Source: Lactiplantibacillus plantarum
Lineage (GTDB): Bacteria > Bacillota > Bacilli > Lactobacillales > Lactobacillaceae
Reading direction: 5' to 3'
DNA: 64,000 nt
Assembly: GCF_014131735.1 (NCBI RefSeq)
Contig: NZ_CP039121.1
Span: forward strand, 992,001-1,056,000
Of this stretch, positions 1 through 64,000 are shown piece after piece. The notes below the pieces were generated by a model. The model saw nothing but the letters and a program-made list of their open reading frames with translations. It ran no database searches and was not told the origin of the DNA. Each line of letters opens with the position of its first letter. The first letter of the stretch is position 1. A program made the translations under genes and the position numbers.

Positions 1-354
1 AAGGATATCAAAGTAACGGCAACTTGTGTGCGGATTCCGGTGCCAGTGAGTCACTCCGAATCAGTTTACTTTGAAGTTGAAGATCCTAAGGCAACCGTCA
101 AGGGCATTCAAGATGCTTTGGCAGCTGCACCAGGCGTGGTCTTACAAGACGACCCTGATAACCAAATTTATCCGCAAGCGCATAATGCGGAAGGTTCTAA
201 AGACACGTTCGTTGGTCGGGTTCGTCCTGACCAAGAAACGCCACAAGCCTTCCACATGTGGAACGTTTCCGACAACCTCTTAAAGGGTGCTGCTTGGAAC
301 TCAGTTCAGATTGCGGAAACCATGGACAAGATGGGTTTATTGCACATGCAATAA
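1..354 (+). CDS. asd: Aspartate-semialdehyde dehydrogenase, C-terminal part (5' end outside window)
   Basis: The reading frame is open from base 1 and ends at TAA 352-354, so about 117 C-terminal residues are visible. The segment ATCVRIPVPVSHSESVYFEVE is the conserved C-terminal dimerisation/substrate-binding stretch of NADP-dependent aspartate-semialdehyde dehydrogenase, which reduces aspartyl phosphate to aspartate semialdehyde in the Lys/Thr/Met pathway. The end of the frame (AAWNSVQIAETM) also fits the family. A Rho-independent terminator follows directly. The active-site cysteine lies upstream of the window. It would supply the semialdehyde used by the homoserine dehydrogenase encoded at 25.9 kb. 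Confidence 0.9.
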   Translation, partial: KDIKVTATCVRIPVPVSHSESVYFEVEDPKATVKGIQDALAAAPGVVLQDDPDNQIYPQAHNAEGSKDTFVGRVRPDQETPQAFHMWNVSDNLLKGAAWNSVQIAETMDKMGLLHMQ

Positions 355-376
355 AACTAATTTGTTAAGGGTAATG

Positions 377-421
377 AAAAGCTGATCGCTAGAATCAATA
401 TTCTGGCGACCAGCTTTTTTT
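377..421 (+). terminator. Rho-independent terminator after asd
   Basis: A 17-bp imperfect stem (379-395 with 400-416, 4-base loop) is followed by a run of T at 415-421. Confidence 0.9.
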
Positions 422-671
422 GATGTCGAATTATTCGAGCGTTAGAGTCAGATAAAATATAATAAGCGTCATGTTGAAATTAGGTTCGTTTTAGAAAGCA
501 ATATTAAGAATTTGTTAAGCTAAAACTGATGAGTGTCCTTTATCCTTGTCCTGGAGTCAGCTCCAGCATATAAGCTAAGTTTATTCAAAGTTAGTGAATG
601 GTCAATGAGATGTCATGATGTTAATTTGCTAGCTAGAATAAAATTTTAACGCGAATATGGAGGAATTAATA
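422..671. other. Intergenic region, no gene seen
   Basis: AT-rich spacer between the asd terminator and the SRPBCC gene. No convincing short gene or promoter was found, though the promoter of the downstream cluster must lie here. A MerR-type operator with a long spacer would be expected but I could not place one. Confidence 0.4.
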
Positions 672-1187
672 ATGAAATCAATTAATTGGTCAACGGACTA
701 TTTACCAGGGCATACTGATAATTTCGTGTCAAACGAGGTCATTACAGACGGTGTGACTTTAGCGGCTGTTTGGAAAAATTTAGTCGATACATCGAAGTGG
801 ACGACGTATTATGACAATGCGACTAACATTATTTTGGATGATCAAACGAATACTGAACTAAAGTTTGCGGAACATTTCCGATTTGATACATTTGGTTTTC
901 CTATCGATGCCCAGGTCATGGAACTCGTTGAACCGACGGATGGTGAAACAGCACGACTAGCATGGCATGGCTGGCAAAATGGTGATGCAGATACTCAATT
1001 TGATGTCTATCACGCTTTCTTAATTGAAAAATTGACAGATGGCCGGATTCGATTATTAACACAAGAATCGCAAGTTGGACAGCCTGCTAAAGACTTAGCT
1101 AATCAAACACCCAATCCGATGCTAAATGGTCACCAAAGCTGGTTAGATGGGTTAGTCAAGGCTGCTAAAAGGACTATGACTGAGTAA
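672..1187 (+). CDS. SRPBCC (START-like) family protein
   Basis: 171 residues. The N-terminal half carries a pattern seen in SRPBCC/polyketide-cyclase-like folds: a VWKNLVDTSKWTTYY helix-turn followed by beta strands (FAEHFRFDTFGFPIDAQVMEL, then ARLAWHGW) and a long C-terminal helix (HQSWLDGLVKAAKRTM). This fold binds hydrophobic ligands in a deep cavity; no substrate can be assigned. The start was set at 672 because GGAGG at 659-663 is 8 bases upstream; an in-frame ATG at 657 has no usable ribosome binding site. It is the first gene of a probable operon with the SDR oxidoreductase and the MerR regulator. Confidence 0.7.
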   Translation: MKSINWSTDYLPGHTDNFVSNEVITDGVTLAAVWKNLVDTSKWTTYYDNATNIILDDQTNTELKFAEHFRFDTFGFPIDAQVMELVEPTDGETARLAWHGWQNGDADTQFDVYHAFLIEKLTDGRIRLLTQESQVGQPAKDLANQTPNPMLNGHQSWLDGLVKAAKRTMTE

Positions 1188-1225
1188 AGTAGTAGCTCAG
1201 CAAGATTAATAGGAGTGATTAAAAG

Positions 1226-2050
1226 ATGAAAACATGGTTTATTACAGGAACTTCAAGTGGTTTTGGAAAGGAACTCGCGACAATTGTTGCACGTCAGTCT
1301 GACACTCAGCTGATTGCGGCTGCCCGCCACACCGATGATTTAGCCTACCTAGATGTTTTTGACGCGACGCGTATTGAGAAAGTAAGCATTGATGTGACAA
1401 ATGAATCACAAATTAAAACTGGGGTCGCTCAAGCGATTCAACGTTTTGGAACTATTGATGTTTTAGTGAACAATGCTGGCTTAGGCTATTTTTCAACAAT
1501 TGAAGAAAGTGATATGGCGAAAGTTCGCTACATGTTTGAAGTTAACGTTATGGGACTCGCTAACGTGACTAGGACCGTTTTACCGACCATGCGGGCACAC
1601 CATGCTGGGATAATTATTAATTTATCATCGGCGTTGGCATTGACGACACTACCAACTATGGGCTTTTACAGTGCGACAAAGTATGCAGTTGAGGGGTATA
1701 GTGATACCTTGCGGCAAGAAGTAAAAGACTTGGGGATTCAAATTATGACGGTTGAACCAAGTGGCGCTCGAACGCAGTGGTCAGGGCGGTCATCCCAAAA
1801 GATGGTACCGACAATTGCAGATTACGCCGCGTTTAGTGACGCGATTACGACGGTATCGGACTCGGTTACTCAGGCACCGGGCAATCCGCACCGAATTGCT
1901 CAGGTTATGTTTGATCAGGCCAATTTGGTAGAAGTACCGGCACACTTGCCATTAGGTGAATTTGCCTATCAAGGTGGACTCGCTAATTTACAAAGCATTG
2001 TTAGTGAAATTAAGTCACGTGAGGACCTTTCATTATCGACAGACGATTAG
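1226..2050 (+). CDS. Short-chain dehydrogenase/reductase (SDR) family oxidoreductase
   Basis: 274 residues, a classical SDR. It shows the N-terminal Rossmann motif TGTSSGFG, the NNAG strand motif, and YSATK carrying the catalytic Tyr and Lys with an upstream Ser (NLSSA). It should catalyse NAD(P)-dependent reduction or oxidation of a carbonyl/alcohol in the cytoplasm; the substrate is not readable. AGGAG lies just upstream of the ATG. It lies 38 bases after the SRPBCC gene and 48 bases before the merR-type gene, so the three genes probably form one unit responding to a small molecule. Confidence 0.88.
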   Translation: MKTWFITGTSSGFGKELATIVARQSDTQLIAAARHTDDLAYLDVFDATRIEKVSIDVTNESQIKTGVAQAIQRFGTIDVLVNNAGLGYFSTIEESDMAKVRYMFEVNVMGLANVTRTVLPTMRAHHAGIIINLSSALALTTLPTMGFYSATKYAVEGYSDTLRQEVKDLGIQIMTVEPSGARTQWSGRSSQKMVPTIADYAAFSDAITTVSDSVTQAPGNPHRIAQVMFDQANLVEVPAHLPLGEFAYQGGLANLQSIVSEIKSREDLSLSTDD

Positions 2051-2098
2051 CTGCGTTAAGATAGTGGTTAAACGACAATCGAGGAGGTTCAGTTCAGT

Positions 2099-2608
2099 AT
2101 GAGTTATTCAATCGGACAAGTAGCTGATAAGTTAGGAGTGACGATTGATACCATTCGTTACTATGATAAGTCGGGATTACTGCCATTCGTGAAGCGTAAT
2201 TCAATTGGCCGGCGTGAATTTACTGATAATGATCTACATTTGATGAGGACCATTGTATGTCTCAAAAATGCGGGTGTGTCAGTAGCTGACATTGCTACTT
2301 TTATTGCGCTCAGACTCGAAGGTGATACGACATTAAACGATCGTTACCAATTACTCAAAACGCATGAGCAGGAATTACAACAGCGGATTACCGACTTACA
2401 GGATACGATGAGTTATTTGAAGTTTAAGGAGTGGTATTATGAGACCGCTACGGCTGCCGGACATGAGGATATTCATTTTGTACCGGGTACTAATGAAGTT
2501 CTTCCCGGTCTTGACCAGGAATATGATGCGTATTTGAAGGCGACCGGTCAACTGGTTGAGCTGTCTCGATTTGCTAATGTAAAGGATTATCGGTTGCGCA
2601 AGCGATAG
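2099..2608 (+). CDS. MerR family transcriptional regulator
   Basis: 169 residues. The N-terminal winged helix begins YSIGQVADKLGVTIDTIRYYDKSGLLP, the classic MerR HTH and wing, followed by a long coiled-coil dimerisation helix (about residues 80-115). The C-terminal effector part (about 115-169) has no cysteine cluster, arguing against a metal sensor and for an organic effector. GGAGG is upstream of the ATG. Being last in the cluster, it probably controls the SRPBCC and SDR genes and itself. Confidence 0.9.
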   Translation: MSYSIGQVADKLGVTIDTIRYYDKSGLLPFVKRNSIGRREFTDNDLHLMRTIVCLKNAGVSVADIATFIALRLEGDTTLNDRYQLLKTHEQELQQRITDLQDTMSYLKFKEWYYETATAAGHEDIHFVPGTNEVLPGLDQEYDAYLKATGQLVELSRFANVKDYRLRKR

Positions 2609-2693
2609 TCCTTAGCAGTTTCAGTTTAATCGATGAAACTGTACAGAAAAACTGGTTTTGATAGCTTGGATATTGGATAAGAATAACCAAAAT

Positions 2694-2737
2694 AAAAGGT
2701 TCTGAATTGTCAGTTGTTTGACAGTTCGGAACCTTTT
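2694..2737. terminator. Bidirectional terminator between convergent genes
   Basis: Hairpin AAAAGGTTCTGAA / TTCGGAACCTTTT with an inner TGTCA/TGACA extension, placed between the rightward MerR gene and the leftward DUF1801 gene. Confidence 0.75.
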
Positions 2738-2758
2738 GAAATTAAAAGCAGCGTATAT

Positions 2759-3106
2759 TTAAGCAATTAGTTGTAAGACTTGTCTAACTAGCGCCACTGG
2801 TACGGGTTGATCCAGGCCAATGTTCAGCCGCTTTTGACCGGTTGCGTAACCAGCAGTTTTAGCAGCAGTGAGGGTCGCATCGTCAAGGTCGGCTGAAATA
2901 CTTAGACTGACGTGGGCCTGATAAGCAGCAATGCTAACGTATTGTTTGTCATGTTCATAGAACGGCAAATTCCACTTGATTTTAGCAGTAAAGTCAAGCA
3001 ATTCCGATGTAATCAGTTGGGCAAGGGTGCTCAAGATTGGTTGTGCAGCGATTGCAGCTTTATTGATGTAATCGTTGGTGTCCGTGACTTTAACTCGACT
3101 AGGCAT
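2759..3106 (-). CDS. DUF1801 family protein (YdhG-like)
   Basis: 115 residues. The segments WNLPFYEHDKQYVSIAAYQAHVSL and GYATGQKRLNIGLDQPVP match the conserved core of DUF1801/YdhG-like proteins. The function is unsettled; some members were described as frataxin-like iron chaperones in Bacillus. AGGAGG precedes the start by 7 bases and sits directly after the corA-like stop codon. The two genes are 14 bases apart on the same strand and are probably cotranscribed. Confidence 0.8.
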   Translation of the reverse strand: MPSRVKVTDTNDYINKAAIAAQPILSTLAQLITSELLDFTAKIKWNLPFYEHDKQYVSIAAYQAHVSLSISADLDDATLTAAKTAGYATGQKRLNIGLDQPVPVALVRQVLQLIA

Positions 3107-3120
3107 TTTTAAAACCTCCT

Positions 3121-4029
3121 TTATTTACGAAATGAATTGCGTCGTAGCAACCAAATGGTTAGGGCACATAGTGCAACGGCGATGAATACCGTAATCTCCC
3201 AACCGAATGGATTCTTCATGAACGGTAAGTCGACGTTTTGCCCGAAAAAACCGAAGACAATGTTGGGCATTGTCAGGACGATGGAGAAAATCGTCAGCAC
3301 CCACATCGTGTTGTTCAAACTGTTGTCTAGAATGTTCGAGTAGGCGTTCGACACCCGGCCGATGATGTCTGAGGCAATGTTGGCCATTTCCAATCCTTGT
3401 TGTGCCTCGACAATAATATCGTCGAGCCGTTCTAATTGGGCCGCCGAGAATTTGACCGGTACAAACCGTTTGAGTGACTGCAACATGTCGTTATTACTTT
3501 TAAGGGACGTGAGGAAATAGACTAGCGTTGTTTCTAAGTCCATCAATTGAATAATGACTGAACGCTGAATTTGCTTTTTCATCTTCATCTGAATGTCTTG
3601 GCGTTGTTTATTGATCTTGTTGATGGCCGAAAAATATTGCCGTGATAGCTTGTACAAGATGTTAAAGATATGGTCGTATGGATGCAGGACATCTTCCCAA
3701 TCGGCATCGATTTCGTCTGCCAACATATCCTCAACGAATATTGTGTTATCGGTCGTAAAAGTCAGTAGGGTGTGGTCAATCAACATGAAACTGACTTGGG
3801 CGGTATAAGTACCTTCCTCAACGTCTTCTGTGACCACGTCAAAAATAATGGTCGTGATGGCACTTTTGGCGTCATATTCCAACCGGCCTCGTTCGTGTTG
3901 ATCGGTTGCGTAGCCTAACATTTCGTCGGTAACGTGTTCCTCACTTACGAGTTGATGATAATCATTTTCAGTGTAATTATTAACAGCGACCCAGCGAAAA
4001 TCGTCGCTTAGTTCATGGACTTTTATCAT
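3121..4029 (-). CDS. corA: CorA-family divalent cation transporter with GQN in place of GMN
   Basis: 302 residues. It has a soluble alpha/beta N-terminal domain, a long helical stalk (about 130-235) and two C-terminal membrane segments (about 243-262 and 275-296), the CorA/ZntB architecture. A pentameric inner-membrane channel for Mg2+ or a related ion is expected. Between the membrane segments, where CorA proteins carry the nearly invariant GMN selectivity motif, this protein has G263-Q264-N265, followed by an acidic residue (VDLP). The DNA reads GGG CAA AAC. Variation is known in the family (GIN in ZntB-type members), so ion selectivity may differ from Mg2+. Probably in an operon with the downstream DUF1801 gene. 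Confidence 0.85.
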   Translation of the reverse strand: MIKVHELSDDFRWVAVNNYTENDYHQLVSEEHVTDEMLGYATDQHERGRLEYDAKSAITTIIFDVVTEDVEEGTYTAQVSFMLIDHTLLTFTTDNTIFVEDMLADEIDADWEDVLHPYDHIFNILYKLSRQYFSAINKINKQRQDIQMKMKKQIQRSVIIQLMDLETTLVYFLTSLKSNNDMLQSLKRFVPVKFSAAQLERLDDIIVEAQQGLEMANIASDIIGRVSNAYSNILDNSLNNTMWVLTIFSIVLTMPNIVFGFFGQNVDLPFMKNPFGWEITVFIAVALCALTIWLLRRNSFRK

Positions 4030-4112
4030 TGTTTTTACTTCCAGCGTTTTGAGATATCTTCAATTTAACATGAGTTGCGAGACAACGCAAAGGAAGTTTT
4101 AAGGCCACCTAA

Positions 4113-5276
4113 TTATTTAACAGTTGTTCTACTTAACTTTTCACACCATAACTGGTGACTGCGACTGAAAAGCGCTAACAATAAATCATAACTGATAATC
4201 AGTAAAATGACTGAAACGACGACAAGGTAGACATCCAGGCGGTTAAGGGTGGCACTAGGAACGTTGCCTAGACGATTGAATAACCATAAATCCAAGAATA
4301 AAAGTGGCAGGCCGATTAGGTAGAGCCCACTGTAATGGATAAGCAGTTGCCAGAGATTGGCCTGGTGACCACTGATGGTTACGATCTGACTATTGAGCAG
4401 GCGACCACCAATGGTTTTACCATGCCAACACCAGGCGGGCCCAATGAAGAAGAGGATGATATCGGCCAGGTATAGCCAGCGAAAATCATGTGGTAATGGC
4501 CAATTAAAATGTTTGACTAAGACGAAGTAGACGGTGTCAAAGGCGGCAATTGCGAGCCAATCGATGACCAACGCCCCAATGCGGCGCCAATTGATGGGGT
4601 GTTCCTGCCAATTCAACCGGGTACTGTGGTCGCGATTGCGCCACTGTTTAGGAATCAGATGTAGACACCCAGCACCGACAATCCCACCAAGTGTGTTCAT
4701 CATTAAATCGTCGACATCGAACATCCGGTAGGCTCGTGAGTAGTAGCCGTATAATCCGGTTAACTGCGTGGTTTCGAAGAACAATGAAATCGAGAAGCTC
4801 GTCAGGGTGATCAACCAGAGCGGCCAGCGGTGCCGCCACTTTAAGTAGGCACCAATCGGCATAAATAATAGAATATTGAAGAACGGCTGGAAGAACGTGT
4901 CAGATTTGAAGGCGGCTAACCAAGTACTGGGGTCCCCGAGTTCAAACGGCGTGAGTGCCTTCAACTGGGTGAGAAAGTAGAAGGGTTGTAAATTATACTC
5001 AGCAGTTGTTAGGCTAGCCACGGATGAGCGAGTCGGGAGTGGCAGAATAATTAGTAAGTAGGCTGCTGCCAAGTACCAAATAAACGAATAGGTACTGATC
5101 AAGTTACGCTCACTCAGTGTTTGACGTGTTCGGAGCTGGATAGTCAGGATAATCATGGCGAGTAGTAAGGTCATGATGGGTAAAGCTAAGATAACGATGT
5201 GCACGGGTTCCAGCAACGTACTGACAATGTGACTGGAAAGTGCGAGTTGATAAAGTTTTGTAATGAGTTCGTGCAT
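4113..5276 (-). CDS. VanZ-like and RDD two-domain membrane protein
   Basis: 387 residues, strongly hydrophobic. The N-terminal part (about 1-205) has about five membrane segments and the VanZ-like signature region (FNILLFMPIGAYL and FDVDDLMMNTLGGIVG). The C-terminal part (about 225-380) looks like an RDD domain: membrane segments with the RRIGALVIDW start and GPAWCWHGKTIGGRLLNSQIV. The best-known VanZ confers low teicoplanin resistance, but most family members have no known role. The ribosome binding site is AGGGGGG. The first membrane segments overlap a stretch of low complexity. No partner genes lie next to it in the same direction. Confidence 0.82.
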   Translation of the reverse strand: MHELITKLYQLALSSHIVSTLLEPVHIVILALPIMTLLLAMIILTIQLRTRQTLSERNLISTYSFIWYLAAAYLLIILPLPTRSSVASLTTAEYNLQPFYFLTQLKALTPFELGDPSTWLAAFKSDTFFQPFFNILLFMPIGAYLKWRHRWPLWLITLTSFSISLFFETTQLTGLYGYYSRAYRMFDVDDLMMNTLGGIVGAGCLHLIPKQWRNRDHSTRLNWQEHPINWRRIGALVIDWLAIAAFDTVYFVLVKHFNWPLPHDFRWLYLADIILFFIGPAWCWHGKTIGGRLLNSQIVTISGHQANLWQLLIHYSGLYLIGLPLLFLDLWLFNRLGNVPSATLNRLDVYLVVVSVILLIISYDLLLALFSRSHQLWCEKLSRTTVK

Positions 5277-5496
5277 GGCCGGTCCCCCCTTTTTTGGGAA
5301 TAGCGCTGTTCTTTAACTAATGTTGACTATATCATGGTATAAAGAAATTGTGACGATTAATATAAATAAATAAGTAAATTGTTAGACTTTCGCCGTGACT
5401 GCTAGCGTATTGTCGCGAATGACCGTTTCGACCATACTTGCTTATCTAAAAAAAATATGATTGAATAAGCATAAATTATGAGAGGGTGATGAGGAT

Positions 5497-6333
5497 ATGC
5501 TAATGGATGGGCATACCCACACGGAACTATGTCCGCATGGGAGTGGTGAAGCAACGGAAAAAATGATTCAACGGGCGATACAGCTAGGTTTTCAGCGGTA
5601 TTGTATCACGGAGCACGCACCGTTACCACCGGCATTTCGTGACCAGTATGAAGGGACGCCGGCCGGTTATACTGAGGCGTCGTTGCGTGAGAACCAAGTA
5701 GCCGATTATTTGGCACTGGCTAACGGACTGAAGACCAAATATGCCGGGCAAATCGAGATCTCAGTGGGTTTTGAAGTTGATTTCTTACCAGAGCATGTTG
5801 CTTGGACGCGTGATTTTCTGAATACCTATGGTCCTCGGACGCAGGAAAGTATTTTGTCAGTCCATTTCATGCGGGGGTTACGGCAGCATTTCTGGTGTGT
5901 TGACATGTCAACGGATGATTTTGCAGCCGGTTTTGGGCAGTGGCTTAAGACGCCCCAACGTGTTTTTGAACAGTATTATCAGACGGTCTTGGCATCAGTA
6001 CAAGCAGATCTGGGCCCTTACGCACCACAACGGATCGGCCACATGAGTCTCGTCCGCAAATATCAGGATTACTTTGGCTTGACTGAACCCTTGGATGTCC
6101 ATAATCTTCAATTAGTAGATCAGACGTTGGCGTTAGTGAAGCAGCAACGGCGGCAGTTAGATTTGAATTTGGCTGGTCTCTACAAACCGTATTGTAATGA
6201 TTTTTATCCCGGTGAACAGATTCTACAACGCGCTCAAAAGCTTGACATTCCGCTGGTTTATGGCTCTGATGCCCATGACATAGCCAGTGTGGGGCGTGGC
6301 TATCATCTTATAAAAAAATTAATTGAGGGTTGA
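5497..6333 (+). CDS. hisJ: Histidinol-phosphatase, PHP family
   Basis: 278 residues. It opens with the PHP metal-binding motif DGHTHTELCPHG and has further ligands in TEHAP, SVHF and YGSDAHD. This family hydrolyses L-histidinol phosphate to histidinol, the penultimate step before HisD, and is the Gram-positive replacement for the HAD-type HisN. The gene sits just upstream of the his operon, and the T-box promoter begins inside its last codons, so it may have its own transcript and also read into the leader. GAGGG/GAGGA lies upstream of the ATG. It is called hisK in some lactic acid bacteria. Confidence 0.9.
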   Translation: MLMDGHTHTELCPHGSGEATEKMIQRAIQLGFQRYCITEHAPLPPAFRDQYEGTPAGYTEASLRENQVADYLALANGLKTKYAGQIEISVGFEVDFLPEHVAWTRDFLNTYGPRTQESILSVHFMRGLRQHFWCVDMSTDDFAAGFGQWLKTPQRVFEQYYQTVLASVQADLGPYAPQRIGHMSLVRKYQDYFGLTEPLDVHNLQLVDQTLALVKQQRRQLDLNLAGLYKPYCNDFYPGEQILQRAQKLDIPLVYGSDAHDIASVGRGYHLIKKLIEG

Positions 6334-6358
6334 CAGCCGTCAGTTTAGTGATTACAAT
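6330..6358 (+). promoter_or_regulatory. Sigma-A promoter for the his operon leader
   Basis: TTGACA at 6330-6335, a 17-base spacer, TACAAT at 6353-6358. The -35 box overlaps the stop codon of the histidinol-phosphatase gene. Confidence 0.8.
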
Positions 6359-6394
6359 GAATTATAAATTAAACGACTAATCAAATTTTAATAA

Positions 6395-6648
6395 ACGGTT
6401 GTGATTAGAACAAGTAATTAAGTCTTCCTCATCCAGAGAGCCCGGGTAGCTGAGAACCGGACAGACAGGCTTAACGAACACACATCTATGAACTGCTAAG
6501 GTGAACCAGTCTCATTAGCCTTAGCCGAATTGGTTTCGTTATCCAAGTTGACTTGATCAACATGAGGTCTACCGTGCGAACGGTAGATGAAATAAGGTGG
6601 AACCACGCGTAAACGTCCTTTTAGCAAATTGCTAAGGGGGCGTTTTTT
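6395..6648 (+). promoter_or_regulatory. T-box leader of the his operon
   Basis: tRNA-sensing transcription attenuator. The T-box sequence AGGTGGAACCACGCG is at 6595-6609. The intrinsic terminator (6611-6648, stem plus T-run) follows it. Stem I starts near 6401 with an AGTA loop-E element at 6413-6416 paired across to GAA at 6476-6478. The specifier lies in the ACACAC stretch 6479-6485. A His codon CAC fits at 6479-6481, but by the register seen in the Met leader in this window the triplet would be ACA. The conserved stem I distal part (CAGAGAGCCCGGG, then GAGAACCGG) is clear. Uncharged tRNA should favour readthrough into hisZ. Confidence 0.92.
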
Positions 6649-6796
6649 AGTTTCACCGATCCATGCGGTAAGTTTGCGTGACGGAATCGCAAGTCGCTCC
6701 GGTTAGCATGTAAGCAATTGATTAAGCACGTTGATAAGTAACGATATGAATTAAACTGATTAGTTTTAAATAACGACGTTTTAGGAGGCGTAAATT

Positions 6797-7948
6797 ATGT
6801 TGAAACACTTATTACCACTAGGAACCCGGGATGAATTTGGTCGGCGGGCACGTACCAAACAACACTTGATCGCGGTGATCCAAGCCCATTTTAAACAACG
6901 CGGGTTCGCGCCAATTGCAACGCCGTTATTAGAAAACGAAGCGGTGTTTGATCCATATCAGATGGGTAACTACCAACTATACCGCTTATTTGGCAACGAT
7001 GGTCGCACCTTGGTCTTACGGCCGGACATGACCTTACCAGTTGCTCGCTTCATTAGCGCGACGAATGTCCCCTTACCGCAAAAGTTTGGTTATGTCGGCG
7101 ATATCTTTCGAGTAAGCCGTCAATTATCAGGTTCATATAACCAAATCACACAAGCGGGAGTCGAATTAGTCGGTTACGCATCGCTGAAAGCCGAATTTGA
7201 ATGTTTAACGATTGCCAACCAGCTTTCAAGTGAGCTGATTGCCGATGCTGTTGAAATCGAATTAGGAGATGCCCAATTTGCACAACGGGTCGTGGCCAGC
7301 TTGACTGGTGACGAAGGCGAACAACAAGCCATTTTAACCGCACTGTTCGATAAGCAAGTACCACGCTACACGAAATTGATTGCCAAGTACCGCGCACAGC
7401 CTTTATACGATTTTCTCAAAGCATGGCCGCGTTTGTTCGGGCGTCCAGAATGTATCTTCAAAGAATTAGCGGCAGCACCACTACCTGAAACAGTCCAACC
7501 AAGTCTGAAACGGCTTCAAACGGTGGTGGCCTGGATGCAACAAACGATGCCGGAGCAAGTCATCTCGGTGGATTTGAGTAGCCAAGCACCACAAAAATAC
7601 TATACCGGCCTGACTTTTCGGGGTTATTCACAAGCGGGGGCTGGCTACCTGTTCAGCGGCGGCCGTTACGACAAACTGTTAACGAACTTTCAAGCTGAAG
7701 CAGAACCGGCTGTGGGAATGGGGTTAAACGTTGACTTGTTAACAACTTTAGCCACCGACCAACAGACCGCTTATGCTGAACAATTGATTTACTTTGAGCC
7801 TGAACAGTGGTCACAAGCGGAGGCATACTTAGCGAAACAACCGCACGCCATTTTGAGTTTGGCGGATGACTTAGCAGGTGCGCGCATCGAAGCACAACGT
7901 TTGAATGCCCAACTGATTGATTTAACTGGAGGTATGACCAATGACTGA
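6797..7948 (+). CDS. hisZ: ATP phosphoribosyltransferase regulatory subunit HisZ
   Basis: 383 residues. It is a class II histidyl-tRNA synthetase-like catalytic fold without a full anticodon-binding domain: LPLGTRDEFGRR motif at the start, VLRPDMTLPVARF, and SGGRYDKLL near the end. HisZ has no aminoacylation role; it forms the hetero-octamer with the short HisG and confers histidine feedback control on the first pathway step. Its presence agrees with the 218-residue short HisG encoded next. AGGAGG is 7 bases before the ATG. It is the first gene after the T-box and overlaps hisG by 8 bases. Confidence 0.95.
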   Translation: MLKHLLPLGTRDEFGRRARTKQHLIAVIQAHFKQRGFAPIATPLLENEAVFDPYQMGNYQLYRLFGNDGRTLVLRPDMTLPVARFISATNVPLPQKFGYVGDIFRVSRQLSGSYNQITQAGVELVGYASLKAEFECLTIANQLSSELIADAVEIELGDAQFAQRVVASLTGDEGEQQAILTALFDKQVPRYTKLIAKYRAQPLYDFLKAWPRLFGRPECIFKELAAAPLPETVQPSLKRLQTVVAWMQQTMPEQVISVDLSSQAPQKYYTGLTFRGYSQAGAGYLFSGGRYDKLLTNFQAEAEPAVGMGLNVDLLTTLATDQQTAYAEQLIYFEPEQWSQAEAYLAKQPHAILSLADDLAGARIEAQRLNAQLIDLTGGMTND

Positions 7949-8597
7949 ACCACGTTTAAAGATTGCCTTGACTAAGGGCCGCGTCGAACAACAAGTCCTG
8001 CCGTTGCTGGAAGAAGCTGGACTGGATTGTTCGCAAGTCCGCAACAAGCAACGGCGGTTGATTTTTGATTCTGAGACGCAACCATATGAGTTTATTTTAG
8101 CGAAAGGGCCGGACGTGACGACCTTCCTCGAACGGGGTGCTGCTGATATCGGCATCGTTGGTAGCGATATTTTGACTGAACACGAGAGTACCCAATATGA
8201 ACTGTTAGACTTGGGGGTTGGTAAGTGCCAATTTGTGCTAGCATCCACGGCCGACTTTGATCCCGTTGCACCACGACGCAAAATCATCGGCACCAAGTAC
8301 CCATTGATTACCCAACGGTATTTTGATCGCTTGGGCCAAGATGTTGAAATTATTAAGATTGAAGGCTCGGTTGAATTAGCACCACTGACTGGCTTAGCCG
8401 ACGCCATCGTAGATATCACCGAGACGGGGACCACGATTCGTGAGAACCATTTACAAATTTATGACTATTTACAACCAGTCTCGACCCGCCTAGTGGTCAA
8501 CCGGTTAGCCTTAAAACAGCAACAAGCCGCCATCTTTGATTTAGTTGATCGGTTGGCCACAGTTGTTGATACGAATAATCCAAAGGAGTTTGTCTAA
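7941..8597 (+). CDS. hisG: ATP phosphoribosyltransferase catalytic subunit, short form
   Basis: 218 residues, the HisZ-dependent short form lacking the C-terminal regulatory ACT-like domain. It begins LKIALTKGRVEQQVLPLLEEAG and includes the PRPP-binding loop IVDITETGTTIREN. It condenses ATP with PRPP to phosphoribosyl-ATP, the committed step. It overlaps hisZ by 8 bases and ends in a TAATG overlap with hisD, indicating translational coupling. Confidence 0.96.
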   Translation: MTEPRLKIALTKGRVEQQVLPLLEEAGLDCSQVRNKQRRLIFDSETQPYEFILAKGPDVTTFLERGAADIGIVGSDILTEHESTQYELLDLGVGKCQFVLASTADFDPVAPRRKIIGTKYPLITQRYFDRLGQDVEIIKIEGSVELAPLTGLADAIVDITETGTTIRENHLQIYDYLQPVSTRLVVNRLALKQQQAAIFDLVDRLATVVDTNNPKEFV

Positions 8598-9883
8598 TGA
8601 AAATTATTAATGAAGATTTAGCTAGTTTAAAACGCTTAGTTCAAACGAAGACCCAACAATTGACTGACTTAAAGGTTGAATCAGCGGTTCGCGAAATTAT
8701 TGCCAATGTGATTAAAAACGGGGATGCCGCCGTCAAGGATTACGAAACCCAATTCGATAAGGTCACCTTGACCGACTTTAAGTTGTCACAAACTGTTATT
8801 GATGATGCTTATAACAATCTGGACCCGCAAGTGAAGGACGCCTTGTTGTTAGCTAAACGCAATATCACGAGTTTTCACGAAAAGGAAAAGGCGACTGGCT
8901 TTATTGATGCTGAACAGCCTGGCGTTCTACGAGGGCAGAAGTTAATGCCGCTTAATCGGGTTGGCTTATACGTTCCAGGTGGCACGGCAGCCTATCCATC
9001 GACTTTACTGATGAGTGCCTTGCCCGCTAAGATTGCCGGCGTTAATGAAGTCATTATGGTGACGCCACCACAAGTCGATGGCATCAATCCAGCCGTTCTT
9101 GCTGCAGCCAAAATCGCTGGCGTCGACGCCATCTATCAAGTGGGAGGCGCTCAAGCAATTGCTGCGTTAGCTTATGGGACTGAGTCGATTCCAGCGGTCG
9201 ACAAGATTATTGGTCCTGGGAACATTTTTGTGGCGACTGCTAAGAAGCAGGTCTTTGGTCAGGTGGCGATCGACATGGTGGCCGGCCCGTCAGAAATTGG
9301 TATTTTAGCGGATGATTCAGCTGATCCTCGGCAATTAGCGGCTGACTTATTGAGTCAAGCAGAACATGACCGTCGAGCCCGGCCAATCCTAATTACGGAT
9401 AGTGCCGACTTAGCGCAGGCCGTCAGTGACAACGTGACGTCACAGTTGAAAGTTTTGCCACGAGAAGCGATCGCTACCGACGCTGTTAACGAAAAAGGCT
9501 TCATTGCCGTTGTCGCAAAGGTTGAAGAAATGTTTGACTTGATGAATACGGTGGCACCAGAACACTTGGAAGTGCAATTGAAGAATCCAACTCAGTACTT
9601 GAATTTAATCAAAAATGCCGGGTCGGTCTTCTTAGGACGCTACGCCTCTGAACCACTCGGTGACTACGTTGCTGGTCCGAACCACATCTTACCAACGAGT
9701 GGCACGGCCCGTTTCTCATCACCACTTGGCGTCTATGATTTCGTTAAGCGAACGTCCTTTATCCAATACACTAAGGACGCTTTGGCTAAGGAAGCTCCGG
9801 CGATTACCACGTTGGCACGGGTCGAAGGTCTGGAAGGCCATGCTCGTGCGATTGAGAGTCGTTTTGACACCTATTACGATTAG
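8597..9883 (+). CDS. hisD: Histidinol dehydrogenase
   Basis: 428 residues, full length. It carries MVAGPSEIGILAD, the QAEHD motif and the catalytic Glu-His of VAPEHLE. It performs the final two oxidations of L-histidinol to L-histidine with NAD+ and a Zn2+ ion. The start ATG overlaps the hisG stop (TAATG). Histidinol is supplied by the PHP phosphatase encoded upstream. Confidence 0.97.
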   Translation: MKIINEDLASLKRLVQTKTQQLTDLKVESAVREIIANVIKNGDAAVKDYETQFDKVTLTDFKLSQTVIDDAYNNLDPQVKDALLLAKRNITSFHEKEKATGFIDAEQPGVLRGQKLMPLNRVGLYVPGGTAAYPSTLLMSALPAKIAGVNEVIMVTPPQVDGINPAVLAAAKIAGVDAIYQVGGAQAIAALAYGTESIPAVDKIIGPGNIFVATAKKQVFGQVAIDMVAGPSEIGILADDSADPRQLAADLLSQAEHDRRARPILITDSADLAQAVSDNVTSQLKVLPREAIATDAVNEKGFIAVVAKVEEMFDLMNTVAPEHLEVQLKNPTQYLNLIKNAGSVFLGRYASEPLGDYVAGPNHILPTSGTARFSSPLGVYDFVKRTSFIQYTKDALAKEAPAITTLARVEGLEGHARAIESRFDTYYD

Positions 9884-9955
9884 GGCGTAATTAGTAGTTG
9901 ATACTGATTGTGATTACAGCCGGTAGTCGTTTTAGCAGATGAGGAGGAAATGAAC

Positions 9956-10540
9956 ATGCGACAAGCAACGATTAAACGTGAAACGAAAGAAACCCAGATT
10001 GAAATCAGTTTGAATTTAGACGAACAGAGCGGTATCGAAATCGATACCGGGATAGGCTTTTTGAACCACATGTTGAACTTATTTGCGAAGCACGGGCGCT
10101 TCGGGTTGGTCGTGAAGTGTCACGGCGACCTCGACGTTGACCCGCACCACACTACTGAAGATACGGGAATCGTGCTTGGCGAATGCTTTAAGCAGGCGTT
10201 GGGTGATAAGCAGGGAATTGAACGGTACGGGACAGAATTTGTGCCAATGGATGAGACTTTAGGTCAGGTCAGTGTCGACCTAAGTGGACGGTCATACTTA
10301 GTTTTTGATGCCGAGCTCACGAATCCGCGGCTCGGTGGCTTAGATACGGAGACAGTCGAAGATTTCTTCCAAGCCGTGGCCTTTGCTGCTGAAATGAATT
10401 TGCACGCACGCATCCTGTACGGCCGTAACACTCACCACAAAGTTGAAAGTTTGTTCAAAGCGTTTGGGCGGGCAATGCGCGCGGCTGTCACGATTAATCC
10501 AGATATTCAGGGGGTCAACTCTACGAAAGGCGTGATTTAA
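9956..10540 (+). CDS. hisB: Imidazoleglycerol-phosphate dehydratase
   Basis: 194 residues, a monofunctional IGP dehydratase without the HAD phosphatase domain found in enterobacterial HisB, in agreement with a separate PHP-type phosphatase. The metal-binding repeats [21 protein letters not shown] and [18 protein letters not shown] are present. The start at 9956 is preferred to an in-frame ATG at 9950 because AGGAGG (9942-9947) would leave only 2 bases to the latter but 8 to the former. It is separated from hisD by a 72-base gap with no terminator. Confidence 0.95.
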
Positions 10541-11167
10541 ATGTTTGCAATCGTCGATTATGATACGGGTAATACCCGTAATTTGAAGAAAGCTTTTGAC
10601 TACCTGCAAGTGTCAACCATCTTAACGGCTGACCCGCAACAATTAGCGGCCGCTGACGCAGTTATTTTACCCGGTGTGGGAGCTTTCGCAGCTGCAATGG
10701 CCGCTTTAAAAGAACGCCAGTTAGTCGGCGTGTTACAAGCATTGGCGCGGAGTGGCAAACCCGTTCTCGGTATTTGCTTAGGCATGCAGCTCTTGTTTGA
10801 AAGTAGTTCCGAGTACGGCGAGCATGCTGGGCTAGGCTTGTTAAGCGGCCGGGTTAGCGCTTTGCCAACGGACTTGAATGTCAAAGTCCCACAGATGGGG
10901 TGGAATCAGAACGAGCTTCGGCGTCCTGATAGTCCCTTTGCCAGTATTGACGCGGCCTATACTTACTTCGTTCATTCGTACTATGCGGTATGTCCGGCAA
11001 CTGAAATCGTGGCGACAGTTCAACACGGCGTCCAGGTTCCAAGTATTGTTCAGCATCAAAATGTGATTGGGATGCAGTTTCACCCGGAGAAGAGTGGTCG
11101 AGTCGGATTACAACAACTAGCAGCTTTTAAGGAAATGGTGAGTGCAAATGATTTTTCCAGCAATTGA
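10541..11167 (+). CDS. hisH: Imidazole glycerol phosphate synthase, glutaminase subunit
   Basis: 208 residues, a class I glutamine amidotransferase. The nucleophile Cys is in GICLGMQLLFE and the His-Glu pair in MQFHPEKSGRVG. It produces ammonia that is channelled to HisF to form IGP and AICAR. The start follows the hisB stop codon without a gap, and its 3' end overlaps the hisA reading frame. Confidence 0.96.
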   Translation: MFAIVDYDTGNTRNLKKAFDYLQVSTILTADPQQLAAADAVILPGVGAFAAAMAALKERQLVGVLQALARSGKPVLGICLGMQLLFESSSEYGEHAGLGLLSGRVSALPTDLNVKVPQMGWNQNELRRPDSPFASIDAAYTYFVHSYYAVCPATEIVATVQHGVQVPSIVQHQNVIGMQFHPEKSGRVGLQQLAAFKEMVSANDFSSN

Positions 11168-11867
11168 TTTACGAGCCGGTCAGAGTGTCCGGCTCTACCA
11201 AGGTGATTTTAAACAGGCGACATTGATTAATCCTGATCCTGTCGTTCAAGCCCAACAAATTAACGCAGCGGGCTTGCAGCAATTACACATGGTCGATTTG
11301 GACGGTGCCAAGTCAGGGCGCCCAGAAAACTTCGCGACAATCACGGCGATCCGGCAAGCATTTACCGGGACGATCGAGCTCGGTGGAGGTATTCGAACCT
11401 ACGAGCTGGCGACTCGTTATCTCGAATTAGGAATCGATCGCTTAATCTTGGGGTCAGTTGCGTTGACTGATCCACGACTGGTCAAACGACTGTTAAGTGA
11501 GTTTGGTGGTGAGCGAATTGTGATTGGGTTAGACGGAACCAATGGTTATGTGGCAATTAAAGGCTGGTTGGAGCAGTCACAGACCAAGATGAGTACATTA
11601 ATGAAGACAATGACTACGAGTGGTGCCAAGCACTTTATCGTGACCGATGTCGCCCGTGATGGCACGATGCAAGGCCCTAACCTTGCGTTATACCAAGAAC
11701 TACAAGCACAGGTGCCCACGGCCAACCTGATTGCCAGCGGTGGCGTTCGGAATTTGACCGATGTTCAAGTGTTACAAGCCAGTGGGTTCAAGGATGTTAT
11801 TATTGGCAAGGCGTTAGCTGAAGGCGGTGTGACACTGGCCGAATTAGCGGGGGTGACTGAATGTTAG
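11148..11867 (+). CDS. hisA: ProFAR isomerase (phosphoribosylformimino-AICAR isomerase)
   Basis: 239 residues, a (beta/alpha)8 barrel with the half-barrel phosphate-binding repeats (GGGIR; ASGGVRN) and a catalytic Asp in PAIDLRAG. It opens the ribose ring of ProFAR to PRFAR, the substrate of HisF/HisH. The family usually starts at MIFPAIDL, giving 11148; an in-frame GTG at 11142 has slightly better spacing to AAGGA and would add two residues. It overlaps hisH by about 20 bases and hisF by 7. Confidence 0.95.
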
Positions 11868-12619
11868 CAAAGCGGATTATTCCGTGCTTGGATGTGGCGG
11901 ATGGTCGGGTCAAGAAGGGCGTTAATTTCGTCAACTTGACGGATGTCGGAGATCCGGTGGCGATTGCAGCTGCCTATCAGCAACAGGGCGCGGATGAACT
12001 TGTCTTTTTAGATATTGCAGCCACCAATGAGCACCGCGAGACGATGGCCGCCATGGTCGAACAAGTCTCAGCTCAGGTCTTCATGCCACTGACGATTGGT
12101 GGCGGAATTACAAGCGTTGCTGATATGCAACGAATCTTACGTGCGGGTGCTGATAAGACGGCTATTAATTCGGCTGCAGTTGCCAACCCTGAACTGATTC
12201 GTGCCGGTGCTGAAAAATTTGGCAACCAGTGCATTGTTGTTGCGATTGACGCGGCGTGGGATGCGGCAGCTGGTCAATATCGTGTCTATACACATGGGGG
12301 TCAGCAAGCGACCGACCTCGATGCAGTGGCGTGGGCCAAGCAAGCGGTCGCCTTAGGGGCTGGCGAGTTATTGGTCACTAGCATGGATCGCGATGGCACT
12401 AAGGCGGGGTTTGATACCAAGTTATATCAGGCCCTGGGAGCAGCGGTCAATGTGCCAATCATTGCCAGCGGCGGTGCGGGTAACTTACAAGACTTTGTGG
12501 ATGTTTTTAGCACAACCCCGGTTGATGGTGCATTGGCGGCTTCCGTCTTTCACTTTGGCGAGTTAACGATTGCAGATGTCAAAGCGACATTAAGAAAACA
12601 AGGAGTGGTCGTAAGATGA
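11861..12619 (+). CDS. hisF: Imidazole glycerol phosphate synthase, cyclase subunit
   Basis: 252 residues, a (beta/alpha)8 barrel. It begins [22 protein letters not shown] with the catalytic Asp of CLDV; the second Asp is in [13 protein letters not shown]. Phosphate-binding loops are GGGI and ASGGAG. It uses HisH-derived ammonia to convert PRFAR into IGP and AICAR. The start overlaps the hisA end, and its last bases overlap the hisI start (ATGA). Confidence 0.97.
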
Positions 12620-12942
12620 AACCAGACTTTGAAAAGGGTGACGGCTTACTGACAACGGTCGTCACCGACGCGGATACGAAGGATGTCTTAATGGTCGCGT
12701 GGATGAACGCGGAAAGCTATCAACGGACATTGGCGTCGGGCCAGACGTGGTTTTGGTCACGGTCTCGGCAAGAACTTTGGCACAAAGGCGCTACGAGCGG
12801 CAATTTACAAGATGTCGTTAGTATGACGCTGGATTGCGATCAAGATACACTATTGGTCGCAGTTCATCCGCATGGTCCTGCTTGTCATACGGGACATACG
12901 AGTTGTTTCTTTAACTCGGTTGAACTAGAACCGGGCGCCTAA
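12616..12942 (+). CDS. hisI: Phosphoribosyl-AMP cyclohydrolase
   Basis: 108 residues. Metal-binding residues lie in [10 protein letters not shown] and CHTGHTSCF. It hydrolyses the adenine ring of PR-AMP to ProFAR. It is monofunctional; HisE activity is encoded separately further down. The 4-base ATGA overlap with hisF indicates coupled translation. Confidence 0.96.
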
Positions 12943-13082
12943 GGATTGATGACGATAGCCGCATGAGTTGGGAGTTAGATGGCTGATTGGTTGGAAAATG
13001 CGGTCCCAACGGTCGATAAGCAGGATTGTTTTTAACCCGTATTAAATTGATGAATATATTATAGAAGAAAGTGGTGTCGAAT

Positions 13083-13403
13083 ATGCAAAATATGGAAGAA
13101 TTATACGAACTGATCAAACAACGGAAGGCAACGCCTAAGAAGGGCTCCTACACAGATTATTTATTTACTAAGGGACTGGATAAGATTTTAAAAAAGGTTG
13201 GTGAGGAATCAACCGAAGTTATTGTGGCGGCCAAAAATCCCGGTGACGACGAATTAACCTATGAGACAGCCGACTTGTTGTATCACGTTTTAGTGTTATT
13301 GGTCGAACGTGGTGTTAGTTTTGACCAGATTAAGCAAGAATTGGCTAAACGTGAAGGTAAGATGAGTGACTATAAGGATCGGCCCGAAATTAAGAACCTA
13401 TAG
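13083..13403 (+). CDS. hisE: Phosphoribosyl-ATP pyrophosphatase
   Basis: 106 residues, an all-helical MazG-like pyrophosphohydrolase with the motif [14 protein letters not shown] and [14 protein letters not shown]. It removes pyrophosphate from PR-ATP. The start at 13083 is chosen by family length; an in-frame GTG at 13071 would add four residues and neither has a strong ribosome binding site. It stands 140 bases after hisI, the largest gap inside the operon, but no terminator was seen there. hisC follows after 11 bases. Confidence 0.93.
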
Positions 13404-13414
13404 GAGGTAGCCGA

Positions 13415-14485
13415 ATGAAAGCTAGTATTGAACAGTTAGAACCCTATGTGCCCGAAAAGCCGTTGGCGACCCTCCAAGCTGAGTTAGGATTGACAGAATT
13501 AGTCCGGTTATCAGCTAACGAGAACCCGTATGGCACCTCGCCAAAAGTGGCGACCGCTGTGAAGAATTGGGACTTCACCCAGAGTAATCGTTATCCCGAT
13601 GCCGACGCACAGAAGTTACGACAAGCAGTGGCCCAGCAACAGGGAATCGACCCGAATAGCATCGTTTTTAGTGTGGGTCTTGATGAGATGATCGTGATGT
13701 TATCACGGACGTTCTTAGCCACCAACGACCAGGTGCTAGTGTCCGCACCGACGTTTTCAGAATATGGACTACATGCTGAGATCGAGGGGGGGCAATTAAT
13801 CAGTGTGCCAACGTTGCCTAATGACCATGTGAACTTCGAAGGCTTAATGAAGGCCATTACGCCCCACGTGAAGATGGTTTGGCTGTGCAATCCGAACAAT
13901 CCGACGGGCACCGTGGAATCATTAGCGGCAATTGAAGCGTTCGTCCAGCAAGTACCCCCGGAGACGATGGTCCTGATTGATGAAGCCTACATTGATTTTA
14001 CACCGGGCGCGGCTCAAGTAACGGCCATGCAGTTACCAGCCAAGTACCCGAATGTAGTAGTCATGCGGACATTCTCCAAAGCATATGGGTTAGCTAACTT
14101 TCGAATCGGGTACGCCGTTTTTAATACCAAATATGCCGCAACGATGCAAACTATTCGGCTTCCATACAATGTGAATTCCTTGGCTCAAGTGGCAGCCCTG
14201 GCGGCAATCGATGATCCTAATTTTGTGAAACAAACGGTCCAAAAAAATGCGACGGAACGTGCTAAGTGGATGGCATTCTTTGATGATCAGGGTGTCACTT
14301 ACGATCAATCTGGCGCGAACTTCATTTTCTTTAAGTATCCGAGTGCCACGCAACTGGCTGACTATTTAGTGCACCATGGGTATCTGATTCGCACTGGCTT
14401 ACGGCCAGGGTGGTTACGACTAACGGTCGGAACGGCTAACGATAATCAGCAACTCCAACAATTAATTCGTGAGTTTAAGGCCTAG
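13415..14485 (+). CDS. hisC: Histidinol-phosphate aminotransferase
   Basis: 356 residues, a fold type I PLP enzyme. It has LSANENPYGTS near the start, NPNNPTG, DEAYIDF, and the PLP-binding Lys in RTFSKAYGLANFRIGY. It transfers an amino group from glutamate to imidazole-acetol phosphate. AGGAGG lies 8 bases upstream of the start. It is the last gene of the operon, followed closely by a terminator. Confidence 0.96.
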   Translation: MKASIEQLEPYVPEKPLATLQAELGLTELVRLSANENPYGTSPKVATAVKNWDFTQSNRYPDADAQKLRQAVAQQQGIDPNSIVFSVGLDEMIVMLSRTFLATNDQVLVSAPTFSEYGLHAEIEGGQLISVPTLPNDHVNFEGLMKAITPHVKMVWLCNPNNPTGTVESLAAIEAFVQQVPPETMVLIDEAYIDFTPGAAQVTAMQLPAKYPNVVVMRTFSKAYGLANFRIGYAVFNTKYAATMQTIRLPYNVNSLAQVAALAAIDDPNFVKQTVQKNATERAKWMAFFDDQGVTYDQSGANFIFFKYPSATQLADYLVHHGYLIRTGLRPGWLRLTVGTANDNQQLQQLIREFKA

Positions 14486-14494
14486 AATTGGCGC

Positions 14495-14526
14495 AAAGAA
14501 ACCTGAGTAATCGGTTTCTTTTTTTG
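14495..14526 (+). terminator. Terminator of the his operon
   Basis: AAAGAAACC paired with GGTTTCTTT, followed by a T-run, ten bases after the hisC stop codon. Confidence 0.9.
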
Positions 14527-14670
14527 TTGCCCTAACTGCTGAATAAATTCGAGGCAGCTGGTCCGCAAGGATAGTTGTCAATAACACCTGCTAAACCATT
14601 AACTCAAGTGTTGACTTCGACGCCACTCTAAGCAGTAAAATTAGGGTGATAAAATACAGGAGGGACAACA

Positions 14671-15225
14671 ATGTCAGAATTAGATAAATTAGCAGCTGGG
14701 GAATGGTATCAATTTAAAGATGCTGAGGTGGCCGCTCAAAAAGCGCGGGCTGCCAAGTTATGTCAAGAGTTCAATCAGATCGATGCAACAAATCCAGATG
14801 CGCAAACTGCCAAGATTCAAGAGATTCTTGGTAGTTACGGTCGCAATCTTTCCGTTCAAGCAGACTTTAATTGTGATAATGGTCGTAATATTCATGTTGG
14901 TGATAATTTTCTTAGTAATTATAACTTAACTATTTTGGATATCGCGCCAGTTCATATAGGGGATAACGTGATGATTGGCCCCAATGTTGATATTTATACG
15001 GTCAATCACCCGTTGACGGCTAGTGGTCGACGTGCTAGCTTGGCCCAGGGTCATCCAGTCACGATTGGTCATGATGTTTGGATTGGGGGGAGAGCGGTGA
15101 TTACGCCCGGCGTGACGATTGGTAATAATGTTGTGATTGCGGCTGGAGCAGTCGTTACTCATGACATGCCTGATAATACGTTGGTGGCCGGGGTACCAGC
15201 CAAAGTTATTCGACAATTAGAATAA
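14671..15225 (+). CDS. Sugar O-acetyltransferase, hexapeptide-repeat (Maa/LacA type)
   Basis: 184 residues. The N-terminal Mac domain (EWYQFKDAEVAAQKARAAKL) precedes left-handed beta-helix hexapeptide repeats, with the acetyl-CoA site IGHDVWIGGRAVITPGVTIGNNVVIAAGAVVT. The catalytic His is in YTVNHPL. It is predicted to acetylate maltose, galactosides or a related sugar in the cytoplasm. The length matches the family. AGGAGGG lies upstream of the ATG. Monocistronic by appearance. Confidence 0.9.
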   Translation: MSELDKLAAGEWYQFKDAEVAAQKARAAKLCQEFNQIDATNPDAQTAKIQEILGSYGRNLSVQADFNCDNGRNIHVGDNFLSNYNLTILDIAPVHIGDNVMIGPNVDIYTVNHPLTASGRRASLAQGHPVTIGHDVWIGGRAVITPGVTIGNNVVIAAGAVVTHDMPDNTLVAGVPAKVIRQLE

Positions 15226-15256
15226 GAAAGGTCGCAATTGGCTAGCTTTTTGGGCA

Positions 15257-15304
15257 CTTATTTTACTCATTGGCATGATGAGTCGTAAATACGACGAAAA
15301 TAAG
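15257..15304 (+). other. Possible three-way-junction RNA structure upstream of terC
   Basis: CTTATTTT (15257-15264) pairs with AAAATAAG (15297-15304). Inside, ACTCAT pairs with ATGAGT and CGTA with TACG, giving a closed three-stem arrangement. It lies about 97 bases before the terC start. It does not match the yybP-ykoY consensus that I know for some TerC-family genes. Confidence 0.35.
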
Positions 15305-15400
15305 GTTTATTTTTGAAAATTAGTCCACGTAAGCGGCACCAATTATTTTTACAGGTATACTTAGATTAACAAACTAATATTAAGAGAAAGAGGATGCCGT

Positions 15401-16174
15401 TTGTTACATTTAATCGAACAGTTGTATGGACCCTTCTTCAGTGCGACTAACTGGGGTAACGTCATCACATCTGCTAATGACTGGTTAATCATTTTATCGT
15501 TAGCAATTATTGAGTGTTTACTATCAGTTGATAATGCCGTTGTCTTAGCTGCTCAGACCCAGAGTTTAGATAATTTACAAGAGCGGGAAAAATCGTTATT
15601 CTATGGCTTGTGGGGGGCCTATATCTTTCGGTTTTTAATCATTGGGATTGGCACGTATTTGATCAGTTTTTGGGAGATCAAAGTGTTAGGTGCGGCTTAC
15701 CTTGGGTACTTGGTGTATCGATACTTTAGTCAGCCGAAAAATGGGGCCAAGGTGGCACAGAAACCCAAGCAACAACGACGCTTCTTCGGACTAAGCAACT
15801 TCTGGTCGGTCGTCATTCAGATTGAAATGATGGATATCATTTTCTCAATTGATTCTGTATTGGCGTCATTGGCAATTTCGGATAATCCGGTGATTGTTTT
15901 GATTGGTGGGATGATTGGGATTGCCTGCATGCGGGGCATTGCCGAGGTCATTATGCGCTTAATGCGCAAGATTCCCGAGTTGGAAACCATGGCGTATTGC
16001 TTGATTGTCTTGATTGCCATCAAATTATTTATTTCAATTCCTGCCATTGGTTGGGATATTCCCGCAACGGCTTTTGGTGGTATCGTATTAGTAGCATTTA
16101 TTATTACGTTGCTGATTCATTTTTGGCGTCGGCGCCGCAATGAACAGTGCGTGGAAGGAAAGGTGCGTAAATGA
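15401..16174 (+). CDS. TerC family integral membrane protein
   Basis: 257 residues, about seven membrane segments, with the TerC signature acidic motifs IIECLLSVDNAVVLA and MMDIIFSIDSVLASLA. Relatives (YceF/YkoY type) are implicated in Mn2+ export or in metal loading of exported proteins. The start is TTG at 15401 with AGAGG 8 bases before it; the nearby ATG at 15394 is out of frame. The stop overlaps the start of the next gene (ATGATGA), so they are probably cotranscribed. Confidence 0.88.
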   Translation: MLHLIEQLYGPFFSATNWGNVITSANDWLIILSLAIIECLLSVDNAVVLAAQTQSLDNLQEREKSLFYGLWGAYIFRFLIIGIGTYLISFWEIKVLGAAYLGYLVYRYFSQPKNGAKVAQKPKQQRRFFGLSNFWSVVIQIEMMDIIFSIDSVLASLAISDNPVIVLIGGMIGIACMRGIAEVIMRLMRKIPELETMAYCLIVLIAIKLFISIPAIGWDIPATAFGGIVLVAFIITLLIHFWRRRRNEQCVEGKVRK

Positions 16175-17031
16175 TGAAATTAGGTTGGATTGGTACCGGC
16201 GTCATGGGGGCAGCGATTGTCCGTAACCTGATGACGGCCGGCTATGACGTGACGGTTTATAATCGAACAAAAAGTAAGGCGGATGCGCTAGTTGCGGCGG
16301 GGGCCACTTGGGCTGATACACCGGCTGCCGTGGCAGAAACGAGTGACGTGATTTTCACCATGGTTGGGTTCCCACGGGACGTCGAACAAGTTTATTTTGG
16401 TGATCACGGGATTTTCAGTGGATTGGCCGCTGGAAAAACGGTAATTGACATGACGACGAGCCAACCCAAGTTAGCCGTTAAAATTGCGACGTACGCGCGT
16501 GAACATGACATGCACGCTTTGGATGCGCCCGTGTCCGGCGGTGATATTGGCGCCAAAAACGCCACTTTGACGGTGATGGTCGGTGGCGATGCCGATACGT
16601 ACGAGGCGATGTTACCATTATTTAATGTGCTTGGTCACAAGGTCAATCATTTTGGGGATGCTGGTACTGGTCAACATGCCAAGATGGCCAATCAGATCAT
16701 GATTGCAGGGACGATGACTGGGTTAACTGAAATGTTATTGTATACCAAGGCAGCCGGTCTTGATCCGGAAAAAGTCTTGGCAACGTTATCTAGCGGTGGT
16801 GCTGACAACTGGAGCATGGATAATTACGTGCCCCGGATTCTGAAGGACGATTACACGCCCGGCTTTTTTGCCCGCCATTTTCTTAAAGATTTGCGGATTG
16901 CTTTGAGTGAGGCGGATGCGATGGGACTTAATCTGGTTGCGACGGCGCAGGCTAAACGACTTTATGAAGTAATGGTCGATGTCAAAGGCTTGGGTGATCA
17001 AGGAACTCAGGGATTGATTAATATTTATTAG
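16171..17031 (+). CDS. NAD(P)-dependent beta-hydroxyacid dehydrogenase (3-hydroxyisobutyrate dehydrogenase-like)
   Basis: 286 residues. It has an N-terminal Rossmann motif GWIGTGVMG, the substrate-binding signature DAPVSGGDIGAKN and a catalytic Lys in GQHAKMANQI. Members oxidise or reduce 3-hydroxyisobutyrate, tartronate semialdehyde or related acids; the exact substrate is not readable. The start overlaps the end of terC. GGAAAGG lies upstream. A terminator follows 60 bases downstream. Confidence 0.88.
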   Translation: MMKLGWIGTGVMGAAIVRNLMTAGYDVTVYNRTKSKADALVAAGATWADTPAAVAETSDVIFTMVGFPRDVEQVYFGDHGIFSGLAAGKTVIDMTTSQPKLAVKIATYAREHDMHALDAPVSGGDIGAKNATLTVMVGGDADTYEAMLPLFNVLGHKVNHFGDAGTGQHAKMANQIMIAGTMTGLTEMLLYTKAAGLDPEKVLATLSSGGADNWSMDNYVPRILKDDYTPGFFARHFLKDLRIALSEADAMGLNLVATAQAKRLYEVMVDVKGLGDQGTQGLINIY

Positions 17032-17092
17032 CACGTGGCTGACTTGATGAAAGTCGCTCAAACATCATATATTTATTGAAATAATAGTTATC

Positions 17093-17139
17093 AAGGCGGG
17101 AATTCAGCGAGTTTAATCTTTCTGAATCCCCGTCTTTTA
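17093..17139 (+). terminator. Terminator after terC-dehydrogenase pair
   Basis: AAGGCGGGAATTCAG (17093-17107) pairs with CTGAATCCCCGTCTT (17122-17136), then TTTT. Confidence 0.85.
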
Positions 17140-17173
17140 TTAACATGATACGCATTATGCGAGGTAATTTGTC

Positions 17174-17814
17174 ATGAATCGTGATTAAAACGTGCCAGTT
17201 ATGTCAGTTCAAAAGCAGCCAGCTTAGGCCTGCTGGAAAAAAGTTCGAGTTAGCGTAAAATTACTTAGTTGGCGCGTCCTACGCCGACTTCCAGGCATTT
17301 CTGCCAATTGCTGGAACGCGGTGGACACAGATTTAAGCCGCAGACCACGTCTTAAATACTGGTCTTCCACGCTTTAATGCCATATTGGTGAAACGTGCTC
17401 GGGTCAGACAGAAAATGATATTGTAATAATTTACTATTCCCAAATCACCATAGTAATAATTAAACGTCTCGACAAAGTGGTTAACGCCACCCTAACATTA
17501 TGTTTAAATTTCCAGTAAAAAATATAGTCAGCGACTAATTGTACCAAGTTAAGTGGCTGTTCATTTGCCATTTGAGCGGCTTCCCGACTGGAGGGGCTGG
17601 GTGACAATGCTCAGTAGCCAAATTATTCTTAGCTGGAAGTGTTTTTCTTCCGGCTTAGAATAAGACTCGTATTTGAGATGACGCGGGTTATGCGTTAGCT
17701 CAAATCGACGTCGGCTGCGTTCCAGCAATTGGCACCCAGCCCCGGAGGTAGGCATAGGACGCGCACCGGCTGACGAACAGTAATTTAACTGGCACGTTTT
17801 AATCACGATTCATG
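17174..17814. repeat. Structured repeat element with terminal inverted repeats, copy 1
   Basis: About 640 bases bounded by perfect 28-base inverted repeats: CATGAATCGTGATTAAAACG at the left end and its complement at the right. It lies in opposite orientation to the copy at 33.09-33.97 kb. The shared blocks include TGCCAATTGCTGGAACGC and a hairpin-forming TTATTCTTAGC/GCTTAGAATAA. It contains no transposase. An open frame on the minus strand (17561-17806) resembles one in the other copy but has no ribosome binding site. It lies between the dehydrogenase terminator and the nox terminator, that is, in a convergent intergenic region, which fits insertion into neutral sites. No clear target duplication was seen. 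Confidence 0.8.
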
Positions 17815-17918
17815 CTGAGTAATAACTAGTACAACGTCTAGCATGGTATTTTATGAAACGATATCTAAAAATAAACTTGGTATACTGTCAATCTTGATGA
17901 CTAGCATTTTGATGCATT

Positions 17919-17961
17919 AAAAAACGGATTCTTCAACGATGTGTGGCTGAGGAATCCGTTT
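17919..17961 (-). terminator. Terminator of nox
   Basis: On the minus strand AAACGGATTCCTC pairs with GAAGAATCCGTTT, followed by a T-run. Confidence 0.85.
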
Positions 17962-17994
17962 GATGTTTCATGGCTTAATTAAGGCCTAATTGAT

Positions 17995-19350
17995 TTAGTT
18001 TAAGGTTGCGGCTGCTTTTTGGGCAGCGACGTTGATAATGTTCCAAGGACGGTCGAAGCCTGGTTGGAAGAAGAAGTCCGTGTAAGCTAAGTCAGCAACA
18101 GTCAGTTTAGCTTGAATAGCCACTGAGATAGCGTTGATGTTAGCAGTAACATCGTACTTCGACATGATTTGCGCACCAAGCACGCGACCATCAGTTGGGT
18201 CAAAGGTTAGTTTGAACCAAACTTTGGTGTTGCCAGCATCTTCAGAGACAAACTTAGGCCGAATGGTATCGGTGACTAACACGGATGCCGTCTTAACGCC
18301 CAGCTTGTCAGCCGTGCCTTCTTTAACACCAGTGGAAGCAAAGTGGTAGTCAAAGACGGAAAGTGCGGATGAACCAGAAACAGCAGGCATTGGTACGTTT
18401 TCGCCAAGTAAGTTCTTAGCGGCAATCCGACCTTGCCGACGAGCGTTAGTGGCTAACGCAATGCGGTTATCCTTGCCAGTTGGGGCAAATGGGACTAAGG
18501 TCGCGTCCCCGACGGCGTAAATGTCAGTGTCACTCGTTTGGAGGTGGTCGTTGATCTTGATCAAACCGTGATCATCTAAGTCGACAACGCCCTTCAAGAA
18601 GCCAGTTGCTGGCCGAATCCCGGCGGCAGTTACGACCAGGTCAGCTGGATATTCGCCTTGATCGGTCACTACTTTGGTGACGTGGCCGTCAACACCTTCA
18701 TACGCTTTAATACCTTGGCCAACTGCAGCATAGATGCCGTGATCGGCCATCGTCTTAGTCAAGATATCCGTGAATTCTTGATCAAGGTAAAGACTAAGTA
18801 AACGTGGTAATAGGTCGATAACCGTGACGTGCATGCCAGCTTTGGCAAAGACTTCAGCCGCTTCAATCCCAATATAACCGGAGCCAATGACAACCACATT
18901 CTTAACGCTAGGGTCAACGGTCTTGGCCTTTAATTTGATGGCCCAGTCGCGTCCACGCATTGCGTAGATGTTGGCTAAGTCATGGCCGGGTACTGGTAGG
19001 TCAAATGGTACCGCGCCGACACTTAGGACTAGCTTGTCATAAGCTTCATCACGTTCGTCACCAGTGGCGTGGTCAATGACGTGCACACTGTGACTAGCAG
19101 GGTCGACCTTACTAATTTCACTATTTACAAAGACGTGAACGCCTTGGGCTTGCATGCCAGCAGGAGTGGCATAGCTGACGGAGTTAACGTCTTTAACGGC
19201 ACCTTCGAGGTATAATTGCATCCCACATGAGAGGAATGACAGAAAATTACCTTTTTCATACCATTGAATTTCAGTATCTGGTTGAGCGGCTAAAATACCG
19301 CGAACCGTTTCATAACCACCATGAGAAGAACCAACGACAATAACTTTCAT
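17995..19350 (-). CDS. nox: NADH oxidase (water-forming), CoA-disulfide reductase family
   Basis: 451 residues, full length. It has an N-terminal FAD-binding motif ([10 protein letters not shown]), the redox-active Cys42 in [11 protein letters not shown], an NAD-binding motif [16 protein letters not shown] and a second FAD motif [10 protein letters not shown]. It reduces O2 to water with NADH, regenerating NAD+ and removing oxygen, a typical aerobic function in lactobacilli. GGAGG is 9-10 bases upstream of the ATG. Two tandem promoters with operator-like palindromes lie upstream, which suggests control by an oxygen- or peroxide-responsive repressor. Peroxidase (Npx) activity is an alternative for this family. 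Confidence 0.9.
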
Positions 19351-19374
19351 AATTGTAAAGCCTCCAAATTTTAG

Positions 19375-19423
19375 TTTAGAACTGTTCTAAATAGAATATA
19401 ACACGAACTAAGTTTGTCGGCAA
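19375..19423 (-). promoter_or_regulatory. Proximal nox promoter with 17-bp palindromic operator
   Basis: Read on the minus strand: TTGCCG at 19423-19418, a 17-base spacer, TATATT at 19400-19395, then the perfect palindrome TTTAGAAC-T-GTTCTAAA at 19375-19391 around the expected start site. The 7-1-7 symmetry resembles Fur/PerR-type boxes; the regulator is inferred. Confidence 0.6.
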
Positions 19424-19487
19424 GGGTAGTTTGTAATTATTCTAAATTATCAGTGAAAAATAGCTGTGCCCGTCGACACCATTTAGT

Positions 19488-19535
19488 TTAGAAATATTCT
19501 AGTTAGAATATAGCACTAAAATAAATTGTTCACAA
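19488..19535 (-). promoter_or_regulatory. Distal nox promoter with second operator-like copy
   Basis: TTGTGA at 19535-19530, a 17-base spacer, TATATT at 19512-19507, then the operator-like TTAGAAATATTCTAG at 19488-19502. It repeats the layout and much of the sequence of the proximal unit exactly 112 bases upstream. Confidence 0.5.
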
Positions 19536-19558
19536 CTAAAACGGTTACAATTAGCTGC

Positions 19559-19597
19559 AAAAAACACCCAATCATCAAAAAATTGATGACTGGGTGT
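19559..19597 (-). terminator. Terminator of the ABC uptake operon
   Basis: On the minus strand ACACCCAGTCATCAA pairs with TTGATGATTGGGTGT and is followed by a T-run. Confidence 0.88.
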
Positions 19598-19624
19598 CAG
19601 TATTAATAGGGATGGACTTAATGA

Positions 19625-20407
19625 TTATTCAATAATATCGAAGAAACTTAGCAACTTTTCTTTGGTCAATTGGGCTTTTTCCTCATCACGAACATCATAC
19701 TTAATCTGGCCCTGATCAAGGACAATCAGGCGATTACCATAGCGAAGCGCATCGTCTAAATGGTGGGTGATCATCAGACACGTTAACTTTTCCTCCGTGA
19801 CCCGTTGATTCGTTTGTGTCATTAGTTGAGCGCTGGTCTTAGGATCGAGTGCGGCTGTGTGTTCATCTAGTAACAAGAGATCAGGGCGCTGCTCGGTAGC
19901 CATTAAAAAGCTCAGAGCCTGGCGCTGCCCCCCAGATAAATTTTCTGTTGCCGTGTTGAGCCGAGCTGAAAGACCGTTGCCATCCATCGTTTCCGTTAAG
20001 GCTTGAAAGTGGGGCAGGTGCTTTTTCAATTGGCGTAATTTTAACGTACGTCGCTTACCACGTTGGCTGGCAAGCAGTAAGTTTTCGGCAACGGTCATCC
20101 GGGGTGCGGTGCCCATCTTGGGGTCTTGGAAAACGCGCGCCAGGAAAGCGGTCCGCTTTTCAACGGATAGTCGGGTGATGTCCTGGTCACGTAACTGGAT
20201 GGTGCCACTATCAACCGGTAACTCGCCACTGATCGTGTTGAAGAGGGTCGACTTACCAGCACCATTTGAACCAAGTACGGTAATAAAATCACCATCATAG
20301 ACGTCTAAGTTCAGGCCCCGCAAAATTTTGACCTCATTCGGGGTTCCCGAATTAACTTTGGTCACGATATTTTTTAATGATAATAATGGGGCACTACTGT
20401 TCGTCAT
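19625..20407 (-). CDS. ABC transporter ATP-binding protein (partner of BPD_transp_2-type permease)
   Basis: 260 residues. Walker A is GSNGAGKST, the signature LSGGQRQAL and Walker B LLLLDEHTAALD. The last carries His where most ABC ATPases have Pro, as seen in this ATPase subfamily. It energises the permease encoded immediately upstream, with a 14-base overlap of the two genes. Cytoplasmic face of the membrane. Substrate: see the binding protein. Confidence 0.9.
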   Translation of the reverse strand: MTNSSAPLLSLKNIVTKVNSGTPNEVKILRGLNLDVYDGDFITVLGSNGAGKSTLFNTISGELPVDSGTIQLRDQDITRLSVEKRTAFLARVFQDPKMGTAPRMTVAENLLLASQRGKRRTLKLRQLKKHLPHFQALTETMDGNGLSARLNTATENLSGGQRQALSFLMATEQRPDLLLLDEHTAALDPKTSAQLMTQTNQRVTEEKLTCLMITHHLDDALRYGNRLIVLDQGQIKYDVRDEEKAQLTKEKLLSFFDIIE

Positions 20408-21302
20408 AACGGGCCACTCCCTTCTTTAAAACGTGATTAAGATGTAGAACTTTACTGAATTGCGGTAACATTAAGCAGATTGCCAGAATTAATGCGGATA
20501 ACAGGTTCATGTCGTTGGTGTTGAAGCCCAGTTGGAGGACTAACAGGCGCACGAACTGATACAAAATACTGCCGAGGGTAACCGCAACGAGTCGTTGATT
20601 CAACGTTAATTCACCAAAGACAACTTCACCGATGATGATCGAGGCTAGCGCAATTACGATGATTCCGATTCCCATGCTGACATCGGCATAACCGTTATTT
20701 TGCGCAATTAATGCGCCGCCCAGGCCAATGATACCGTTAGAGACCATCAATCCCATGATGGTCATGTTATCGGTGTTAATACCAATTGAACGTGCCATTT
20801 CACGATTGTCACCAGTGACAATGAAGGCTTGGCCGAGGTTAGTTTGCAAGAAGACAATCAGAAGCACGGTAATGATACTGATCACTACTAGGCCAACAAA
20901 GACGCTGTCAAAATATTTAGGCAGTGATTCCAAAAAGTGATTAGAAAAAATAGTTTGTTTGCCTAGCAATGAAACGTTGGAACTGCCGCCCATAATGCGC
21001 AAATTGATTGATAAGCACGCGGTCATCACTAGAATCCCGGCTAAGAGAATGGGCACTTTACCCTTGGTATAAAGTAGACCGGTGACCAGGCCGGTAATCG
21101 CGCCCGCAACGAAGGCTAACAGGGAAGCGGTAACGGGGCCCATTCCATGGCTAATCGCCATGACAGCAGTGGCCGCACCGAGTGGAAACGTCCCTTCGAC
21201 GGTCATATCAGGAAAATCAAGAATTCGAAATGTCAAAAATAATGCGACGCCTAAGGTTGCCCACAAGAGGCCTTGGCCGATACTCGATACGATCATACTC
21301 AT
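20394..21302 (-). CDS. ABC transporter permease (COG4120 type)
   Basis: 302 residues with about eight to nine membrane segments. The N-terminal stretch LLWATLGVALFLTFRILDFPDMTVEGTFPLGAA is the usual beginning of the branched-chain-type permeases paired with PF04392-like binding proteins. NREMARSIGINTDNM is the cytoplasmic coupling loop. It overlaps the binding-protein gene by 4 bases and the ATPase gene by 14, so the three are one operon. Confidence 0.9.
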   Translation of the reverse strand: MSMIVSSIGQGLLWATLGVALFLTFRILDFPDMTVEGTFPLGAATAVMAISHGMGPVTASLLAFVAGAITGLVTGLLYTKGKVPILLAGILVMTACLSINLRIMGGSSNVSLLGKQTIFSNHFLESLPKYFDSVFVGLVVISIITVLLIVFLQTNLGQAFIVTGDNREMARSIGINTDNMTIMGLMVSNGIIGLGGALIAQNNGYADVSMGIGIIVIALASIIIGEVVFGELTLNQRLVAVTLGSILYQFVRLLVLQLGFNTNDMNLLSALILAICLMLPQFSKVLHLNHVLKKGVARYDEQ

Positions 21303-22306
21303 TTGTAAATAACCCCTTTCGCTTTGGCTTCTTTAAGGACACTTGCTGGGAACTTGATGCCGAGCTTTTTAGCTTCACTTAAATTGATGGTCATCTTACC
21401 CTTAGTGATGACTTTGATTGGGTAGTCGCTAGTTGCTTTGCCCTTTAAAACTTGGGCTGCCATTTCACCAGTTAGTTTACCAAGTTGATATTGGTCAACG
21501 GATAAGGTTGCGAGCCCGCCCGCTTTAACCATCGTATCAACGGCTGGAATGACTGGTACCTTAGCCTTATTTGTAACGGAGACTAGCGTTTTCATGGCAC
21601 TTGCGACGCCATTATCTTGCGGCGCATAAACGGCGTCGACATTGGCGGCCATGGTTTCAGCCACTTGCTGCATATCGTTGGTGTTAGAGATAGTATATAA
21701 CTTGTATTTCACACCTTCTTGTTTACAAATCCGTGCAAACTTTTTGGCGTTATATTCACCACCATGATCTGAAGTGGTGTAAATAATTCCGATTGTTTTA
21801 GCGCTGGGAACGAGCTTCCGCAACAAGTCTAAGTGGGATTTCAATGGAGATTCACCAGAAGTCCCCGTAATATTGGCACCGGGATGTTGGTCGCTTTTAA
21901 TTAGGCCGCTACCCGATGGATCAGTAATACCTGCTAACATAACAGGGGTTTGCTTGTTAGCCGCAGAAGCGAGGGCCTGCGCGGCGGGGGTGGCAATTCC
22001 GACTGTTAACGCGGCGTTTTCGTTCATGAATTTTTGGCTCATGGTTTTCAAGTTACTTTGATCGCCCTGGGCATTTTGATAGTCGATTTTGACCGTCTTG
22101 CCATCGACATAACCATATTCCTTTAGACCAGCGACCACGCCACGATGAATCGCGTCGAGTGCGGGGTGGGTCTGGAGTTGAAGAATGCCGACCGTCGGCA
22201 CTTTCTTTGTACTGGTCGTCTTCGTGGCGGTGGTTTTGCCTGTCATGACAAAGGCCACTCCCAGAAAGACGATCAAGGCACTAATGAATGCAATCATACG
22301 TTTCAA
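21299..22306 (-). CDS. ABC transporter substrate-binding protein (PF04392/TrpX-like)
   Basis: 335 residues from the chosen start. An N-terminal hydrophobic segment (IAFISALIVFLGVAFVM) lacks a lipobox Cys and probably acts as an uncleaved anchor or signal. The mature part begins VPTVGILQLQTHPALDAIHRGVVAGLKEYGY, typical of PF04392 binding proteins, with GITDPSGSGLI and GIIYTTSDHGGEYN. Some Gram-positive members are linked to aromatic amino acids, but I cannot assign a ligand here. The start TTG at 22306 is 6 bases after GAGGTG; an ATG at 22354 would sit right behind the terminator hairpin without a ribosome binding site. Expression is probably controlled by the leader upstream. Confidence 0.85.
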   Translation of the reverse strand: MKRMIAFISALIVFLGVAFVMTGKTTATKTTSTKKVPTVGILQLQTHPALDAIHRGVVAGLKEYGYVDGKTVKIDYQNAQGDQSNLKTMSQKFMNENAALTVGIATPAAQALASAANKQTPVMLAGITDPSGSGLIKSDQHPGANITGTSGESPLKSHLDLLRKLVPSAKTIGIIYTTSDHGGEYNAKKFARICKQEGVKYKLYTISNTNDMQQVAETMAANVDAVYAPQDNGVASAMKTLVSVTNKAKVPVIPAVDTMVKAGGLATLSVDQYQLGKLTGEMAAQVLKGKATSDYPIKVITKGKMTINLSEAKKLGIKFPASVLKEAKAKGVIYK

Positions 22307-22359
22307 TCTAATCACCTCAAAAAATTTCTTAAGCTCGGGCAAGTTCAAAGCCAATAAAA

Positions 22360-22392
22360 AAGGGCAAACCAGTAAGCTCTGGTTTGCCCTTT
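22360..22392 (-). terminator. Attenuator-like terminator before the ABC operon
   Basis: A 13-bp stem, AAGGGCAAACCAG with CTGGTTTGCCCTT, followed by a T-run on the minus strand. It lies between the promoter and the first coding sequence, so it must be read through or regulated. Confidence 0.9.
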
Positions 22393-22394
22393 AC

Positions 22395-22569
22395 GGAACC
22401 GAAGCCTGCTGTGTTAAAACCCATGCAGACTTCTTTGAATATCAAAGTGAGCCGGCACAGATACAAACTGTTTGCCAGATTGTATCCGTGTGGACGGCAT
22501 TACAATCTGAACGGCCGGCTTTGCCATGAACTGTTCAAGTTAGTAACTGACTTTGACATGCTTGGTTCC
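22395..22569 (-). promoter_or_regulatory. Structured 5' leader of the ABC operon, class not recognised (candidate riboswitch)
   Basis: On the minus strand GGAACCAAG (22569-22561) closes with CTTCGGTTCC (22404-22395). Inside are TCAAAG/CTTTGA, AGCCGGC/GCCGGCT, and a long hairpin CAGATTGTA/TACAATCTG topped by CCGT/ACGG. The leader runs directly into an intrinsic terminator. It lacks the T-box sequence and I could not match it to the purine, lysine, TPP, FMN, SAM, M-box, preQ1 or THF consensus. Confidence 0.6.
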
Positions 22570-22593
22570 TCGCTTTCGTTATTGAATGAGTTC

Positions 22594-22622
22594 AGTATAG
22601 GCAAAGTCGAAAAAAGTGTCAA
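22594..22622 (-). promoter_or_regulatory. Strong sigma-A promoter of the ABC operon
   Basis: On the minus strand: consensus TTGACA at 22622-22617, a 17-base spacer, TATACT at 22599-22594. Transcription would begin about 17-20 bases before the closing helix of the leader. Confidence 0.88.
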
Positions 22623-22680
22623 GGATAAATTTCACCAAATATTAAAATTTGTGGTGAAAATCTTGTGAGATGCGGATGCT

Positions 22681-23295
22681 TGGTCGTCGGCATTTGTTCG
22701 TTCTAGTCCGACCTCCGGGGCGGGGGGCCAATGGCTGGAACGCAGCCGACGTCGATTTAAGCCCGAGCAAAACCCGCCTGGTCTCAATCCTGTGAGGGGC
22801 CACGGTTGAAGCCGAACATTGTCTAGTAACGGATTAATACGGTTTTGACATTAGTCTGTTGGCGTAGCAAGCACAGAATTTAGTGGTACCGAACACGTTT
22901 CGGGAAACCGCTCGAATGGCTGATGAACGACCACCGAGCTTAGCGCAACTTATCGGTGCCTATTTTGATACTGGCACTTTAAACAAAGCGTTAGGTTCAT
23001 TAAAGCATTCTGTTGAGAGATTAAATCTTACTACACCGATTCAGGATTAGTGAGCTATCTCAATATCACTTTCAGTCTGACAGTTGATTGACAAAATAAC
23101 TGTTTATAAAAAGCAACGACGAATTCATCAAAAGTTGAGTACATCTTTGTCCGCCATTCGAATACTATCCCGACTGGAAGACGTTCCGGCAATTGGCAGA
23201 AATGCCTGTAAGTTGGCTTAGGACGAACCAGCAAAGCATGTTTACGCTAACTCGCACGTTTTCCAGCGGGCCTAAGCTGGCTGCTTTTGATTTTA
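22681..23295. repeat. Decayed copy of the structured repeat element, copy 3
   Basis: It has the same orientation as the copy at 33.09-33.97 kb. The shared blocks are GCTGGAACGCAGCCGAC, GTTGGCGTAGCAAGCACAG, the CCGAACACG stretch, and the end block CAGCGGGCCTAAGCTGGCTG. Terminal inverted repeats and the central hairpin block are missing, and point changes are numerous. It fills the intergenic space between the ABC promoter and the metA leader; no gene was seen in it. Confidence 0.7.
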
Positions 23296-23357
23296 GTTAT
23301 TCAGCAAGTTTTGAATAAGCATTCAAGTAAAACATAACGAAAAAACAATAAAATGAG

Positions 23358-23386
23358 TTGACAATGAATAAAGGTGGTGTTAAATT
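23358..23386 (+). promoter_or_regulatory. Promoter of the metA leader
   Basis: TTGACA at 23358-23363, a 17-base spacer, TAAATT at 23381-23386. Confidence 0.65.
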
Positions 23387-23404
23387 AGTTTTAAATTAAA
23401 AACA

Positions 23405-23693
23405 GATTAAGACGTTGAAGAGAAGAGTAATCGCATCACTGATTTGCAGAGAGCTTCGTAATGGTGAGAGAAGTATTCAGGAGTGCGGTGAAGATGAGCT
23501 TGGAGTCATGATGCGGGTCGTAGTGGCTACGCATGCGGTGGCAACCGATATATTGCGGGGTTTCCTAGATTTTTCAGGGTACTCGTCGAGGTTGTGATCG
23601 TGAGATGGCAGCGAACAACGGTGGTAACGCGAAAGCTTTCGTCCGTTAGTTTCTAACATATTAGAGACTAATGGATGGGAGCTTTTTTTTGTT
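23405..23693 (+). promoter_or_regulatory. T-box leader of metA-metY-hom, methionine type
   Basis: Stem I carries AGTA before ATCGCAT, which pairs with GTGCGGT; the 3' side of the specifier loop is GAAG followed by ATG (23494-23496) and A. The T-box sequence is GGTGGTAACGCG at 23620-23631, which departs from the usual TGGNACC by one base. The terminator stem (about 23632-23693) ends in eight T. Met-specific T-boxes upstream of methionine genes are established in Lactobacillales. Confidence 0.9.
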
Positions 23694-23720
23694 TCAATAC
23701 AGGTGAGAGGGAGCGGTTAG

Positions 23721-25885
<2,165 letters not shown>

Positions 25886-25935
25886 TAGGTCGGAATGGTC
25901 GATGATTGAAAGTATGTGAAACGGAGGGTGCGACA

Positions 25936-27216
25936 ATGACAACGACAATTGAAGTGGGCATGTTAGGGTTAGGAACTGTGGGTAGTGGGGTGGTTGAACG
26001 GTTGACCCGCTCGGCTGCCAAAATTGAACAAACGCAGGGTATTCGGTTGCACCTAGCAGCAGTTGCCGTTAATCATTTGAACGCGCCTCGGACTGTTCAG
26101 TTACCGATTGGGACGCGCTTGACCGATTCATTAACGAACGTTGTTTGTGACCGAAAAATCCAACTAGTCATTGAAGTCATGGGGACGGTCGCAATTGCTA
26201 AAAAGGCCATTGTGGCAGCACTTAATCAGGGTAAGGCTGTCGTGACCGCTAATAAAGACTTAATTGCAACGGCGGGACCTGAATTGGCTGCGTTAGCCAA
26301 AAAACAGGGCTGTGATTTATTTTACGAGGCTAGTGTTGCGGGGGGGATTCCGATCTTGCGGACATTAACAGATAGTTACGTGACGGACAATGTGCAGGCG
26401 GTCAGCGGAATCATCAACGGGACGGCTAATTATATGCTAAGTGCAATGGCAACCGGGCAATCGTACGAACAAGCTTTAGCTACTGCACAAGCAGCCGGGT
26501 ACGCCGAAGCTGATCCGACTAATGATGTTGCGGGCATTGATGCGGCATACAAATTGATGATCCTCAGTCGCTTTGCTTTTGGGCAAGAGTTGAGCCTGCC
26601 GCAGATTGCACCCACGGGAATCACGCATTTAAGCGCTTCGGTTTGTCGATTAGCAGCTGAAAATGGCTGGCAGATTAAATTGCTCGCGCAGATTCAGCGA
26701 CACGGATCTGGTTTGTATTGTCGTGTGGCGCCAGTGGCCGTGCCGGTTGATCAACCCCTGAGTCAGATCAATGGGGTCCAAAACGCTGTAGCTGTTCAAA
26801 GTGAAGCCATTGGTACCAGCTTGTATACCGGACCGGGTGCGGGAAGTACGGCGACGGCTAATAGTGTTCTAAATGACGTCTTAGTAGCGGCCAAGCACCT
26901 TATCAATGGTTATCGAATGATTCGTAACCAGAAAAGAAGTGTCTCGTTAACGGTCACTCGATTTGACCAGTTACCACAAACATACTTAGGCATTGGTCCG
27001 GTCGCACCAGAAGCCGTGAAATATTACGCTAATGAAGCTGATTTCTCAGTAAAAACGATTGCCGATGATTGTTATCAGATTACTGGATTAAGTGCGGTGA
27101 AACGCAAAAAGCTGCGTGCGAACTTGCCACTGACTTTGATACCAATTGCCGGTACAACGGACTGGAAGCAAGTGACCGAAAATTCAATAACATCTCCCAT
27201 AAATGTTGCAATTTGA
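25936..27216 (+). CDS. hom: Homoserine dehydrogenase
   Basis: 426 residues. The nucleotide-binding motif is MLGLGTVGSGV, followed by VTANKDLIA, the INGTANYML active-site strand and AEADPTNDVAGIDAAYKL. It reduces aspartate semialdehyde to homoserine, which feeds metA. The last 80 or so residues do not show a recognisable ACT regulatory domain sequence, although the length would accommodate one; feedback control may be altered. GGAGGG lies 8 bases before the start; an in-frame upstream start at 25906 is less likely. A terminator follows 7 bases after the stop. Confidence 0.93.
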   Translation: MTTTIEVGMLGLGTVGSGVVERLTRSAAKIEQTQGIRLHLAAVAVNHLNAPRTVQLPIGTRLTDSLTNVVCDRKIQLVIEVMGTVAIAKKAIVAALNQGKAVVTANKDLIATAGPELAALAKKQGCDLFYEASVAGGIPILRTLTDSYVTDNVQAVSGIINGTANYMLSAMATGQSYEQALATAQAAGYAEADPTNDVAGIDAAYKLMILSRFAFGQELSLPQIAPTGITHLSASVCRLAAENGWQIKLLAQIQRHGSGLYCRVAPVAVPVDQPLSQINGVQNAVAVQSEAIGTSLYTGPGAGSTATANSVLNDVLVAAKHLINGYRMIRNQKRSVSLTVTRFDQLPQTYLGIGPVAPEAVKYYANEADFSVKTIADDCYQITGLSAVKRKKLRANLPLTLIPIAGTTDWKQVTENSITSPINVAI

Positions 27217-27222
27217 AAAAGA

Positions 27223-27262
27223 ATGCTCAGGTACAGTATACTGTATCTGAGCGTCTTTTTTT
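27223..27262 (+). terminator. Terminator of the metA-metY-hom operon
   Basis: GCTCAGGTACAG pairs with CTGTATCTGAGC around a TATA loop, then seven T. Confidence 0.9.
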
Positions 27263-27366
27263 GATGCTAAGTTCCCATGGGATATCCATGGCTAAGTGGA
27301 TGAGCTAATTGAAATGAGTTAGCGAGACGTGGCAGTTGGTTGACTGACACGATGAGGAGTGAAATT

Positions 27367-28263
27367 ATGAAAATTGCGGTGGTGACCGAAAGTTCTGCTA
27401 ATTTAAAAGCGCAGGCGGTGAAAGACTACCAAATTACGGTGGTGAACGACCCGATTATGTTCGGTAATCATGTTTACCACGAGAACGTAGATATCACGAC
27501 GGATCAATTTTACCGATTACTAAAAGTTGAAAAAGAAATTCCAACGATTTCTCAAATTTCAATGCCAGAGATGCAAGTCGTTTTTGATCAGCTGCAAGCG
27601 GCGGGCTATGACCAAATTCTAGTTATTGGGTTGAGTAGTGGTATCAGTGGCTGGATCAATAATTTGAAGACCTATGCGCCGTCAGTTGACGGTATTGACG
27701 TGCGGGTGTTTGATTCACGAACTGCTTGCGCGGGGACGGCGAACATGGTGAAGCTGGCTGCGGCCATGGCATTGGCGGACTATACCTTAGATGAAATTAT
27801 TGCGCAACTGACGCGCTTGCGGGCGGCTACGACGACGGTCTTAATCGTTAACTCGATGCGCCATCTAGTTAAAAATGGCCGGATTTATAACAATAGTAGT
27901 CTGGCCGGAACGATGGTGTTGCGCAATAAGCCGATTATTACGTTCAATGGGCATGGGAAGATTCAACTTTTAGGTAAGGAACGGACGCTTAAAAATGCAC
28001 AACAGGCTGTTCAAGATGAATTTAGTCAGTTTGTGATGAACAGTCAATTACCAGTTCGGCTGGACGTCATCAGCGCTAATGACGCGCAGATTGCCGAAGA
28101 TTGGGCGAGCGAACTACGTTATCAGTTTCCAGCAGTCCGGGTCAAGACTGGGGTTATCGGTCCAGTTTTAGGCGTCTTGACTGGAGACCATGCGCTCGGA
28201 ATGATCTGGTCATTAGATTGGAAGCCATTGTTGACGACCCTCAATCAGGAGCAAAAACAATAG
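27367..28263 (+). CDS. DegV family protein (fatty-acid-binding, FakB-like fold)
   Basis: 298 residues. Its start, KIAVVTESSANL, and the core QISMPEMQVVF, GLSSGISGW and FDSRTACAG are the DegV/EDD-fold signatures. Family members bind a long-chain fatty acid and the best studied (FakB) present it to the FakA kinase. No fakA-like gene is adjacent. GAGGAG lies upstream of the ATG at 27367; earlier in-frame starts lack a ribosome binding site. Confidence 0.9.
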   Translation: MKIAVVTESSANLKAQAVKDYQITVVNDPIMFGNHVYHENVDITTDQFYRLLKVEKEIPTISQISMPEMQVVFDQLQAAGYDQILVIGLSSGISGWINNLKTYAPSVDGIDVRVFDSRTACAGTANMVKLAAAMALADYTLDEIIAQLTRLRAATTTVLIVNSMRHLVKNGRIYNNSSLAGTMVLRNKPIITFNGHGKIQLLGKERTLKNAQQAVQDEFSQFVMNSQLPVRLDVISANDAQIAEDWASELRYQFPAVRVKTGVIGPVLGVLTGDHALGMIWSLDWKPLLTTLNQEQKQ

Positions 28264-28347
28264 GCCGTTGGGGTTGCCCGTGTGCGGTTTGCTGATGATA
28301 CTGTCGTATACAGGCAGCTGGGTTTTAAAAAAGTTTTGCATCGAAGG

Positions 28348-28376
28348 TTGACATTTTACTAAAATGATATTATGGT
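28348..28376 (+). promoter_or_regulatory. Promoter of the panE-like T-box leader
   Basis: TTGACA at 28348-28353, a 17-base spacer, TATGGT at 28371-28376, with alternative -10 boxes (TATTAT, TATAAC) nearby. Confidence 0.6.
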
Positions 28377-28394
28377 TATAACATTAAAACTTGA

Positions 28395-28656
28395 TAAAAA
28401 GCTATAATGCTTTAAGGAGTAACTGACTTGTGATGCTCAGAAAGCGCCGTTGCTGTGAAGGTGTGATGACAAGTGAGTAAAAGTTAAAGGATTGGCGTGA
28501 ATTTTACGAGATTCACTGGTAGCACCCATTATTGTGCACGCGTTTAGTTGTTGTGAACGCGATGAGTAGCCGGATGTGAGTTCGGTTAGCAATAAGGTGG
28601 TACCGCGCGTAAGCGCCCTTTGGATAATTTGATCGATTATTCAAAGGGCGCTTTTT
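28395..28656 (+). promoter_or_regulatory. T-box leader upstream of the panE-like gene, probably valine-specific
   Basis: Canonical T-box AGGTGGTACCGCG at 28595-28607, followed by a terminator with GCGCCCTTTG / CAAAGGGCGC stem and T-run ending near 28656. Stem I: AGTA 28418-28421, ACTGACTTGT (28422-28431) pairs with ACAAGTGAGT (28469-28478), lower stem CTTT/AAAG. In the register of the Met leader the specifier is GTT at 28483-28485, a Val codon. The TGGT bulge would pair with an A73 tRNA, which fits tRNA-Val. Confidence 0.88.
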
Positions 28657-28665
28657 CGTCAAGTG

Positions 28666-28840
28666 ACACATAGCATTATTTTTTAGTTAACACATAGTAG
28701 TCATTATTTAGGTCGCGCATCGCGGTTAATCATCGTAAACACATAGTTGTTCGACATCACGTGACAGCACATAGTAGATCGTAAGCACGGGCCCGTTTAT
28801 TGGAAAAGCACTGAAGCGAGCGGGGAACATATACACATAG
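28666..28840 (+). repeat. Five copies of ACACATAG between T-box and start codon
   Basis: ACACATAG occurs at 28666-28673, 28690-28697, 28739-28746 and 28833-28840, and GCACATAG at 28767-28774. All are in the same direction within the leader mRNA. The distance from T-box terminator to start codon (over 200 bases) is unusually long. Confidence 0.7.
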
Positions 28841-28868
28841 TGGGCAAGACGAAAGGATGGTTTTACTT

Positions 28869-29843
28869 ATGAAATATGGCATTATTGGCGCAGGCGCAAT
28901 GGGATATCGGTATGGTGTAATGTTACAAGAAAACGCCGGTGTTGACGTTGATTTTATCGACACGTGGGAACCAAACGTCGCAAAGGTCCGTGAGCAGGGC
29001 GGCGTTGATGTGGCGCGTGATCATCAAAATCACCATGTCGTTCCAATTAATATTTATTATCCTGAAGAATATCAGGGTCATCCAGATGTTTGGATTGTTT
29101 TTAAGAAGCAAATGCAGTTAGCCGATGAGCTCAAGCGCGATGCGTCGTTATTTCATGAGGACCAGTACGTTTTCGCCGCAATGAACGGGATGGGGCACTT
29201 TGAAAAGATTGCACAATATTTCCCGGAAAATCACATTATTGGTGGTACGGCGATGATTGCAACGGTCTTGAATGGTCCGGGTGCGGTTGATTTTATGGGG
29301 CCTAAGGGTAGTGAGGCGATGCATATGAGTAAGTATGCAGGTCCCATTGATACGACTACTAAGCAAGTGATGGCCGATTTTAAGGCGGCTGATTTAAATC
29401 CGATTTGGTCTGATAATTTTATGGGCATGTGCATTTCCAAAGTTGTGTTTAACGCGGTCACCAATAGTTTGTGCACGATGTTCGAGATTCAGATGGGCCA
29501 ATTCATCGAATATCCGGGCGTCAAGGATATGGCGACTCAAATGTTCAACGAAGCCTATGATGCTTGCGAAAGGGCAGGCATCAAACTCATTGAGACGCGG
29601 CAAGAAGAAATCGACTCGGTTGAAACGGTCAGTCGAGCCTATAAGTACCATTATCCATCAATGTATCAAGACTTCTCAAAGGGACGGCCAACCGAAGTTG
29701 ATTATATTAATGGCTATATTGCTAGGATTGGGCGGGAACATGACTACGTTTGTCGCGTGCATGAGTTTGTGACTCACGAAGTCCATTTAGCAGAAATGAT
29801 GCGGCAATACCGGCACCCGGAAATCCCCGTTGCTGAAAAATAA
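28869..29843 (+). CDS. panE: 2-dehydropantoate 2-reductase family protein (PanE/ApbA)
   Basis: 324 residues. The N-terminal Rossmann motif is IIGAGAMGYRYG; a conserved Lys in FMGMCISKVVFNAVTN and an Asp-rich C-terminal helical domain (SMYQDFSKGRPTEVDYINGYI) match ketopantoate reductases. It reduces 2-oxo acids with NADPH; ketopantoate or branched-chain 2-oxo acids are the candidates. The probable Val T-box upstream supports a link to ketoisovalerate. The start at 28869 matches the family; an ATG at 28857 overlaps the AAAGGA site. Monocistronic, with a terminator after it. Confidence 0.88.
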   Translation: MKYGIIGAGAMGYRYGVMLQENAGVDVDFIDTWEPNVAKVREQGGVDVARDHQNHHVVPINIYYPEEYQGHPDVWIVFKKQMQLADELKRDASLFHEDQYVFAAMNGMGHFEKIAQYFPENHIIGGTAMIATVLNGPGAVDFMGPKGSEAMHMSKYAGPIDTTTKQVMADFKAADLNPIWSDNFMGMCISKVVFNAVTNSLCTMFEIQMGQFIEYPGVKDMATQMFNEAYDACERAGIKLIETRQEEIDSVETVSRAYKYHYPSMYQDFSKGRPTEVDYINGYIARIGREHDYVCRVHEFVTHEVHLAEMMRQYRHPEIPVAEK

Positions 29844-29854
29844 GATTATTAATG

Positions 29855-29886
29855 AAAAAGTTCTGAGTATTTTCAGAACTTTTTTT
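29855..29886 (+). terminator. Terminator after panE-like gene
   Basis: AAAAAGTTCTGA pairs with TTCAGAACTTTTT; T-run follows. Confidence 0.9.
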
Positions 29887-30032
29887 GTGGGCGGAAAAAC
29901 TTAATTTAGTAAGGTTGAAATCGGTTTCTTTGACATTGGTCTATACACTTAGATAACCTTGTAAACTTGCAATGAAAACATGTTGTGATAGGATTTATAA
30001 CGTGCTTAAAAAGAGAATGAGGAGAAATTGGT

Positions 30033-32021
30033 ATGAAGACATATTTTCAGAAAATCGGTCAGTCATTGATGCTGCCGATTGCAACGTTGCCCGCAGCAGC
30101 GATTTTGGTTGGGATTGGTAATTACCTGCCAAAACAGTGGCTGTTTGCAAATTACTTGATTCAGGGTGGTAACGTTGTCCTGAATAACTTAGCCTTGCTG
30201 TTTGCAGTCGGCTTAGCTATCGGGATGTCAGTCAATAAGGACGGCGCGGCAGCTATTGCTGGTTTGATCGCGTTTGAAGTTCCGGTGATGGTGTTAAAAC
30301 CAGCGACATTAGCGACGATGCTGAATGTTAAAGTGAGTCAGATCAATCCAGCATTTAGCGCGTTAGATAACAATGTGCTGATTGGGATCAGTGCTGGACT
30401 GATTGCGGCTGCGCTCTATAATCGGTTCCACGAAGTAAAATTACCAATGGCGCTCTCATTCTTTAGTGGTAAACGCCTAGTGCCAATTATGGCTGCTTTT
30501 GTGATGCTGATTGTGACGGCGGTATTGTACCTTGTTTGGCCGTTTGTCTACGATGCCATTGTCCTCTTTGCAACGGGGATTTCAAAATTAGGTTTCGTGG
30601 GGGCTGGTCTATATGGCTTTTTCAATCGTTTATTGATTCCAACTGGTTTGCACCACGCCTTAAATTCCGTATTCTGGTATAACGTTGCTGGTATCAATGA
30701 TATTGGCAATTTCTGGGCCAGCCATGGTGTTAAAGGAATCACAGGGATGTATGAAGCTGGATTCTTCCCAATTATGATGTTTGGCTTGCCAGCTGGTGCG
30801 TATGCAATTTATCGTAATGCACGACCGGAACGAAAAAAAGAAGTGGGTTCATTGATGTTAGCGGGTGCGTTTGCGTCGTTCTTTACGGGGGTGACCGAAC
30901 CGCTTGAATTTTCATTCATGTTCGTGGCATGGCCGCTCTACTTATTACATGCCGTTTTTATGGGACTATCATTAGGATTCGCCGCGTTAATGCACTGGAC
31001 CGCCAGCTTTTCGTTTAGTGGCGGGTTAGTCGATTATTTATTGAGTTTTCGGATGCCGTTAGCCAACCAACCCTATATGTTACTGGTTCAAGGGCTGGTG
31101 ATGGCCGTCATTTATTACTTTGGTTTTGACTTTGCAATCAAGCGGTTTAATTTGAAGACGCCTGGTCGTGAAGTTGTGTCTGCAGATGTCGATGGGGTGG
31201 GTGCACCTGCTAGTCCAGCGGTGGCCGTTGCAGCAACGGATGATAAATATATGCGCCAAGCAAAGCAAATTTATGCGGCTATTGGTGGTCATGACAATAT
31301 TAGTGTGATCAACAATTGTACGACGCGGCTGCGGTTACAACTTAAGGATACGGAAAAAGTTGATCAGCCGGCCGTAATGGCTGCTGGCGTGCCTGGTTTG
31401 AACGTACTGGATGTTCATAACATCCACATTGTGATCGGTACGGAAGTCCAGTTCGTTGCGGAGGCTTTACAAAAATTATTTTCTGGTCAGGTGGCGACGA
31501 CCCCGGCATCTGATGCTGAATCAAAGGCCCCGCTTGAACCGCAAACTGCTACTGTAACGGAAGCGCCGGTGACAACGATTTTGCGGGCACCGGCAACGGG
31601 ACAATTAATGCCGATTAGTGCGGTTGCGGATGAGACGTTTGCTGGTAAACTCTTAGGTGATGGTTACGCTGTTGAACCCGAAGATGGTGAAGTCGTTGCT
31701 CCGGTTAGTGGGACAGTGACAAGTGTCTTTCCGACCAAACACGCTATCGGTTTGAAGACGACGAGTGGTTTAGAAGTCTTATTACACATGGGGATCAATA
31801 CCGTGGAAATGAATGGTACGCCGTTCAAGTTACACGTGGCAACGGGTGATGAAATTGCGGCCGGTACTGCGGTAGCGACGGTTGACTTGGCTGCTATCAA
31901 GTCAGCCGGTAAAGCGACAACCATGATGGTCGTTATCACCAATATGGATCACGTTAACAAACTAACCCTTAATCCAACTGGTCATGTGACTAGCGGTGAT
32001 TTGATTGGCGCAGCTGAATAA
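30033..32021 (+). CDS. nagE: PTS transporter EIICBA, N-acetylglucosamine/glucose type
   Basis: 662 residues, three fused domains. EIIC (about 1-370) is a membrane channel beginning YFQKIGQSLMLPIATLPAAAILVGIGN, with GVTEPLEFSFMF. EIIB (about 405-480) has phosphorylated Cys429 in INNCTTRLRL. EIIA (about 515-650) has phosphorylated His585 in VLLHMGINTVEMNG. It imports and phosphorylates GlcNAc or glucose using HPr-phosphate. Sequence alone favours the GlcNAc/glucose subfamily without deciding between them. It stands alone between two terminators. Confidence 0.92.
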   Translation: MKTYFQKIGQSLMLPIATLPAAAILVGIGNYLPKQWLFANYLIQGGNVVLNNLALLFAVGLAIGMSVNKDGAAAIAGLIAFEVPVMVLKPATLATMLNVKVSQINPAFSALDNNVLIGISAGLIAAALYNRFHEVKLPMALSFFSGKRLVPIMAAFVMLIVTAVLYLVWPFVYDAIVLFATGISKLGFVGAGLYGFFNRLLIPTGLHHALNSVFWYNVAGINDIGNFWASHGVKGITGMYEAGFFPIMMFGLPAGAYAIYRNARPERKKEVGSLMLAGAFASFFTGVTEPLEFSFMFVAWPLYLLHAVFMGLSLGFAALMHWTASFSFSGGLVDYLLSFRMPLANQPYMLLVQGLVMAVIYYFGFDFAIKRFNLKTPGREVVSADVDGVGAPASPAVAVAATDDKYMRQAKQIYAAIGGHDNISVINNCTTRLRLQLKDTEKVDQPAVMAAGVPGLNVLDVHNIHIVIGTEVQFVAEALQKLFSGQVATTPASDAESKAPLEPQTATVTEAPVTTILRAPATGQLMPISAVADETFAGKLLGDGYAVEPEDGEVVAPVSGTVTSVFPTKHAIGLKTTSGLEVLLHMGINTVEMNGTPFKLHVATGDEIAAGTAVATVDLAAIKSAGKATTMMVVITNMDHVNKLTLNPTGHVTSGDLIGAAE

Positions 32022-32050
32022 GTTACGCGCTGTCGACGTTGGGTTTATTG

Positions 32051-32095
32051 AAAAAGTTTCGTCTAAATCTTTTCGATTTAGGCGGAACTTTTTTT
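32051..32095 (+). terminator. Terminator after PTS gene
   Basis: AAAAAGTTTCGTCTAAATC pairs with GATTTAGGCGGAACTTTTT, then T-run. Confidence 0.92.
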
Positions 32096-32217
32096 GTCGC
32101 ATTGGTTATCGAGGCAACGGATGACAGCAAATGAACAACTTGATGCGGGGACAGTGCGTTTGATTGCTTCCCACTGACTCCCACGATATACTATTGGCAT
32201 TATAGGGGGGCGGTAAC

Positions 32218-32559
32218 ATGATTGACGAAGTATTAGTATTGAACTCAACGCCAACGGGGATTTTACAGAATTCAGTTTCAGGAAGCATGGTGATTGACGC
32301 GGCACTTGATGCACGACTAGTCAAGCGACTAATGCAGGCGCTAACTCAATCGATGCTTAAGGTCAGGGTTGCAACCGCGGACGACTTACCGGTGACCGAC
32401 CACCAATTGCTGGTCGTCAGTCGACCAGTGGCAGCCGTGTTGGACTTACAAGCTAGTGCGCGAGTTCTGATTTATCCAGAAGCAACGGGACTGACAGCCG
32501 CTGGAATGACACAGCTAGCAGTGCAGATTGATCAACGATTGACTAAAATATCCAGATAA
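32218..32559 (+). CDS. Small protein of unknown function
   Basis: 113 residues with a good ribosome binding site (GGGGGCGG) ahead of the ATG. I do not recognise the family. Predicted alternation of short beta strands (EVLVLNSTP, KVRVATADD, HQLLVVSR, RVLIYPEA) and helices suggests a small cytoplasmic alpha/beta domain, loosely like PTS EIIB or receiver folds, but it has no Cys or phospho-acceptor motif. It lies between the PTS gene and a convergent VOC gene and has its own terminator. Confidence 0.6.
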   Translation: MIDEVLVLNSTPTGILQNSVSGSMVIDAALDARLVKRLMQALTQSMLKVRVATADDLPVTDHQLLVVSRPVAAVLDLQASARVLIYPEATGLTAAGMTQLAVQIDQRLTKISR

Positions 32560-32564
32560 CGATC

Positions 32565-32621
32565 AAAAAACGCCCAGGGCAGTTGTTCGCAAGTTACTGA
32601 ACAGTTGCCCTGGGCGTTTTT
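32565..32621. terminator. Bidirectional terminator
   Basis: AAAAACGCCCAGGGCA pairs with TGCCCTGGGCGTTTTT; A- and T-runs on both sides suit both converging genes. Confidence 0.9.
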
Positions 32622-32645
32622 AATGATTAGTCTTTGTGGTGTTTT

Positions 32646-33026
32646 TTAATGATAGTTACTAATTTCAATCAAGTTGTTATCAGGATCACGAACATACAGT
32701 GACGTCAACTTTCCGTGGGCACCAGTTCTTTCAACCGGCCCGGCAATCACATCCACGAAATAACTCTTTAAGTGATGCTGAATATCATCAATATTATCCT
32801 TCGCAATCAAGCAAAGATCTGCACTGCCGGGTGTCGGCTTAGCCGCAATGGGTTGGTGTGGCTGGTTAGTGGTCTGAAAGTTAATTTTTTGTTTACCCAC
32901 TAAGACAGCTTGACGGTCACCATCGAAGGTCACAATGGGAAGGTCAAATACTTCATGGTAAAACCGTAATGACCGTGCAATGTCAGTAACGGTTAGGGTC
33001 AAATGATCGATATCGCGAATATTCAC
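32646..33026 (-). CDS. VOC family (glyoxalase/dioxygenase-like) protein
   Basis: 126 residues. IRDIDHLTLTVTDIARSLRFYHEVF is the first beta-alpha-beta-beta-beta half; SLYVRDPDNNLIEISNY is the second, ending with the metal-ligand Glu. His in DHLTLTV and Glu in LIEIS are expected metal ligands. It could be a lyase, dioxygenase or fosfomycin-resistance type thioltransferase; no choice can be made. The start is GTG at 33026 with GAAGG 11 bases upstream. A longer frame reaching the repeat element's terminal repeat (ATG at 33095) is considered spurious. Confidence 0.8.
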   Translation of the reverse strand: MNIRDIDHLTLTVTDIARSLRFYHEVFDLPIVTFDGDRQAVLVGKQKINFQTTNQPHQPIAAKPTPGSADLCLIAKDNIDDIQHHLKSYFVDVIAGPVERTGAHGKLTSLYVRDPDNNLIEISNYH

Positions 33027-33085
33027 AAGCTCAAATCCCTTCAAAAATAATTCATTATTAAACGTGTCGTACTCATCAGATTTGG

Positions 33086-33975
33086 CATGAACCATGATTA
33101 AAATGTACCAGTTAGATTGCTGTTCGTCAGCCGTTGCGCGTCCTATGCCGACCTCCGGGGCTGGGTGCCAATTGCTGGAACGCAGCCGACATCGATTTGA
33201 GCTAACGCATAACCCGCGTCATCTCAAATACGAGTCTTATTCTAAGCCGGAAGCAGACCACTTCCAGCTTAGAATAATTTGGCTACTGAGCATTGTCACC
33301 CAGCCCCTCCAGTCTCAAGCCTGTGAGAGGCCACGGGTTGAAGCCGAGCATTGTCTAGCCAACGGATTAATGCGGTTTGGGCATTAGTCCGTTGGCGTAG
33401 CAAGCACAGGCTTTAGCGGCACCGAACACGTTTTTGGAACCCCCTCGAATGGCAGATTAACGGCCACTTAACTTGGTAAAATTTGTCGCTGACTATTTTG
33501 ACACCGGAACCTTAAACGAAACGTCAGGGTTCCATTAACCACTTTGTCGAGACGTTCGATTATTACTATGCCACTTGAGGAATAGTGAGCTCCCACAATA
33601 TCACTTTCAGACTGACAGGTAATTAACAAAATTACCGTTTATGAGGAACAATGATAAGTCCATCAAAGGTTGGGTACATCTTCGTCAGCCATTCGAATAC
33701 TGTCCCGACTGGAAGGCGTTTCGGCCAATGCTCAGCGGTGAAATTCCACTTAGCAAGCGTCCTTGGCTTGGTTAGTGGAAGACCAGTATTTAAGACGTGA
33801 TCTGCGGCTTAAATCTGTGTCCACCGCGTTCCAGCAATTGGCAGAAATGCCTGGAAGTCGGTGTAGGACGTCGCTAACTAAGCAAGTTTACGCTAAATAG
33901 ATCTTTTTCCAGCGGGCCTAAGCTGGCTGCTTTTGAACTGACACAACTGGTACGTTTTAATCATGATTCATGCCA
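33086..33975. repeat. Structured repeat element with terminal inverted repeats, copy 2 (longest)
   Basis: About 890 bases bounded by roughly 32-base inverted repeats with two mismatches; the left end begins near TTGGCATGAACCATGATT and the right end is its complement. The internal hairpin TTATTCTAAGC / GCTTAGAATAA (about 33238-33273) and several GCTGGAAC-type blocks are shared with copy 1, while the central part is shared with copy 3. No transposase or other convincing gene lies in it. It separates the VOC gene from the GNAT gene. Confidence 0.8.
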
Positions 33976-34155
33976 ATAATAATGAGTATAAGACGGTGTT
34001 ATTCAGTATACCACGATTGATAATGGGACGGATGTGACAGTATTTAGGAAGCAACTCAAAAAACAACAACTGTAACCGTTCACACCGAACGCGACTTTTG
34101 ACAATGCTTGCTTTTCATAGTAATGTAGGTGTTACTATAAGAAGGAGGGCTATTC

Positions 34156-34743
34156 GTGATAACAATTCGACCAGCCGATCAAGACGACGCGGGCCAGATA
34201 GCACCGCTAATTAATATGATTTTTGATGAAATGCAACTTGAGGAACTAGACGATATTCCTGAACCTGACTTAGAGCAGGCCATTACTGCCGCTTACCGGA
34301 CACCTGATTATTTGTCTGGTAAGGCAACGACGGTAGTGGCCGAGGCCGATGGTCAAGTGGTCGGGGTAGCGTTTGGTTATCCTGACAAAAATGAGGACGC
34401 GGTGGACGACGTGTTAGCACGAGTTACTGCGAATAATGATGCGTTTGGTTCAGCATTTGAAGCTGAAGCTGAAAGTTATGAGCACGAATGGTACCTGGAT
34501 TCGATTGCGGTCGACCCGAATTATCAGGGTCATGGGATTGGCGGGAAGTTACTCGCCGCCCTGCCAAGATACGCGCGACAAGCTGGTCAAAAGCGGATTG
34601 GTTTGAACGTTGACATGGCTAATTTAGGAGCTAAGAAGCTCTATGACCGTTATCATTACGAATCGGTAGGAATTAAGCCTATCGGTGATCGGATGTACTT
34701 CCATATGCAATATGAACTAGATAAAGACTTGGTGCTAGCTTAG
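34156..34743 (+). CDS. GNAT family N-acetyltransferase
   Basis: 195 residues. The acetyl-CoA-binding motif LDSIAVDPNYQGHGIGGKLL (motif A with Q/RxxGxG/A) and YDRYHYESVG near the end are typical. It transfers an acetyl group to an amine whose identity is unknown. GTG start with AAGGAGG 9 bases upstream. It ends in front of a terminator. Confidence 0.9.
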   Translation: MITIRPADQDDAGQIAPLINMIFDEMQLEELDDIPEPDLEQAITAAYRTPDYLSGKATTVVAEADGQVVGVAFGYPDKNEDAVDDVLARVTANNDAFGSAFEAEAESYEHEWYLDSIAVDPNYQGHGIGGKLLAALPRYARQAGQKRIGLNVDMANLGAKKLYDRYHYESVGIKPIGDRMYFHMQYELDKDLVLA

Positions 34744-34758
34744 TATCAGGGCTATCGC

Positions 34759-34792
34759 AACGGGCCTCGTGATATGACGGGGCCCGTTTTAA
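34759..34792 (+). terminator. Terminator after GNAT gene
   Basis: AACGGGCCTCGT pairs with ACGGGGCCCGTT, followed by TTTT. Confidence 0.8.
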
Positions 34793-34827
34793 TACGGGTC
34801 AAAATGAAAGTGTAGGTTGAAAACAAC

Positions 34828-36381
34828 ATGGCTTTACTAGAAGTAACGGATTTATCGCAAAGCTTTGCGGACCGTAAATTATATGACGATGCGAATTTTA
34901 CGCTGGAACGAGCGGATCATATGGGTATCGTTGGTCAAAATGGGGCGGGTAAGAGTACCCTAATTAAGATTTTAACTGGCCAGATCTTACCATTATCTGG
35001 TCAGATCAAGTGGCAGCGCAACGTTCGAACTGGCTATCTGGATCAATACGCCGATATTCCAGCCGGCATGACGCTATACGCCTTTTTGAAAACGGCTTTT
35101 CAACGCTTGTATGATTTAGATGCGCAGATGCAACAACTTTATGCGGATTATGCTGAAAAGATGGATGACCAGTTATTGGAACGTGCAGGTCGGATTCAGG
35201 AGACCTTGGAAGCCAATAATTTTTATGATGTTGAGACAGAAATGGAACGGGTAATTACCGGACTAGGATTAGATGAAATCGGTCGGGATCACGTCATCAG
35301 TGAGATGTCTGGTGGTCAACGGTCGAAGATCATCTTGGCTAAACTATTGCTGGAAAACCCGGATGTGATTATTCTTGATGAACCGACGAACTACCTCGAT
35401 ACGGCGCATATCAGTTGGTTGGAAGATTATTTGAACGGCTTTGAAGGGGCCGTTATGGTGATCTCTCATGACTATGATTTCTTGCAACAGGTCACAAACT
35501 GTATTTGTGACGTGGCATTCGGTAAAATTATTAAGTACCGGGGCGATTTTAAAGCGGCTATGCGGCAAAAAGAAGCGCGTAAGGAAGCCCAACTGAAGGC
35601 GTTTGAAAAGCAACAAGTTGTGATTGAAAAAGCCGAAAAGTTCATTCGCAAGAACAAGGCCGGTTCAAAGTCAACGATGGCGAAGTCACGGGAAAAGATG
35701 CTATCGCATTTGGATCGGGTTGATCCACCGAGTGAAAATGAACACGCCAAGTTTGCCTTTCCATACCTTGATACGGGTTCTCAAAATGCATTGAGTGTGA
35801 CGAAGCTGTCTGTTGGGTACGGAAAGCCGTTGTTGGAACCCGTAACTTTTACGATGACCAACGGTGAAAAATTAGCGTTTAAGGGCTTTAATGGGGTTGG
35901 TAAATCAACTTTGATCAAGTCAATTTTAGGTGTAATTCCAGCGTTAAGTGGTAAGTCAGATTTTTCGCCATCTGCTAAAATCAATTATTTCAATCAAGAT
36001 TTGGAATGGGATAACCCACAGTTGACACCGTTACAGACGATTCAAAATGAATACCCTACGATGTTACCGAAGACAATTCGGACTAAGTTGGCTAAGTGTG
36101 GGATTAATGCGGCGAATGCGATGAAGCCAATGCACTTACTCAGTGGGGGCGAACAGACTAAGGTTAAATTAGCCTTGCTTGAATTGGTTCCAAGTAACTT
36201 CTTAATTATGGATGAACCAACGAACCATTTGGACGATGAAACTAAAGAAGGCCTCAAGCGTGCATTACAGGCTTTCCAAGGTAATCTAATCTTGGTTAGT
36301 CATGAGAGCAGTTTTGTGAATGGCTGGGTTGACAAGGAATTGAACGTCGAGAAACTCAGTTTGAAAGAACGACAAGGCTAA
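34828..36381 (+). CDS. ABC-F family ATP-binding protein
   Basis: 517 residues, two ABC ATPase domains and no membrane segment. Domain 1: Walker A GQNGAGKST, signature MSGGQRSKI, Walker B IILDEPTNYLD. Domain 2: GFNGVGKST, LSGGEQTKV, FLIMDEPTNHLD. Between them lies the charged ABC-F linker (about 240-300, KSTMAKSREKMLSHLDRVDPP), the part that reaches the ribosome. Likely a translation factor or ribosome-protection protein of the EttA/Uup/YbiT kind; it cannot be assigned to an antibiotic. A weak ribosome binding site (TAGGTTG) precedes ATG. Confidence 0.92.
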   Translation: MALLEVTDLSQSFADRKLYDDANFTLERADHMGIVGQNGAGKSTLIKILTGQILPLSGQIKWQRNVRTGYLDQYADIPAGMTLYAFLKTAFQRLYDLDAQMQQLYADYAEKMDDQLLERAGRIQETLEANNFYDVETEMERVITGLGLDEIGRDHVISEMSGGQRSKIILAKLLLENPDVIILDEPTNYLDTAHISWLEDYLNGFEGAVMVISHDYDFLQQVTNCICDVAFGKIIKYRGDFKAAMRQKEARKEAQLKAFEKQQVVIEKAEKFIRKNKAGSKSTMAKSREKMLSHLDRVDPPSENEHAKFAFPYLDTGSQNALSVTKLSVGYGKPLLEPVTFTMTNGEKLAFKGFNGVGKSTLIKSILGVIPALSGKSDFSPSAKINYFNQDLEWDNPQLTPLQTIQNEYPTMLPKTIRTKLAKCGINAANAMKPMHLLSGGEQTKVKLALLELVPSNFLIMDEPTNHLDDETKEGLKRALQAFQGNLILVSHESSFVNGWVDKELNVEKLSLKERQG

Positions 36382-36400
36382 TTCTTATCCTTTTTAATAG

Positions 36401-36453
36401 CAGTCCATGCTTGGGCTTGTCTGTGGATAGACATTCAAGCATGGACTGTTTTT
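36401..36453 (+). terminator. Terminator after the ABC-F gene
   Basis: CAGTCCATGCTTG pairs with CAAGCATGGACTG, with an inner TGTCT/AGACA stem, then T-run. Confidence 0.92.
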
Positions 36454-36575
36454 GGATGTCCTGATTAGGAGAAAATTATTGTTAGCTGACTAGTTAATTT
36501 GAAAATGGACTGCTGGCGATTCAGTAATTATTGGACCGTCAGCGCGCCATTGTCCCCATCGGTAATCGCTAAACC

Positions 36576-36631
36576 CAAAAAGGCCGTTAATTTGTAAATC
36601 GGGAACGAATTTACAAATTAACGGCCTTTTG
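36576..36631 (-). terminator. Terminator of the diguanylate cyclase gene
   Basis: AAAAGGCCGTTAATTTGTAA pairs across a short loop with TTACAAATTAACGGCCTTTT; the T-run is on the minus strand. Confidence 0.88.
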
Positions 36632-36641
36632 GGAACAATTA

Positions 36642-37832
36642 TTAATCCGTTAGTAATTGACTTTCAACCGTGGTCTGGTCGCGACCGGCCTGCTTGGACT
36701 GATAGAGGTAGTCGTCAACGCGGACGAACCAATCAGTGAAAGTCTGGTCAGTTGGTTGCAATTCTGAAATGCCAATTGAAACGGTCACGTTCAACGTTTG
36801 AACGTTAAATTTGATTGGTACTGTTTTCAGTTTACGCTGAATCGTACGCATTATTTGACCAGCTTCAAGCGCTGAGATGCCACGAAAAATGATGACGAAT
36901 TCTTCACCGCCATAGCGGAAGATCTGACCGTGAGTGCTGCGCTGATTAAGTTCAAGTTCAACAAAATGCGCCACGTGTCGGAGTACGGCGTCGCCAGCCA
37001 GATGGCCGTACTGATCGTTAAAGGCTTTAAAGTGGTCAATATCGAACATGACCATAGTGACGGGCCCCATTTGATGGTGCTGATACGCGGCAAACACTTC
37101 ACGCGCATGCGTGTCAAAGCTGGCGCGGTTACGAATACCGGTTAATTCATCGTAATTGACTTGTTGATCAAAGGTGAGCACTTCATTGAAAAACTTTTGG
37201 ACGCGATTGACTGCTAAACGAATCAACCACATGTAAAGGACAAAGGCTAGAATGATGACGAGTGTATGGCTCAATTTGAACGGATGAACTGACCAAATAA
37301 CGCCCCACCAAGTGCCACTATATAGTATTTGGAACAGGAGATACTTCCATTGAGTAGCGTGTAATTCTTGATAGTTATGAGTAATATAGACGACTGTACT
37401 AATCAAGATAATGGCCATGGCCAGAAAAACTGGCAGGTACTGCGTGCTGTGGCCCAACCAGATGGCCTGACCATAAATGAACAATGGCATTAACAGGTTA
37501 ATAATTTCAACGGCCAGGTTGCGCATGGTGTTAAGGCTGAACAGAAGAATCGTTAATTGAACCGTTGCGTAGGTCCAACTGATAATGCTACCTGAATTCA
37601 GCGTAATGAATATTTGTCGTAATAGGATCATACTAATGAGGACACTTAAAGCCTCGGCACCATGGGCCCCAATAGTCCAATATCGATTTTGACGACGATG
37701 GACCTGTTGCTCTAGGAGGTAGGTCAGAATGGTCATTAGGGTGATCAGGCCAATTGTAATGAGAATGACAATTAGCATTTTGATATTAAAAAGATCTCGG
37801 CCTAAGCTCGATAGCGTAAGTAGATGTAACAC
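36642..37832 (-). CDS. Membrane-anchored diguanylate cyclase (GGDEF domain)
   Basis: 396 residues. The N-terminal half (about 15-210) has six to seven membrane segments; the C-terminal GGDEF domain (about 225-390) starts YDELTGIRNRASFDTHAREVF and has an intact active site, RYGGEEFVIIFRG (GGEEF), with metal Asp in MFDIDHFKAFNDQYGH. It should make cyclic di-GMP from two GTP. No EAL domain is present. GTG start behind GGGGG. It is the only c-di-GMP gene visible here. Confidence 0.9.
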   Translation of the reverse strand: MLHLLTLSSLGRDLFNIKMLIVILITIGLITLMTILTYLLEQQVHRRQNRYWTIGAHGAEALSVLISMILLRQIFITLNSGSIISWTYATVQLTILLFSLNTMRNLAVEIINLLMPLFIYGQAIWLGHSTQYLPVFLAMAIILISTVVYITHNYQELHATQWKYLLFQILYSGTWWGVIWSVHPFKLSHTLVIILAFVLYMWLIRLAVNRVQKFFNEVLTFDQQVNYDELTGIRNRASFDTHAREVFAAYQHHQMGPVTMVMFDIDHFKAFNDQYGHLAGDAVLRHVAHFVELELNQRSTHGQIFRYGGEEFVIIFRGISALEAGQIMRTIQRKLKTVPIKFNVQTLNVTVSIGISELQPTDQTFTDWFVRVDDYLYQSKQAGRDQTTVESQLLTD

Positions 37833-38055
37833 AGTGCGCCCCCATAATTGTTGCGTTTAATTAATTTGTCCTTTAATCATAACACGTTACGCAGGTAACT
37901 GTTAACAGCAGTTTGCAATAATTTAAAAATCATCAAACAGTCTTTACTGAAAAATAACCTAGTCTTTACATAAATATGATGATGATTTAGGCCTCAATAC
38001 GGCATACTTACCATGTAAGGTTAGATAGCAAACGCAATAAAAAGGAGTTTGTAAA

Positions 38056-38286
38056 ATGCTGCATGGAACGTTCTATGGTGTGATCTTGATTAGTTTCTTG
38101 ATTGGTATCGGCGTGCAGTGGTATTTTCGTGAATACTTTCAATTATTAGTGTTCGGCCATAGTGTTGAGATTTTATTTATGATGGTATTAGGTTGGTACC
38201 AGTTCGGCATGCTCGTTTTACTACCGCTGTTAGTTTTATGGGGAATTGGACTTGGTGCAATTTATGTGATGAACCGATTCGCGTAA
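38056..38286 (+). CDS. Small membrane protein, unknown function
   Basis: 76 residues with two membrane segments (about 7-25 and 38-72, the second possibly split). AAGGAG lies 9 bases before the ATG. I recognise no family. The next gene, also a small membrane protein, follows 25 bases later; the two probably form a pair. Confidence 0.65.
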   Translation: MLHGTFYGVILISFLIGIGVQWYFREYFQLLVFGHSVEILFMMVLGWYQFGMLVLLPLLVLWGIGLGAIYVMNRFA

Positions 38287-38311
38287 TTAGTTTGTGTCGT
38301 GGAGGTGCCCA

Positions 38312-38533
38312 ATGAGACGATGGTTTGTGAGTTACACGCTAGGAATGATTGTTGGTGCGGTGTTATTTTTGTGTAGTTTAGTTGCCATTCATTGGTTGGG
38401 ACCACAATTATGGGTGGGCGTGGCTTTAGGTGGGAGTCTATTGGTAGGCTGTAATATTGGCTTAGAAGTTCTCAAGCGTCATTATCAAGTGACGACACCA
38501 CAAGCGATTTTTAGGTTATTGAATTGGTCCTGA
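38312..38533 (+). CDS. Small membrane protein, unknown function
   Basis: 73 residues, start MRRWFVSYTLG with a basic N-terminus and two membrane segments (about 8-28 and 33-50), ending with a polar tail. GGAGGTG precedes the ATG; an earlier in-frame start at 38294 has no ribosome binding site. It is paired with the preceding small membrane gene. No family recognised. Confidence 0.65.
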   Translation: MRRWFVSYTLGMIVGAVLFLCSLVAIHWLGPQLWVGVALGGSLLVGCNIGLEVLKRHYQVTTPQAIFRLLNWS

Positions 38534-38606
38534 GGTGCCCATAACTGATAGTTGGGTTTGATTTGAAGCGGGCTACCGATCTCTGACATTGCAATTGGAA
38601 TTCATT

Positions 38607-38653
38607 AAATAGGCGCATCGAGAAACTAACATGGTTTCTCGGTGCGCCTATTA
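38607..38653. terminator. Bidirectional terminator
   Basis: AATAGGCGCATCGAGAAAC pairs with GTTTCTCGGTGCGCCTATT (a GTTTC on the right arm shared), located between converging genes. Confidence 0.8.
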
Positions 38654-38679
38654 AGCTACAGTTTCCCTGTGCATGCGGA

Positions 38680-39144
38680 TTAATGATTAATTTTAGACAT
38701 GTCGTGATCATCGGGCAACGTGAGGCCACGGTTAGGGACACTTGTTGAAAAGACGATCTGAGTACTCGTTTTTCCAAATGTTTGTAATTGGTTGACAAAC
38801 TCGTCTAATGCCTGCGTTGATTCGAAAATCACTTTCAAAATTTGAGAGTATTCACCCGTGATACAGTCACATTCCAGAATATTAGGAATGCCGGCAACAA
38901 ATGGGTAAAAGCGCTCCTTTTGCGTTGGTTCAAGTTGGAGTTGAATATAGGCTTTTATGTGGTAATTGAGCTTTTCAAAGTTAAGATTTGCTTGATAGTC
39001 ACGAATGATGCCACTCTTTTTCAGACGAGTGATGCGAGCGGAAATTGCGGGCGAAGAAATGAAGCATTGATCGGCGAGCGCTTTTAAGGAGATTCGCGCG
39101 TCGGCCTGCAAGGCGTTCAAAATCTTCAAATCGGTTTTATCCAT
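38680..39144 (-). CDS. Lrp/AsnC family transcriptional regulator
   Basis: 154 residues. The N-terminal helix-turn-helix MDKTDLKILNALQADARISLKALADQCFIS is followed by an RAM/ACT-like ligand domain (YIQLQLEPTQKERFYPFVAGIPNILECDCITGEYSQILKVIF). Such proteins respond to amino acids. The start at 39144 has AGGAGG 8 bases upstream; the frame extends further but without a ribosome binding site. It diverges from the NlpC/P60 gene, with roughly 220 bases between the start codons, so it may regulate that gene. Confidence 0.9.
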   Translation of the reverse strand: MDKTDLKILNALQADARISLKALADQCFISSPAISARITRLKKSGIIRDYQANLNFEKLNYHIKAYIQLQLEPTQKERFYPFVAGIPNILECDCITGEYSQILKVIFESTQALDEFVNQLQTFGKTSTQIVFSTSVPNRGLTLPDDHDMSKINH

Positions 39145-39365
39145 CGTTAAAACGCCTCCTAAGTAATTATTAGTATCATAGCATACTTTCACAGTGATTT
39201 TTAATATTTAGTGTAAAGTTTCTACTGAAAGGATAGCTTCTTAACGTGCCGAGGTGCCACGGCGGTGGGGGGCGATCGATTAAAGTTAAAATCACTTCAA
39301 GGCTTGACCAGGAAGCCAGACGTGGTTCCGGAGATATGGTAAACTGAAAAAATGAGGTGACTAGA

Positions 39366-40259
39366 ATGCAATCAACACGGATTATTGCGGCCGTTGCGAA
39401 CGTGTGGCGGCAGCCAAACAATACGTCCATCGATACTCCGGCACTAGCAAATGTCGGCTTACAACCATGGTTGGCGCAGTTATCAGATGAAGATACTGTG
39501 GCTTTGGAACGCGACAATCGCATCGTGACGCAGGCGTTATTTAACGACGTCTTTTTAGTCGAACAGTTTGTCAATGGCTGGGCCTATGGTTACGTTGTTA
39601 ATCAGGCCGACTCCCGGCATCCACAGGGGTATCCAGGATGGGTATGGGCGGCGCAATTGTCGACCGTCCCATTGCCGGTTCAAACTGGGCCGATGATTAC
39701 GATACGGCGTGGCTTTACGCCGTTACTATGCTTAGATGGCCGTACGTTCTTAAATCTTAGCCTTGGAACGGAACTACCCGTTATTAGTAGCAAAGATCAT
39801 CGTTATTATACGGTCCAGACCCCACTCGGAACGGGCAAAATTGCAAAACGTGCGACGCAGTTTGCATTTAGAACCGCGCGCTTGACACCGGGAGCGACAC
39901 TCGTTCGACTCGGTGAAGAATTCTTGGATTTACGCTACCTATGGGGTGGCATCAGTGCTTATGGTTTCGATTGTTCTGGATTCGTCTATACCTTGCATCG
40001 CAGTCTAGGTATTCGCTTACCGCGCGATGCTCAGGATCAGATCAAGCAAGGAGTGGCGGTCGACATAGCAAATGCCCAGCTTGGGGATCTGTGTTTCTTT
40101 GCTCATAATCATGGGAACGGTGCGGTACACCACGTTGCCCTATATGCCGGTGATGGCTGGCTATTACATGCACCCACGCCTGGCAAACACGTGACATACT
40201 TGCAGTTAGCAAGCACTTATTTACAAGATGAGTTGGTCGCTGTCAAACGAAATTGGTAA
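39366..40259 (+). CDS. NlpC/P60 family cysteine peptidase, cytoplasmic (YkfC-like)
   Basis: 297 residues. The N-terminal half (about 10-160) looks like two SH3b-type domains; the C-terminal NlpC/P60 domain has the catalytic Cys in YGFDCSGFVYTLHR, His in GAVHHVALYAGDG and a third polar residue in LLHAPTPG. No signal peptide is present, which argues for an intracellular gamma-D-glutamyl-diamino acid endopeptidase that recycles cell-wall peptides. GAGGTG precedes ATG 39366 by 6 bases; GTG 39357 is the alternative. Confidence 0.85.
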   Translation: MQSTRIIAAVANVWRQPNNTSIDTPALANVGLQPWLAQLSDEDTVALERDNRIVTQALFNDVFLVEQFVNGWAYGYVVNQADSRHPQGYPGWVWAAQLSTVPLPVQTGPMITIRRGFTPLLCLDGRTFLNLSLGTELPVISSKDHRYYTVQTPLGTGKIAKRATQFAFRTARLTPGATLVRLGEEFLDLRYLWGGISAYGFDCSGFVYTLHRSLGIRLPRDAQDQIKQGVAVDIANAQLGDLCFFAHNHGNGAVHHVALYAGDGWLLHAPTPGKHVTYLQLASTYLQDELVAVKRNW

Positions 40260-40325
40260 TGTGAGTTCAATTGACTTAGATTTAATTAAAGTAGAATATT
40301 TCAAAATATTAATGGGGCGGATAAA

Positions 40326-41189
40326 GTGAAACAAATTAAATGGTGGCTGGTGGCAGTCTTATTAGTCGTTGGCTTAACCGGTTGTGGTTCTCAAACCACT
40401 AAGCAACAAGCAACGCAACGGGCGGCAAGTACTAAAAAAATATCGCCGTATGTGAATCAACAGACCCCCACATTTTACGTCCACGGGTTTCAGGGGAGTG
40501 CGAAATCAACGAATACCCTGATTGCGCATGCTGAAAAGACTGCTCATGCTCACAAAGTTTTGGTGGCAACGGTCAGTACCAGTGGTCAAGTGACGTTGAC
40601 GGGTAAATGGCGTGGTCGGGTGCGTAACCCGATAATTCAAGTCGTGTTCAAGAACAATCTGGCCCAGTATGACCAACAGAGTGCTTGGCTGGCTAAGGTG
40701 ATTACCACGGTTCAACAACAGCACGCGTTTAAACATTATAATATCGTCGCCCATTCTGCGGGCTGTGTCGCTAGCGTTAATATGCTGATGACGCAACAAA
40801 CGACGACTTTTCCGAAGATCAATAAGTTAGTGACGATCGCTGGCCCGTTTGATGGGGGGGTCGGGGAAGATGATGTTGCTAATCAGAACTCGTTTCTGAC
40901 TTCTGGGCAACCGAAATATTTACATGCAGCCTATGAATTATTGGCAGCCAAGCGGAGCAATTTTCCTAAAAATGTGCAACTATTGAATATCGTGGGAACC
41001 TTGAACGATGGTAGTCATTCGGACAGCTTGGTCACCAACGTGTCGGCCCGTTCCATCAAGTATTTATTGCGTGGGCGGGATGTTGATTACACCGAAAAAG
41101 ACTTTTATGGGGCCCATGCGCAGCACAGCCAGTTACATGAAAATGCTAAGGTAGCACTGGCAGTTGACCGCTTTTTATGGCATCGATGA
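40326..41189 (+). CDS. DUF915 family alpha/beta hydrolase, lipoprotein
   Basis: 287 residues. A lipoprotein signal peptide ends at a lipobox (GLTG-Cys20), followed by a Thr/Gln-rich linker, so it should be anchored outside the membrane. The hydrolase core has the oxyanion HGFQGSAKST, a nucleophile elbow VAHSAGCVAS (AHSAG instead of GHSMG), an acidic residue region LNDGSHSDSLV and the catalytic His near AHAQHSQLHEN. Substrate unknown. GTG start after GGGGCGG. Confidence 0.85.
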   Translation: MKQIKWWLVAVLLVVGLTGCGSQTTKQQATQRAASTKKISPYVNQQTPTFYVHGFQGSAKSTNTLIAHAEKTAHAHKVLVATVSTSGQVTLTGKWRGRVRNPIIQVVFKNNLAQYDQQSAWLAKVITTVQQQHAFKHYNIVAHSAGCVASVNMLMTQQTTTFPKINKLVTIAGPFDGGVGEDDVANQNSFLTSGQPKYLHAAYELLAAKRSNFPKNVQLLNIVGTLNDGSHSDSLVTNVSARSIKYLLRGRDVDYTEKDFYGAHAQHSQLHENAKVALAVDRFLWHR

Positions 41190-41260
41190 TATGACCGGGG
41201 CTCTGCTAATCAATAGTTGGTTTGGGACTGTGAGTCAGTCACGTTACGCAATTAGAATCA

Positions 41261-41312
41261 AAATCAAACAAGCTCATCCGGCCTTAGTCAGGTCAGATGA
41301 GCTTGTTTGATG
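41261..41312. terminator. Terminator between convergent genes
   Basis: ATCAAACAAGCTCATC pairs with GATGAGCTTGTTTGAT; the T-run on the minus strand (GATTTT) suits the leftward small gene at 41.4 kb. Confidence 0.8.
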
Positions 41313-41345
41313 ATCGTTATCCTGAAGTCAGCGGGTTGGTCTGGG

Positions 41346-41456
41346 CTAGAGAAAGAATAGAATATAAGCCGTTCGAATAAGGTGGTACAACGCATATAGG
41401 GTAATTAAATAAACAACTGAGATACCGCCATATACGGCATATTTATAATTGCGCAT
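41346..41456 (-). CDS. Small single-pass membrane peptide, 36 residues
   Basis: Reads MRNYKYAVYGGISVVYLITL and ends FFL before a TAG stop. A strong AGGGAGG site stands 8 bases before the ATG on the minus strand, and a terminator follows 34 bases after the stop, both supporting a real gene. It is one hydrophobic helix with a basic, aromatic N-terminus. Function unknown. Confidence 0.6.
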   Translation of the reverse strand: MRNYKYAVYGGISVVYLITLYALYHLIRTAYILFFL

Positions 41457-41750
41457 GTAAAAACCTCCCTTATAAAATTACCTTTAGTGTAAATCGGAAT
41501 CTGTTTTTACACAATGCAAACGCCTTCATTATTAGGGCTAAATTTAAATTAAGTCAAAGAAAGAGCATTCTGTTAGCGATAACTTCAAAAATATGATAAA
41601 GTTAATTGTTAGTTCGGTGGACTTCACGCTGCCGGATTAAATTTACCTCAGATTTTGGATAAATTAATTTTTAGTATCATGTACTTGCCCCAGTATTGAG
41701 TATTAGAATTATTTACAGATTTCCTGAGCATTAGGAAAGGATGTAATTCA
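41457..41750. other. Divergent intergenic region
   Basis: AT-rich, holding the promoters of two small divergent genes. No structure or further gene was seen. Confidence 0.4.
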
Positions 41751-41915
41751 ATGCGCGTTACCATTAATCGCGGTCAAGAGGTCTACACTGATATTCCCTT
41801 AATGACCGCCCGACATCGCTATATCAAAGCGGATGTCTGGGAAATAAAAAAAGCAATTATTGAAAAGTCAGCCATTAACGGGTGGACGGTTCAAGCGCTA
41901 CAAGCAATGAATTAA
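41751..41915 (+). CDS. Small protein, 54 residues, unknown function
   Basis: Starts MRVTINRGQEVYTD and ends VQALQAMN. AGGAAAGGA lies upstream of the ATG, and a terminator stands 10 bases after the stop. The composition is soluble with a basic middle (RHRYIKADVWEIKKAI). No family recognised. Confidence 0.6.
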   Translation: MRVTINRGQEVYTDIPLMTARHRYIKADVWEIKKAIIEKSAINGWTVQALQAMN

Positions 41916-41924
41916 AAAATAAAC

Positions 41925-41956
41925 AACGGCCACGGCATTTGCCAGTGGCCGTTTTT
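41925..41956 (+). terminator. Terminator after the 54-residue gene
   Basis: AACGGCCAC pairs with GTGGCCGTT, then TTT. Confidence 0.88.
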
Positions 41957-41973
41957 GTAGGAGGACGATTTGA

Positions 41974-42717
41974 ATGGCGCATGAAGTCAGTTATCGGCCA
42001 TTAATCAGTATTACGAACGTAATCTGGAGTTTCGATGCAGTGACCAAGCAACTGCTGGTCCTGCTTATTCAGCGTGATCACGCTCCTTTTGAGAATACCT
42101 GGGGATTACCGACGACGTATTTGAGAACGGATGAGAGTGCGGATGAAGCCGCATTGCGATTAGTTCGTGAGAAGTTGGGCGTCCAGCTTGCCCAATTCCA
42201 TACAGAACAGTTAGGGACGTTTACCGCGGTCGATCGCGTGCCGGGTGAACGCTCACTGGCGTTGACGTATATGGTTTATTTGCCAGTCAAGCCGGAACTA
42301 GTTCCGGGGTATGGTGCGCGCGATGTCAAGTGGTTTGCCATTACGCCGCGGGTGGATCGTGATGATCTGGTCGCTGATGGTTTGGCATTTGCTGGTGTTC
42401 CCGATTCGCAGACGGAGCGGGAGTTTTATCAACGAATCGCCAAGCAGTTGTTAACCGCCGATCATGGCCTGATCTTAAGAAACGCCCTACAACGTGTGCG
42501 CAATCGCCTGGACTATGCTCCTACGATCTTATTAGTGTTAGGTGAGCAGTTCACACTCAAACAGGCGCGCCAGCTGTATGCGATTTTGTGGCGGCAGCCA
42601 GTGGCAACTATCGACAATTCAAACTTTCGTAAAACCCACGTTCATTTATTTACAGAGGTGGGGACAGCCCGACCTGGCTCTTCTGGACGCCCCGCTAAGG
42701 TATACCGGCTAAAGTAG
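41974..42717 (+). CDS. NrtR-like transcriptional regulator (degenerate Nudix plus winged helix)
   Basis: 247 residues. The N-terminal Nudix fold (about 8-140, WGLPTTYLRTDESADEAALRLVREKLGV) keeps the shape of the Nudix box but lacks two of the catalytic glutamates of REUxEExGU, so hydrolysis is unlikely. The C-terminal part (about 155-247) is a winged-helix domain (FTLKQARQLYAILWR, then NFRKTHV and SSGRPAKVYRL). This matches NrtR, the ADP-ribose-sensing repressor of NAD metabolism genes. The NiaP-like transporter is the next gene, which is a typical NrtR target. Confidence 0.82.
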   Translation: MAHEVSYRPLISITNVIWSFDAVTKQLLVLLIQRDHAPFENTWGLPTTYLRTDESADEAALRLVREKLGVQLAQFHTEQLGTFTAVDRVPGERSLALTYMVYLPVKPELVPGYGARDVKWFAITPRVDRDDLVADGLAFAGVPDSQTEREFYQRIAKQLLTADHGLILRNALQRVRNRLDYAPTILLVLGEQFTLKQARQLYAILWRQPVATIDNSNFRKTHVHLFTEVGTARPGSSGRPAKVYRLK

Positions 42718-42722
42718 TTCAT

Positions 42723-42779
42723 TTGACACGTCCAAGTCGGTATGCTACTTTTATAGCACCATAAAGGTAAAAAATACCT
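42723..42779 (+). promoter_or_regulatory. Promoter and candidate NrtR operator before niaP
   Basis: TTGACA at 42723-42728, a 17-base spacer, TACTTT at 42746-42751. The inverted repeat AGGTA-AAAAA-TACCT at 42765-42779 lies just downstream, where a repressor would block transcription. Confidence 0.55.
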
Positions 42780-42822
42780 AAATCAGCGGAAGGCTAATTA
42801 GGAAATTTGGGGGAGTATTGGA

Positions 42823-44010
42823 ATGGTCGAAAGTAAAAGAAATAGTGCTAAGCTATTATGGGTCATCGGGACGGCCTGGCTTTTTGATGCGTTAGACGTG
42901 GCCCTGCTATCATTTGTGATGCCGGTTATTAAAGAAAGTTGGCAGCTAACTGCAGGACAGTTGGGAGCAGTCAGTGCGATCACCACGCTTGGCATGATGA
43001 TTGGGGCCTTGGTATGCGGCTATTTAGCAGATAAATTGGGGCGTAAGCCGGTCCTCATTGGGACGCTACTGCTCTTTTCGCTTGGTAATTTGTTATTGAC
43101 GATTACCCCGAACGTCGAGTGGTTCTTAGTCGTTCGGTTGTTGACTGGCATTGGTCTGGGGGGTGAACTACCGGTTGCTGCGACAATGATTGCTGATCAT
43201 TATACGGGAACACAGCGCTCACGCATGCTAGTCCTGGTAGATAGTTTTTGGGCGTTTGGTTGGATTGCAGCATCGTTATTGGCCTTTTTAGTGATGCCAC
43301 ACATTGGTTGGCGGATGACGGTCTTAATCACCGCCTTAATGGGGTTGTATGCGTTGCTGTTACGCCGACACTTACCTGCAGAACAGGAGGCTAATCGGCC
43401 ACAAAAAGTTGATTTTAGACAGGCATTGCGGCAAGTGTGGTCCGCTAAATATCGACGAGCTACGATTTGCCTCAGCATTCTATGGTTTGTGATTATGTTT
43501 GCCTATTACGGTATGTTTTTATGGCTTCCAAGCGTTTTGGTGTTGCGCGGATTTTCATTAGTACATGGGTTTGGCTATACGATGTTGATGAGCTTGGCGC
43601 AACTTCCCGGCTATTATCTAGCTGCGTGGTTGATCGGCGTCGTCAAGCGTAAGGCGGTATTGGCAACTTATCTGATTGGGACGGTCGTCAGTGCCGCAGC
43701 TTTTGGGACGGCCAATAATCCAACGATGATTCTGATTAGTGGTGCATGGTTGTCGTTCTTTACGCTAGGGGCGTGGGGAATTATGATTGCTTTCACACCG
43801 GGGCAATTTGCGCCCGCGGTACGGGGAATTGGTATGGGCGTTGCCCAGTCAATTGGTCGCATTGGCGCAACCATCGGCCCATTTTTAGTTGGTGCGCTGA
43901 TGGCAATTGGATTTGGCATTCCGGCAATTTTTATGGTGTTCGTGGCCGTACTCTTACTCGGTGTTGGGGTATTGCTATTCGGGTTACCGAATCAAGAGAC
44001 GGATGATTAA
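42823..44010 (+). CDS. niaP: MFS transporter, NiaP-like (niacin uptake)
   Basis: 395 residues, 12 membrane segments. GTAWLFDALDVALLSFVMPVI, RLLTGIGLGGELPVAATMIAD and VLVDSFWAFGWIAASLLAFLVMP are close to the pattern of Bacillus NiaP, and GYLADKLGRKPV is the MFS loop motif. Predicted to import nicotinate/nicotinamide. The adjacent NrtR-like regulator supports this. An ATG follows GGGGGAG. Another organic acid substrate cannot be excluded. Confidence 0.8.
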   Translation: MVESKRNSAKLLWVIGTAWLFDALDVALLSFVMPVIKESWQLTAGQLGAVSAITTLGMMIGALVCGYLADKLGRKPVLIGTLLLFSLGNLLLTITPNVEWFLVVRLLTGIGLGGELPVAATMIADHYTGTQRSRMLVLVDSFWAFGWIAASLLAFLVMPHIGWRMTVLITALMGLYALLLRRHLPAEQEANRPQKVDFRQALRQVWSAKYRRATICLSILWFVIMFAYYGMFLWLPSVLVLRGFSLVHGFGYTMLMSLAQLPGYYLAAWLIGVVKRKAVLATYLIGTVVSAAAFGTANNPTMILISGAWLSFFTLGAWGIMIAFTPGQFAPAVRGIGMGVAQSIGRIGATIGPFLVGALMAIGFGIPAIFMVFVAVLLLGVGVLLFGLPNQETDD

Positions 44011-44223
44011 GTATCGGTGGCAGATATAAATTAAATCGTAAGTTAAAATTACTTATATGGAATGGACTAGTGATGTGGGCGCTGTTGCTGAATTTGAATT
44101 GAAATGATTCAATAATATTTTTTGTGAAAGTTAAACGAGCTCAGTGATGACGCGGCTTTGAGGGTGTCATTCGTTGCGAAGCCAAAGCGAAACTCCTATG
44201 ATTACACTGAGGAGTTGAAAAAA

Positions 44224-44541
44224 ATGGCAAAGGCAAAAGCACGTACGACCCAACCGAATGAACGATTAAGTGCCCAACTAGCACTTGCCAGCATGGCAAT
44301 TGAGATTCGAAGCGATGTTGTGTTGACCAGGTTAGTTGCGCGGGCTCGTCGCCGGCTTAATCGTAGTGGTGACAGTATTGCTATCGCGCACCAAATCGCT
44401 GTTGATCTAGGTTATTATTTAGTGTGTCATCAATACAAAATGCCCCGAGCTGCTTATGATTTGTTAGCAGTTGCGTATGAAGTAAGTGTTGAGACGCCCA
44501 CACGAGCGACTATTATTCAGTTACCGTCACGAAAAAAATAG
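44224..44541 (+). CDS. Small basic helical protein, possibly bacteriocin-immunity-like
   Basis: 105 residues, start with GAGGAG 9 bases upstream; an earlier in-frame ATG at 44158 lacks a site. Highly basic N-terminus (MAKAKARTTQ) followed by helices. The C-terminal stretch SIAIAHQIAVDLGYYLVCHQYKMP, then AAYDLLAVAYE, recalls the four-helix EntA-type immunity proteins of class II bacteriocins. No bacteriocin gene is adjacent, so the role is uncertain. Confidence 0.5.
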   Translation: MAKAKARTTQPNERLSAQLALASMAIEIRSDVVLTRLVARARRRLNRSGDSIAIAHQIAVDLGYYLVCHQYKMPRAAYDLLAVAYEVSVETPTRATIIQLPSRKK

Positions 44542-44616
44542 ACTAGGACTATCAATTGATTCACACTTATATTAGAATATAATGATAAATAGATGTGCGA
44601 AATTGGAGGGAATTGA

Positions 44617-45177
44617 ATGGGAAGGTCTGAACAATTAAAAAAACTCGTCTTGGCAGGGTTATTTGCCGCCATTATTTTTATTGGCATCAGTGTATTACGA
44701 ATTCCGTTGCCCGCGATTGTTGGGCGGCCATTTATTCATTTTGGTAATATTTTGACAGTGCTCGCAGTGATGCTGCTTGGTTTTGGCTATGGTGCTACGG
44801 CTGGTGCAGTGGGGCTTGGCTTGTTTGATATTCTGAATGGGTATGCCGCAACTTCGTGGTTAACAATTATTGAAGCAATTATTCTGGCCGCGATGGTCAA
44901 CCTGAGTTTCAAGTCAATCGGCTATCGTGAAGATCGTATTGGCCGGCTTTACTGGGTATCGTTAGTCGCAGGGCTCACAAAAATCGTCACTTCGTGGTGT
45001 ACAGGCGTGATTGAAGCCTTAATGGTGGGGACAACGCTCAAGGTCGCCATGATTGGGTCCTTCACGAGTTTATTAGCAGCGACCATTAATGCGGTGGCAT
45101 GTGTCATCATTGTGCCGTTATTGTATCGGATCTTAGTACAGGTTGGGTTTAACCGCCAGCGGGTCGGTACGGTCTAA
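44617..45177 (+). CDS. ECF transporter S component, vitamin or metabolite unknown
   Basis: 186 residues, about six membrane segments. The N-terminal LKKLVLAGLFAAIIFIGISVLRIPLP and the GRPFIHFGNILTVLAVMLLGFGYG stretch match ECF S components. These proteins bind a vitamin and dock onto the shared EcfA-EcfA'-EcfT module. The substrate cannot be read. GGAGGG lies before the ATG. Confidence 0.82.
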   Translation: MGRSEQLKKLVLAGLFAAIIFIGISVLRIPLPAIVGRPFIHFGNILTVLAVMLLGFGYGATAGAVGLGLFDILNGYAATSWLTIIEAIILAAMVNLSFKSIGYREDRIGRLYWVSLVAGLTKIVTSWCTGVIEALMVGTTLKVAMIGSFTSLLAATINAVACVIIVPLLYRILVQVGFNRQRVGTV

Positions 45178-45328
45178 ATGGCCGCATGCTAACGCAGCTG
45201 GATTAGTGCCGTGAGCACTTATTATTTTAACAGACTGGTTGCAATCCACTTTAACACCGTTGGCTGTGGCGTTTATAATTATTGGACAGATTTCGGTTGA
45301 TCAGGTTAACCATGGTTGTATTATCGGT

Positions 45329-45365
45329 AAAAAAAGCCCTTTCCAATTTGGAAAAGGGCTTTTTA
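45329..45365. terminator. Bidirectional terminator
   Basis: AAAAAGCCCTTTCC pairs with GGAAAAGGGCTTTTT around AATT; A- and T-runs suit both strands. Confidence 0.85.
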
Positions 45366-45393
45366 CTGAAGTAGCACGCTAATCAAAATAGGA

Positions 45394-45424
45394 CAAAAAA
45401 AGCTATCCCGTTAGGATAGCTTTA
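45394..45424 (-). terminator. Terminator of ssrA
   Basis: On the minus strand AAAGCTATCC pairs with GGGATAGCTTT, followed by a T-run. Confidence 0.88.
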
Positions 45425-45482
45425 ATGAATATTGATATAACAAGTGTTCTGGAGCTTATTACATCACTTTGAAACTCAGTAA

Positions 45483-45851
45483 TGGAGATGGCGAGAGTCG
45501 AACTCGCGTCCAAGCATATTGCCCCTCGGATATCTACGCTCATATTCATACTATTTAAATTTCATCATTGCAAACGCCGTATGACAGGGCACCCAGCAAT
45601 GACTAACCTGATTAGTCTCTTCTCGCAACTCCAGGTGGAAGCTTTGAGCGTAAGTCCACTAAATTTAGGACCCAGATCCAGAACATGGACGATCCTGGGA
45701 GGATCTACGTTAAGCGCTTATTAGGCAGCTAAAGCGTAAGAATTGTTATTATTTTTTGCAGTTATAATTTAAACTGAGCGTTTTTACGTAGACGCAACCT
45801 ACGAAGCGCAATCCGAACTCAAACTATACCTGTCGAATCCAGAACATCCCC
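45483..45851 (-). ncRNA. ssrA: Transfer-messenger RNA (tmRNA)
   Basis: On the minus strand the 5' end reads GGGGATGTTCTGGATTCGAC and the 3' end GTTCGACTCTCGCCATCTCCA, forming the tRNA-like acceptor and T arm. The terminal CCA after the discriminator A appears not to be encoded. The tag frame reads A-K-N-N-N-N-S-Y-A-L-A-A then TAA (GCA AAA AAT AAT AAC AAT TCT TAC GCT TTA GCT GCC). It rescues stalled ribosomes and marks truncated proteins for proteolysis. Confidence 0.97.
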
Positions 45852-45933
45852 AAATTCAACAATCCTAGTTTAGCACAGCTCAACTGTTCTGCCAACTAAT
45901 CTGTCTACTGGTCATGACAATCATTACAGCAGT

Positions 45934-46872
45934 TTAAGATGAAGAGTGTGCTCGGCGGCGCCGCAAAAAGTGCAACATTTTATGTGTGTTCAGTGAAAGT
46001 GCCATGACTGCCAAGATAATCAGTAAGCCGCCGATAAAATCGAAGCTAGTGAGTTGAACGTTTAGAAAAGTAATCGAGAAAATCGTCGCGGCTAAGGGCT
46101 CGAAGGCGTCCATCAAACTGGCCGTTGTCGGTAGAATATCGCTTAAACTACGCGCAAACATCAGGAAGGGGGCCACCGTTCCTAAGAGAATAATGACGAT
46201 TAACAAGCCTAATTGGGGCCAGGTAATCGTCAGGTGGACACGCCACATGGGTTGTAACAAGGTTAGAAACAGACCCGCAATCAGTAACCCCCAGCCAGTG
46301 ACGGTTAATGCGCCATACTTTGGTAAAATGGTTCGCGGAATCAAGGTGTTCGTGGCGACCCCGATGGCGGATAAGCCGCCCCAGAACAAGATGACGGGTG
46401 AAATTGCTAGACTGTTTAAGTGACCGTGTGTCACGATCAATAGTGTCCCGATAAAGGCCATGATCATACCAATCAGTTCGATACGACTGGGTGTCACGTG
46501 CTTAAATAAGAAGTAATAGATGCTGATAATGAATGGGCCAAGAAATTGGATAATCGTGGCAATCGGGGCATTACCAACGCGAACCGCTTCGAAATAGCAA
46601 AGTTGAACCGGAATCAGCCCCAGCAAACCGTAACTCACCGCTGTCCAAGCGGCATGGCGGTGATGCCAGATTTTAAAGGGATGTTTACCAGCCACCATCC
46701 CCCAGACGAGTAAAATCAAGCCTGCACTGATCATGCGGACCTGCGTTAGCCACATTGCGGTTAGATGCGGATTATTGATGAAGAGGGTACTCGCAGCCAC
46801 CCCTGAGATACCCCACAGAATACAGGCACTACTAGCGAGTAAGACGCCCCGTAAATGATTTTGTTGTGTCAA
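45934..46872 (-). CDS. EamA/DMT family transporter
   Basis: 312 residues with ten membrane segments in two EamA repeats (first about 10-140, second about 155-290; LFWGGLSAIGVATNT marks the start of the second). Drug/metabolite-type exporters of this kind move amino acids or metabolites; no substrate can be given. Start TTG behind AAGGAG (8-base spacing). Ends with a basic C-terminus (LRRRRAHSSS). Confidence 0.88.
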   Translation of the reverse strand: MTQQNHLRGVLLASSACILWGISGVAASTLFINNPHLTAMWLTQVRMISAGLILLVWGMVAGKHPFKIWHHRHAAWTAVSYGLLGLIPVQLCYFEAVRVGNAPIATIIQFLGPFIISIYYFLFKHVTPSRIELIGMIMAFIGTLLIVTHGHLNSLAISPVILFWGGLSAIGVATNTLIPRTILPKYGALTVTGWGLLIAGLFLTLLQPMWRVHLTITWPQLGLLIVIILLGTVAPFLMFARSLSDILPTTASLMDAFEPLAATIFSITFLNVQLTSFDFIGGLLIILAVMALSLNTHKMLHFLRRRRAHSSS

Positions 46873-47068
46873 ATTACGACTCCTTTCTGAAAATAATAAG
46901 CAATTTTCATTATAGCAAAGGTGCGTCTGGGAACCTATGTTTATGAGGAATCTCTTATTATTCTCATGGGTTACTTCATCAAAAGTAACGGGTGCGTTTC
47001 AGAAGAACTCATGCTATGATATGAACAATCAAACGCGAATAATGATGCGTCTAACGGAGGCTATAAAG

Positions 47069-47338
47069 ATGAAAGCAATTATTACCGTTGTGGGACAGGA
47101 CCAAGTGGGAATTGTCGCAAAAGTAGCGAACGAGTTAGCACGTTTAAAAATCAATATTGTCGATATTTCGCAAACCTTGATGGATCATAATTTTACCATG
47201 ATGCTATCGGCGGAATGGGATGACCAGCAATTAAGTTTTGCGGCGGCCAAAGAGGCGTTAGAATCGCTCGGTGAGGCATCAGAGTTAACGATTCGAATTC
47301 AACGGCAAGCGGTTTTTGACGCAATTCAGAAGTTATAG
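47069..47338 (+). CDS. ACT domain protein, UPF0237 family
   Basis: 89 residues, one ACT domain beginning [39 protein letters not shown]. The start at 47069 has GGAGG 9 bases upstream; the frame extends further upstream without a ribosome binding site. The family is nearly always next to UPF0210, as here (9 bases apart), suggesting that it regulates that partner through an unknown small ligand. Confidence 0.9.
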
Positions 47339-47347
47339 GAGGCGGCC

Positions 47348-48691
47348 ATGGAAAGTCGTTCAATTTTAGAAACAATTCAGATGGTGGCCGAGGAAAATCT
47401 TGATATTCGTACAATCACAATGGGCATTTCGCTCTTTGATTGTGTTGATAGTGATGGTGAGCGGGCCCGGCAAAAAATCTATGATAAGATCACGACTAGC
47501 GCGAAGGACCTGGTCAAAGTGGCCGCTCAAATTCAAGAAGAGTACGGTATTCCTATCATCAATAAGCGAATTGCGGTAACGCCGATTGCATTGATTGCGG
47601 CTGCGAGTCAGGATCAAGACTATGTCGCGTACGCAGTAACCATGGAACGGGCAGCTCAAGCGCTAGGTGTCGATCTCATTGGTGGTTTCTCCGCCCTGGT
47701 TCAGAAGGGGTATCAGAGTGGGGACCGCAAATTGATTGCATCGATTCCCGCCGCGTTAGCTGCAACTAGCCGTGTTTGCAGTTCGGTAAATGTCGGGTCG
47801 ACACGGGCTGGAATCAACTTGGACGCGGTCGGTGAAATGGGTCGTATTATAAAGCAGATTGCGGCTGACGATCCGGTCAATTGCATGAGTTTAGTGGTAT
47901 TTGCCAATGCGGTCGACGATAATCCGTTCATGGCGGGCGCTTTTCACGGTGTTGGTGAAGCTGATCGAGTTATTAACGTTGGGATCAGTGGCCCTGGTGT
48001 CGTAAAACGAGCCTTAGAAGAAGTTCGCGGTCAGTCGATCGACATTGTGTCGGAACAAATTAAGAAGACGGCGTTTAAAGTGACACGGATGGGGCAATTT
48101 GTTGGGTCCATCGCGTCAGAACGGTTGCACGTCCCATTTGGGATTGTTGATCTATCACTGGCACCAACGCCTAACGAAGGCGATTCGGTTGCTGAGATCC
48201 TGGAAGAAATCGGGTTGGAAAGTGTCGGTGCGCCGGGAACAACGGCGGCGTTGGCCTTACTGAATGATGCCGTGAAGAAGGGTGGCGTGATGGCCTGCGA
48301 ACATGTCGGTGGACTGTCGGGTGCCTTTATTCCGGTTTCTGAAGATGCTGAGATGATTCGGGCGGTCAGTGCTGGTCGTTTGAATATTGAAAAACTTGAA
48401 GCGATGACAGCAGTGTGTTCAGTTGGTCTGGATATGATTGCAGTACCTGGTGATACTAGTGCCGCGACTATCAGTGGGATGATTGCCGATGAAGCTGCGA
48501 TTGGGATGATCAACAACAAAACAACGGCGGTGCGCGTCATACCAGCTACCGGCAAAGGTGTTGGTGATGCGGTTGAATTTGGGGGCTTGTTCGGTCAAGC
48601 ACCAGTTATGCCGGTCAACACCAATCAACCAACGACGTTCATTAAGCGTGGGGGTCATATTCCGGCACCAATCCACTCCTTTAAGAATTAG
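47348..48691 (+). CDS. UPF0210 / PFL family protein
   Basis: 447 residues, full length. [29 protein letters not shown] and the repeated Gly-rich segments ([39 protein letters not shown]) are characteristic of UPF0210, which has a pyruvate formate-lyase-like fold but no glycyl-radical motif. Function unknown. AGGAGG sits 6 bases before the ATG. Operon with the ACT gene. Confidence 0.92.
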
Positions 48692-49063
48692 GCACAGTGG
48701 ACGTTGTGAAGGGGCGAACCGGCAGTCATCCTGAACTTAAATGGTGACTTCACGCTCGCAACTCGTGAAATGTAACTGAATGATGCACGATTTCCTGGTC
48801 GGTATGAACGGCAGAAAATCGTGCTTTTTATGTCAGTGAGCATGACTCTGGTATGATGTGTGACTGATGTGCCAAGATTATTAAGTGTCCCTCAATGATG
48901 GGATGACACAGTTATTTCACAAATCGTGCACGCTTTGTTATTAATTTGTTGTTATACTAATCCTGAATCCTAGCGCGAAGTAGGGTATGATAATAGATAG
49001 GTTAATAAATGATGATTAATCAACAAAGTTAGCAATCGTAATTAACTTGGAGGACGTTGCACT
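48692..49063 (+). other. Intergenic region with terminator and a candidate extended -10 promoter
   Basis: A terminator (48784-48830) closes the UPF0210 operon. TGTTATACT at 48950-48958 is an extended -10 (TGnTATACT) about 105 bases before the two-component genes. No gene is seen in the rest. Confidence 0.5.
48784..48830 (+). terminator. Terminator of the ACT-UPF0210 operon
   Basis: GCACGATTTC pairs with GAAAATCGTGC across a 20-base loop, then TTTTT. Confidence 0.8.
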
Positions 49064-49792
49064 ATGAAATTATTAATGATTGAAGATAATAAATCGGTCT
49101 CTGAAATGATGGCCATGTTTTTTAAGAAGGAAAAGTGGGATGCCCATTTTGCTTATGATGGCAATGAAGCTGTCGAAATGTTCAATGAAGATGTCGATGG
49201 CTGGGATATGGTGACGCTCGACTTGAACTTGCCAGGCAAGGATGGCATGCAAGTTAGTGCGGATATTCGCAAGGCTTCCCCAACTGTACCAATTATTATG
49301 TTGACGGCCCGTGATTCGGAAAGTGACCAGGTACTCGGCTTAGAGATGGGCGCTGATGATTATGTCACCAAGCCGTTTTCACCGATTACACTGATTGCTC
49401 GGATCAAGGCCCTTCATCGCCGAGCAGATTTGGCTAAGACCACGCTGGCTGACCAACCTGCCAGCACGGTGAGTTCCTTTGATGTTCAGACGGACCATTT
49501 TAAACTGAATACCAAGACGCGGGAAGCCTATTTAGCAGACAAACAAATTCGAGACTTGACCCCCAAAGAATTTGATTTATTGAAGACCTTAGCTCAAAAG
49601 CCGCGGCAAGTTTTCTCACGCGAACAACTTTTGCAACTGGTCTGGGACTATGAATATTATGGTGACGAACGTACTGTGGATGCACATATCAAAAAATTGC
49701 GCCAAAAGATTGAAAAAGCTGGGCCACAAATTATTCAGACGGTTTGGGGGGTCGGCTACAAGTTTGATGATAGTGGAGTTGACGCTCAATGA
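49064..49792 (+). CDS. OmpR/PhoB family response regulator
   Basis: 242 residues. The receiver domain (about 1-118) has the phosphorylated Asp53 in VTLDLNLPGKDG and the acidic pair at LMIEDN; Lys in DYVTKPFSP. The C-terminal winged helix (about 145-235, LTPKEFDLLKTLAQKP then DERTVDAHIKKLRQKI) is of OmpR type. GGAGG lies upstream of the ATG. The kinase gene overlaps by 4 bases (ATGA), so they are one operon. Confidence 0.95.
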   Translation: MKLLMIEDNKSVSEMMAMFFKKEKWDAHFAYDGNEAVEMFNEDVDGWDMVTLDLNLPGKDGMQVSADIRKASPTVPIIMLTARDSESDQVLGLEMGADDYVTKPFSPITLIARIKALHRRADLAKTTLADQPASTVSSFDVQTDHFKLNTKTREAYLADKQIRDLTPKEFDLLKTLAQKPRQVFSREQLLQLVWDYEYYGDERTVDAHIKKLRQKIEKAGPQIIQTVWGVGYKFDDSGVDAQ

Positions 49793-51312
49793 AACTGATT
49801 TATCAACAAATGCTAGCGTTCTTTGCCGTCATTATTACGGTAATCGTCGTCCTCGGATTTTCATTTATTCGAACGACTAGAACGATGCTTTATCAAAACT
49901 CATGGCAACAATTGCAGCAGTACGCCGCGAGTATTGAAAAGGAAGCTATTCGGTATAATACGAAGACTAATCAAGTTGTCGGGTTTAATCAACAATTTCT
50001 AAATGATGGGACCGTCATCTTACGAGATCAACATATTCACTTTTCGGTATATGATGCTAACAAAAAGTTGGTCTATCCAAGTGGTATGGGGACAACAATG
50101 AGCGGGACCCCCGGTGGCTCGATTTATGATCCCAAGATCTCAGCCAAAGATTGGAAGAAGCTGAAGCGGAATAAGATTATTACGCAGTCGCCCCACGTCA
50201 CGTTCAGAACACGCAATCGTGATCAACCCGTGAATACACCGTCGTTGCGAACCATTGACGTTTTAGTGCCACTTTTCTATAAGAATGGAGCAACGAAGAA
50301 GTTTGTTGGGGCCATCTCGATTGGGTCGTTTGAACAGACCTTGCAGGCCAATGAACAGCAGATCGAAAAAAATCTGTTCATTGCACTGTTAGTCTCAGGG
50401 ATTGCGGCTCTGTTGTTAAGTTACATTTTGGCACGTTATTCCGTTCGTCGTATTAATCGATTGCGGTACGCGACGCATTCGGTCGCAAATGGTGATTTTG
50501 ACATTCAAGTTGACAGTAATCATAAGGATGAGATTGATGACTTGGCGGATGATTTCAACGGCATGGTCAACTCCCTGCGAACTTCCAATGAAGAAATTAA
50601 GCGACAGGAAAAGCGGCGTCGGGAGTTTATGGCCGATGCGGCCCACGAGATGCGAACGCCGTTGACTACGATCAATGGTATTTTGGAAGGGTTAGCGTAC
50701 GATGCTATTCCAGAAGAAGACAAGGGTCATTCAATTGAACTGATGCAAAATGAGACGAAACGGTTGATTCGACTAGTCAATGAGAACTTGGATTACGAAA
50801 AAATTCGAACCGGACAGATTGCTTTGAACAAGACCAATTTTGATGGCGCCGAGGTTTTGCATAACTTAGTTGAACAGCTCACAAAGAAAGCGGCCGCCGC
50901 GGATGATGAATTCAAGCTGACGGTTCCCGAGAAACTGCCAGTATGGGCCGATTATGATCGCTTTGTTCAGGTCTTGTTTAACATCATGCAGAATGCCATT
51001 CAGTTTTCACAAGCTAACGTGATCGAAGTAACGGGTAGCCGTACGGATCATGCGACGGTTGTCGCGATTCAAGACCATGGGATTGGGATGACACCGGACC
51101 AAGTCAAAAATATTTGGGAACGGTATTATAAGGCTGACCCATCACGAAAGAATACGAAGTATGGTGAATCAGGTTTAGGGCTAGCGATTTCACATCAATT
51201 AGTCCAACAACATGGTGGTTCGATCAAGGTTGACAGTGTGGAGAACGAAGGGACGTGCTTTACCGTTACTTTCCCAGATGAAGGTTTTGATAAACCGATT
51301 ATTGATGATTAA
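49789..51312 (+). CDS. Membrane sensor histidine kinase (HisKA/HATPase)
   Basis: 507 residues. Two membrane segments (about 8-28 and 190-213) flank an extracellular domain; then comes a HAMP domain (about 214-266), HisKA with the phosphoacceptor His286 in AAHEMRTPLTTI, and HATPase_c with N box NIMQNAIQFS, G1 DHGIGM and G2 GESGLGLAIS. It phosphorylates the regulator encoded just before it. Signal unknown; no obvious target gene is next door. Confidence 0.95.
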   Translation: MKLIYQQMLAFFAVIITVIVVLGFSFIRTTRTMLYQNSWQQLQQYAASIEKEAIRYNTKTNQVVGFNQQFLNDGTVILRDQHIHFSVYDANKKLVYPSGMGTTMSGTPGGSIYDPKISAKDWKKLKRNKIITQSPHVTFRTRNRDQPVNTPSLRTIDVLVPLFYKNGATKKFVGAISIGSFEQTLQANEQQIEKNLFIALLVSGIAALLLSYILARYSVRRINRLRYATHSVANGDFDIQVDSNHKDEIDDLADDFNGMVNSLRTSNEEIKRQEKRRREFMADAAHEMRTPLTTINGILEGLAYDAIPEEDKGHSIELMQNETKRLIRLVNENLDYEKIRTGQIALNKTNFDGAEVLHNLVEQLTKKAAAADDEFKLTVPEKLPVWADYDRFVQVLFNIMQNAIQFSQANVIEVTGSRTDHATVVAIQDHGIGMTPDQVKNIWERYYKADPSRKNTKYGESGLGLAISHQLVQQHGGSIKVDSVENEGTCFTVTFPDEGFDKPIIDD

Positions 51313-51343
51313 CGTGATAGTTTAAAGCGGGTAAATCCGTACG

Positions 51344-51384
51344 GACCGGGCTTGGGGATCGTAATGATCTCGAGGCCCGGTTTT
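51344..51384 (+). terminator. Terminator of the two-component operon
   Basis: ACCGGGCTTGGGGATC pairs imperfectly with GATCTCGAGGCCCGGT, then TTT. Confidence 0.85.
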
Positions 51385-51607
51385 GCTAATGCGGGGTAAC
51401 GGTGGGCCATAGCAATAACCCATCATTAATAGTAGGAACGGACGTTTAATAGTAATCGATTGCGGACCTTAAGCCTAATACTTTTCAGCGATTGACACTG
51501 TTCTACCTCGCACTCTGAGGCTAAATATGTTACCCTTAACAAGGCTGCAAACAGCGATTTATCAATAGTTTAGATAAGATTTGAAATGAATAGGAGAAAC
51601 AACAACT

Positions 51608-52789
51608 ATGCAAAGAGTACAGATTACGGGAAATTCGCAACGTAAAGTCAAGGACGGCTATCCTTTACTCGTACAAGATGATCTCAAGGATCCGAGTATG
51701 AAACTAACCGATGGCTCTTTTGTGGCGTTAATGGCAAGTTCTCAATTTATGGGCTACGCGCTGATTGCGAAGCATCGTCGGCAACTAGGCTGGGTCTTGA
51801 GCTTGGATGAAAGTGAGACGCCAACGACCGATTACTTTCGTAAGTTATTCAAACAGGCGTTGGTCCGGCGAGCAACGAGCATGGATCCACAGTTACCACA
51901 ACGGGTCTTCAATGCGGATGGCGACGGTCTCGGCGGGTTAACAATCGATCGTTATCAAGATTACTATGTCTTTACATGGTACGCACAAGGTGTTTACCAG
52001 CAACGCGAAATGATCTATGCGGCTTTTGAAGCGGCTACTGAACATCAATTTAAAGGCATCTATGCGAAATTACGATTTAATGTCGAAGAAGCTAACTTAA
52101 AGAGTCAACTCGTCACGGGTGAAGCAGCACCAGAGCCGTTATTAGTGACTGAAGGCGCGGTGACGTATCCATTACACCTTGCTGATGATTTAACGACCGG
52201 GTTACTATTAGATATGCGTCCCATCCGGGAATGGTTGGCCGGAGCCGAATTGCAAGGTAAGACGGTCTTGAACTTGTTTAGCCAGGAAAATGGGGTTACG
52301 GCTGCTGCTGCCGTTGCGGGTGCTGCCAAGACGATTTCCATTGAAACAAGTAAGAAGGGTGCCAAAGAGACCGCTGATCAATTGGCGGTCAATAATATTG
52401 ACCCTGATAAGCAGGAAATTCGAGCAATCGAAGTGAACAGCTATCTAGATTACGCCCAGAAGCACCGACTAAGTTATGACGTTGTTGTCGTAACGGCACC
52501 GACTTTTGCGCGGGTGAAAAAGCAGAAGTTCCAAGTTGCAACTGATTTAACTGACTTATTGACAGCGACCTTACCAGTTGTTCGGCGTGATGGGCAATTA
52601 GTGATTGCAACGACTGCGAATAATTTTTCAATGAAGAAGTTTAAAGCCGCGGTCACGGCGGCCTTTGTCGGCAGTGATCGGCACTTCACACTTAGTGAGA
52701 CGTTCCGGTTACCAGCAGACTTCGTGACGCGCAAGGCTTACTTGGCAAGCAACTATTTGAAGGTTCTGGTTTTGACACTCGATAAGTAG
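51608..52789 (+). CDS. PUA-domain SAM methyltransferase-like protein (RlmI/YwbD family) with altered motifs
   Basis: 393 residues. An N-terminal PUA-like domain (about 1-75, GYPLLVQDDLKDPSMKLTDGSFVALM) is followed by a Rossmann methyltransferase fold. Members methylate a cytosine in 23S rRNA. In this protein the usual motif I FSYTGGFS is LFSQENGVT, and the usual DPPxF motif is T296-A297-P298-T-F within VVVTAPTFARVKKQKF, so the conserved Asp is missing. Either activity is altered or lost, or another residue substitutes. A start with a weak GGAG (TAGGAGAAAC) 12 bases upstream. Confidence 0.8.
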   Translation: MQRVQITGNSQRKVKDGYPLLVQDDLKDPSMKLTDGSFVALMASSQFMGYALIAKHRRQLGWVLSLDESETPTTDYFRKLFKQALVRRATSMDPQLPQRVFNADGDGLGGLTIDRYQDYYVFTWYAQGVYQQREMIYAAFEAATEHQFKGIYAKLRFNVEEANLKSQLVTGEAAPEPLLVTEGAVTYPLHLADDLTTGLLLDMRPIREWLAGAELQGKTVLNLFSQENGVTAAAAVAGAAKTISIETSKKGAKETADQLAVNNIDPDKQEIRAIEVNSYLDYAQKHRLSYDVVVVTAPTFARVKKQKFQVATDLTDLLTATLPVVRRDGQLVIATTANNFSMKKFKAAVTAAFVGSDRHFTLSETFRLPADFVTRKAYLASNYLKVLVLTLDK

Positions 52790-52840
52790 TGTGTGCGCCA
52801 TAATTTAAGTGGAATAGAAAAAAATTTTAAAGGGTATTTC

Positions 52841-52872
52841 GGGGACCGTTTTCATTAATTGAAAACGGTCCC
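52841..52872. terminator. Hairpin after the methyltransferase gene
   Basis: GGGACCGTTTTC pairs with GAAAACGGTCCC around ATTAATT. It lacks a T-run, so termination is less certain. Confidence 0.5.
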
Positions 52873-53023
52873 TATCGCTAAGAAAACGAATTCATGAAAA
52901 TATAAAAATAATTATATTTAACCCTGAATCCCTGATTGTGACTGGTAAAACGGTTACTTAACTGGTAAAATAATTCCTTGTCGTTAGGCAAGAGAGAAAA
53001 CATAGAAATGAGGATTATTAGTA

Positions 53024-53881
53024 ATGGGAATTCTAATTGCACTGATTCCTGCGATTGCGTGGGGCAGTATCGGCTTAATTAGTGGCCGAATGGGCGGTAC
53101 CGCTCGGCAACAGACCCTTGGGATGACCATGGGAGCCTTGGTATTTGGCTTGGCACTCTGGGCCGTAGAACAGCCAACTTTAACAAGCAAAATTTGGTTG
53201 ATTGGGATTGTCTCTGGGTTATTCTGGAGTATTGGTCAAGGTCAACAATTTACGTCAATGAAGGCGGTTGGTATTTCACGGACTACGCCGATTTCAACTG
53301 GGATGCAACTGGTTGCTAATGCGTTGGCCGGTGTGCTGTTATTCAATGAATGGCACGGAAACATGTATTGGATTGGCTCCGCTTCTGTAATTGTGTTGAT
53401 TGCCGGGGCTGTTTTAACTTCCTTAACTGATAAGACTGATCCGAACCGTAGTGCTTCTGAAAATTGGGGTGTTGGGATTCGTGCCTTGATCTTATCAACG
53501 ATTGGATACGCTGGCTATACGATTGTGGTCCATTATGGTAACGTCAATGCACAGGCAGTTGTAATGCCTCAAGCTGTTGGGATGTTGCTGGGTGCTTTGA
53601 TCTGGTCCTTTAAGGATAAGCCATGGGTTGTTAAAGCAACTTATCGTAATATCGTCACTGGTCTGGTCTGGGGTATTGGGAATCTCTTCATGTTTATGGC
53701 AATGGCCCAAATCGGACAAGCTGTCGCATACTCCCTTTCGCAAATGGGAATTGTTATTTCGACGTTTGGGAGTATCTACCTCTTAGGAGAGCACAAGACG
53801 AAGCGAGAAATGGTTTACGTGGTGATTGGCTCGATCCTGGTCATTGTTGGTGGGGTCGCGTTATCCTTAATGAAGGCTTAG
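53024..53881 (+). CDS. glcU: GRP family sugar transporter (GlcU/RbsU type)
   Basis: 285 residues, ten membrane segments. MGILIALIPAIAWGSIGLIS and WSIGQGQQFTSMKAVGISRTTPISTGMQL are typical of the glucose/ribose porters. It probably takes up glucose with a proton, giving non-PTS entry of sugar. The neighbour encodes glucose-6-phosphate isomerase. A weak site (GGATTA) precedes the ATG. Confidence 0.88.
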   Translation: MGILIALIPAIAWGSIGLISGRMGGTARQQTLGMTMGALVFGLALWAVEQPTLTSKIWLIGIVSGLFWSIGQGQQFTSMKAVGISRTTPISTGMQLVANALAGVLLFNEWHGNMYWIGSASVIVLIAGAVLTSLTDKTDPNRSASENWGVGIRALILSTIGYAGYTIVVHYGNVNAQAVVMPQAVGMLLGALIWSFKDKPWVVKATYRNIVTGLVWGIGNLFMFMAMAQIGQAVAYSLSQMGIVISTFGSIYLLGEHKTKREMVYVVIGSILVIVGGVALSLMKA

Positions 53882-53934
53882 TAAAGCTTTACTAAAAAAT
53901 TAATTATTTGATTTACAGATTAAAAAAATCTGTT

Positions 53935-53972
53935 GAAGGTGCGGTAACGGTAAGTTATCAGCACCTTTTTTG
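53935..53972 (+). terminator. Terminator after glcU
   Basis: AAGGTGC pairs with GCACCTT with an inner GGTAAC/GTTATC, then T-run. Confidence 0.88.
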
Positions 53973-54027
53973 TTAATAATTGTATTTATTTTTTACACAA
54001 ATGACGAAAATTTACGAAAAAAGGGAG

Positions 54028-54064
54028 GAAGCGCTTTTCATTATTAGGCGAGCTATTGTATAAT
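54028..54064 (+). promoter_or_regulatory. Promoter of pgi with a cre-like palindrome
   Basis: TATAAT at 54059-54064 with a weak -35 (TTTTCA) 18 bases upstream. The palindromic GAAGCGCTTTTC at 54028-54039 overlaps the -35 and resembles, imperfectly, a CcpA (cre) site. Confidence 0.45.
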
Positions 54065-54101
54065 ATGACATGTAAATACGTATAGAAAGAGGTAATAGTA
54101 A

Positions 54102-55454
54102 ATGGCACACATTTCATTTGACAGCTCTAATTTAACTAAGTTCGTCCATAATAACGAACTTGGCGAAATGCAAGCTATGGTCACAGCTGCTGATAAGGAG
54201 CTGCGTGAAGGAACCGGCGCCGGTAATGATTTCCGTGGCTGGTTAAATTTACCAACAGATTACGATAAGGAAGAATTTGCACGGATTAAAACCGCTGCAA
54301 AGAAGATTCAAGACGATTCAGACGTCCTCGTTGTAATCGGGATTGGTGGTTCATACCTCGGTGCACGGGCAGCCATTGAATTCTTACACGAAACTTTCTG
54401 GTCATCACTTTCACGTGAAGACCGTAAATTCCCACAAGTTGTCTTTGCTGGGAACTCAATCTCATCTTCATACGTCAACGATTTAATTCACTTAATCGGC
54501 GACCGTGACTTCTCTGTTAACATCATTTCGAAGTCAGGGACTACGACGGAACCTTCAATTGCATTCCGGGTCTTCAAGGAACGTTTAATCGCGAAGTATG
54601 GTGAAGAAGCTGCTAAGGGCCGGATCTATGCCACAACTGACCGCAAGCGCGGTGCGTTGAAGCAAGAAGCTGACGCTGAAGGCTACGAAACCTTTGTTAT
54701 TCCTGATGATGTTGGTGGTCGTTTCACTGTTTTGACACCAGTTGGTTTGTTACCAATTGCGGTATCAGGCGGCGACATCGATTCATTAATGAAGGGTGCT
54801 GCGGATGCCCAAAATGAATACAAAGATGCCGATTTATCTAAGAACGAAGCTTACCAATACGCTGCTTACCGGAACATCTTGTACCGGAAGGGCTACACCA
54901 CTGAAATTCTTGAAAACTACGAACCAAACATGGCGATGTTCTCAGAATGGTGGAAGCAATTAATGGGTGAATCTGAAGGGAAAGACCAAAAGGGGATCTA
55001 CCCATCATCAGCTAACTTTACGACTGACTTACACTCATTGGGTCAATATATCCAAGAAGGCCGTCGTAACTTGATGGAAACGGTCGTTAAAGTTGACAAC
55101 GCTACTAGTGATGTTGACATTCCTAAGGAAACCGAAAACCTTGATGGGTTGAAGTATCTTGAAGGCAAGACGATGGCTCAAGTTAACACCAAAGCTTTCG
55201 AAGGGGTTATTATGGCCCACGTTGATGGCGGTGTTCCTAACATGGTCGTTAACATTCCTTCACAGGATGCCTATACGTTAGGTTACACGATGTACTTCTT
55301 TGAAGCTGCAGTTGCCATTTCTGGTTACTTGAACGGGATCAACCCATTCAACCAACCTGGTGTTGAAGCTTACAAGAACAACATGTTCGCCTTACTTGGC
55401 AAGCCTGGTTACGAAGAATTAACTAAGAAGTTAACCGCACGTCTTAGTGACTAA
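54102..55454 (+). CDS. pgi: Glucose-6-phosphate isomerase
   Basis: 450 residues, the length of the Gram-positive type. [37 protein letters not shown] (sugar-phosphate site) and the end [19 protein letters not shown] are conserved. It interconverts glucose-6-phosphate and fructose-6-phosphate. GAGG lies before ATG. Codon use is highly biased, as expected for a highly expressed glycolytic gene. Confidence 0.97.
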
Positions 55455-55483
55455 GGTGCTAGCACTTTAGAAATTAAGATGGA

Positions 55484-55543
55484 AGCTCCTAAAACAAACA
55501 ACTATCAGCTGGCTGATAGGCTGCTTGTTTTGGGGGCTTTTTG
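55484..55543 (+). terminator. Terminator of pgi
   Basis: AAGCTCCTAAAACAAAC pairs with its near-complement before a TTTTT run, with an inner CTATCAGC / GCTGATAG hairpin. Confidence 0.9.
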
Positions 55544-55879
55544 CTTGTCTTTCTGACGCTGTGTTCGTAGCTGTTATTGAGCGTCGTCGCTAATCTAAAA
55601 TTTATGAATCACAACGTTGTTGGCGAAATGAATCGCTACGTCCGCAAGATGACCCTAATTTAACATGGTGACGCTCGTAATTTTTGACCGCACTGGTCGC
55701 ACTAACTTTGAATGACATCACGCAATGAAAAATCTGCCGACCTATCTCGAGTTTAATCGTGAGTGGTTGGCATGTGATTTAACAGCAGACGGGTTATAAT
55801 AGATTAGGTGTTAAAGGACAAATATAGTCATGCATGGTAGTTGCTCGCAACGATGTGTGATGTACGTGAGGAGTTTGAG
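55544..55879 (+). other. Intergenic region after pgi
   Basis: No gene was seen. A TATAAT box at 55795-55800 probably belongs to the promoter of the small membrane gene, but its -35 was not found. Confidence 0.4.
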
Positions 55880-56071
55880 ATGCGTAAATTAAACATTATC
55901 GAAAGTATCATTATTGTTCTCGGGTTACTAGTCTTTTGGCTGGGGAGTGAAGTGACAGTAATCAGGCAACAATTGCCATGGTTGCAATTTGCAGGGCTGA
56001 TTGTCGTATTTGTGACTGGTTTAGCGGATGCGATTTACCGCGTGGTCACGAAGCGGTCCTTTTTTAAGTAG
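55880..56071 (+). CDS. Small membrane protein, 63 residues
   Basis: Start MRKLNIIESIIIVLGLLVFWLG with GAGGAG 8 bases upstream. Two membrane segments (about 7-24 and 33-52) and a basic tail ending RSFFK. No family recognised. An earlier in-frame start at 55841 lacks a ribosome binding site. Flanked by its own terminator. Confidence 0.6.
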   Translation: MRKLNIIESIIIVLGLLVFWLGSEVTVIRQQLPWLQFAGLIVVFVTGLADAIYRVVTKRSFFK

Positions 56072-56120
56072 GAATCCTGCTGATTGAAGTTGGAGTCATT
56101 AGGTGTAATTTAATACGATG

Positions 56121-56168
56121 AAGCGTCCGTTACTGGCAGTCAGTGTGCCTAGTAATGGACGCTTTTTA
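56121..56168 (+). terminator. Terminator after the small membrane gene
   Basis: AAGCGTCCGTTACT pairs with AGTAATGGACGCTT, then TTT. Confidence 0.9.
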
Positions 56169-56475
56169 GTTCATGCCTTGAATGTGTGGGGTGCTTGGAT
56201 TTATCTCTGCTGACGGTTAAGTCGTGATTGCCGTCATAAAATAAGTTCGAAATAGAAAAAATTTTATTGTAAAAATCAGCAAAATGGGTGATATTTTACA
56301 AATTGTAACTACCAAGTAGGCGGTTTATTAGGATTTAGGATGATTATAATTTTAATTATGAATGATGACCACAGGTATTCAATAACACTTTACATCATTC
56401 ACCAAAAATCGCAATGTTATTAATGAGGAAATACATTGTGGGGAATGTAGTTAATAAAATAGTGGAGGTACATAT
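56169..56475 (+). promoter_or_regulatory. AT-rich upstream region of the peptide-system operon
   Basis: No gene. It contains an 8-bp inverted repeat, GAATGATG (56360-56367) and CATCATTC (56393-56400), which may be an operator or a stem-loop in the leader. TTGTAA-17-GATATT is a possible but weak promoter further upstream. Confidence 0.4.
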
Positions 56476-58470
56476 ATGAGCTTTTTAGAATTACACGATA
56501 TTCGTAAGGCCTATACCTTAAATCACCAAGAGAATGTCATCTTGAAGGGCATTAATCTAAACTTCGAACGGGGGGAGTTTATTTCCATTCTTGGGGAGTC
56601 TGGTGGTGGTAAGTCAACGTTAATGAATATTATTGGTGGCTTGGATCATCATTATGATGGAGATGTCTTGTTAGACGGCCAATCCTTGCGTTCAATGAAT
56701 GTGCGGCAAATGGACCGGTATCGTCGGGAGACAATCGGGTTTATCTTTCAGAACTTTAACTTGGTAAGTTACCTAACTGTCTTGGATAACGTCATGCTTT
56801 CATTAAAGATGACTAAGACGTCCCATGCGCAACAAGTCCAGCAAGCACAGGACCTACTCAAGCGGGTGGGACTTGAGCAGCAGACGCACCAGTATCCAAA
56901 TGAACTATCCGGTGGTCAAAAGCAACGGGTCGCCATCGCTCGCGCACTAGCCAGTGACCCCGATATTATTATCGCAGATGAGCCGACCGGGGCGTTGGAT
57001 AGTGAAAATACCCAAGAAGTAATGGATATTTTATACTCAATCGCTGCGGAAGGTAAACTTGTGATCACCGTGACCCATTCGCAGGAAGTGGCTGACTACG
57101 GGACGCGGATCGTTCATTTGGATGACGGCCAGATTCATGACGAATTAGTGATCGGGGCGCCTTTCGACGTGGTCGATAAGCAACCGACGCGTTACCGAAC
57201 ACTTGGCTTTCGGCAGATGTTCCGGATGTCCATGCAACATATGCGTCGAATGTGGCTTCGTTACCTGCTGATTATCTTTGGATCGTCGATCGGGATCAGT
57301 AGTATCGTCGTAATGCTGGGCTTGGGATCAGGGATTCAAAATTATATGAATCACCAGATTACGTCTCAAGTTAATCCAACCGCTGTCCAAGTATCAAAGA
57401 AGACGGGGAAAGTCAGCACGGCTGCGCGTAAAAAAGCAACCAGTGCAGCAGCTTACAAAGCAGCGGTTAACCAAGAACAAGTCACAGCCGCGAAGAATGC
57501 CGAAGTGACGACTGCAAACGTCAAACAATTAGCGGCTATCAAACATGTTAAGTCTGCTAAGCTGGGCTATTACACGAGCACACAAGCGAGTTATAAAAAA
57601 ACAACCGTGACGGCCAGTCTCCAGACGGATAACCCCACAATTTTGAGTAAGACAATTAAGGACGGTTCACGTCCTGAAAATGGTCAAGTTTTGATTGGTC
57701 GTAAGTTAGCTAAGAAGATGGTGGGTAAGAAAAATTATCAACAAGCGCTCAATAAGAAGTTGACCGTTAAATTGGCAACGGTTAATCGCAAGAATCAGTC
57801 CGTAACGGTCAGTCAGACGCTGACCGTCAGCGGAATTACGGGTAGCGATGATACTAGCGTCGTGGTCTTACCACAAACCGTCAAAAAGATGTTAACTGCT
57901 AAGAATGTGGCTTATCGACCAAATTTTGCCATTGTTCAAATAGATAAATTGGCGAATGTTAAGCAAGTCGAACACCAAATCAAGGCAATCAAGGGAACGA
58001 ATAAGAAGCAACAGTATAACTATACCGGAATCGGTGATTTAATTGATTCATTGAATACCTATATTCGTTTAGCCACTAACGTATTGACCGGGGTGGCTGG
58101 TATTGCGTTATTAGTCTCAGCAATTATGATCATTGTTGTCCTGTACGTCAGCGTTTCTGAACGGACTCGTGAAATTGGGGTTTTGCGCGCACTTGGCGCC
58201 CGCAAACGCGATATTAGTCATTTGTTCTTTGCTGAGGCCTTAACTATCGGGGTATTAGCCGCCGTTATGGGGTTACTGTTTGGAGAAGGTTGGCAATTCT
58301 TAGGCAATATGGCCATCTATAGCTTAATTAAGTATCCAATCGTTCGAATCTCCGGGGCAGCAATGCTGGGCGGCATTACAGTCAGTGTTGTCATCAGTTT
58401 ATTGGCTGCTTTGGCACCGGCACATATGGCGGCACGGTTGGATCCAGTCGAGAGTTTATCACATGAATAA
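56476..58470 (+). CDS. MacB-like ABC transporter: ATPase fused to FtsX-type permease
   Basis: 664 residues. An N-terminal ABC domain (about 1-225) has Walker A GESGGGKST (40-48), signature LSGGQKQRVAIARAL and Walker B IIADEPTGALD. The permease part has one membrane segment near 260-280, a large Lys/Ala/Thr-rich extracellular domain (about 290-535) and three segments at the C-terminus (about 545-655), the MacB/FtsX layout. Such proteins export or expel peptides, or act in immunity to bacteriocins, rather than importing. GGAGG precedes the ATG. First gene of a three-gene operon leading to the peptide array; the glycosyltransferase follows after 17 bases. Confidence 0.9.
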   Translation: MSFLELHDIRKAYTLNHQENVILKGINLNFERGEFISILGESGGGKSTLMNIIGGLDHHYDGDVLLDGQSLRSMNVRQMDRYRRETIGFIFQNFNLVSYLTVLDNVMLSLKMTKTSHAQQVQQAQDLLKRVGLEQQTHQYPNELSGGQKQRVAIARALASDPDIIIADEPTGALDSENTQEVMDILYSIAAEGKLVITVTHSQEVADYGTRIVHLDDGQIHDELVIGAPFDVVDKQPTRYRTLGFRQMFRMSMQHMRRMWLRYLLIIFGSSIGISSIVVMLGLGSGIQNYMNHQITSQVNPTAVQVSKKTGKVSTAARKKATSAAAYKAAVNQEQVTAAKNAEVTTANVKQLAAIKHVKSAKLGYYTSTQASYKKTTVTASLQTDNPTILSKTIKDGSRPENGQVLIGRKLAKKMVGKKNYQQALNKKLTVKLATVNRKNQSVTVSQTLTVSGITGSDDTSVVVLPQTVKKMLTAKNVAYRPNFAIVQIDKLANVKQVEHQIKAIKGTNKKQQYNYTGIGDLIDSLNTYIRLATNVLTGVAGIALLVSAIMIIVVLYVSVSERTREIGVLRALGARKRDISHLFFAEALTIGVLAAVMGLLFGEGWQFLGNMAIYSLIKYPIVRISGAAMLGGITVSVVISLLAALAPAHMAARLDPVESLSHE

Positions 58471-58487
58471 AAGCGGGGGCGTAGCAA

Positions 58488-60065
58488 ATGTATTTCTTTA
58501 TTACGAGCAAAATTGATTCGACGCCATCAGCTATTGAGTTAGCCATGATTCAGCGTCAAAAATTATTCACAAAGCACCGGGTACCTGCGTTGATCGTGAC
58601 CCGTAACTTTGTACGCGATTTACATCATAATATGCAACTCATTGGGTATGATGATGAGTTCCAGGTCAATATGTATGATTATTTTCAAGGCACTACGAAT
58701 TACGAAGGCGAACCGTTAACTGCGGCCAATTATCCACGGGTGACGGGTGAAACGCTGGAACGGGTCAGCGCTAATGAATTTGACGTCATTCAACGGGAAC
58801 AACGGCAAAAAGCACTGATGTTAAATGCGCAGGGGAATATTGATTACGTCGATATTCTCAATCCACAGGGCGCGGTCAGCCGTCGAGACTATTATGATAC
58901 GCGGGGCTTCTTAACGGTGGCCCAGTACTTTGATGACAAGCAGAATATTGTGTTAGAGCAACACTGTAATTTACAACAACAGCCTGTCTTAGAGACGTTT
59001 TTCCGGCCAAATGAGAAGCAACAACCAGTTGCCACTCATCAACGGCTGTTAAACTATCACGGGCATAATTACGAATTTGAGGACTGGGATCAGCTGACTG
59101 CCTTTTTCTTAGACGCGTTAAATACTGAGTATGGCGGTCACGGAACCATGATCGTGGATCGTAGTGATGCTGGAATGAATCCGATTGTTAAAATGTCCAC
59201 AGCAGCGCGCAAGTATGAGTTCTTACACAGTAATTTCACGCTGGACCCACTTGACGTTGTGAACTCACCAATTGTGCCGTACACTCAAATCGGGTTAGAT
59301 CACGCCAGTCAAATGGCTGGTTTGATCATGTCCACGCAAGAAGAGTGTGATGATATGACGAACCACATTCATAATGTGATTCCAACTTTAGCGATTCCAG
59401 TTGGTAGTGTAAGTGACGAACAATTAGCAGCTCGTCCGGTTGACTTTAAGGATCGGATTGAGGGCAAGGTGATTGCCGTTGCTCGCTTATCGGCAGAGAA
59501 AAATTTGGAACAATTGATTAAGGCGGTCGCCTATGTTCATGAAAAACAGTCGAATGTGACCTTAGATATTTATGGTTATGGTGATTCATGGACTGGATTT
59601 AAAGAAGAAAATCGGTTGCGAGCCTTGGTCAGTTCGCAACGTTGGCAGTCATTTATCACGTTTAAGGGCTTTGAGCGCGATTTGACACCGGTCTATAACC
59701 AAGCACAACTGATGGTCCTTACTAGCCAATATGAGGGCTTTAACTTAGGTATTTTAGAAGGGTTAAGTCATGGCGTTCCGGTGGTTGCCTATGACATTAA
59801 GTATGGTCCGGCAACGATGATTACGGATGGTGAAAATGGGCGATTGATCACCCCCAATAATTTAGTTGAATTGGGCAAGGTGATTTTAACGCTCTTACAA
59901 CACCCTAAACAGTTGGCGAAGATGAGTGAACGGGCATATGGCAACAGTAGCCGTTTTTCTGAGGCTATGATTTGGCAACGGTGGAATGATCATGTCATTC
60001 AGCCTGATATTCAAGCAATGAGGGGAGTTACAACCAATGGAAACGCATATCACGTCATCGGCTAA
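58488..60065 (+). CDS. GT4-type glycosyltransferase, GtfA/TagE-like
   Basis: 525 residues. The N-terminal half starts MYFFITSKIDSTPSAIELAM, followed by QRQKLFTKHRVPALIVTRNF, as in GtfA (Ser/Thr O-glycosyltransferase of the accessory Sec system) and TagE-like enzymes. The C-terminal GT-B domain has ARLSAEKNLEQLI, YGYGDSW and the EX7E motif Glu416/Glu424 in YEGFNLGILEG, with GHGTMIVDRSD earlier. It would transfer a sugar (often GlcNAc or glucose) to Ser/Thr of a protein or to a teichoic-acid polymer. It lies in the operon feeding the Ser/Thr-rich peptide array, so a peptide acceptor is attractive but unproven. No GtfB-like partner is present. Overlaps the exporter gene by 29 bases. Confidence 0.88.
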   Translation: MYFFITSKIDSTPSAIELAMIQRQKLFTKHRVPALIVTRNFVRDLHHNMQLIGYDDEFQVNMYDYFQGTTNYEGEPLTAANYPRVTGETLERVSANEFDVIQREQRQKALMLNAQGNIDYVDILNPQGAVSRRDYYDTRGFLTVAQYFDDKQNIVLEQHCNLQQQPVLETFFRPNEKQQPVATHQRLLNYHGHNYEFEDWDQLTAFFLDALNTEYGGHGTMIVDRSDAGMNPIVKMSTAARKYEFLHSNFTLDPLDVVNSPIVPYTQIGLDHASQMAGLIMSTQEECDDMTNHIHNVIPTLAIPVGSVSDEQLAARPVDFKDRIEGKVIAVARLSAEKNLEQLIKAVAYVHEKQSNVTLDIYGYGDSWTGFKEENRLRALVSSQRWQSFITFKGFERDLTPVYNQAQLMVLTSQYEGFNLGILEGLSHGVPVVAYDIKYGPATMITDGENGRLITPNNLVELGKVILTLLQHPKQLAKMSERAYGNSSRFSEAMIWQRWNDHVIQPDIQAMRGVTTNGNAYHVIG

Positions 60066-61800
60066 ACAACCACATGCCAAGTATGGGACCCGTGATTTAT
60101 TGAGATTGATCATGACCCATGCTCACCCGAAGAAGGGACTCTTTGTGATTGGAATCCTGTTGTCGTTTGTCGCAACGATTTGTAGTCTTGGCATTACGTT
60201 GATGTTGAAGGAGTTTATCGACGCCTTTAACCATGGTACTTCGGGTCAACTGTTGCTTCGGTTAGGCGCTGTGATTGTCGTGCAGCTATTTGCAAGTGTT
60301 GCGTCGAGTTTTCTACTTAGTTATACGGGGGTCGACGCCGTTTCGACGTTGCGGAGCGCGTTATGGCAACATATCGTGGACTTGCCGATTCCGTATTTTG
60401 ACCATAACCGGACGGGGGAACTGTCTAGTCGGGTAGTTAACGATACATCGACGATTTTTGAATTGATTTCAAGTCAGTTTTCGAATGCCATTAATGGGAT
60501 CATCTCAATTGTGGGTTCCTTGACGTTAATGTTGTTATTAAACTTCCGCTTAACGATTATTATTTTAATTGTGGTTCCATTGATGGCCGTGATCATTGTG
60601 CCAATGGGTCAAGTGTTAGCGCGGATCTCCAAAGCGATTCAAAAAGAAACGGCCAACTTAAATAGTGCAGCAGTACAAATGATTGGTCAAAATCGGTTAG
60701 TGAAAGCAATGGTTGCTGAAAAGGCACTGAAAAAACAGGGAAAAGATCAAGTTGATCGGATCAAAGGCTTCAGTGTCCGTCAAATCAAGCTGATCTCGGT
60801 GCTTAATCCAGTGCTAAACATCATGTTACTGGCCGCAATTTTCATTATCATTGTTTATGGTGGGATCTTGGTACAAACGAACGCGTTGACAATTGGAAGT
60901 TTAGTAGCTTTCTTAATGTATGCCGTTCAAATGATTTCACCACTGAGTAGCGTAACGGGCTTAGTGACTGCCTTGCAACAAACGGTCGGGGCAACTGAGC
61001 GAATCGACAACATTTTAGATAGTCCGGAAGAAGATAAGCGGTTGTCAGGCGAAACGCTGTCAACAATCGATACGGTCGACTTTGATCACGTCGATTTTGG
61101 CTACGAAAGTGATAAACCGGTGCTTAAGGACATTGATTTGACAATTCATCGCGGTGAGCGGATTGCCTTGATTGGTGAGAGTGGTAGCGGGAAAACGACC
61201 TTAGTTTCGCTCTTAGAGGCTTACTATACGCCAACTCGTGGTGAGCTGGACGTGAATGGCGAGACAATGGCCAGTTATACGATTCCCTCGATTCGTAATC
61301 AGATCGGCTACGTGAGTCAAGAAGTAGACTTGATGCCCGGGACGATTCGCGATAATCTCCTGTTAGGTTCGACGGAACCGGTCTCTGATGAACAATTGAG
61401 TGCGTTGTTGACACAAGTCGGCTTAGCGGACTGGCTAGCTGAACTGTCAGCTGGTCTTGATACGGACGTCGGTGAACGGGGCTTGAATGTTTCTGGTGGA
61501 CAGCGGCAACGTTTGGCCATCGTCCGGGCACTCGTCCGCCACCCGTCGTTATTGATTTTAGACGAAGCGACGGCTAGTCTTGATAATCAGAACCAAGAAC
61601 GGGTGACCCAGCTCTTGGCGACGTTACCAGCTGACCTGACGACTATTACGATTGTCCATCGGTTAAACCAGATCGAAGCTTATCCGCGAATTCTCTTCAT
61701 GGAGGATGGTCAGATTACGGGTGATGGCAATCATGAGTCCTTATTAGCAACCCATGAACGTTATCGTGACTTTTATCGGCTGCAGTATCAACACGGTTAA
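60037..61800 (+). CDS. Half-size ABC exporter (BmrA/LmrA-type, peptide or lipid)
   Basis: 587 residues. Six membrane segments (about 30-300) are followed by an ATPase domain: Walker A GESGSGKTT (380-388), signature LNVSGGQRQRL (483-), Walker B LLILDEATASLD. There is no C39 peptidase domain, so it cannot cleave a double-glycine leader. Presumed homodimer, exporting a hydrophobic or peptide substrate. GGGGAG stands 9 bases before the ATG, inside the glycosyltransferase gene. Terminator after it; the peptide array begins 636 bases downstream on the same strand. Confidence 0.9.
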   Translation: METHITSSAKQPHAKYGTRDLLRLIMTHAHPKKGLFVIGILLSFVATICSLGITLMLKEFIDAFNHGTSGQLLLRLGAVIVVQLFASVASSFLLSYTGVDAVSTLRSALWQHIVDLPIPYFDHNRTGELSSRVVNDTSTIFELISSQFSNAINGIISIVGSLTLMLLLNFRLTIIILIVVPLMAVIIVPMGQVLARISKAIQKETANLNSAAVQMIGQNRLVKAMVAEKALKKQGKDQVDRIKGFSVRQIKLISVLNPVLNIMLLAAIFIIIVYGGILVQTNALTIGSLVAFLMYAVQMISPLSSVTGLVTALQQTVGATERIDNILDSPEEDKRLSGETLSTIDTVDFDHVDFGYESDKPVLKDIDLTIHRGERIALIGESGSGKTTLVSLLEAYYTPTRGELDVNGETMASYTIPSIRNQIGYVSQEVDLMPGTIRDNLLLGSTEPVSDEQLSALLTQVGLADWLAELSAGLDTDVGERGLNVSGGQRQRLAIVRALVRHPSLLILDEATASLDNQNQERVTQLLATLPADLTTITIVHRLNQIEAYPRILFMEDGQITGDGNHESLLATHERYRDFYRLQYQHG

Positions 61801-61840
61801 AAAGGCCTTAGTGAAATATTGTTTGATTATTAAAATTAGT

Positions 61841-61879
61841 AAGTGGTTATTGCTGAGTGTTGGCAATAGCCACTTTTTT
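61841..61879 (+). terminator. Terminator after the exporter gene
   Basis: AAGTGGTTATTGC pairs with GCAATAGCCACTT, then T-run. It separates the operon from the array. Confidence 0.9.
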
Positions 61880-62436
61880 GATCCCAAAATATGTATTCAA
61901 CTGGATAACGTGGGTTAAGGCATGAAATAAAACCGCCGTAAAAAATATAAAAAGTATTAATAATTTTAATAATAAGTCGAAAAAAGCGATATTTATAATT
62001 ATTTTTTAGGGAATAAATTTCCCGATGGTATGGTTCATAATTCGGAAAAAAAGAGGGGATGTCGCAGCAAGCAACTACGCTGAAATGCTGATATTATCAG
62101 GGGTTTAAACGCTTTCTGCTGGCATAGTTAACTGGTGATAAATATAAATAATATTGATATTGGACACAAATTTTGACCGTTAATGAAACGCGTAAGTTGT
62201 CCATAGTATACACATTTACTGATTGAATATGATACTGCCCTGTATTTATTCAAATATTAGTAATTTTATTGACGATTGTGGGGCGAATTAGTTAATATTT
62301 AAATCGTAAACGAGGTTACTTGTTTAACGTTCGCATTAGTAATCAATATTAGTTATTTAACAGACTAAATTAAATTAATGATTATTGAGCTGCTAATTTG
62401 TGAACAATTTGTAAATTTTCTAAGGAGGATATTAAC
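61880..62436 (+). promoter_or_regulatory. Long AT-rich region upstream of the peptide array
   Basis: About 560 bases with no gene. TTGACG (62269-62274), a 17-base spacer and TTAATA (62292-62297) form a possible promoter. The inverted TGGACA..AA / TTGTCCA around 62160-62205 might be an operator. Its length and low GC suggest a regulated, long-leader transcript. Confidence 0.35.
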
Positions 62437-62568
62437 ATGAGTTTCTTCAGTGATTTACATCTCTTACCAGGGACCCACACATCATCACATACTAGTTATG
62501 TCAGCAACCAACCACTTGGTACTTTCTATCAGTTTGTGTTGAACGTGATTGCCGCAATCAAAGGTTAA
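62437..62568 (+). CDS. Array peptide 1, type A, 43 residues
   Basis: Starts MSFFSDLHLLPGTHTSSHTS and has a middle VSNQPLGTFYQ. The C-terminal FVLNVIAAIKG is hydrophobic with one Lys. The N-terminal half contains three His and many Ser/Thr; no Cys is present. AAGGAGG is 9 bases upstream. Same subtype as peptide 8. No double-Gly leader, signal peptide or known family; presumably exported, perhaps after glycosylation. Confidence 0.85.
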   Translation: MSFFSDLHLLPGTHTSSHTSYVSNQPLGTFYQFVLNVIAAIKG

Positions 62569-62739
62569 GCGTTGCTAGAGACGGGTGTTAGGGAATTCAA
62601 TGATTAATTAGTTGAATTTTCTAACTGTTTAATCAAGTTTGTCGGAATTTAATTTGTTTTCCAAACTCTCAAGTCTTGCCATACAAGTGGCTAGGCTTGG
62701 GGATTTAACCATTAACTAACTTAAAAGGAGGAGTTATTC

Positions 62740-62883
62740 ATGAGTTTCTTTACTGATTTGCACTTCTTACCGGGAACCCACACGTCATCATACACATCAA
62801 GTGTTTCAAATGACATCTTCGGTGGCTTCCACAGCTTCATCTTAAACTTGATTCCTGCAATCAAGAGTTTGTTCAGCAAATAA
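62740..62883 (+). CDS. Array peptide 2, type B, long C-terminus, 47 residues
   Basis: Starts MSFFTDLHFLPGTHTSSYTS; middle SVSNDIFGGFHSF; ends ILNLIPAIKSLFSK. The longer, Pro-containing tail is shared with peptide 6. AAGGAGGAG upstream. It is preceded by a spacer of 171 bases with no other gene. Confidence 0.85.
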   Translation: MSFFTDLHFLPGTHTSSYTSSVSNDIFGGFHSFILNLIPAIKSLFSK

Positions 62884-62913
62884 TCATAGTTAATTTTATA
62901 GGAGGATTTCAAC

Positions 62914-63045
62914 ATGAGTTTCTTTAACGATTTCCACGTATTACCAGGTACGCATACGTCATCATACACATCAAGTGTTTCAAACGATATCTTCGGTGGT
63001 TTCCACAGCTTCGTCTTGAACTTGATTGCTGCATTCAAAAAGTAA
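62914..63045 (+). CDS. Array peptide 3, type B, 43 residues
   Basis: Starts MSFFNDFHVLPGTHTSSYTS; ends FVLNLIAAFKK. The protein is identical to peptides 4 and 5; the DNA differs only at a few third positions. TAGGAGGA upstream. Confidence 0.85.
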   Translation: MSFFNDFHVLPGTHTSSYTSSVSNDIFGGFHSFVLNLIAAFKK

Positions 63046-63077
63046 TTTAGTCAAACAATCATAGGAGGATTTACATT

Positions 63078-63209
63078 ATGAGTTTCTTTAACGATTTCCA
63101 CGTATTACCAGGTACACATACGTCATCATACACATCAAGTGTTTCAAACGATATCTTTGGTGGCTTCCACAGCTTCGTCTTGAACTTGATCGCTGCATTC
63201 AAAAAGTAA
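63078..63209 (+). CDS. Array peptide 4, type B, 43 residues
   Basis: Protein identical to peptides 3 and 5. Silent differences include ACG/ACA for Thr in the PGT stretch, ATCTTC/ATCTTT and ATT/ATC. Preceded by the conserved spacer with AGGAGG. Confidence 0.85.
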   Translation: MSFFNDFHVLPGTHTSSYTSSVSNDIFGGFHSFVLNLIAAFKK

Positions 63210-63241
63210 TTTAGTCAAACAATTATAGGAGGATTTACATT

Positions 63242-63373
63242 ATGAGTTTCTTTAACGATTTCCACGTATTACCAGGTACGCATACGTCATCATACACATC
63301 AAGTGTTTCAAACGACATCTTCGGTGGTTTCCATAGCTTCGTCTTGAACTTGATTGCTGCATTCAAAAAGTAA
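63242..63373 (+). CDS. Array peptide 5, type B, 43 residues
   Basis: Protein identical to peptides 3 and 4. Silent differences in the Asp (GAC) and His (CAT) codons of the NDIFGGFHS block. Conserved 164-base unit. Confidence 0.85.
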   Translation: MSFFNDFHVLPGTHTSSYTSSVSNDIFGGFHSFVLNLIAAFKK

Positions 63374-63405
63374 TTTAGTCAAACAATCATAGGAGGATTT
63401 ACATT

Positions 63406-63549
63406 ATGAGTTTCTTTAACGATTTCCATGTATTACCAGGTACACATACGTCATCATACACATCAAGTGTTTCAAACGACATTTTCGGTGGTTTCCATAG
63501 CTTTATCTTAAACTTGATTCCTGCAATCAAGAGCTTATTCAGCAAGTAA
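63406..63549 (+). CDS. Array peptide 6, type B, long C-terminus, 47 residues
   Basis: Same N-terminal two-thirds as peptides 3-5, then FILNLIPAIKSLFSK as in peptide 2. This looks like a recombinant between the peptide 3-5 head and the peptide 2 tail. Confidence 0.85.
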   Translation: MSFFNDFHVLPGTHTSSYTSSVSNDIFGGFHSFILNLIPAIKSLFSK

Positions 63550-63580
63550 TCAAAACTAATCTTTTAGGAGGATTTATATT

Positions 63581-63712
63581 ATGAGTTTCTTTAACGATTT
63601 TCACGTATTACCAGGTACGCATACGTCATCATACACATCAAGTGTTTCAAATGATATCTTTGGTGGCTTGCACAGCTTCATCTTGAACGTTATTAAAGCG
63701 ATCAAGGGATAA
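63581..63712 (+). CDS. Array peptide 7, type B, 43 residues, variant tail
   Basis: Same head as peptides 3-6; GGL for GGF, and the tail HSFILNVIKAIKG has an extra Lys inside the hydrophobic helix. TTAGGAGGA upstream. Confidence 0.85.
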   Translation: MSFFNDFHVLPGTHTSSYTSSVSNDIFGGLHSFILNVIKAIKG

Positions 63713-63790
63713 TCTATTTCGATAAACTAATTAATTAATATATTAATTAATGTCTTGATATTATTTAGATAATGAGGGAGGATATACATT

Positions 63791-63922
63791 ATGAGTTTCT
63801 TTTCAGATTTACACTTTTTACCAGGTACGCATACTTCATCACACACCAGCTACGTTAGCAACCAACCACTTGGTACTTTCTACCAATTCGTATTGAACGT
63901 AATTGCTGCATTCAAAGGCTAA
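63791..63922 (+). CDS. Array peptide 8, type A, 43 residues
   Basis: Starts MSFFSDLHFLPGTHTSSHTS and ends FVLNVIAAFKG, differing from peptide 1 at only two residues, although it lies at the other side of the type B block. GGGAGGA upstream. Confidence 0.85.
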   Translation: MSFFSDLHFLPGTHTSSHTSYVSNQPLGTFYQFVLNVIAAFKG

Positions 63923-63951
63923 TTAATTAACAATTAAAGGGGATTAATCTC

Positions 63952-64000
63952 ATGAGTTTTTTCAATGATTTTCATATTTTACCAGGTACACACACATCAT
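63952..64000 (+). CDS. Array peptide 9, 3' end outside window
   Basis: Only the first 16 codons are visible: MSFFNDFHILPGTHTS, the invariant head. AAAGGGG lies upstream. It shows the array continues past the window. Confidence 0.8.
   Translation, partial: MSFFNDFHILPGTHTS

Follow-up and report, generated by a model that had tools for sequence, protein, structure and literature searches.

The staphylococcal PSM-beta and SLUSH peptides, which are served by the Pmt exporter, are leaderless peptides of about 44 amino acids that are encoded in tandem, carry a near-neutral charge and leave the cell by ABC export. Among the leaderless bacteriocins, aureocin A70 is encoded with an ABC transporter nearby. 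Multi-peptide members such as aureocin A70, garvicin KS and the cereucins comprise small leaderless paralogs that are encoded together (PMC6131525). Table 2 of the same paper gives a net charge of +2 to +9 for leaderless bacteriocins, and the paper reports that LmrB, an ABC protein of the multidrug type, takes part in the secretion of the leaderless LsbB. A further point of reference is provided by the adhesin O-glycosylation loci, which encode either SdgA/SdgB, the O-glycosyltransferases of Ser-Asp-repeat adhesins, or the accessory-Sec pair GtfA/GtfB. We know of no described locus of this last kind that also holds an array of tiny peptide genes and two ABC proteins.

The locus considered here, in Lactiplantibacillus plantarum, shares features with all three systems. 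Like the multi-peptide leaderless bacteriocins it encodes small, apparently leaderless paralogs side by side, with an ABC exporter next to them, and like PSM-beta and SLUSH these peptides are short, tandem and nearly uncharged. Like the adhesin loci it holds a glycosyltransferase, a coiled-coil protein and a Ser-rich KxYKxGKxW/LPxTG adhesin. The unbroken arrays nevertheless contain 8-10 copies, against 3-4 in the leaderless bacteriocins, and the peptides of the family, of 40-47 amino acids, have a Ser/Thr-rich head that is predicted to be non-helical and a charge of about -0.3, against +2 to +9; searches of Pfam, NCBIfam and PDB sequences found no similarity. Compared with PSM-beta and SLUSH, the head motif differs and the exporter is a one-piece protein of the MsbA/BmrA type.

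The array and its flanking module

The window, which is the whole stretch of 64,000 nucleotides that was analysed, ends within a row of tiny genes on the + strand. The earlier note had counted at least nine, Cys-free and of 43-47 codons; there are exactly nine, a protein search of the organism's own genome returning nine matches that all lie in the array, and the units have 43 or 47 amino acids without cysteine. The described head stands at the N-terminus of the eight ORFs that are complete in the window. Two subtypes can be distinguished, N-D-[IPV]-FGG and N-[QAV]-P-[LF]-G, which follow each other in the order Q D D D D D D Q D. Unit 1 (62437..62568) and unit 8 (63791..63922), both of 43 amino acids, are of the QPLGT subtype. 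The DIFGG subtype comprises unit 2 (62740..62883, 47 amino acids), unit 3 (62914..63045, 43 amino acids), units 4 (63078..63209) and 5 (63242..63373), both identical in protein to unit 3, unit 6 (63406..63549, 47 amino acids), unit 7 (63581..63712, 43 amino acids) and unit 9 (43 amino acids), which begins at 63952..64000 and runs on to 83 bases past the window (L004:1953-2084). Six of the eight junctions between units measure 29-32 nt. The peptides were said to end in Lys, as units 2-6 do, but units 1, 7, 8 and 9 end in Lys-Gly; likewise, the strong ribosome binding site ascribed to each gene is present as a strong Shine-Dalgarno sequence in units 1-8 but is weaker in unit 9.

In each peptide the conserved head (H-x-LPGTHT-x-S) is followed by a middle rich in Ser and Thr and by a C-terminal stretch that is predicted to be helical. 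For the first 42 codons, all 36 pairs of the nine window units give pS 0.517, pN 0.123 and pN/pS 0.24; units 3, 4 and 5 differ pairwise by 2, 4 and 6 synonymous and by no nonsynonymous changes. With a sequence pattern, 83 complete units were gathered at 14 loci of the 12 array genomes, contig-end fragments being left out, and the 81 that are distinct and free of N give pN/pS 0.22. Invariant in 81/81 are M1 F4 H8 L10 P11 G12 T13 H14 T15 S17 V22 N24 G28 F33 L35 K42; as the pattern itself required Met, H8, LPGT and F/Y at position 4, the free evidence lies in the remaining positions only. Gly-Gly occupies positions 28-29 in 63 of the 81, and the remaining 18 have Thr, Ala or Ser in place of the second Gly. 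Twelve of the 14 loci contain both subtypes, the exceptions being two contig-end pieces of two units each, with N-D-[IPV]-FGG only. From the pattern of substitution in their sequences, the units are confirmed as real, coding genes under purifying selection, and the array is more than chance because of its pN/pS of 0.24 and its recurrence in 12/21 genomes of the genus.

The genes around the array form a module in the order MacB-type ABC transporter, glycosyltransferase, ABC exporter, array, adhesin, coiled-coil protein and MarR regulator. The MacB-type gene (56476..58470, + strand; ABC_tran, MacB_PCD and FtsX domains) comes first and was found in 10 of the 12 array genomes, those being the ten whose upstream side was examined; in G013 it is split into two ORFs. 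The GT4 glycosyltransferase (58488..60065, + strand) is closest to SdgA/SdgB and GtfA, though all at scores below the NCBIfam cut-offs, and its substrate is probably the adhesin of the module. The exporter (60037..61800, + strand) is of the MsbA/BmrA type, with transmembrane and nucleotide-binding domains but without a C39 peptidase; among solved chains it is closest to BmrA, followed by P-glycoproteins and MsbA. Downstream of unit 9 lie the Ser-rich KxYKxGKxW/MucBP/LPxTG adhesin (L004:2202-4958), whose ORF varies from 718 to 1137 amino acids across genomes, the coiled-coil protein (L004:5058-7034), which has no Pfam match and is termed GtfB-like from its position and from a C-terminal half that weakly resembles such transferases, and the MarR regulator (L004:7089-7574). 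An adhesin-type ORF and a MarR gene were each found in 11 array genomes, in the downstream stretches examined. No immunity gene was recognised, and none of the module genes encodes a sensor.

The array apparently forms its own transcription unit. Between the exporter gene and the array there is a terminator-like hairpin with a T run (61841..61875, + strand; -19.7 kcal/mol, z -5.5), which was folded for the window only, the sequence itself being present in 5/5 aligned genomes. An alignment of five genomes shows the array leader to be conserved, and a promoter-like TTGACG-N18-TAATAT (62269..62298, + strand) stands before the array; this site is credited because it is conserved and not because of the promoter scan, which overall did no better than shuffles (6 found, 10.2 expected). 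It is followed by an operator-like palindrome, GTAAACGAGGTTACTTGTTTAAC (62306..62328, unstranded), which the genome has nowhere else even when 3 mismatches are allowed. Of the 11 arrays with an examined upstream region, 10 have the palindrome, GTAAACnAGGTTACTTGTTTnAC, with an exact core, and in G015 it is degenerate, with 3 bases different; a candidate for binding it is the MarR regulator encoded in the module. A further hairpin lies between units 1 and 2 (62667..62702, + strand; -20.7 kcal/mol, z -3.6) and has no T run; another follows unit 9 (L004:2155-2196, z -6.0), with only four T. A terminator pattern scan of L004:1-2300 found none, the array leader holds no CcpA site within 0-1 mismatch of the consensus, and no Rfam family reaches its gathering threshold in the array.

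Relatives within and beyond the genus

The array is present in 12 of the 21 Lactiplantibacillus genomes searched, the window genome counted, with 8-10 copies in the unbroken arrays of sister species and nine in the L. plantarum window. It lies on one stretch with both flanks in seven of the 12 (G000, G002, G011, G013, G015, G016 and G020, the stretch of G000, the window genome, consisting of two overlapping pieces); the remaining five have contig ends within the array or next to it. An ortholog of the 525-amino-acid transferase occurs at 61-100% identity in exactly the 12 array genomes, the best other full-length match being 37%. The same holds for the exporter, at 80-100% identity as against at most 37% among the other matches listed, and for the coiled-coil protein, at E 9e-95 or better as against 6e-22 or weaker elsewhere. 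The nine array-less genomes show no module ortholog among the 5 to 11 ORFs listed per genome behind pgi (pgi counted); in one of them, G001, this place is taken by a 3409-amino-acid protein and two transferases with 29-33% identity to that of the module. An array match in G010 (E 0.83) and one weak match each in G006 and G013 were judged to be chance.

A profile search of 397 genomes of the family returned eight genomes outside the genus. Four of these (G026, G065, G058 and G090) hold clear relatives and represent two genera with two genomes each, under the names Convivina praedatoris, C. intestini and Lactobacillaceae bacterium L1_55_11, with protein records of Eupransor demetentiae; the matches in G182, G188, G264 and G322 were judged after inspection to be chance. 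Further weak profile matches were seen in G030, G108, G188, G270 and G274. The peptide of the Convivina and Eupransor-like genomes has 40 amino acids, MFSxDFWHILPGSxNTTHxSNSNNxPLANxxxFxLRLFGK, is 23-33% identical to the window form, shares with it M1, H-x-LPG, N24, F33 and L35, and lacks the Gly-Gly. It is also encoded in tandem, with two copies in Convivina and three in the Eupransor-like lineage, and an ABC exporter of 547/546 amino acids follows on the same strand in both. Before the first unit of these arrays stands TTGACA, 17 bases and then TAGAAT or TACAAT. A profile built without these relatives gave them E-values between 4.8e-5 and 0.0028 per genome; matches judged to be chance reached 0.0016 in the same 397 genomes, and later E-values for them come from profiles that contain those sequences. 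Taken alone, the sequence evidence is thin, and homology is argued from the gap-free motif match together with the tandem layout and the adjoining exporter. When the 19 kb around each of three of these loci were searched by tblastn at 1e-3, the exporter and its ATPase part were matched, whereas the transferase, the adhesin, the coiled-coil protein and the MarR regulator had no relative there.

Three more divergent peptides, P0048, P0050 and P0051, come from metagenomes. In the other families of the order, a profile search of 395 genomes gave 26 at E <=0.05, of which two are members of the genus; in the other 24 the best match of each was inspected and judged to be chance. Among the rejected candidates, G443 (L072, E 0.00125) has a head-like FFKFFHVLPGTSCTSS in a 47-codon frame without a Met start or a tandem copy.

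When the Eupransor-type exporter was used as a query, with four candidates scored per genome, E 1e-85 was reached in 15 of 301 family genomes, namely four of its own kin, three genomes of another genus (g13) and eight Lactiplantibacillus genomes that carry the array. In a first exporter tree, the array exporters of the two groups came together (100/99). Once the three g13 sequences entered the tree, this exclusive clade was dropped: the Lactiplantibacillus exporters then grouped with LmrA-like paralogs (92/88) and those of Convivina and the Eupransor-like lineage with g13. From this regrouping, the partnership between exporter and array may have arisen twice. The neighbourhoods of the three g13 exporters contain no tandem array of tiny genes, although scattered small ORFs are found in G032.

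Peptide properties and database records

The C-terminal helix proposed in the earlier note is upheld by AlphaFold2, which from 24 sequences predicts one helix at residues 23-42, with pLDDT of about 91 for residues 31-40 and about 53-54 for the head. The pTM of the model is 0.32; set against the saposin-like fold or the LsbB-like N-terminal helix of leaderless bacteriocins, it offers one C-terminal helix and a head of low confidence. Averaged over the family, the helix is amphipathic, its hydrophobic moment exceeding that of shuffled sequences in both ranges examined (p 0.019 and 0.036) and also in the Convivina type (p 0.028); for single sequences amphipathicity is not significant, only 2/63 peptides beating shuffling at 0.05. 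The median net charge of 59 distinct peptides, with formyl-Met assumed, is -0.3 at pH 7 and +2.2 at pH 4.5, so that cationic behaviour could emerge in acidified medium.

With no conserved Gly-Gly, no signal-peptide-like start and an exporter without C39, the peptides appear to be leaderless. A class II leader of the Gly-Gly type is contradicted by the same exporter, by the variation at position 29 and by the absence of the Gly-Gly in Convivina. By charge and by detected similarity, the array would nevertheless not be placed among the leaderless bacteriocins, no known subgroup having been matched in Pfam, NCBIfam or PDB profile searches. The earlier note had likened the C-terminal parts to leaderless membrane-active peptides; this is partly supported, the exporter without a peptidase and the predicted helix agreeing with it, but with a charge of about -0.3 and no similarity found the peptides would resemble leaderless bacteriocins at most in function.

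The suggestion that the family had not been described stands in part. No family was matched at E <=10 in Pfam (5 and 13 peptides) or NCBIfam (5 and 24 peptides), that of PSM-beta included, a PDB sequence profile search gave one match at E 0.1 that is taken as chance, and a literature search found no paper with LPGTHTSS or six further motif strings. The family does exist, however, as the unnamed phrog_32203, an entry of unknown function that all 24 aligned peptides of the family match (best 3.7e-33); two further PHROGs are matched by one peptide each (E 0.045 and 0.23). This entry is most likely a catch from prophage edges and not a phage gene. A phage origin was rejected when tblastn gave no match in 50,697 phage records, and a plasmid search likewise gave none. 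In nine IMG/VR contigs (ten loci) the array lies at the very edge, followed by the bacterial adhesin, coiled-coil and MarR genes, with an integrase on the examined stretch of one contig (L171). When viral sequences were scanned again, with the alignment of the Convivina-type peptides, 0/72 pattern matches were confirmed. A proteogenomic study, probably of the same strain, gives 0/31 accepted novel small proteins from L. plantarum (PMC7903761), and a re-analysis gives 31 (at least 10 spectra) or 48 (at least 6 spectra) unannotated L. plantarum candidates (PMC8157683). The array peptides themselves, with one to three Lys close to the C-terminus, would be poorly suited to trypsin, which would yield a single long piece.

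Possible roles of the peptides

The explanation we favour, with a probability of about one half, is that the array encodes leaderless secreted peptides that are exported by the adjoining ABC protein and act on membranes or surfaces, to some extent in the manner of multi-peptide leaderless bacteriocins or PSM-beta. The peptides would leave the cell unprocessed through the MsbA/BmrA-type protein, whose lack of a peptidase domain fits leaderless export. Outside, the C-terminal helix may act as a membrane-active or surfactant-like element, the conserved head may serve recognition by the exporter or by a partner, and the MacB-type ABC transporter may give self-protection. Since the module has the context of adhesin glycosylation, action at the cell surface or in a biofilm is as open as killing. 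In favour of this explanation, the 12 array genomes are precisely those with an ortholog of the exporter, of the glycosyltransferase and of the coiled-coil protein, and the Convivina and Eupransor-like arrays lie in an independent context, again beside an ABC exporter; against it speak the near-zero charge, the lack of a recognised immunity gene, the terminator-like hairpin that separates exporter gene and array, the possible double origin of the partnership with the exporter and the split MacB-type gene of G013. The earlier proposal that high copy number reflects high output or subtypes acting together keeps both of its halves as fitting accounts: copy number and synonymous divergence fit selection for output, and the mixing of two subtypes in 12/14 loci fits joint action of the peptides.

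The main rivals to export with action on membranes or surfaces are a matrix role and a glycopeptide role. As structural or matrix peptides, the products would form a surface coat, or aggregates or amyloid, working with the adhesin in biofilm or aggregation and without a killing role. The LPxTG/MucBP adhesin in the module, the high copy number and the near-neutral charge all suit such peptides, but the Convivina-type arrays have no relative of that adhesin within 19 kb, and we hold this role to be possible but doubtful. The transferase points in another direction, in which the Ser/Thr-rich head is O-glycosylated by this SdgA/SdgB-like enzyme to give surface glycopeptides that accompany the adhesin. 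Array and transferase ortholog occur in the same 12/21 genomes, SdgA/SdgB are the closest matches, though below curated cut-offs, and T15 and S17 are invariant in 81/81 distinct units, as is T13, which the pattern required. The Ser-rich adhesin next door is the more obvious substrate, however, and no relative of the transferase lies near the Convivina or Eupransor-like arrays, which makes glycosylation of the peptides rather unlikely. A composite of these ideas, with multi-copy leaderless peptides of two subtypes exported in a bacteriocin-like manner and acting at the surface, their head O-glycosylated by the adhesin-type transferase in Lactiplantibacillus and bare in Convivina, we consider improbable.

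A signalling role would require cleavage that frees a short pheromone, for example behind the FGG of the DIFGG subtype. The Gly-Gly that 63 of the 81 distinct units have at positions 28-29 invites this suggestion, but with Thr, Ala or Ser at position 29 in 18 units, no Gly-Gly in the Convivina form, no C39 peptidase in the exporter and no sensor gene in the module, it is very unlikely. That the array encodes intracellular toxins, in the manner of type I toxin-antitoxin systems, is hardly credible: the peptides are indeed small, hydrophobic and tandem, but the hydrophobic stretch is short and has a polar half, the Shine-Dalgarno sites are strong, gaps of 29-32 nt separate the genes at 6/8 junctions, no Rfam family is found at its gathering threshold and the arrays are linked to exporters.

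A well-studied probiotic species carries a conserved and possibly highly expressed set of peptide genes that the family libraries searched leave unexplained. If the peptides are secreted and active, they would represent an unusual form of leaderless export with many near-identical copies, and could bear on competition, adhesion or biofilm formation in food and the gut.

Array size and its place among viral records

Near-identical arrays of the tiny-peptide genes differ in copy number. An IMG/VR contig carries an array closely related to that of the window (62437-64000); it comprises eight units (L168:294-1776), with only two of the window's three identical copies being present. Downstream of the module lies a prophage-like segment (L004:8822-16602), which harbors an integrase adjoining a tRNA-Glu gene, together with CI-like and ImmA-like genes recognized by eye. 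Prophage calls extend too far, into the array, and it is because of this overrun that the array finds matches in IMG/VR. The PHROG family matching the array peptides, phrog_32203, is probably also a product of such overrun.

The site behind pgi and the intergenic hairpin

In an array-less Lactiplantibacillus genome (G001), in which the module is absent, pgi is followed by a gene for a 3409-aa protein and two SdgA/B-like transferases (L164:2286-17304). The site behind pgi may represent a hot spot for adhesin-glycosylation cassettes. Within the array, a stable hairpin without a T run (window 62667-62702) separates unit 1, of the QPLGT subtype, from unit 2, and may set the subtype ratio.

Small frames elsewhere and variants of the head

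Near a related exporter in another genus (G032), small ORFs with Shine-Dalgarno sites are found at L157:9116-9211 and 11209-11295; these do not resemble the array peptide family. A short frame lacking a Met start in a genome from another family of the order (G443, L072) contains the head-like string FFKFFHVLPGTSCTSS, probably by chance. The array-bearing Lactiplantibacillus genome G007 also carries, on a contig other than that of its array, a single unit, P0049 (MGIYIFWKAGLPTTSSASHTSSVSN...; L040:about 7921-8055), in which the head is replaced. P0024 is a natural L. plantarum variant that lacks the LPGTHTSSYT stretch and retains the C-terminal part, and is of use for testing the function of the head.
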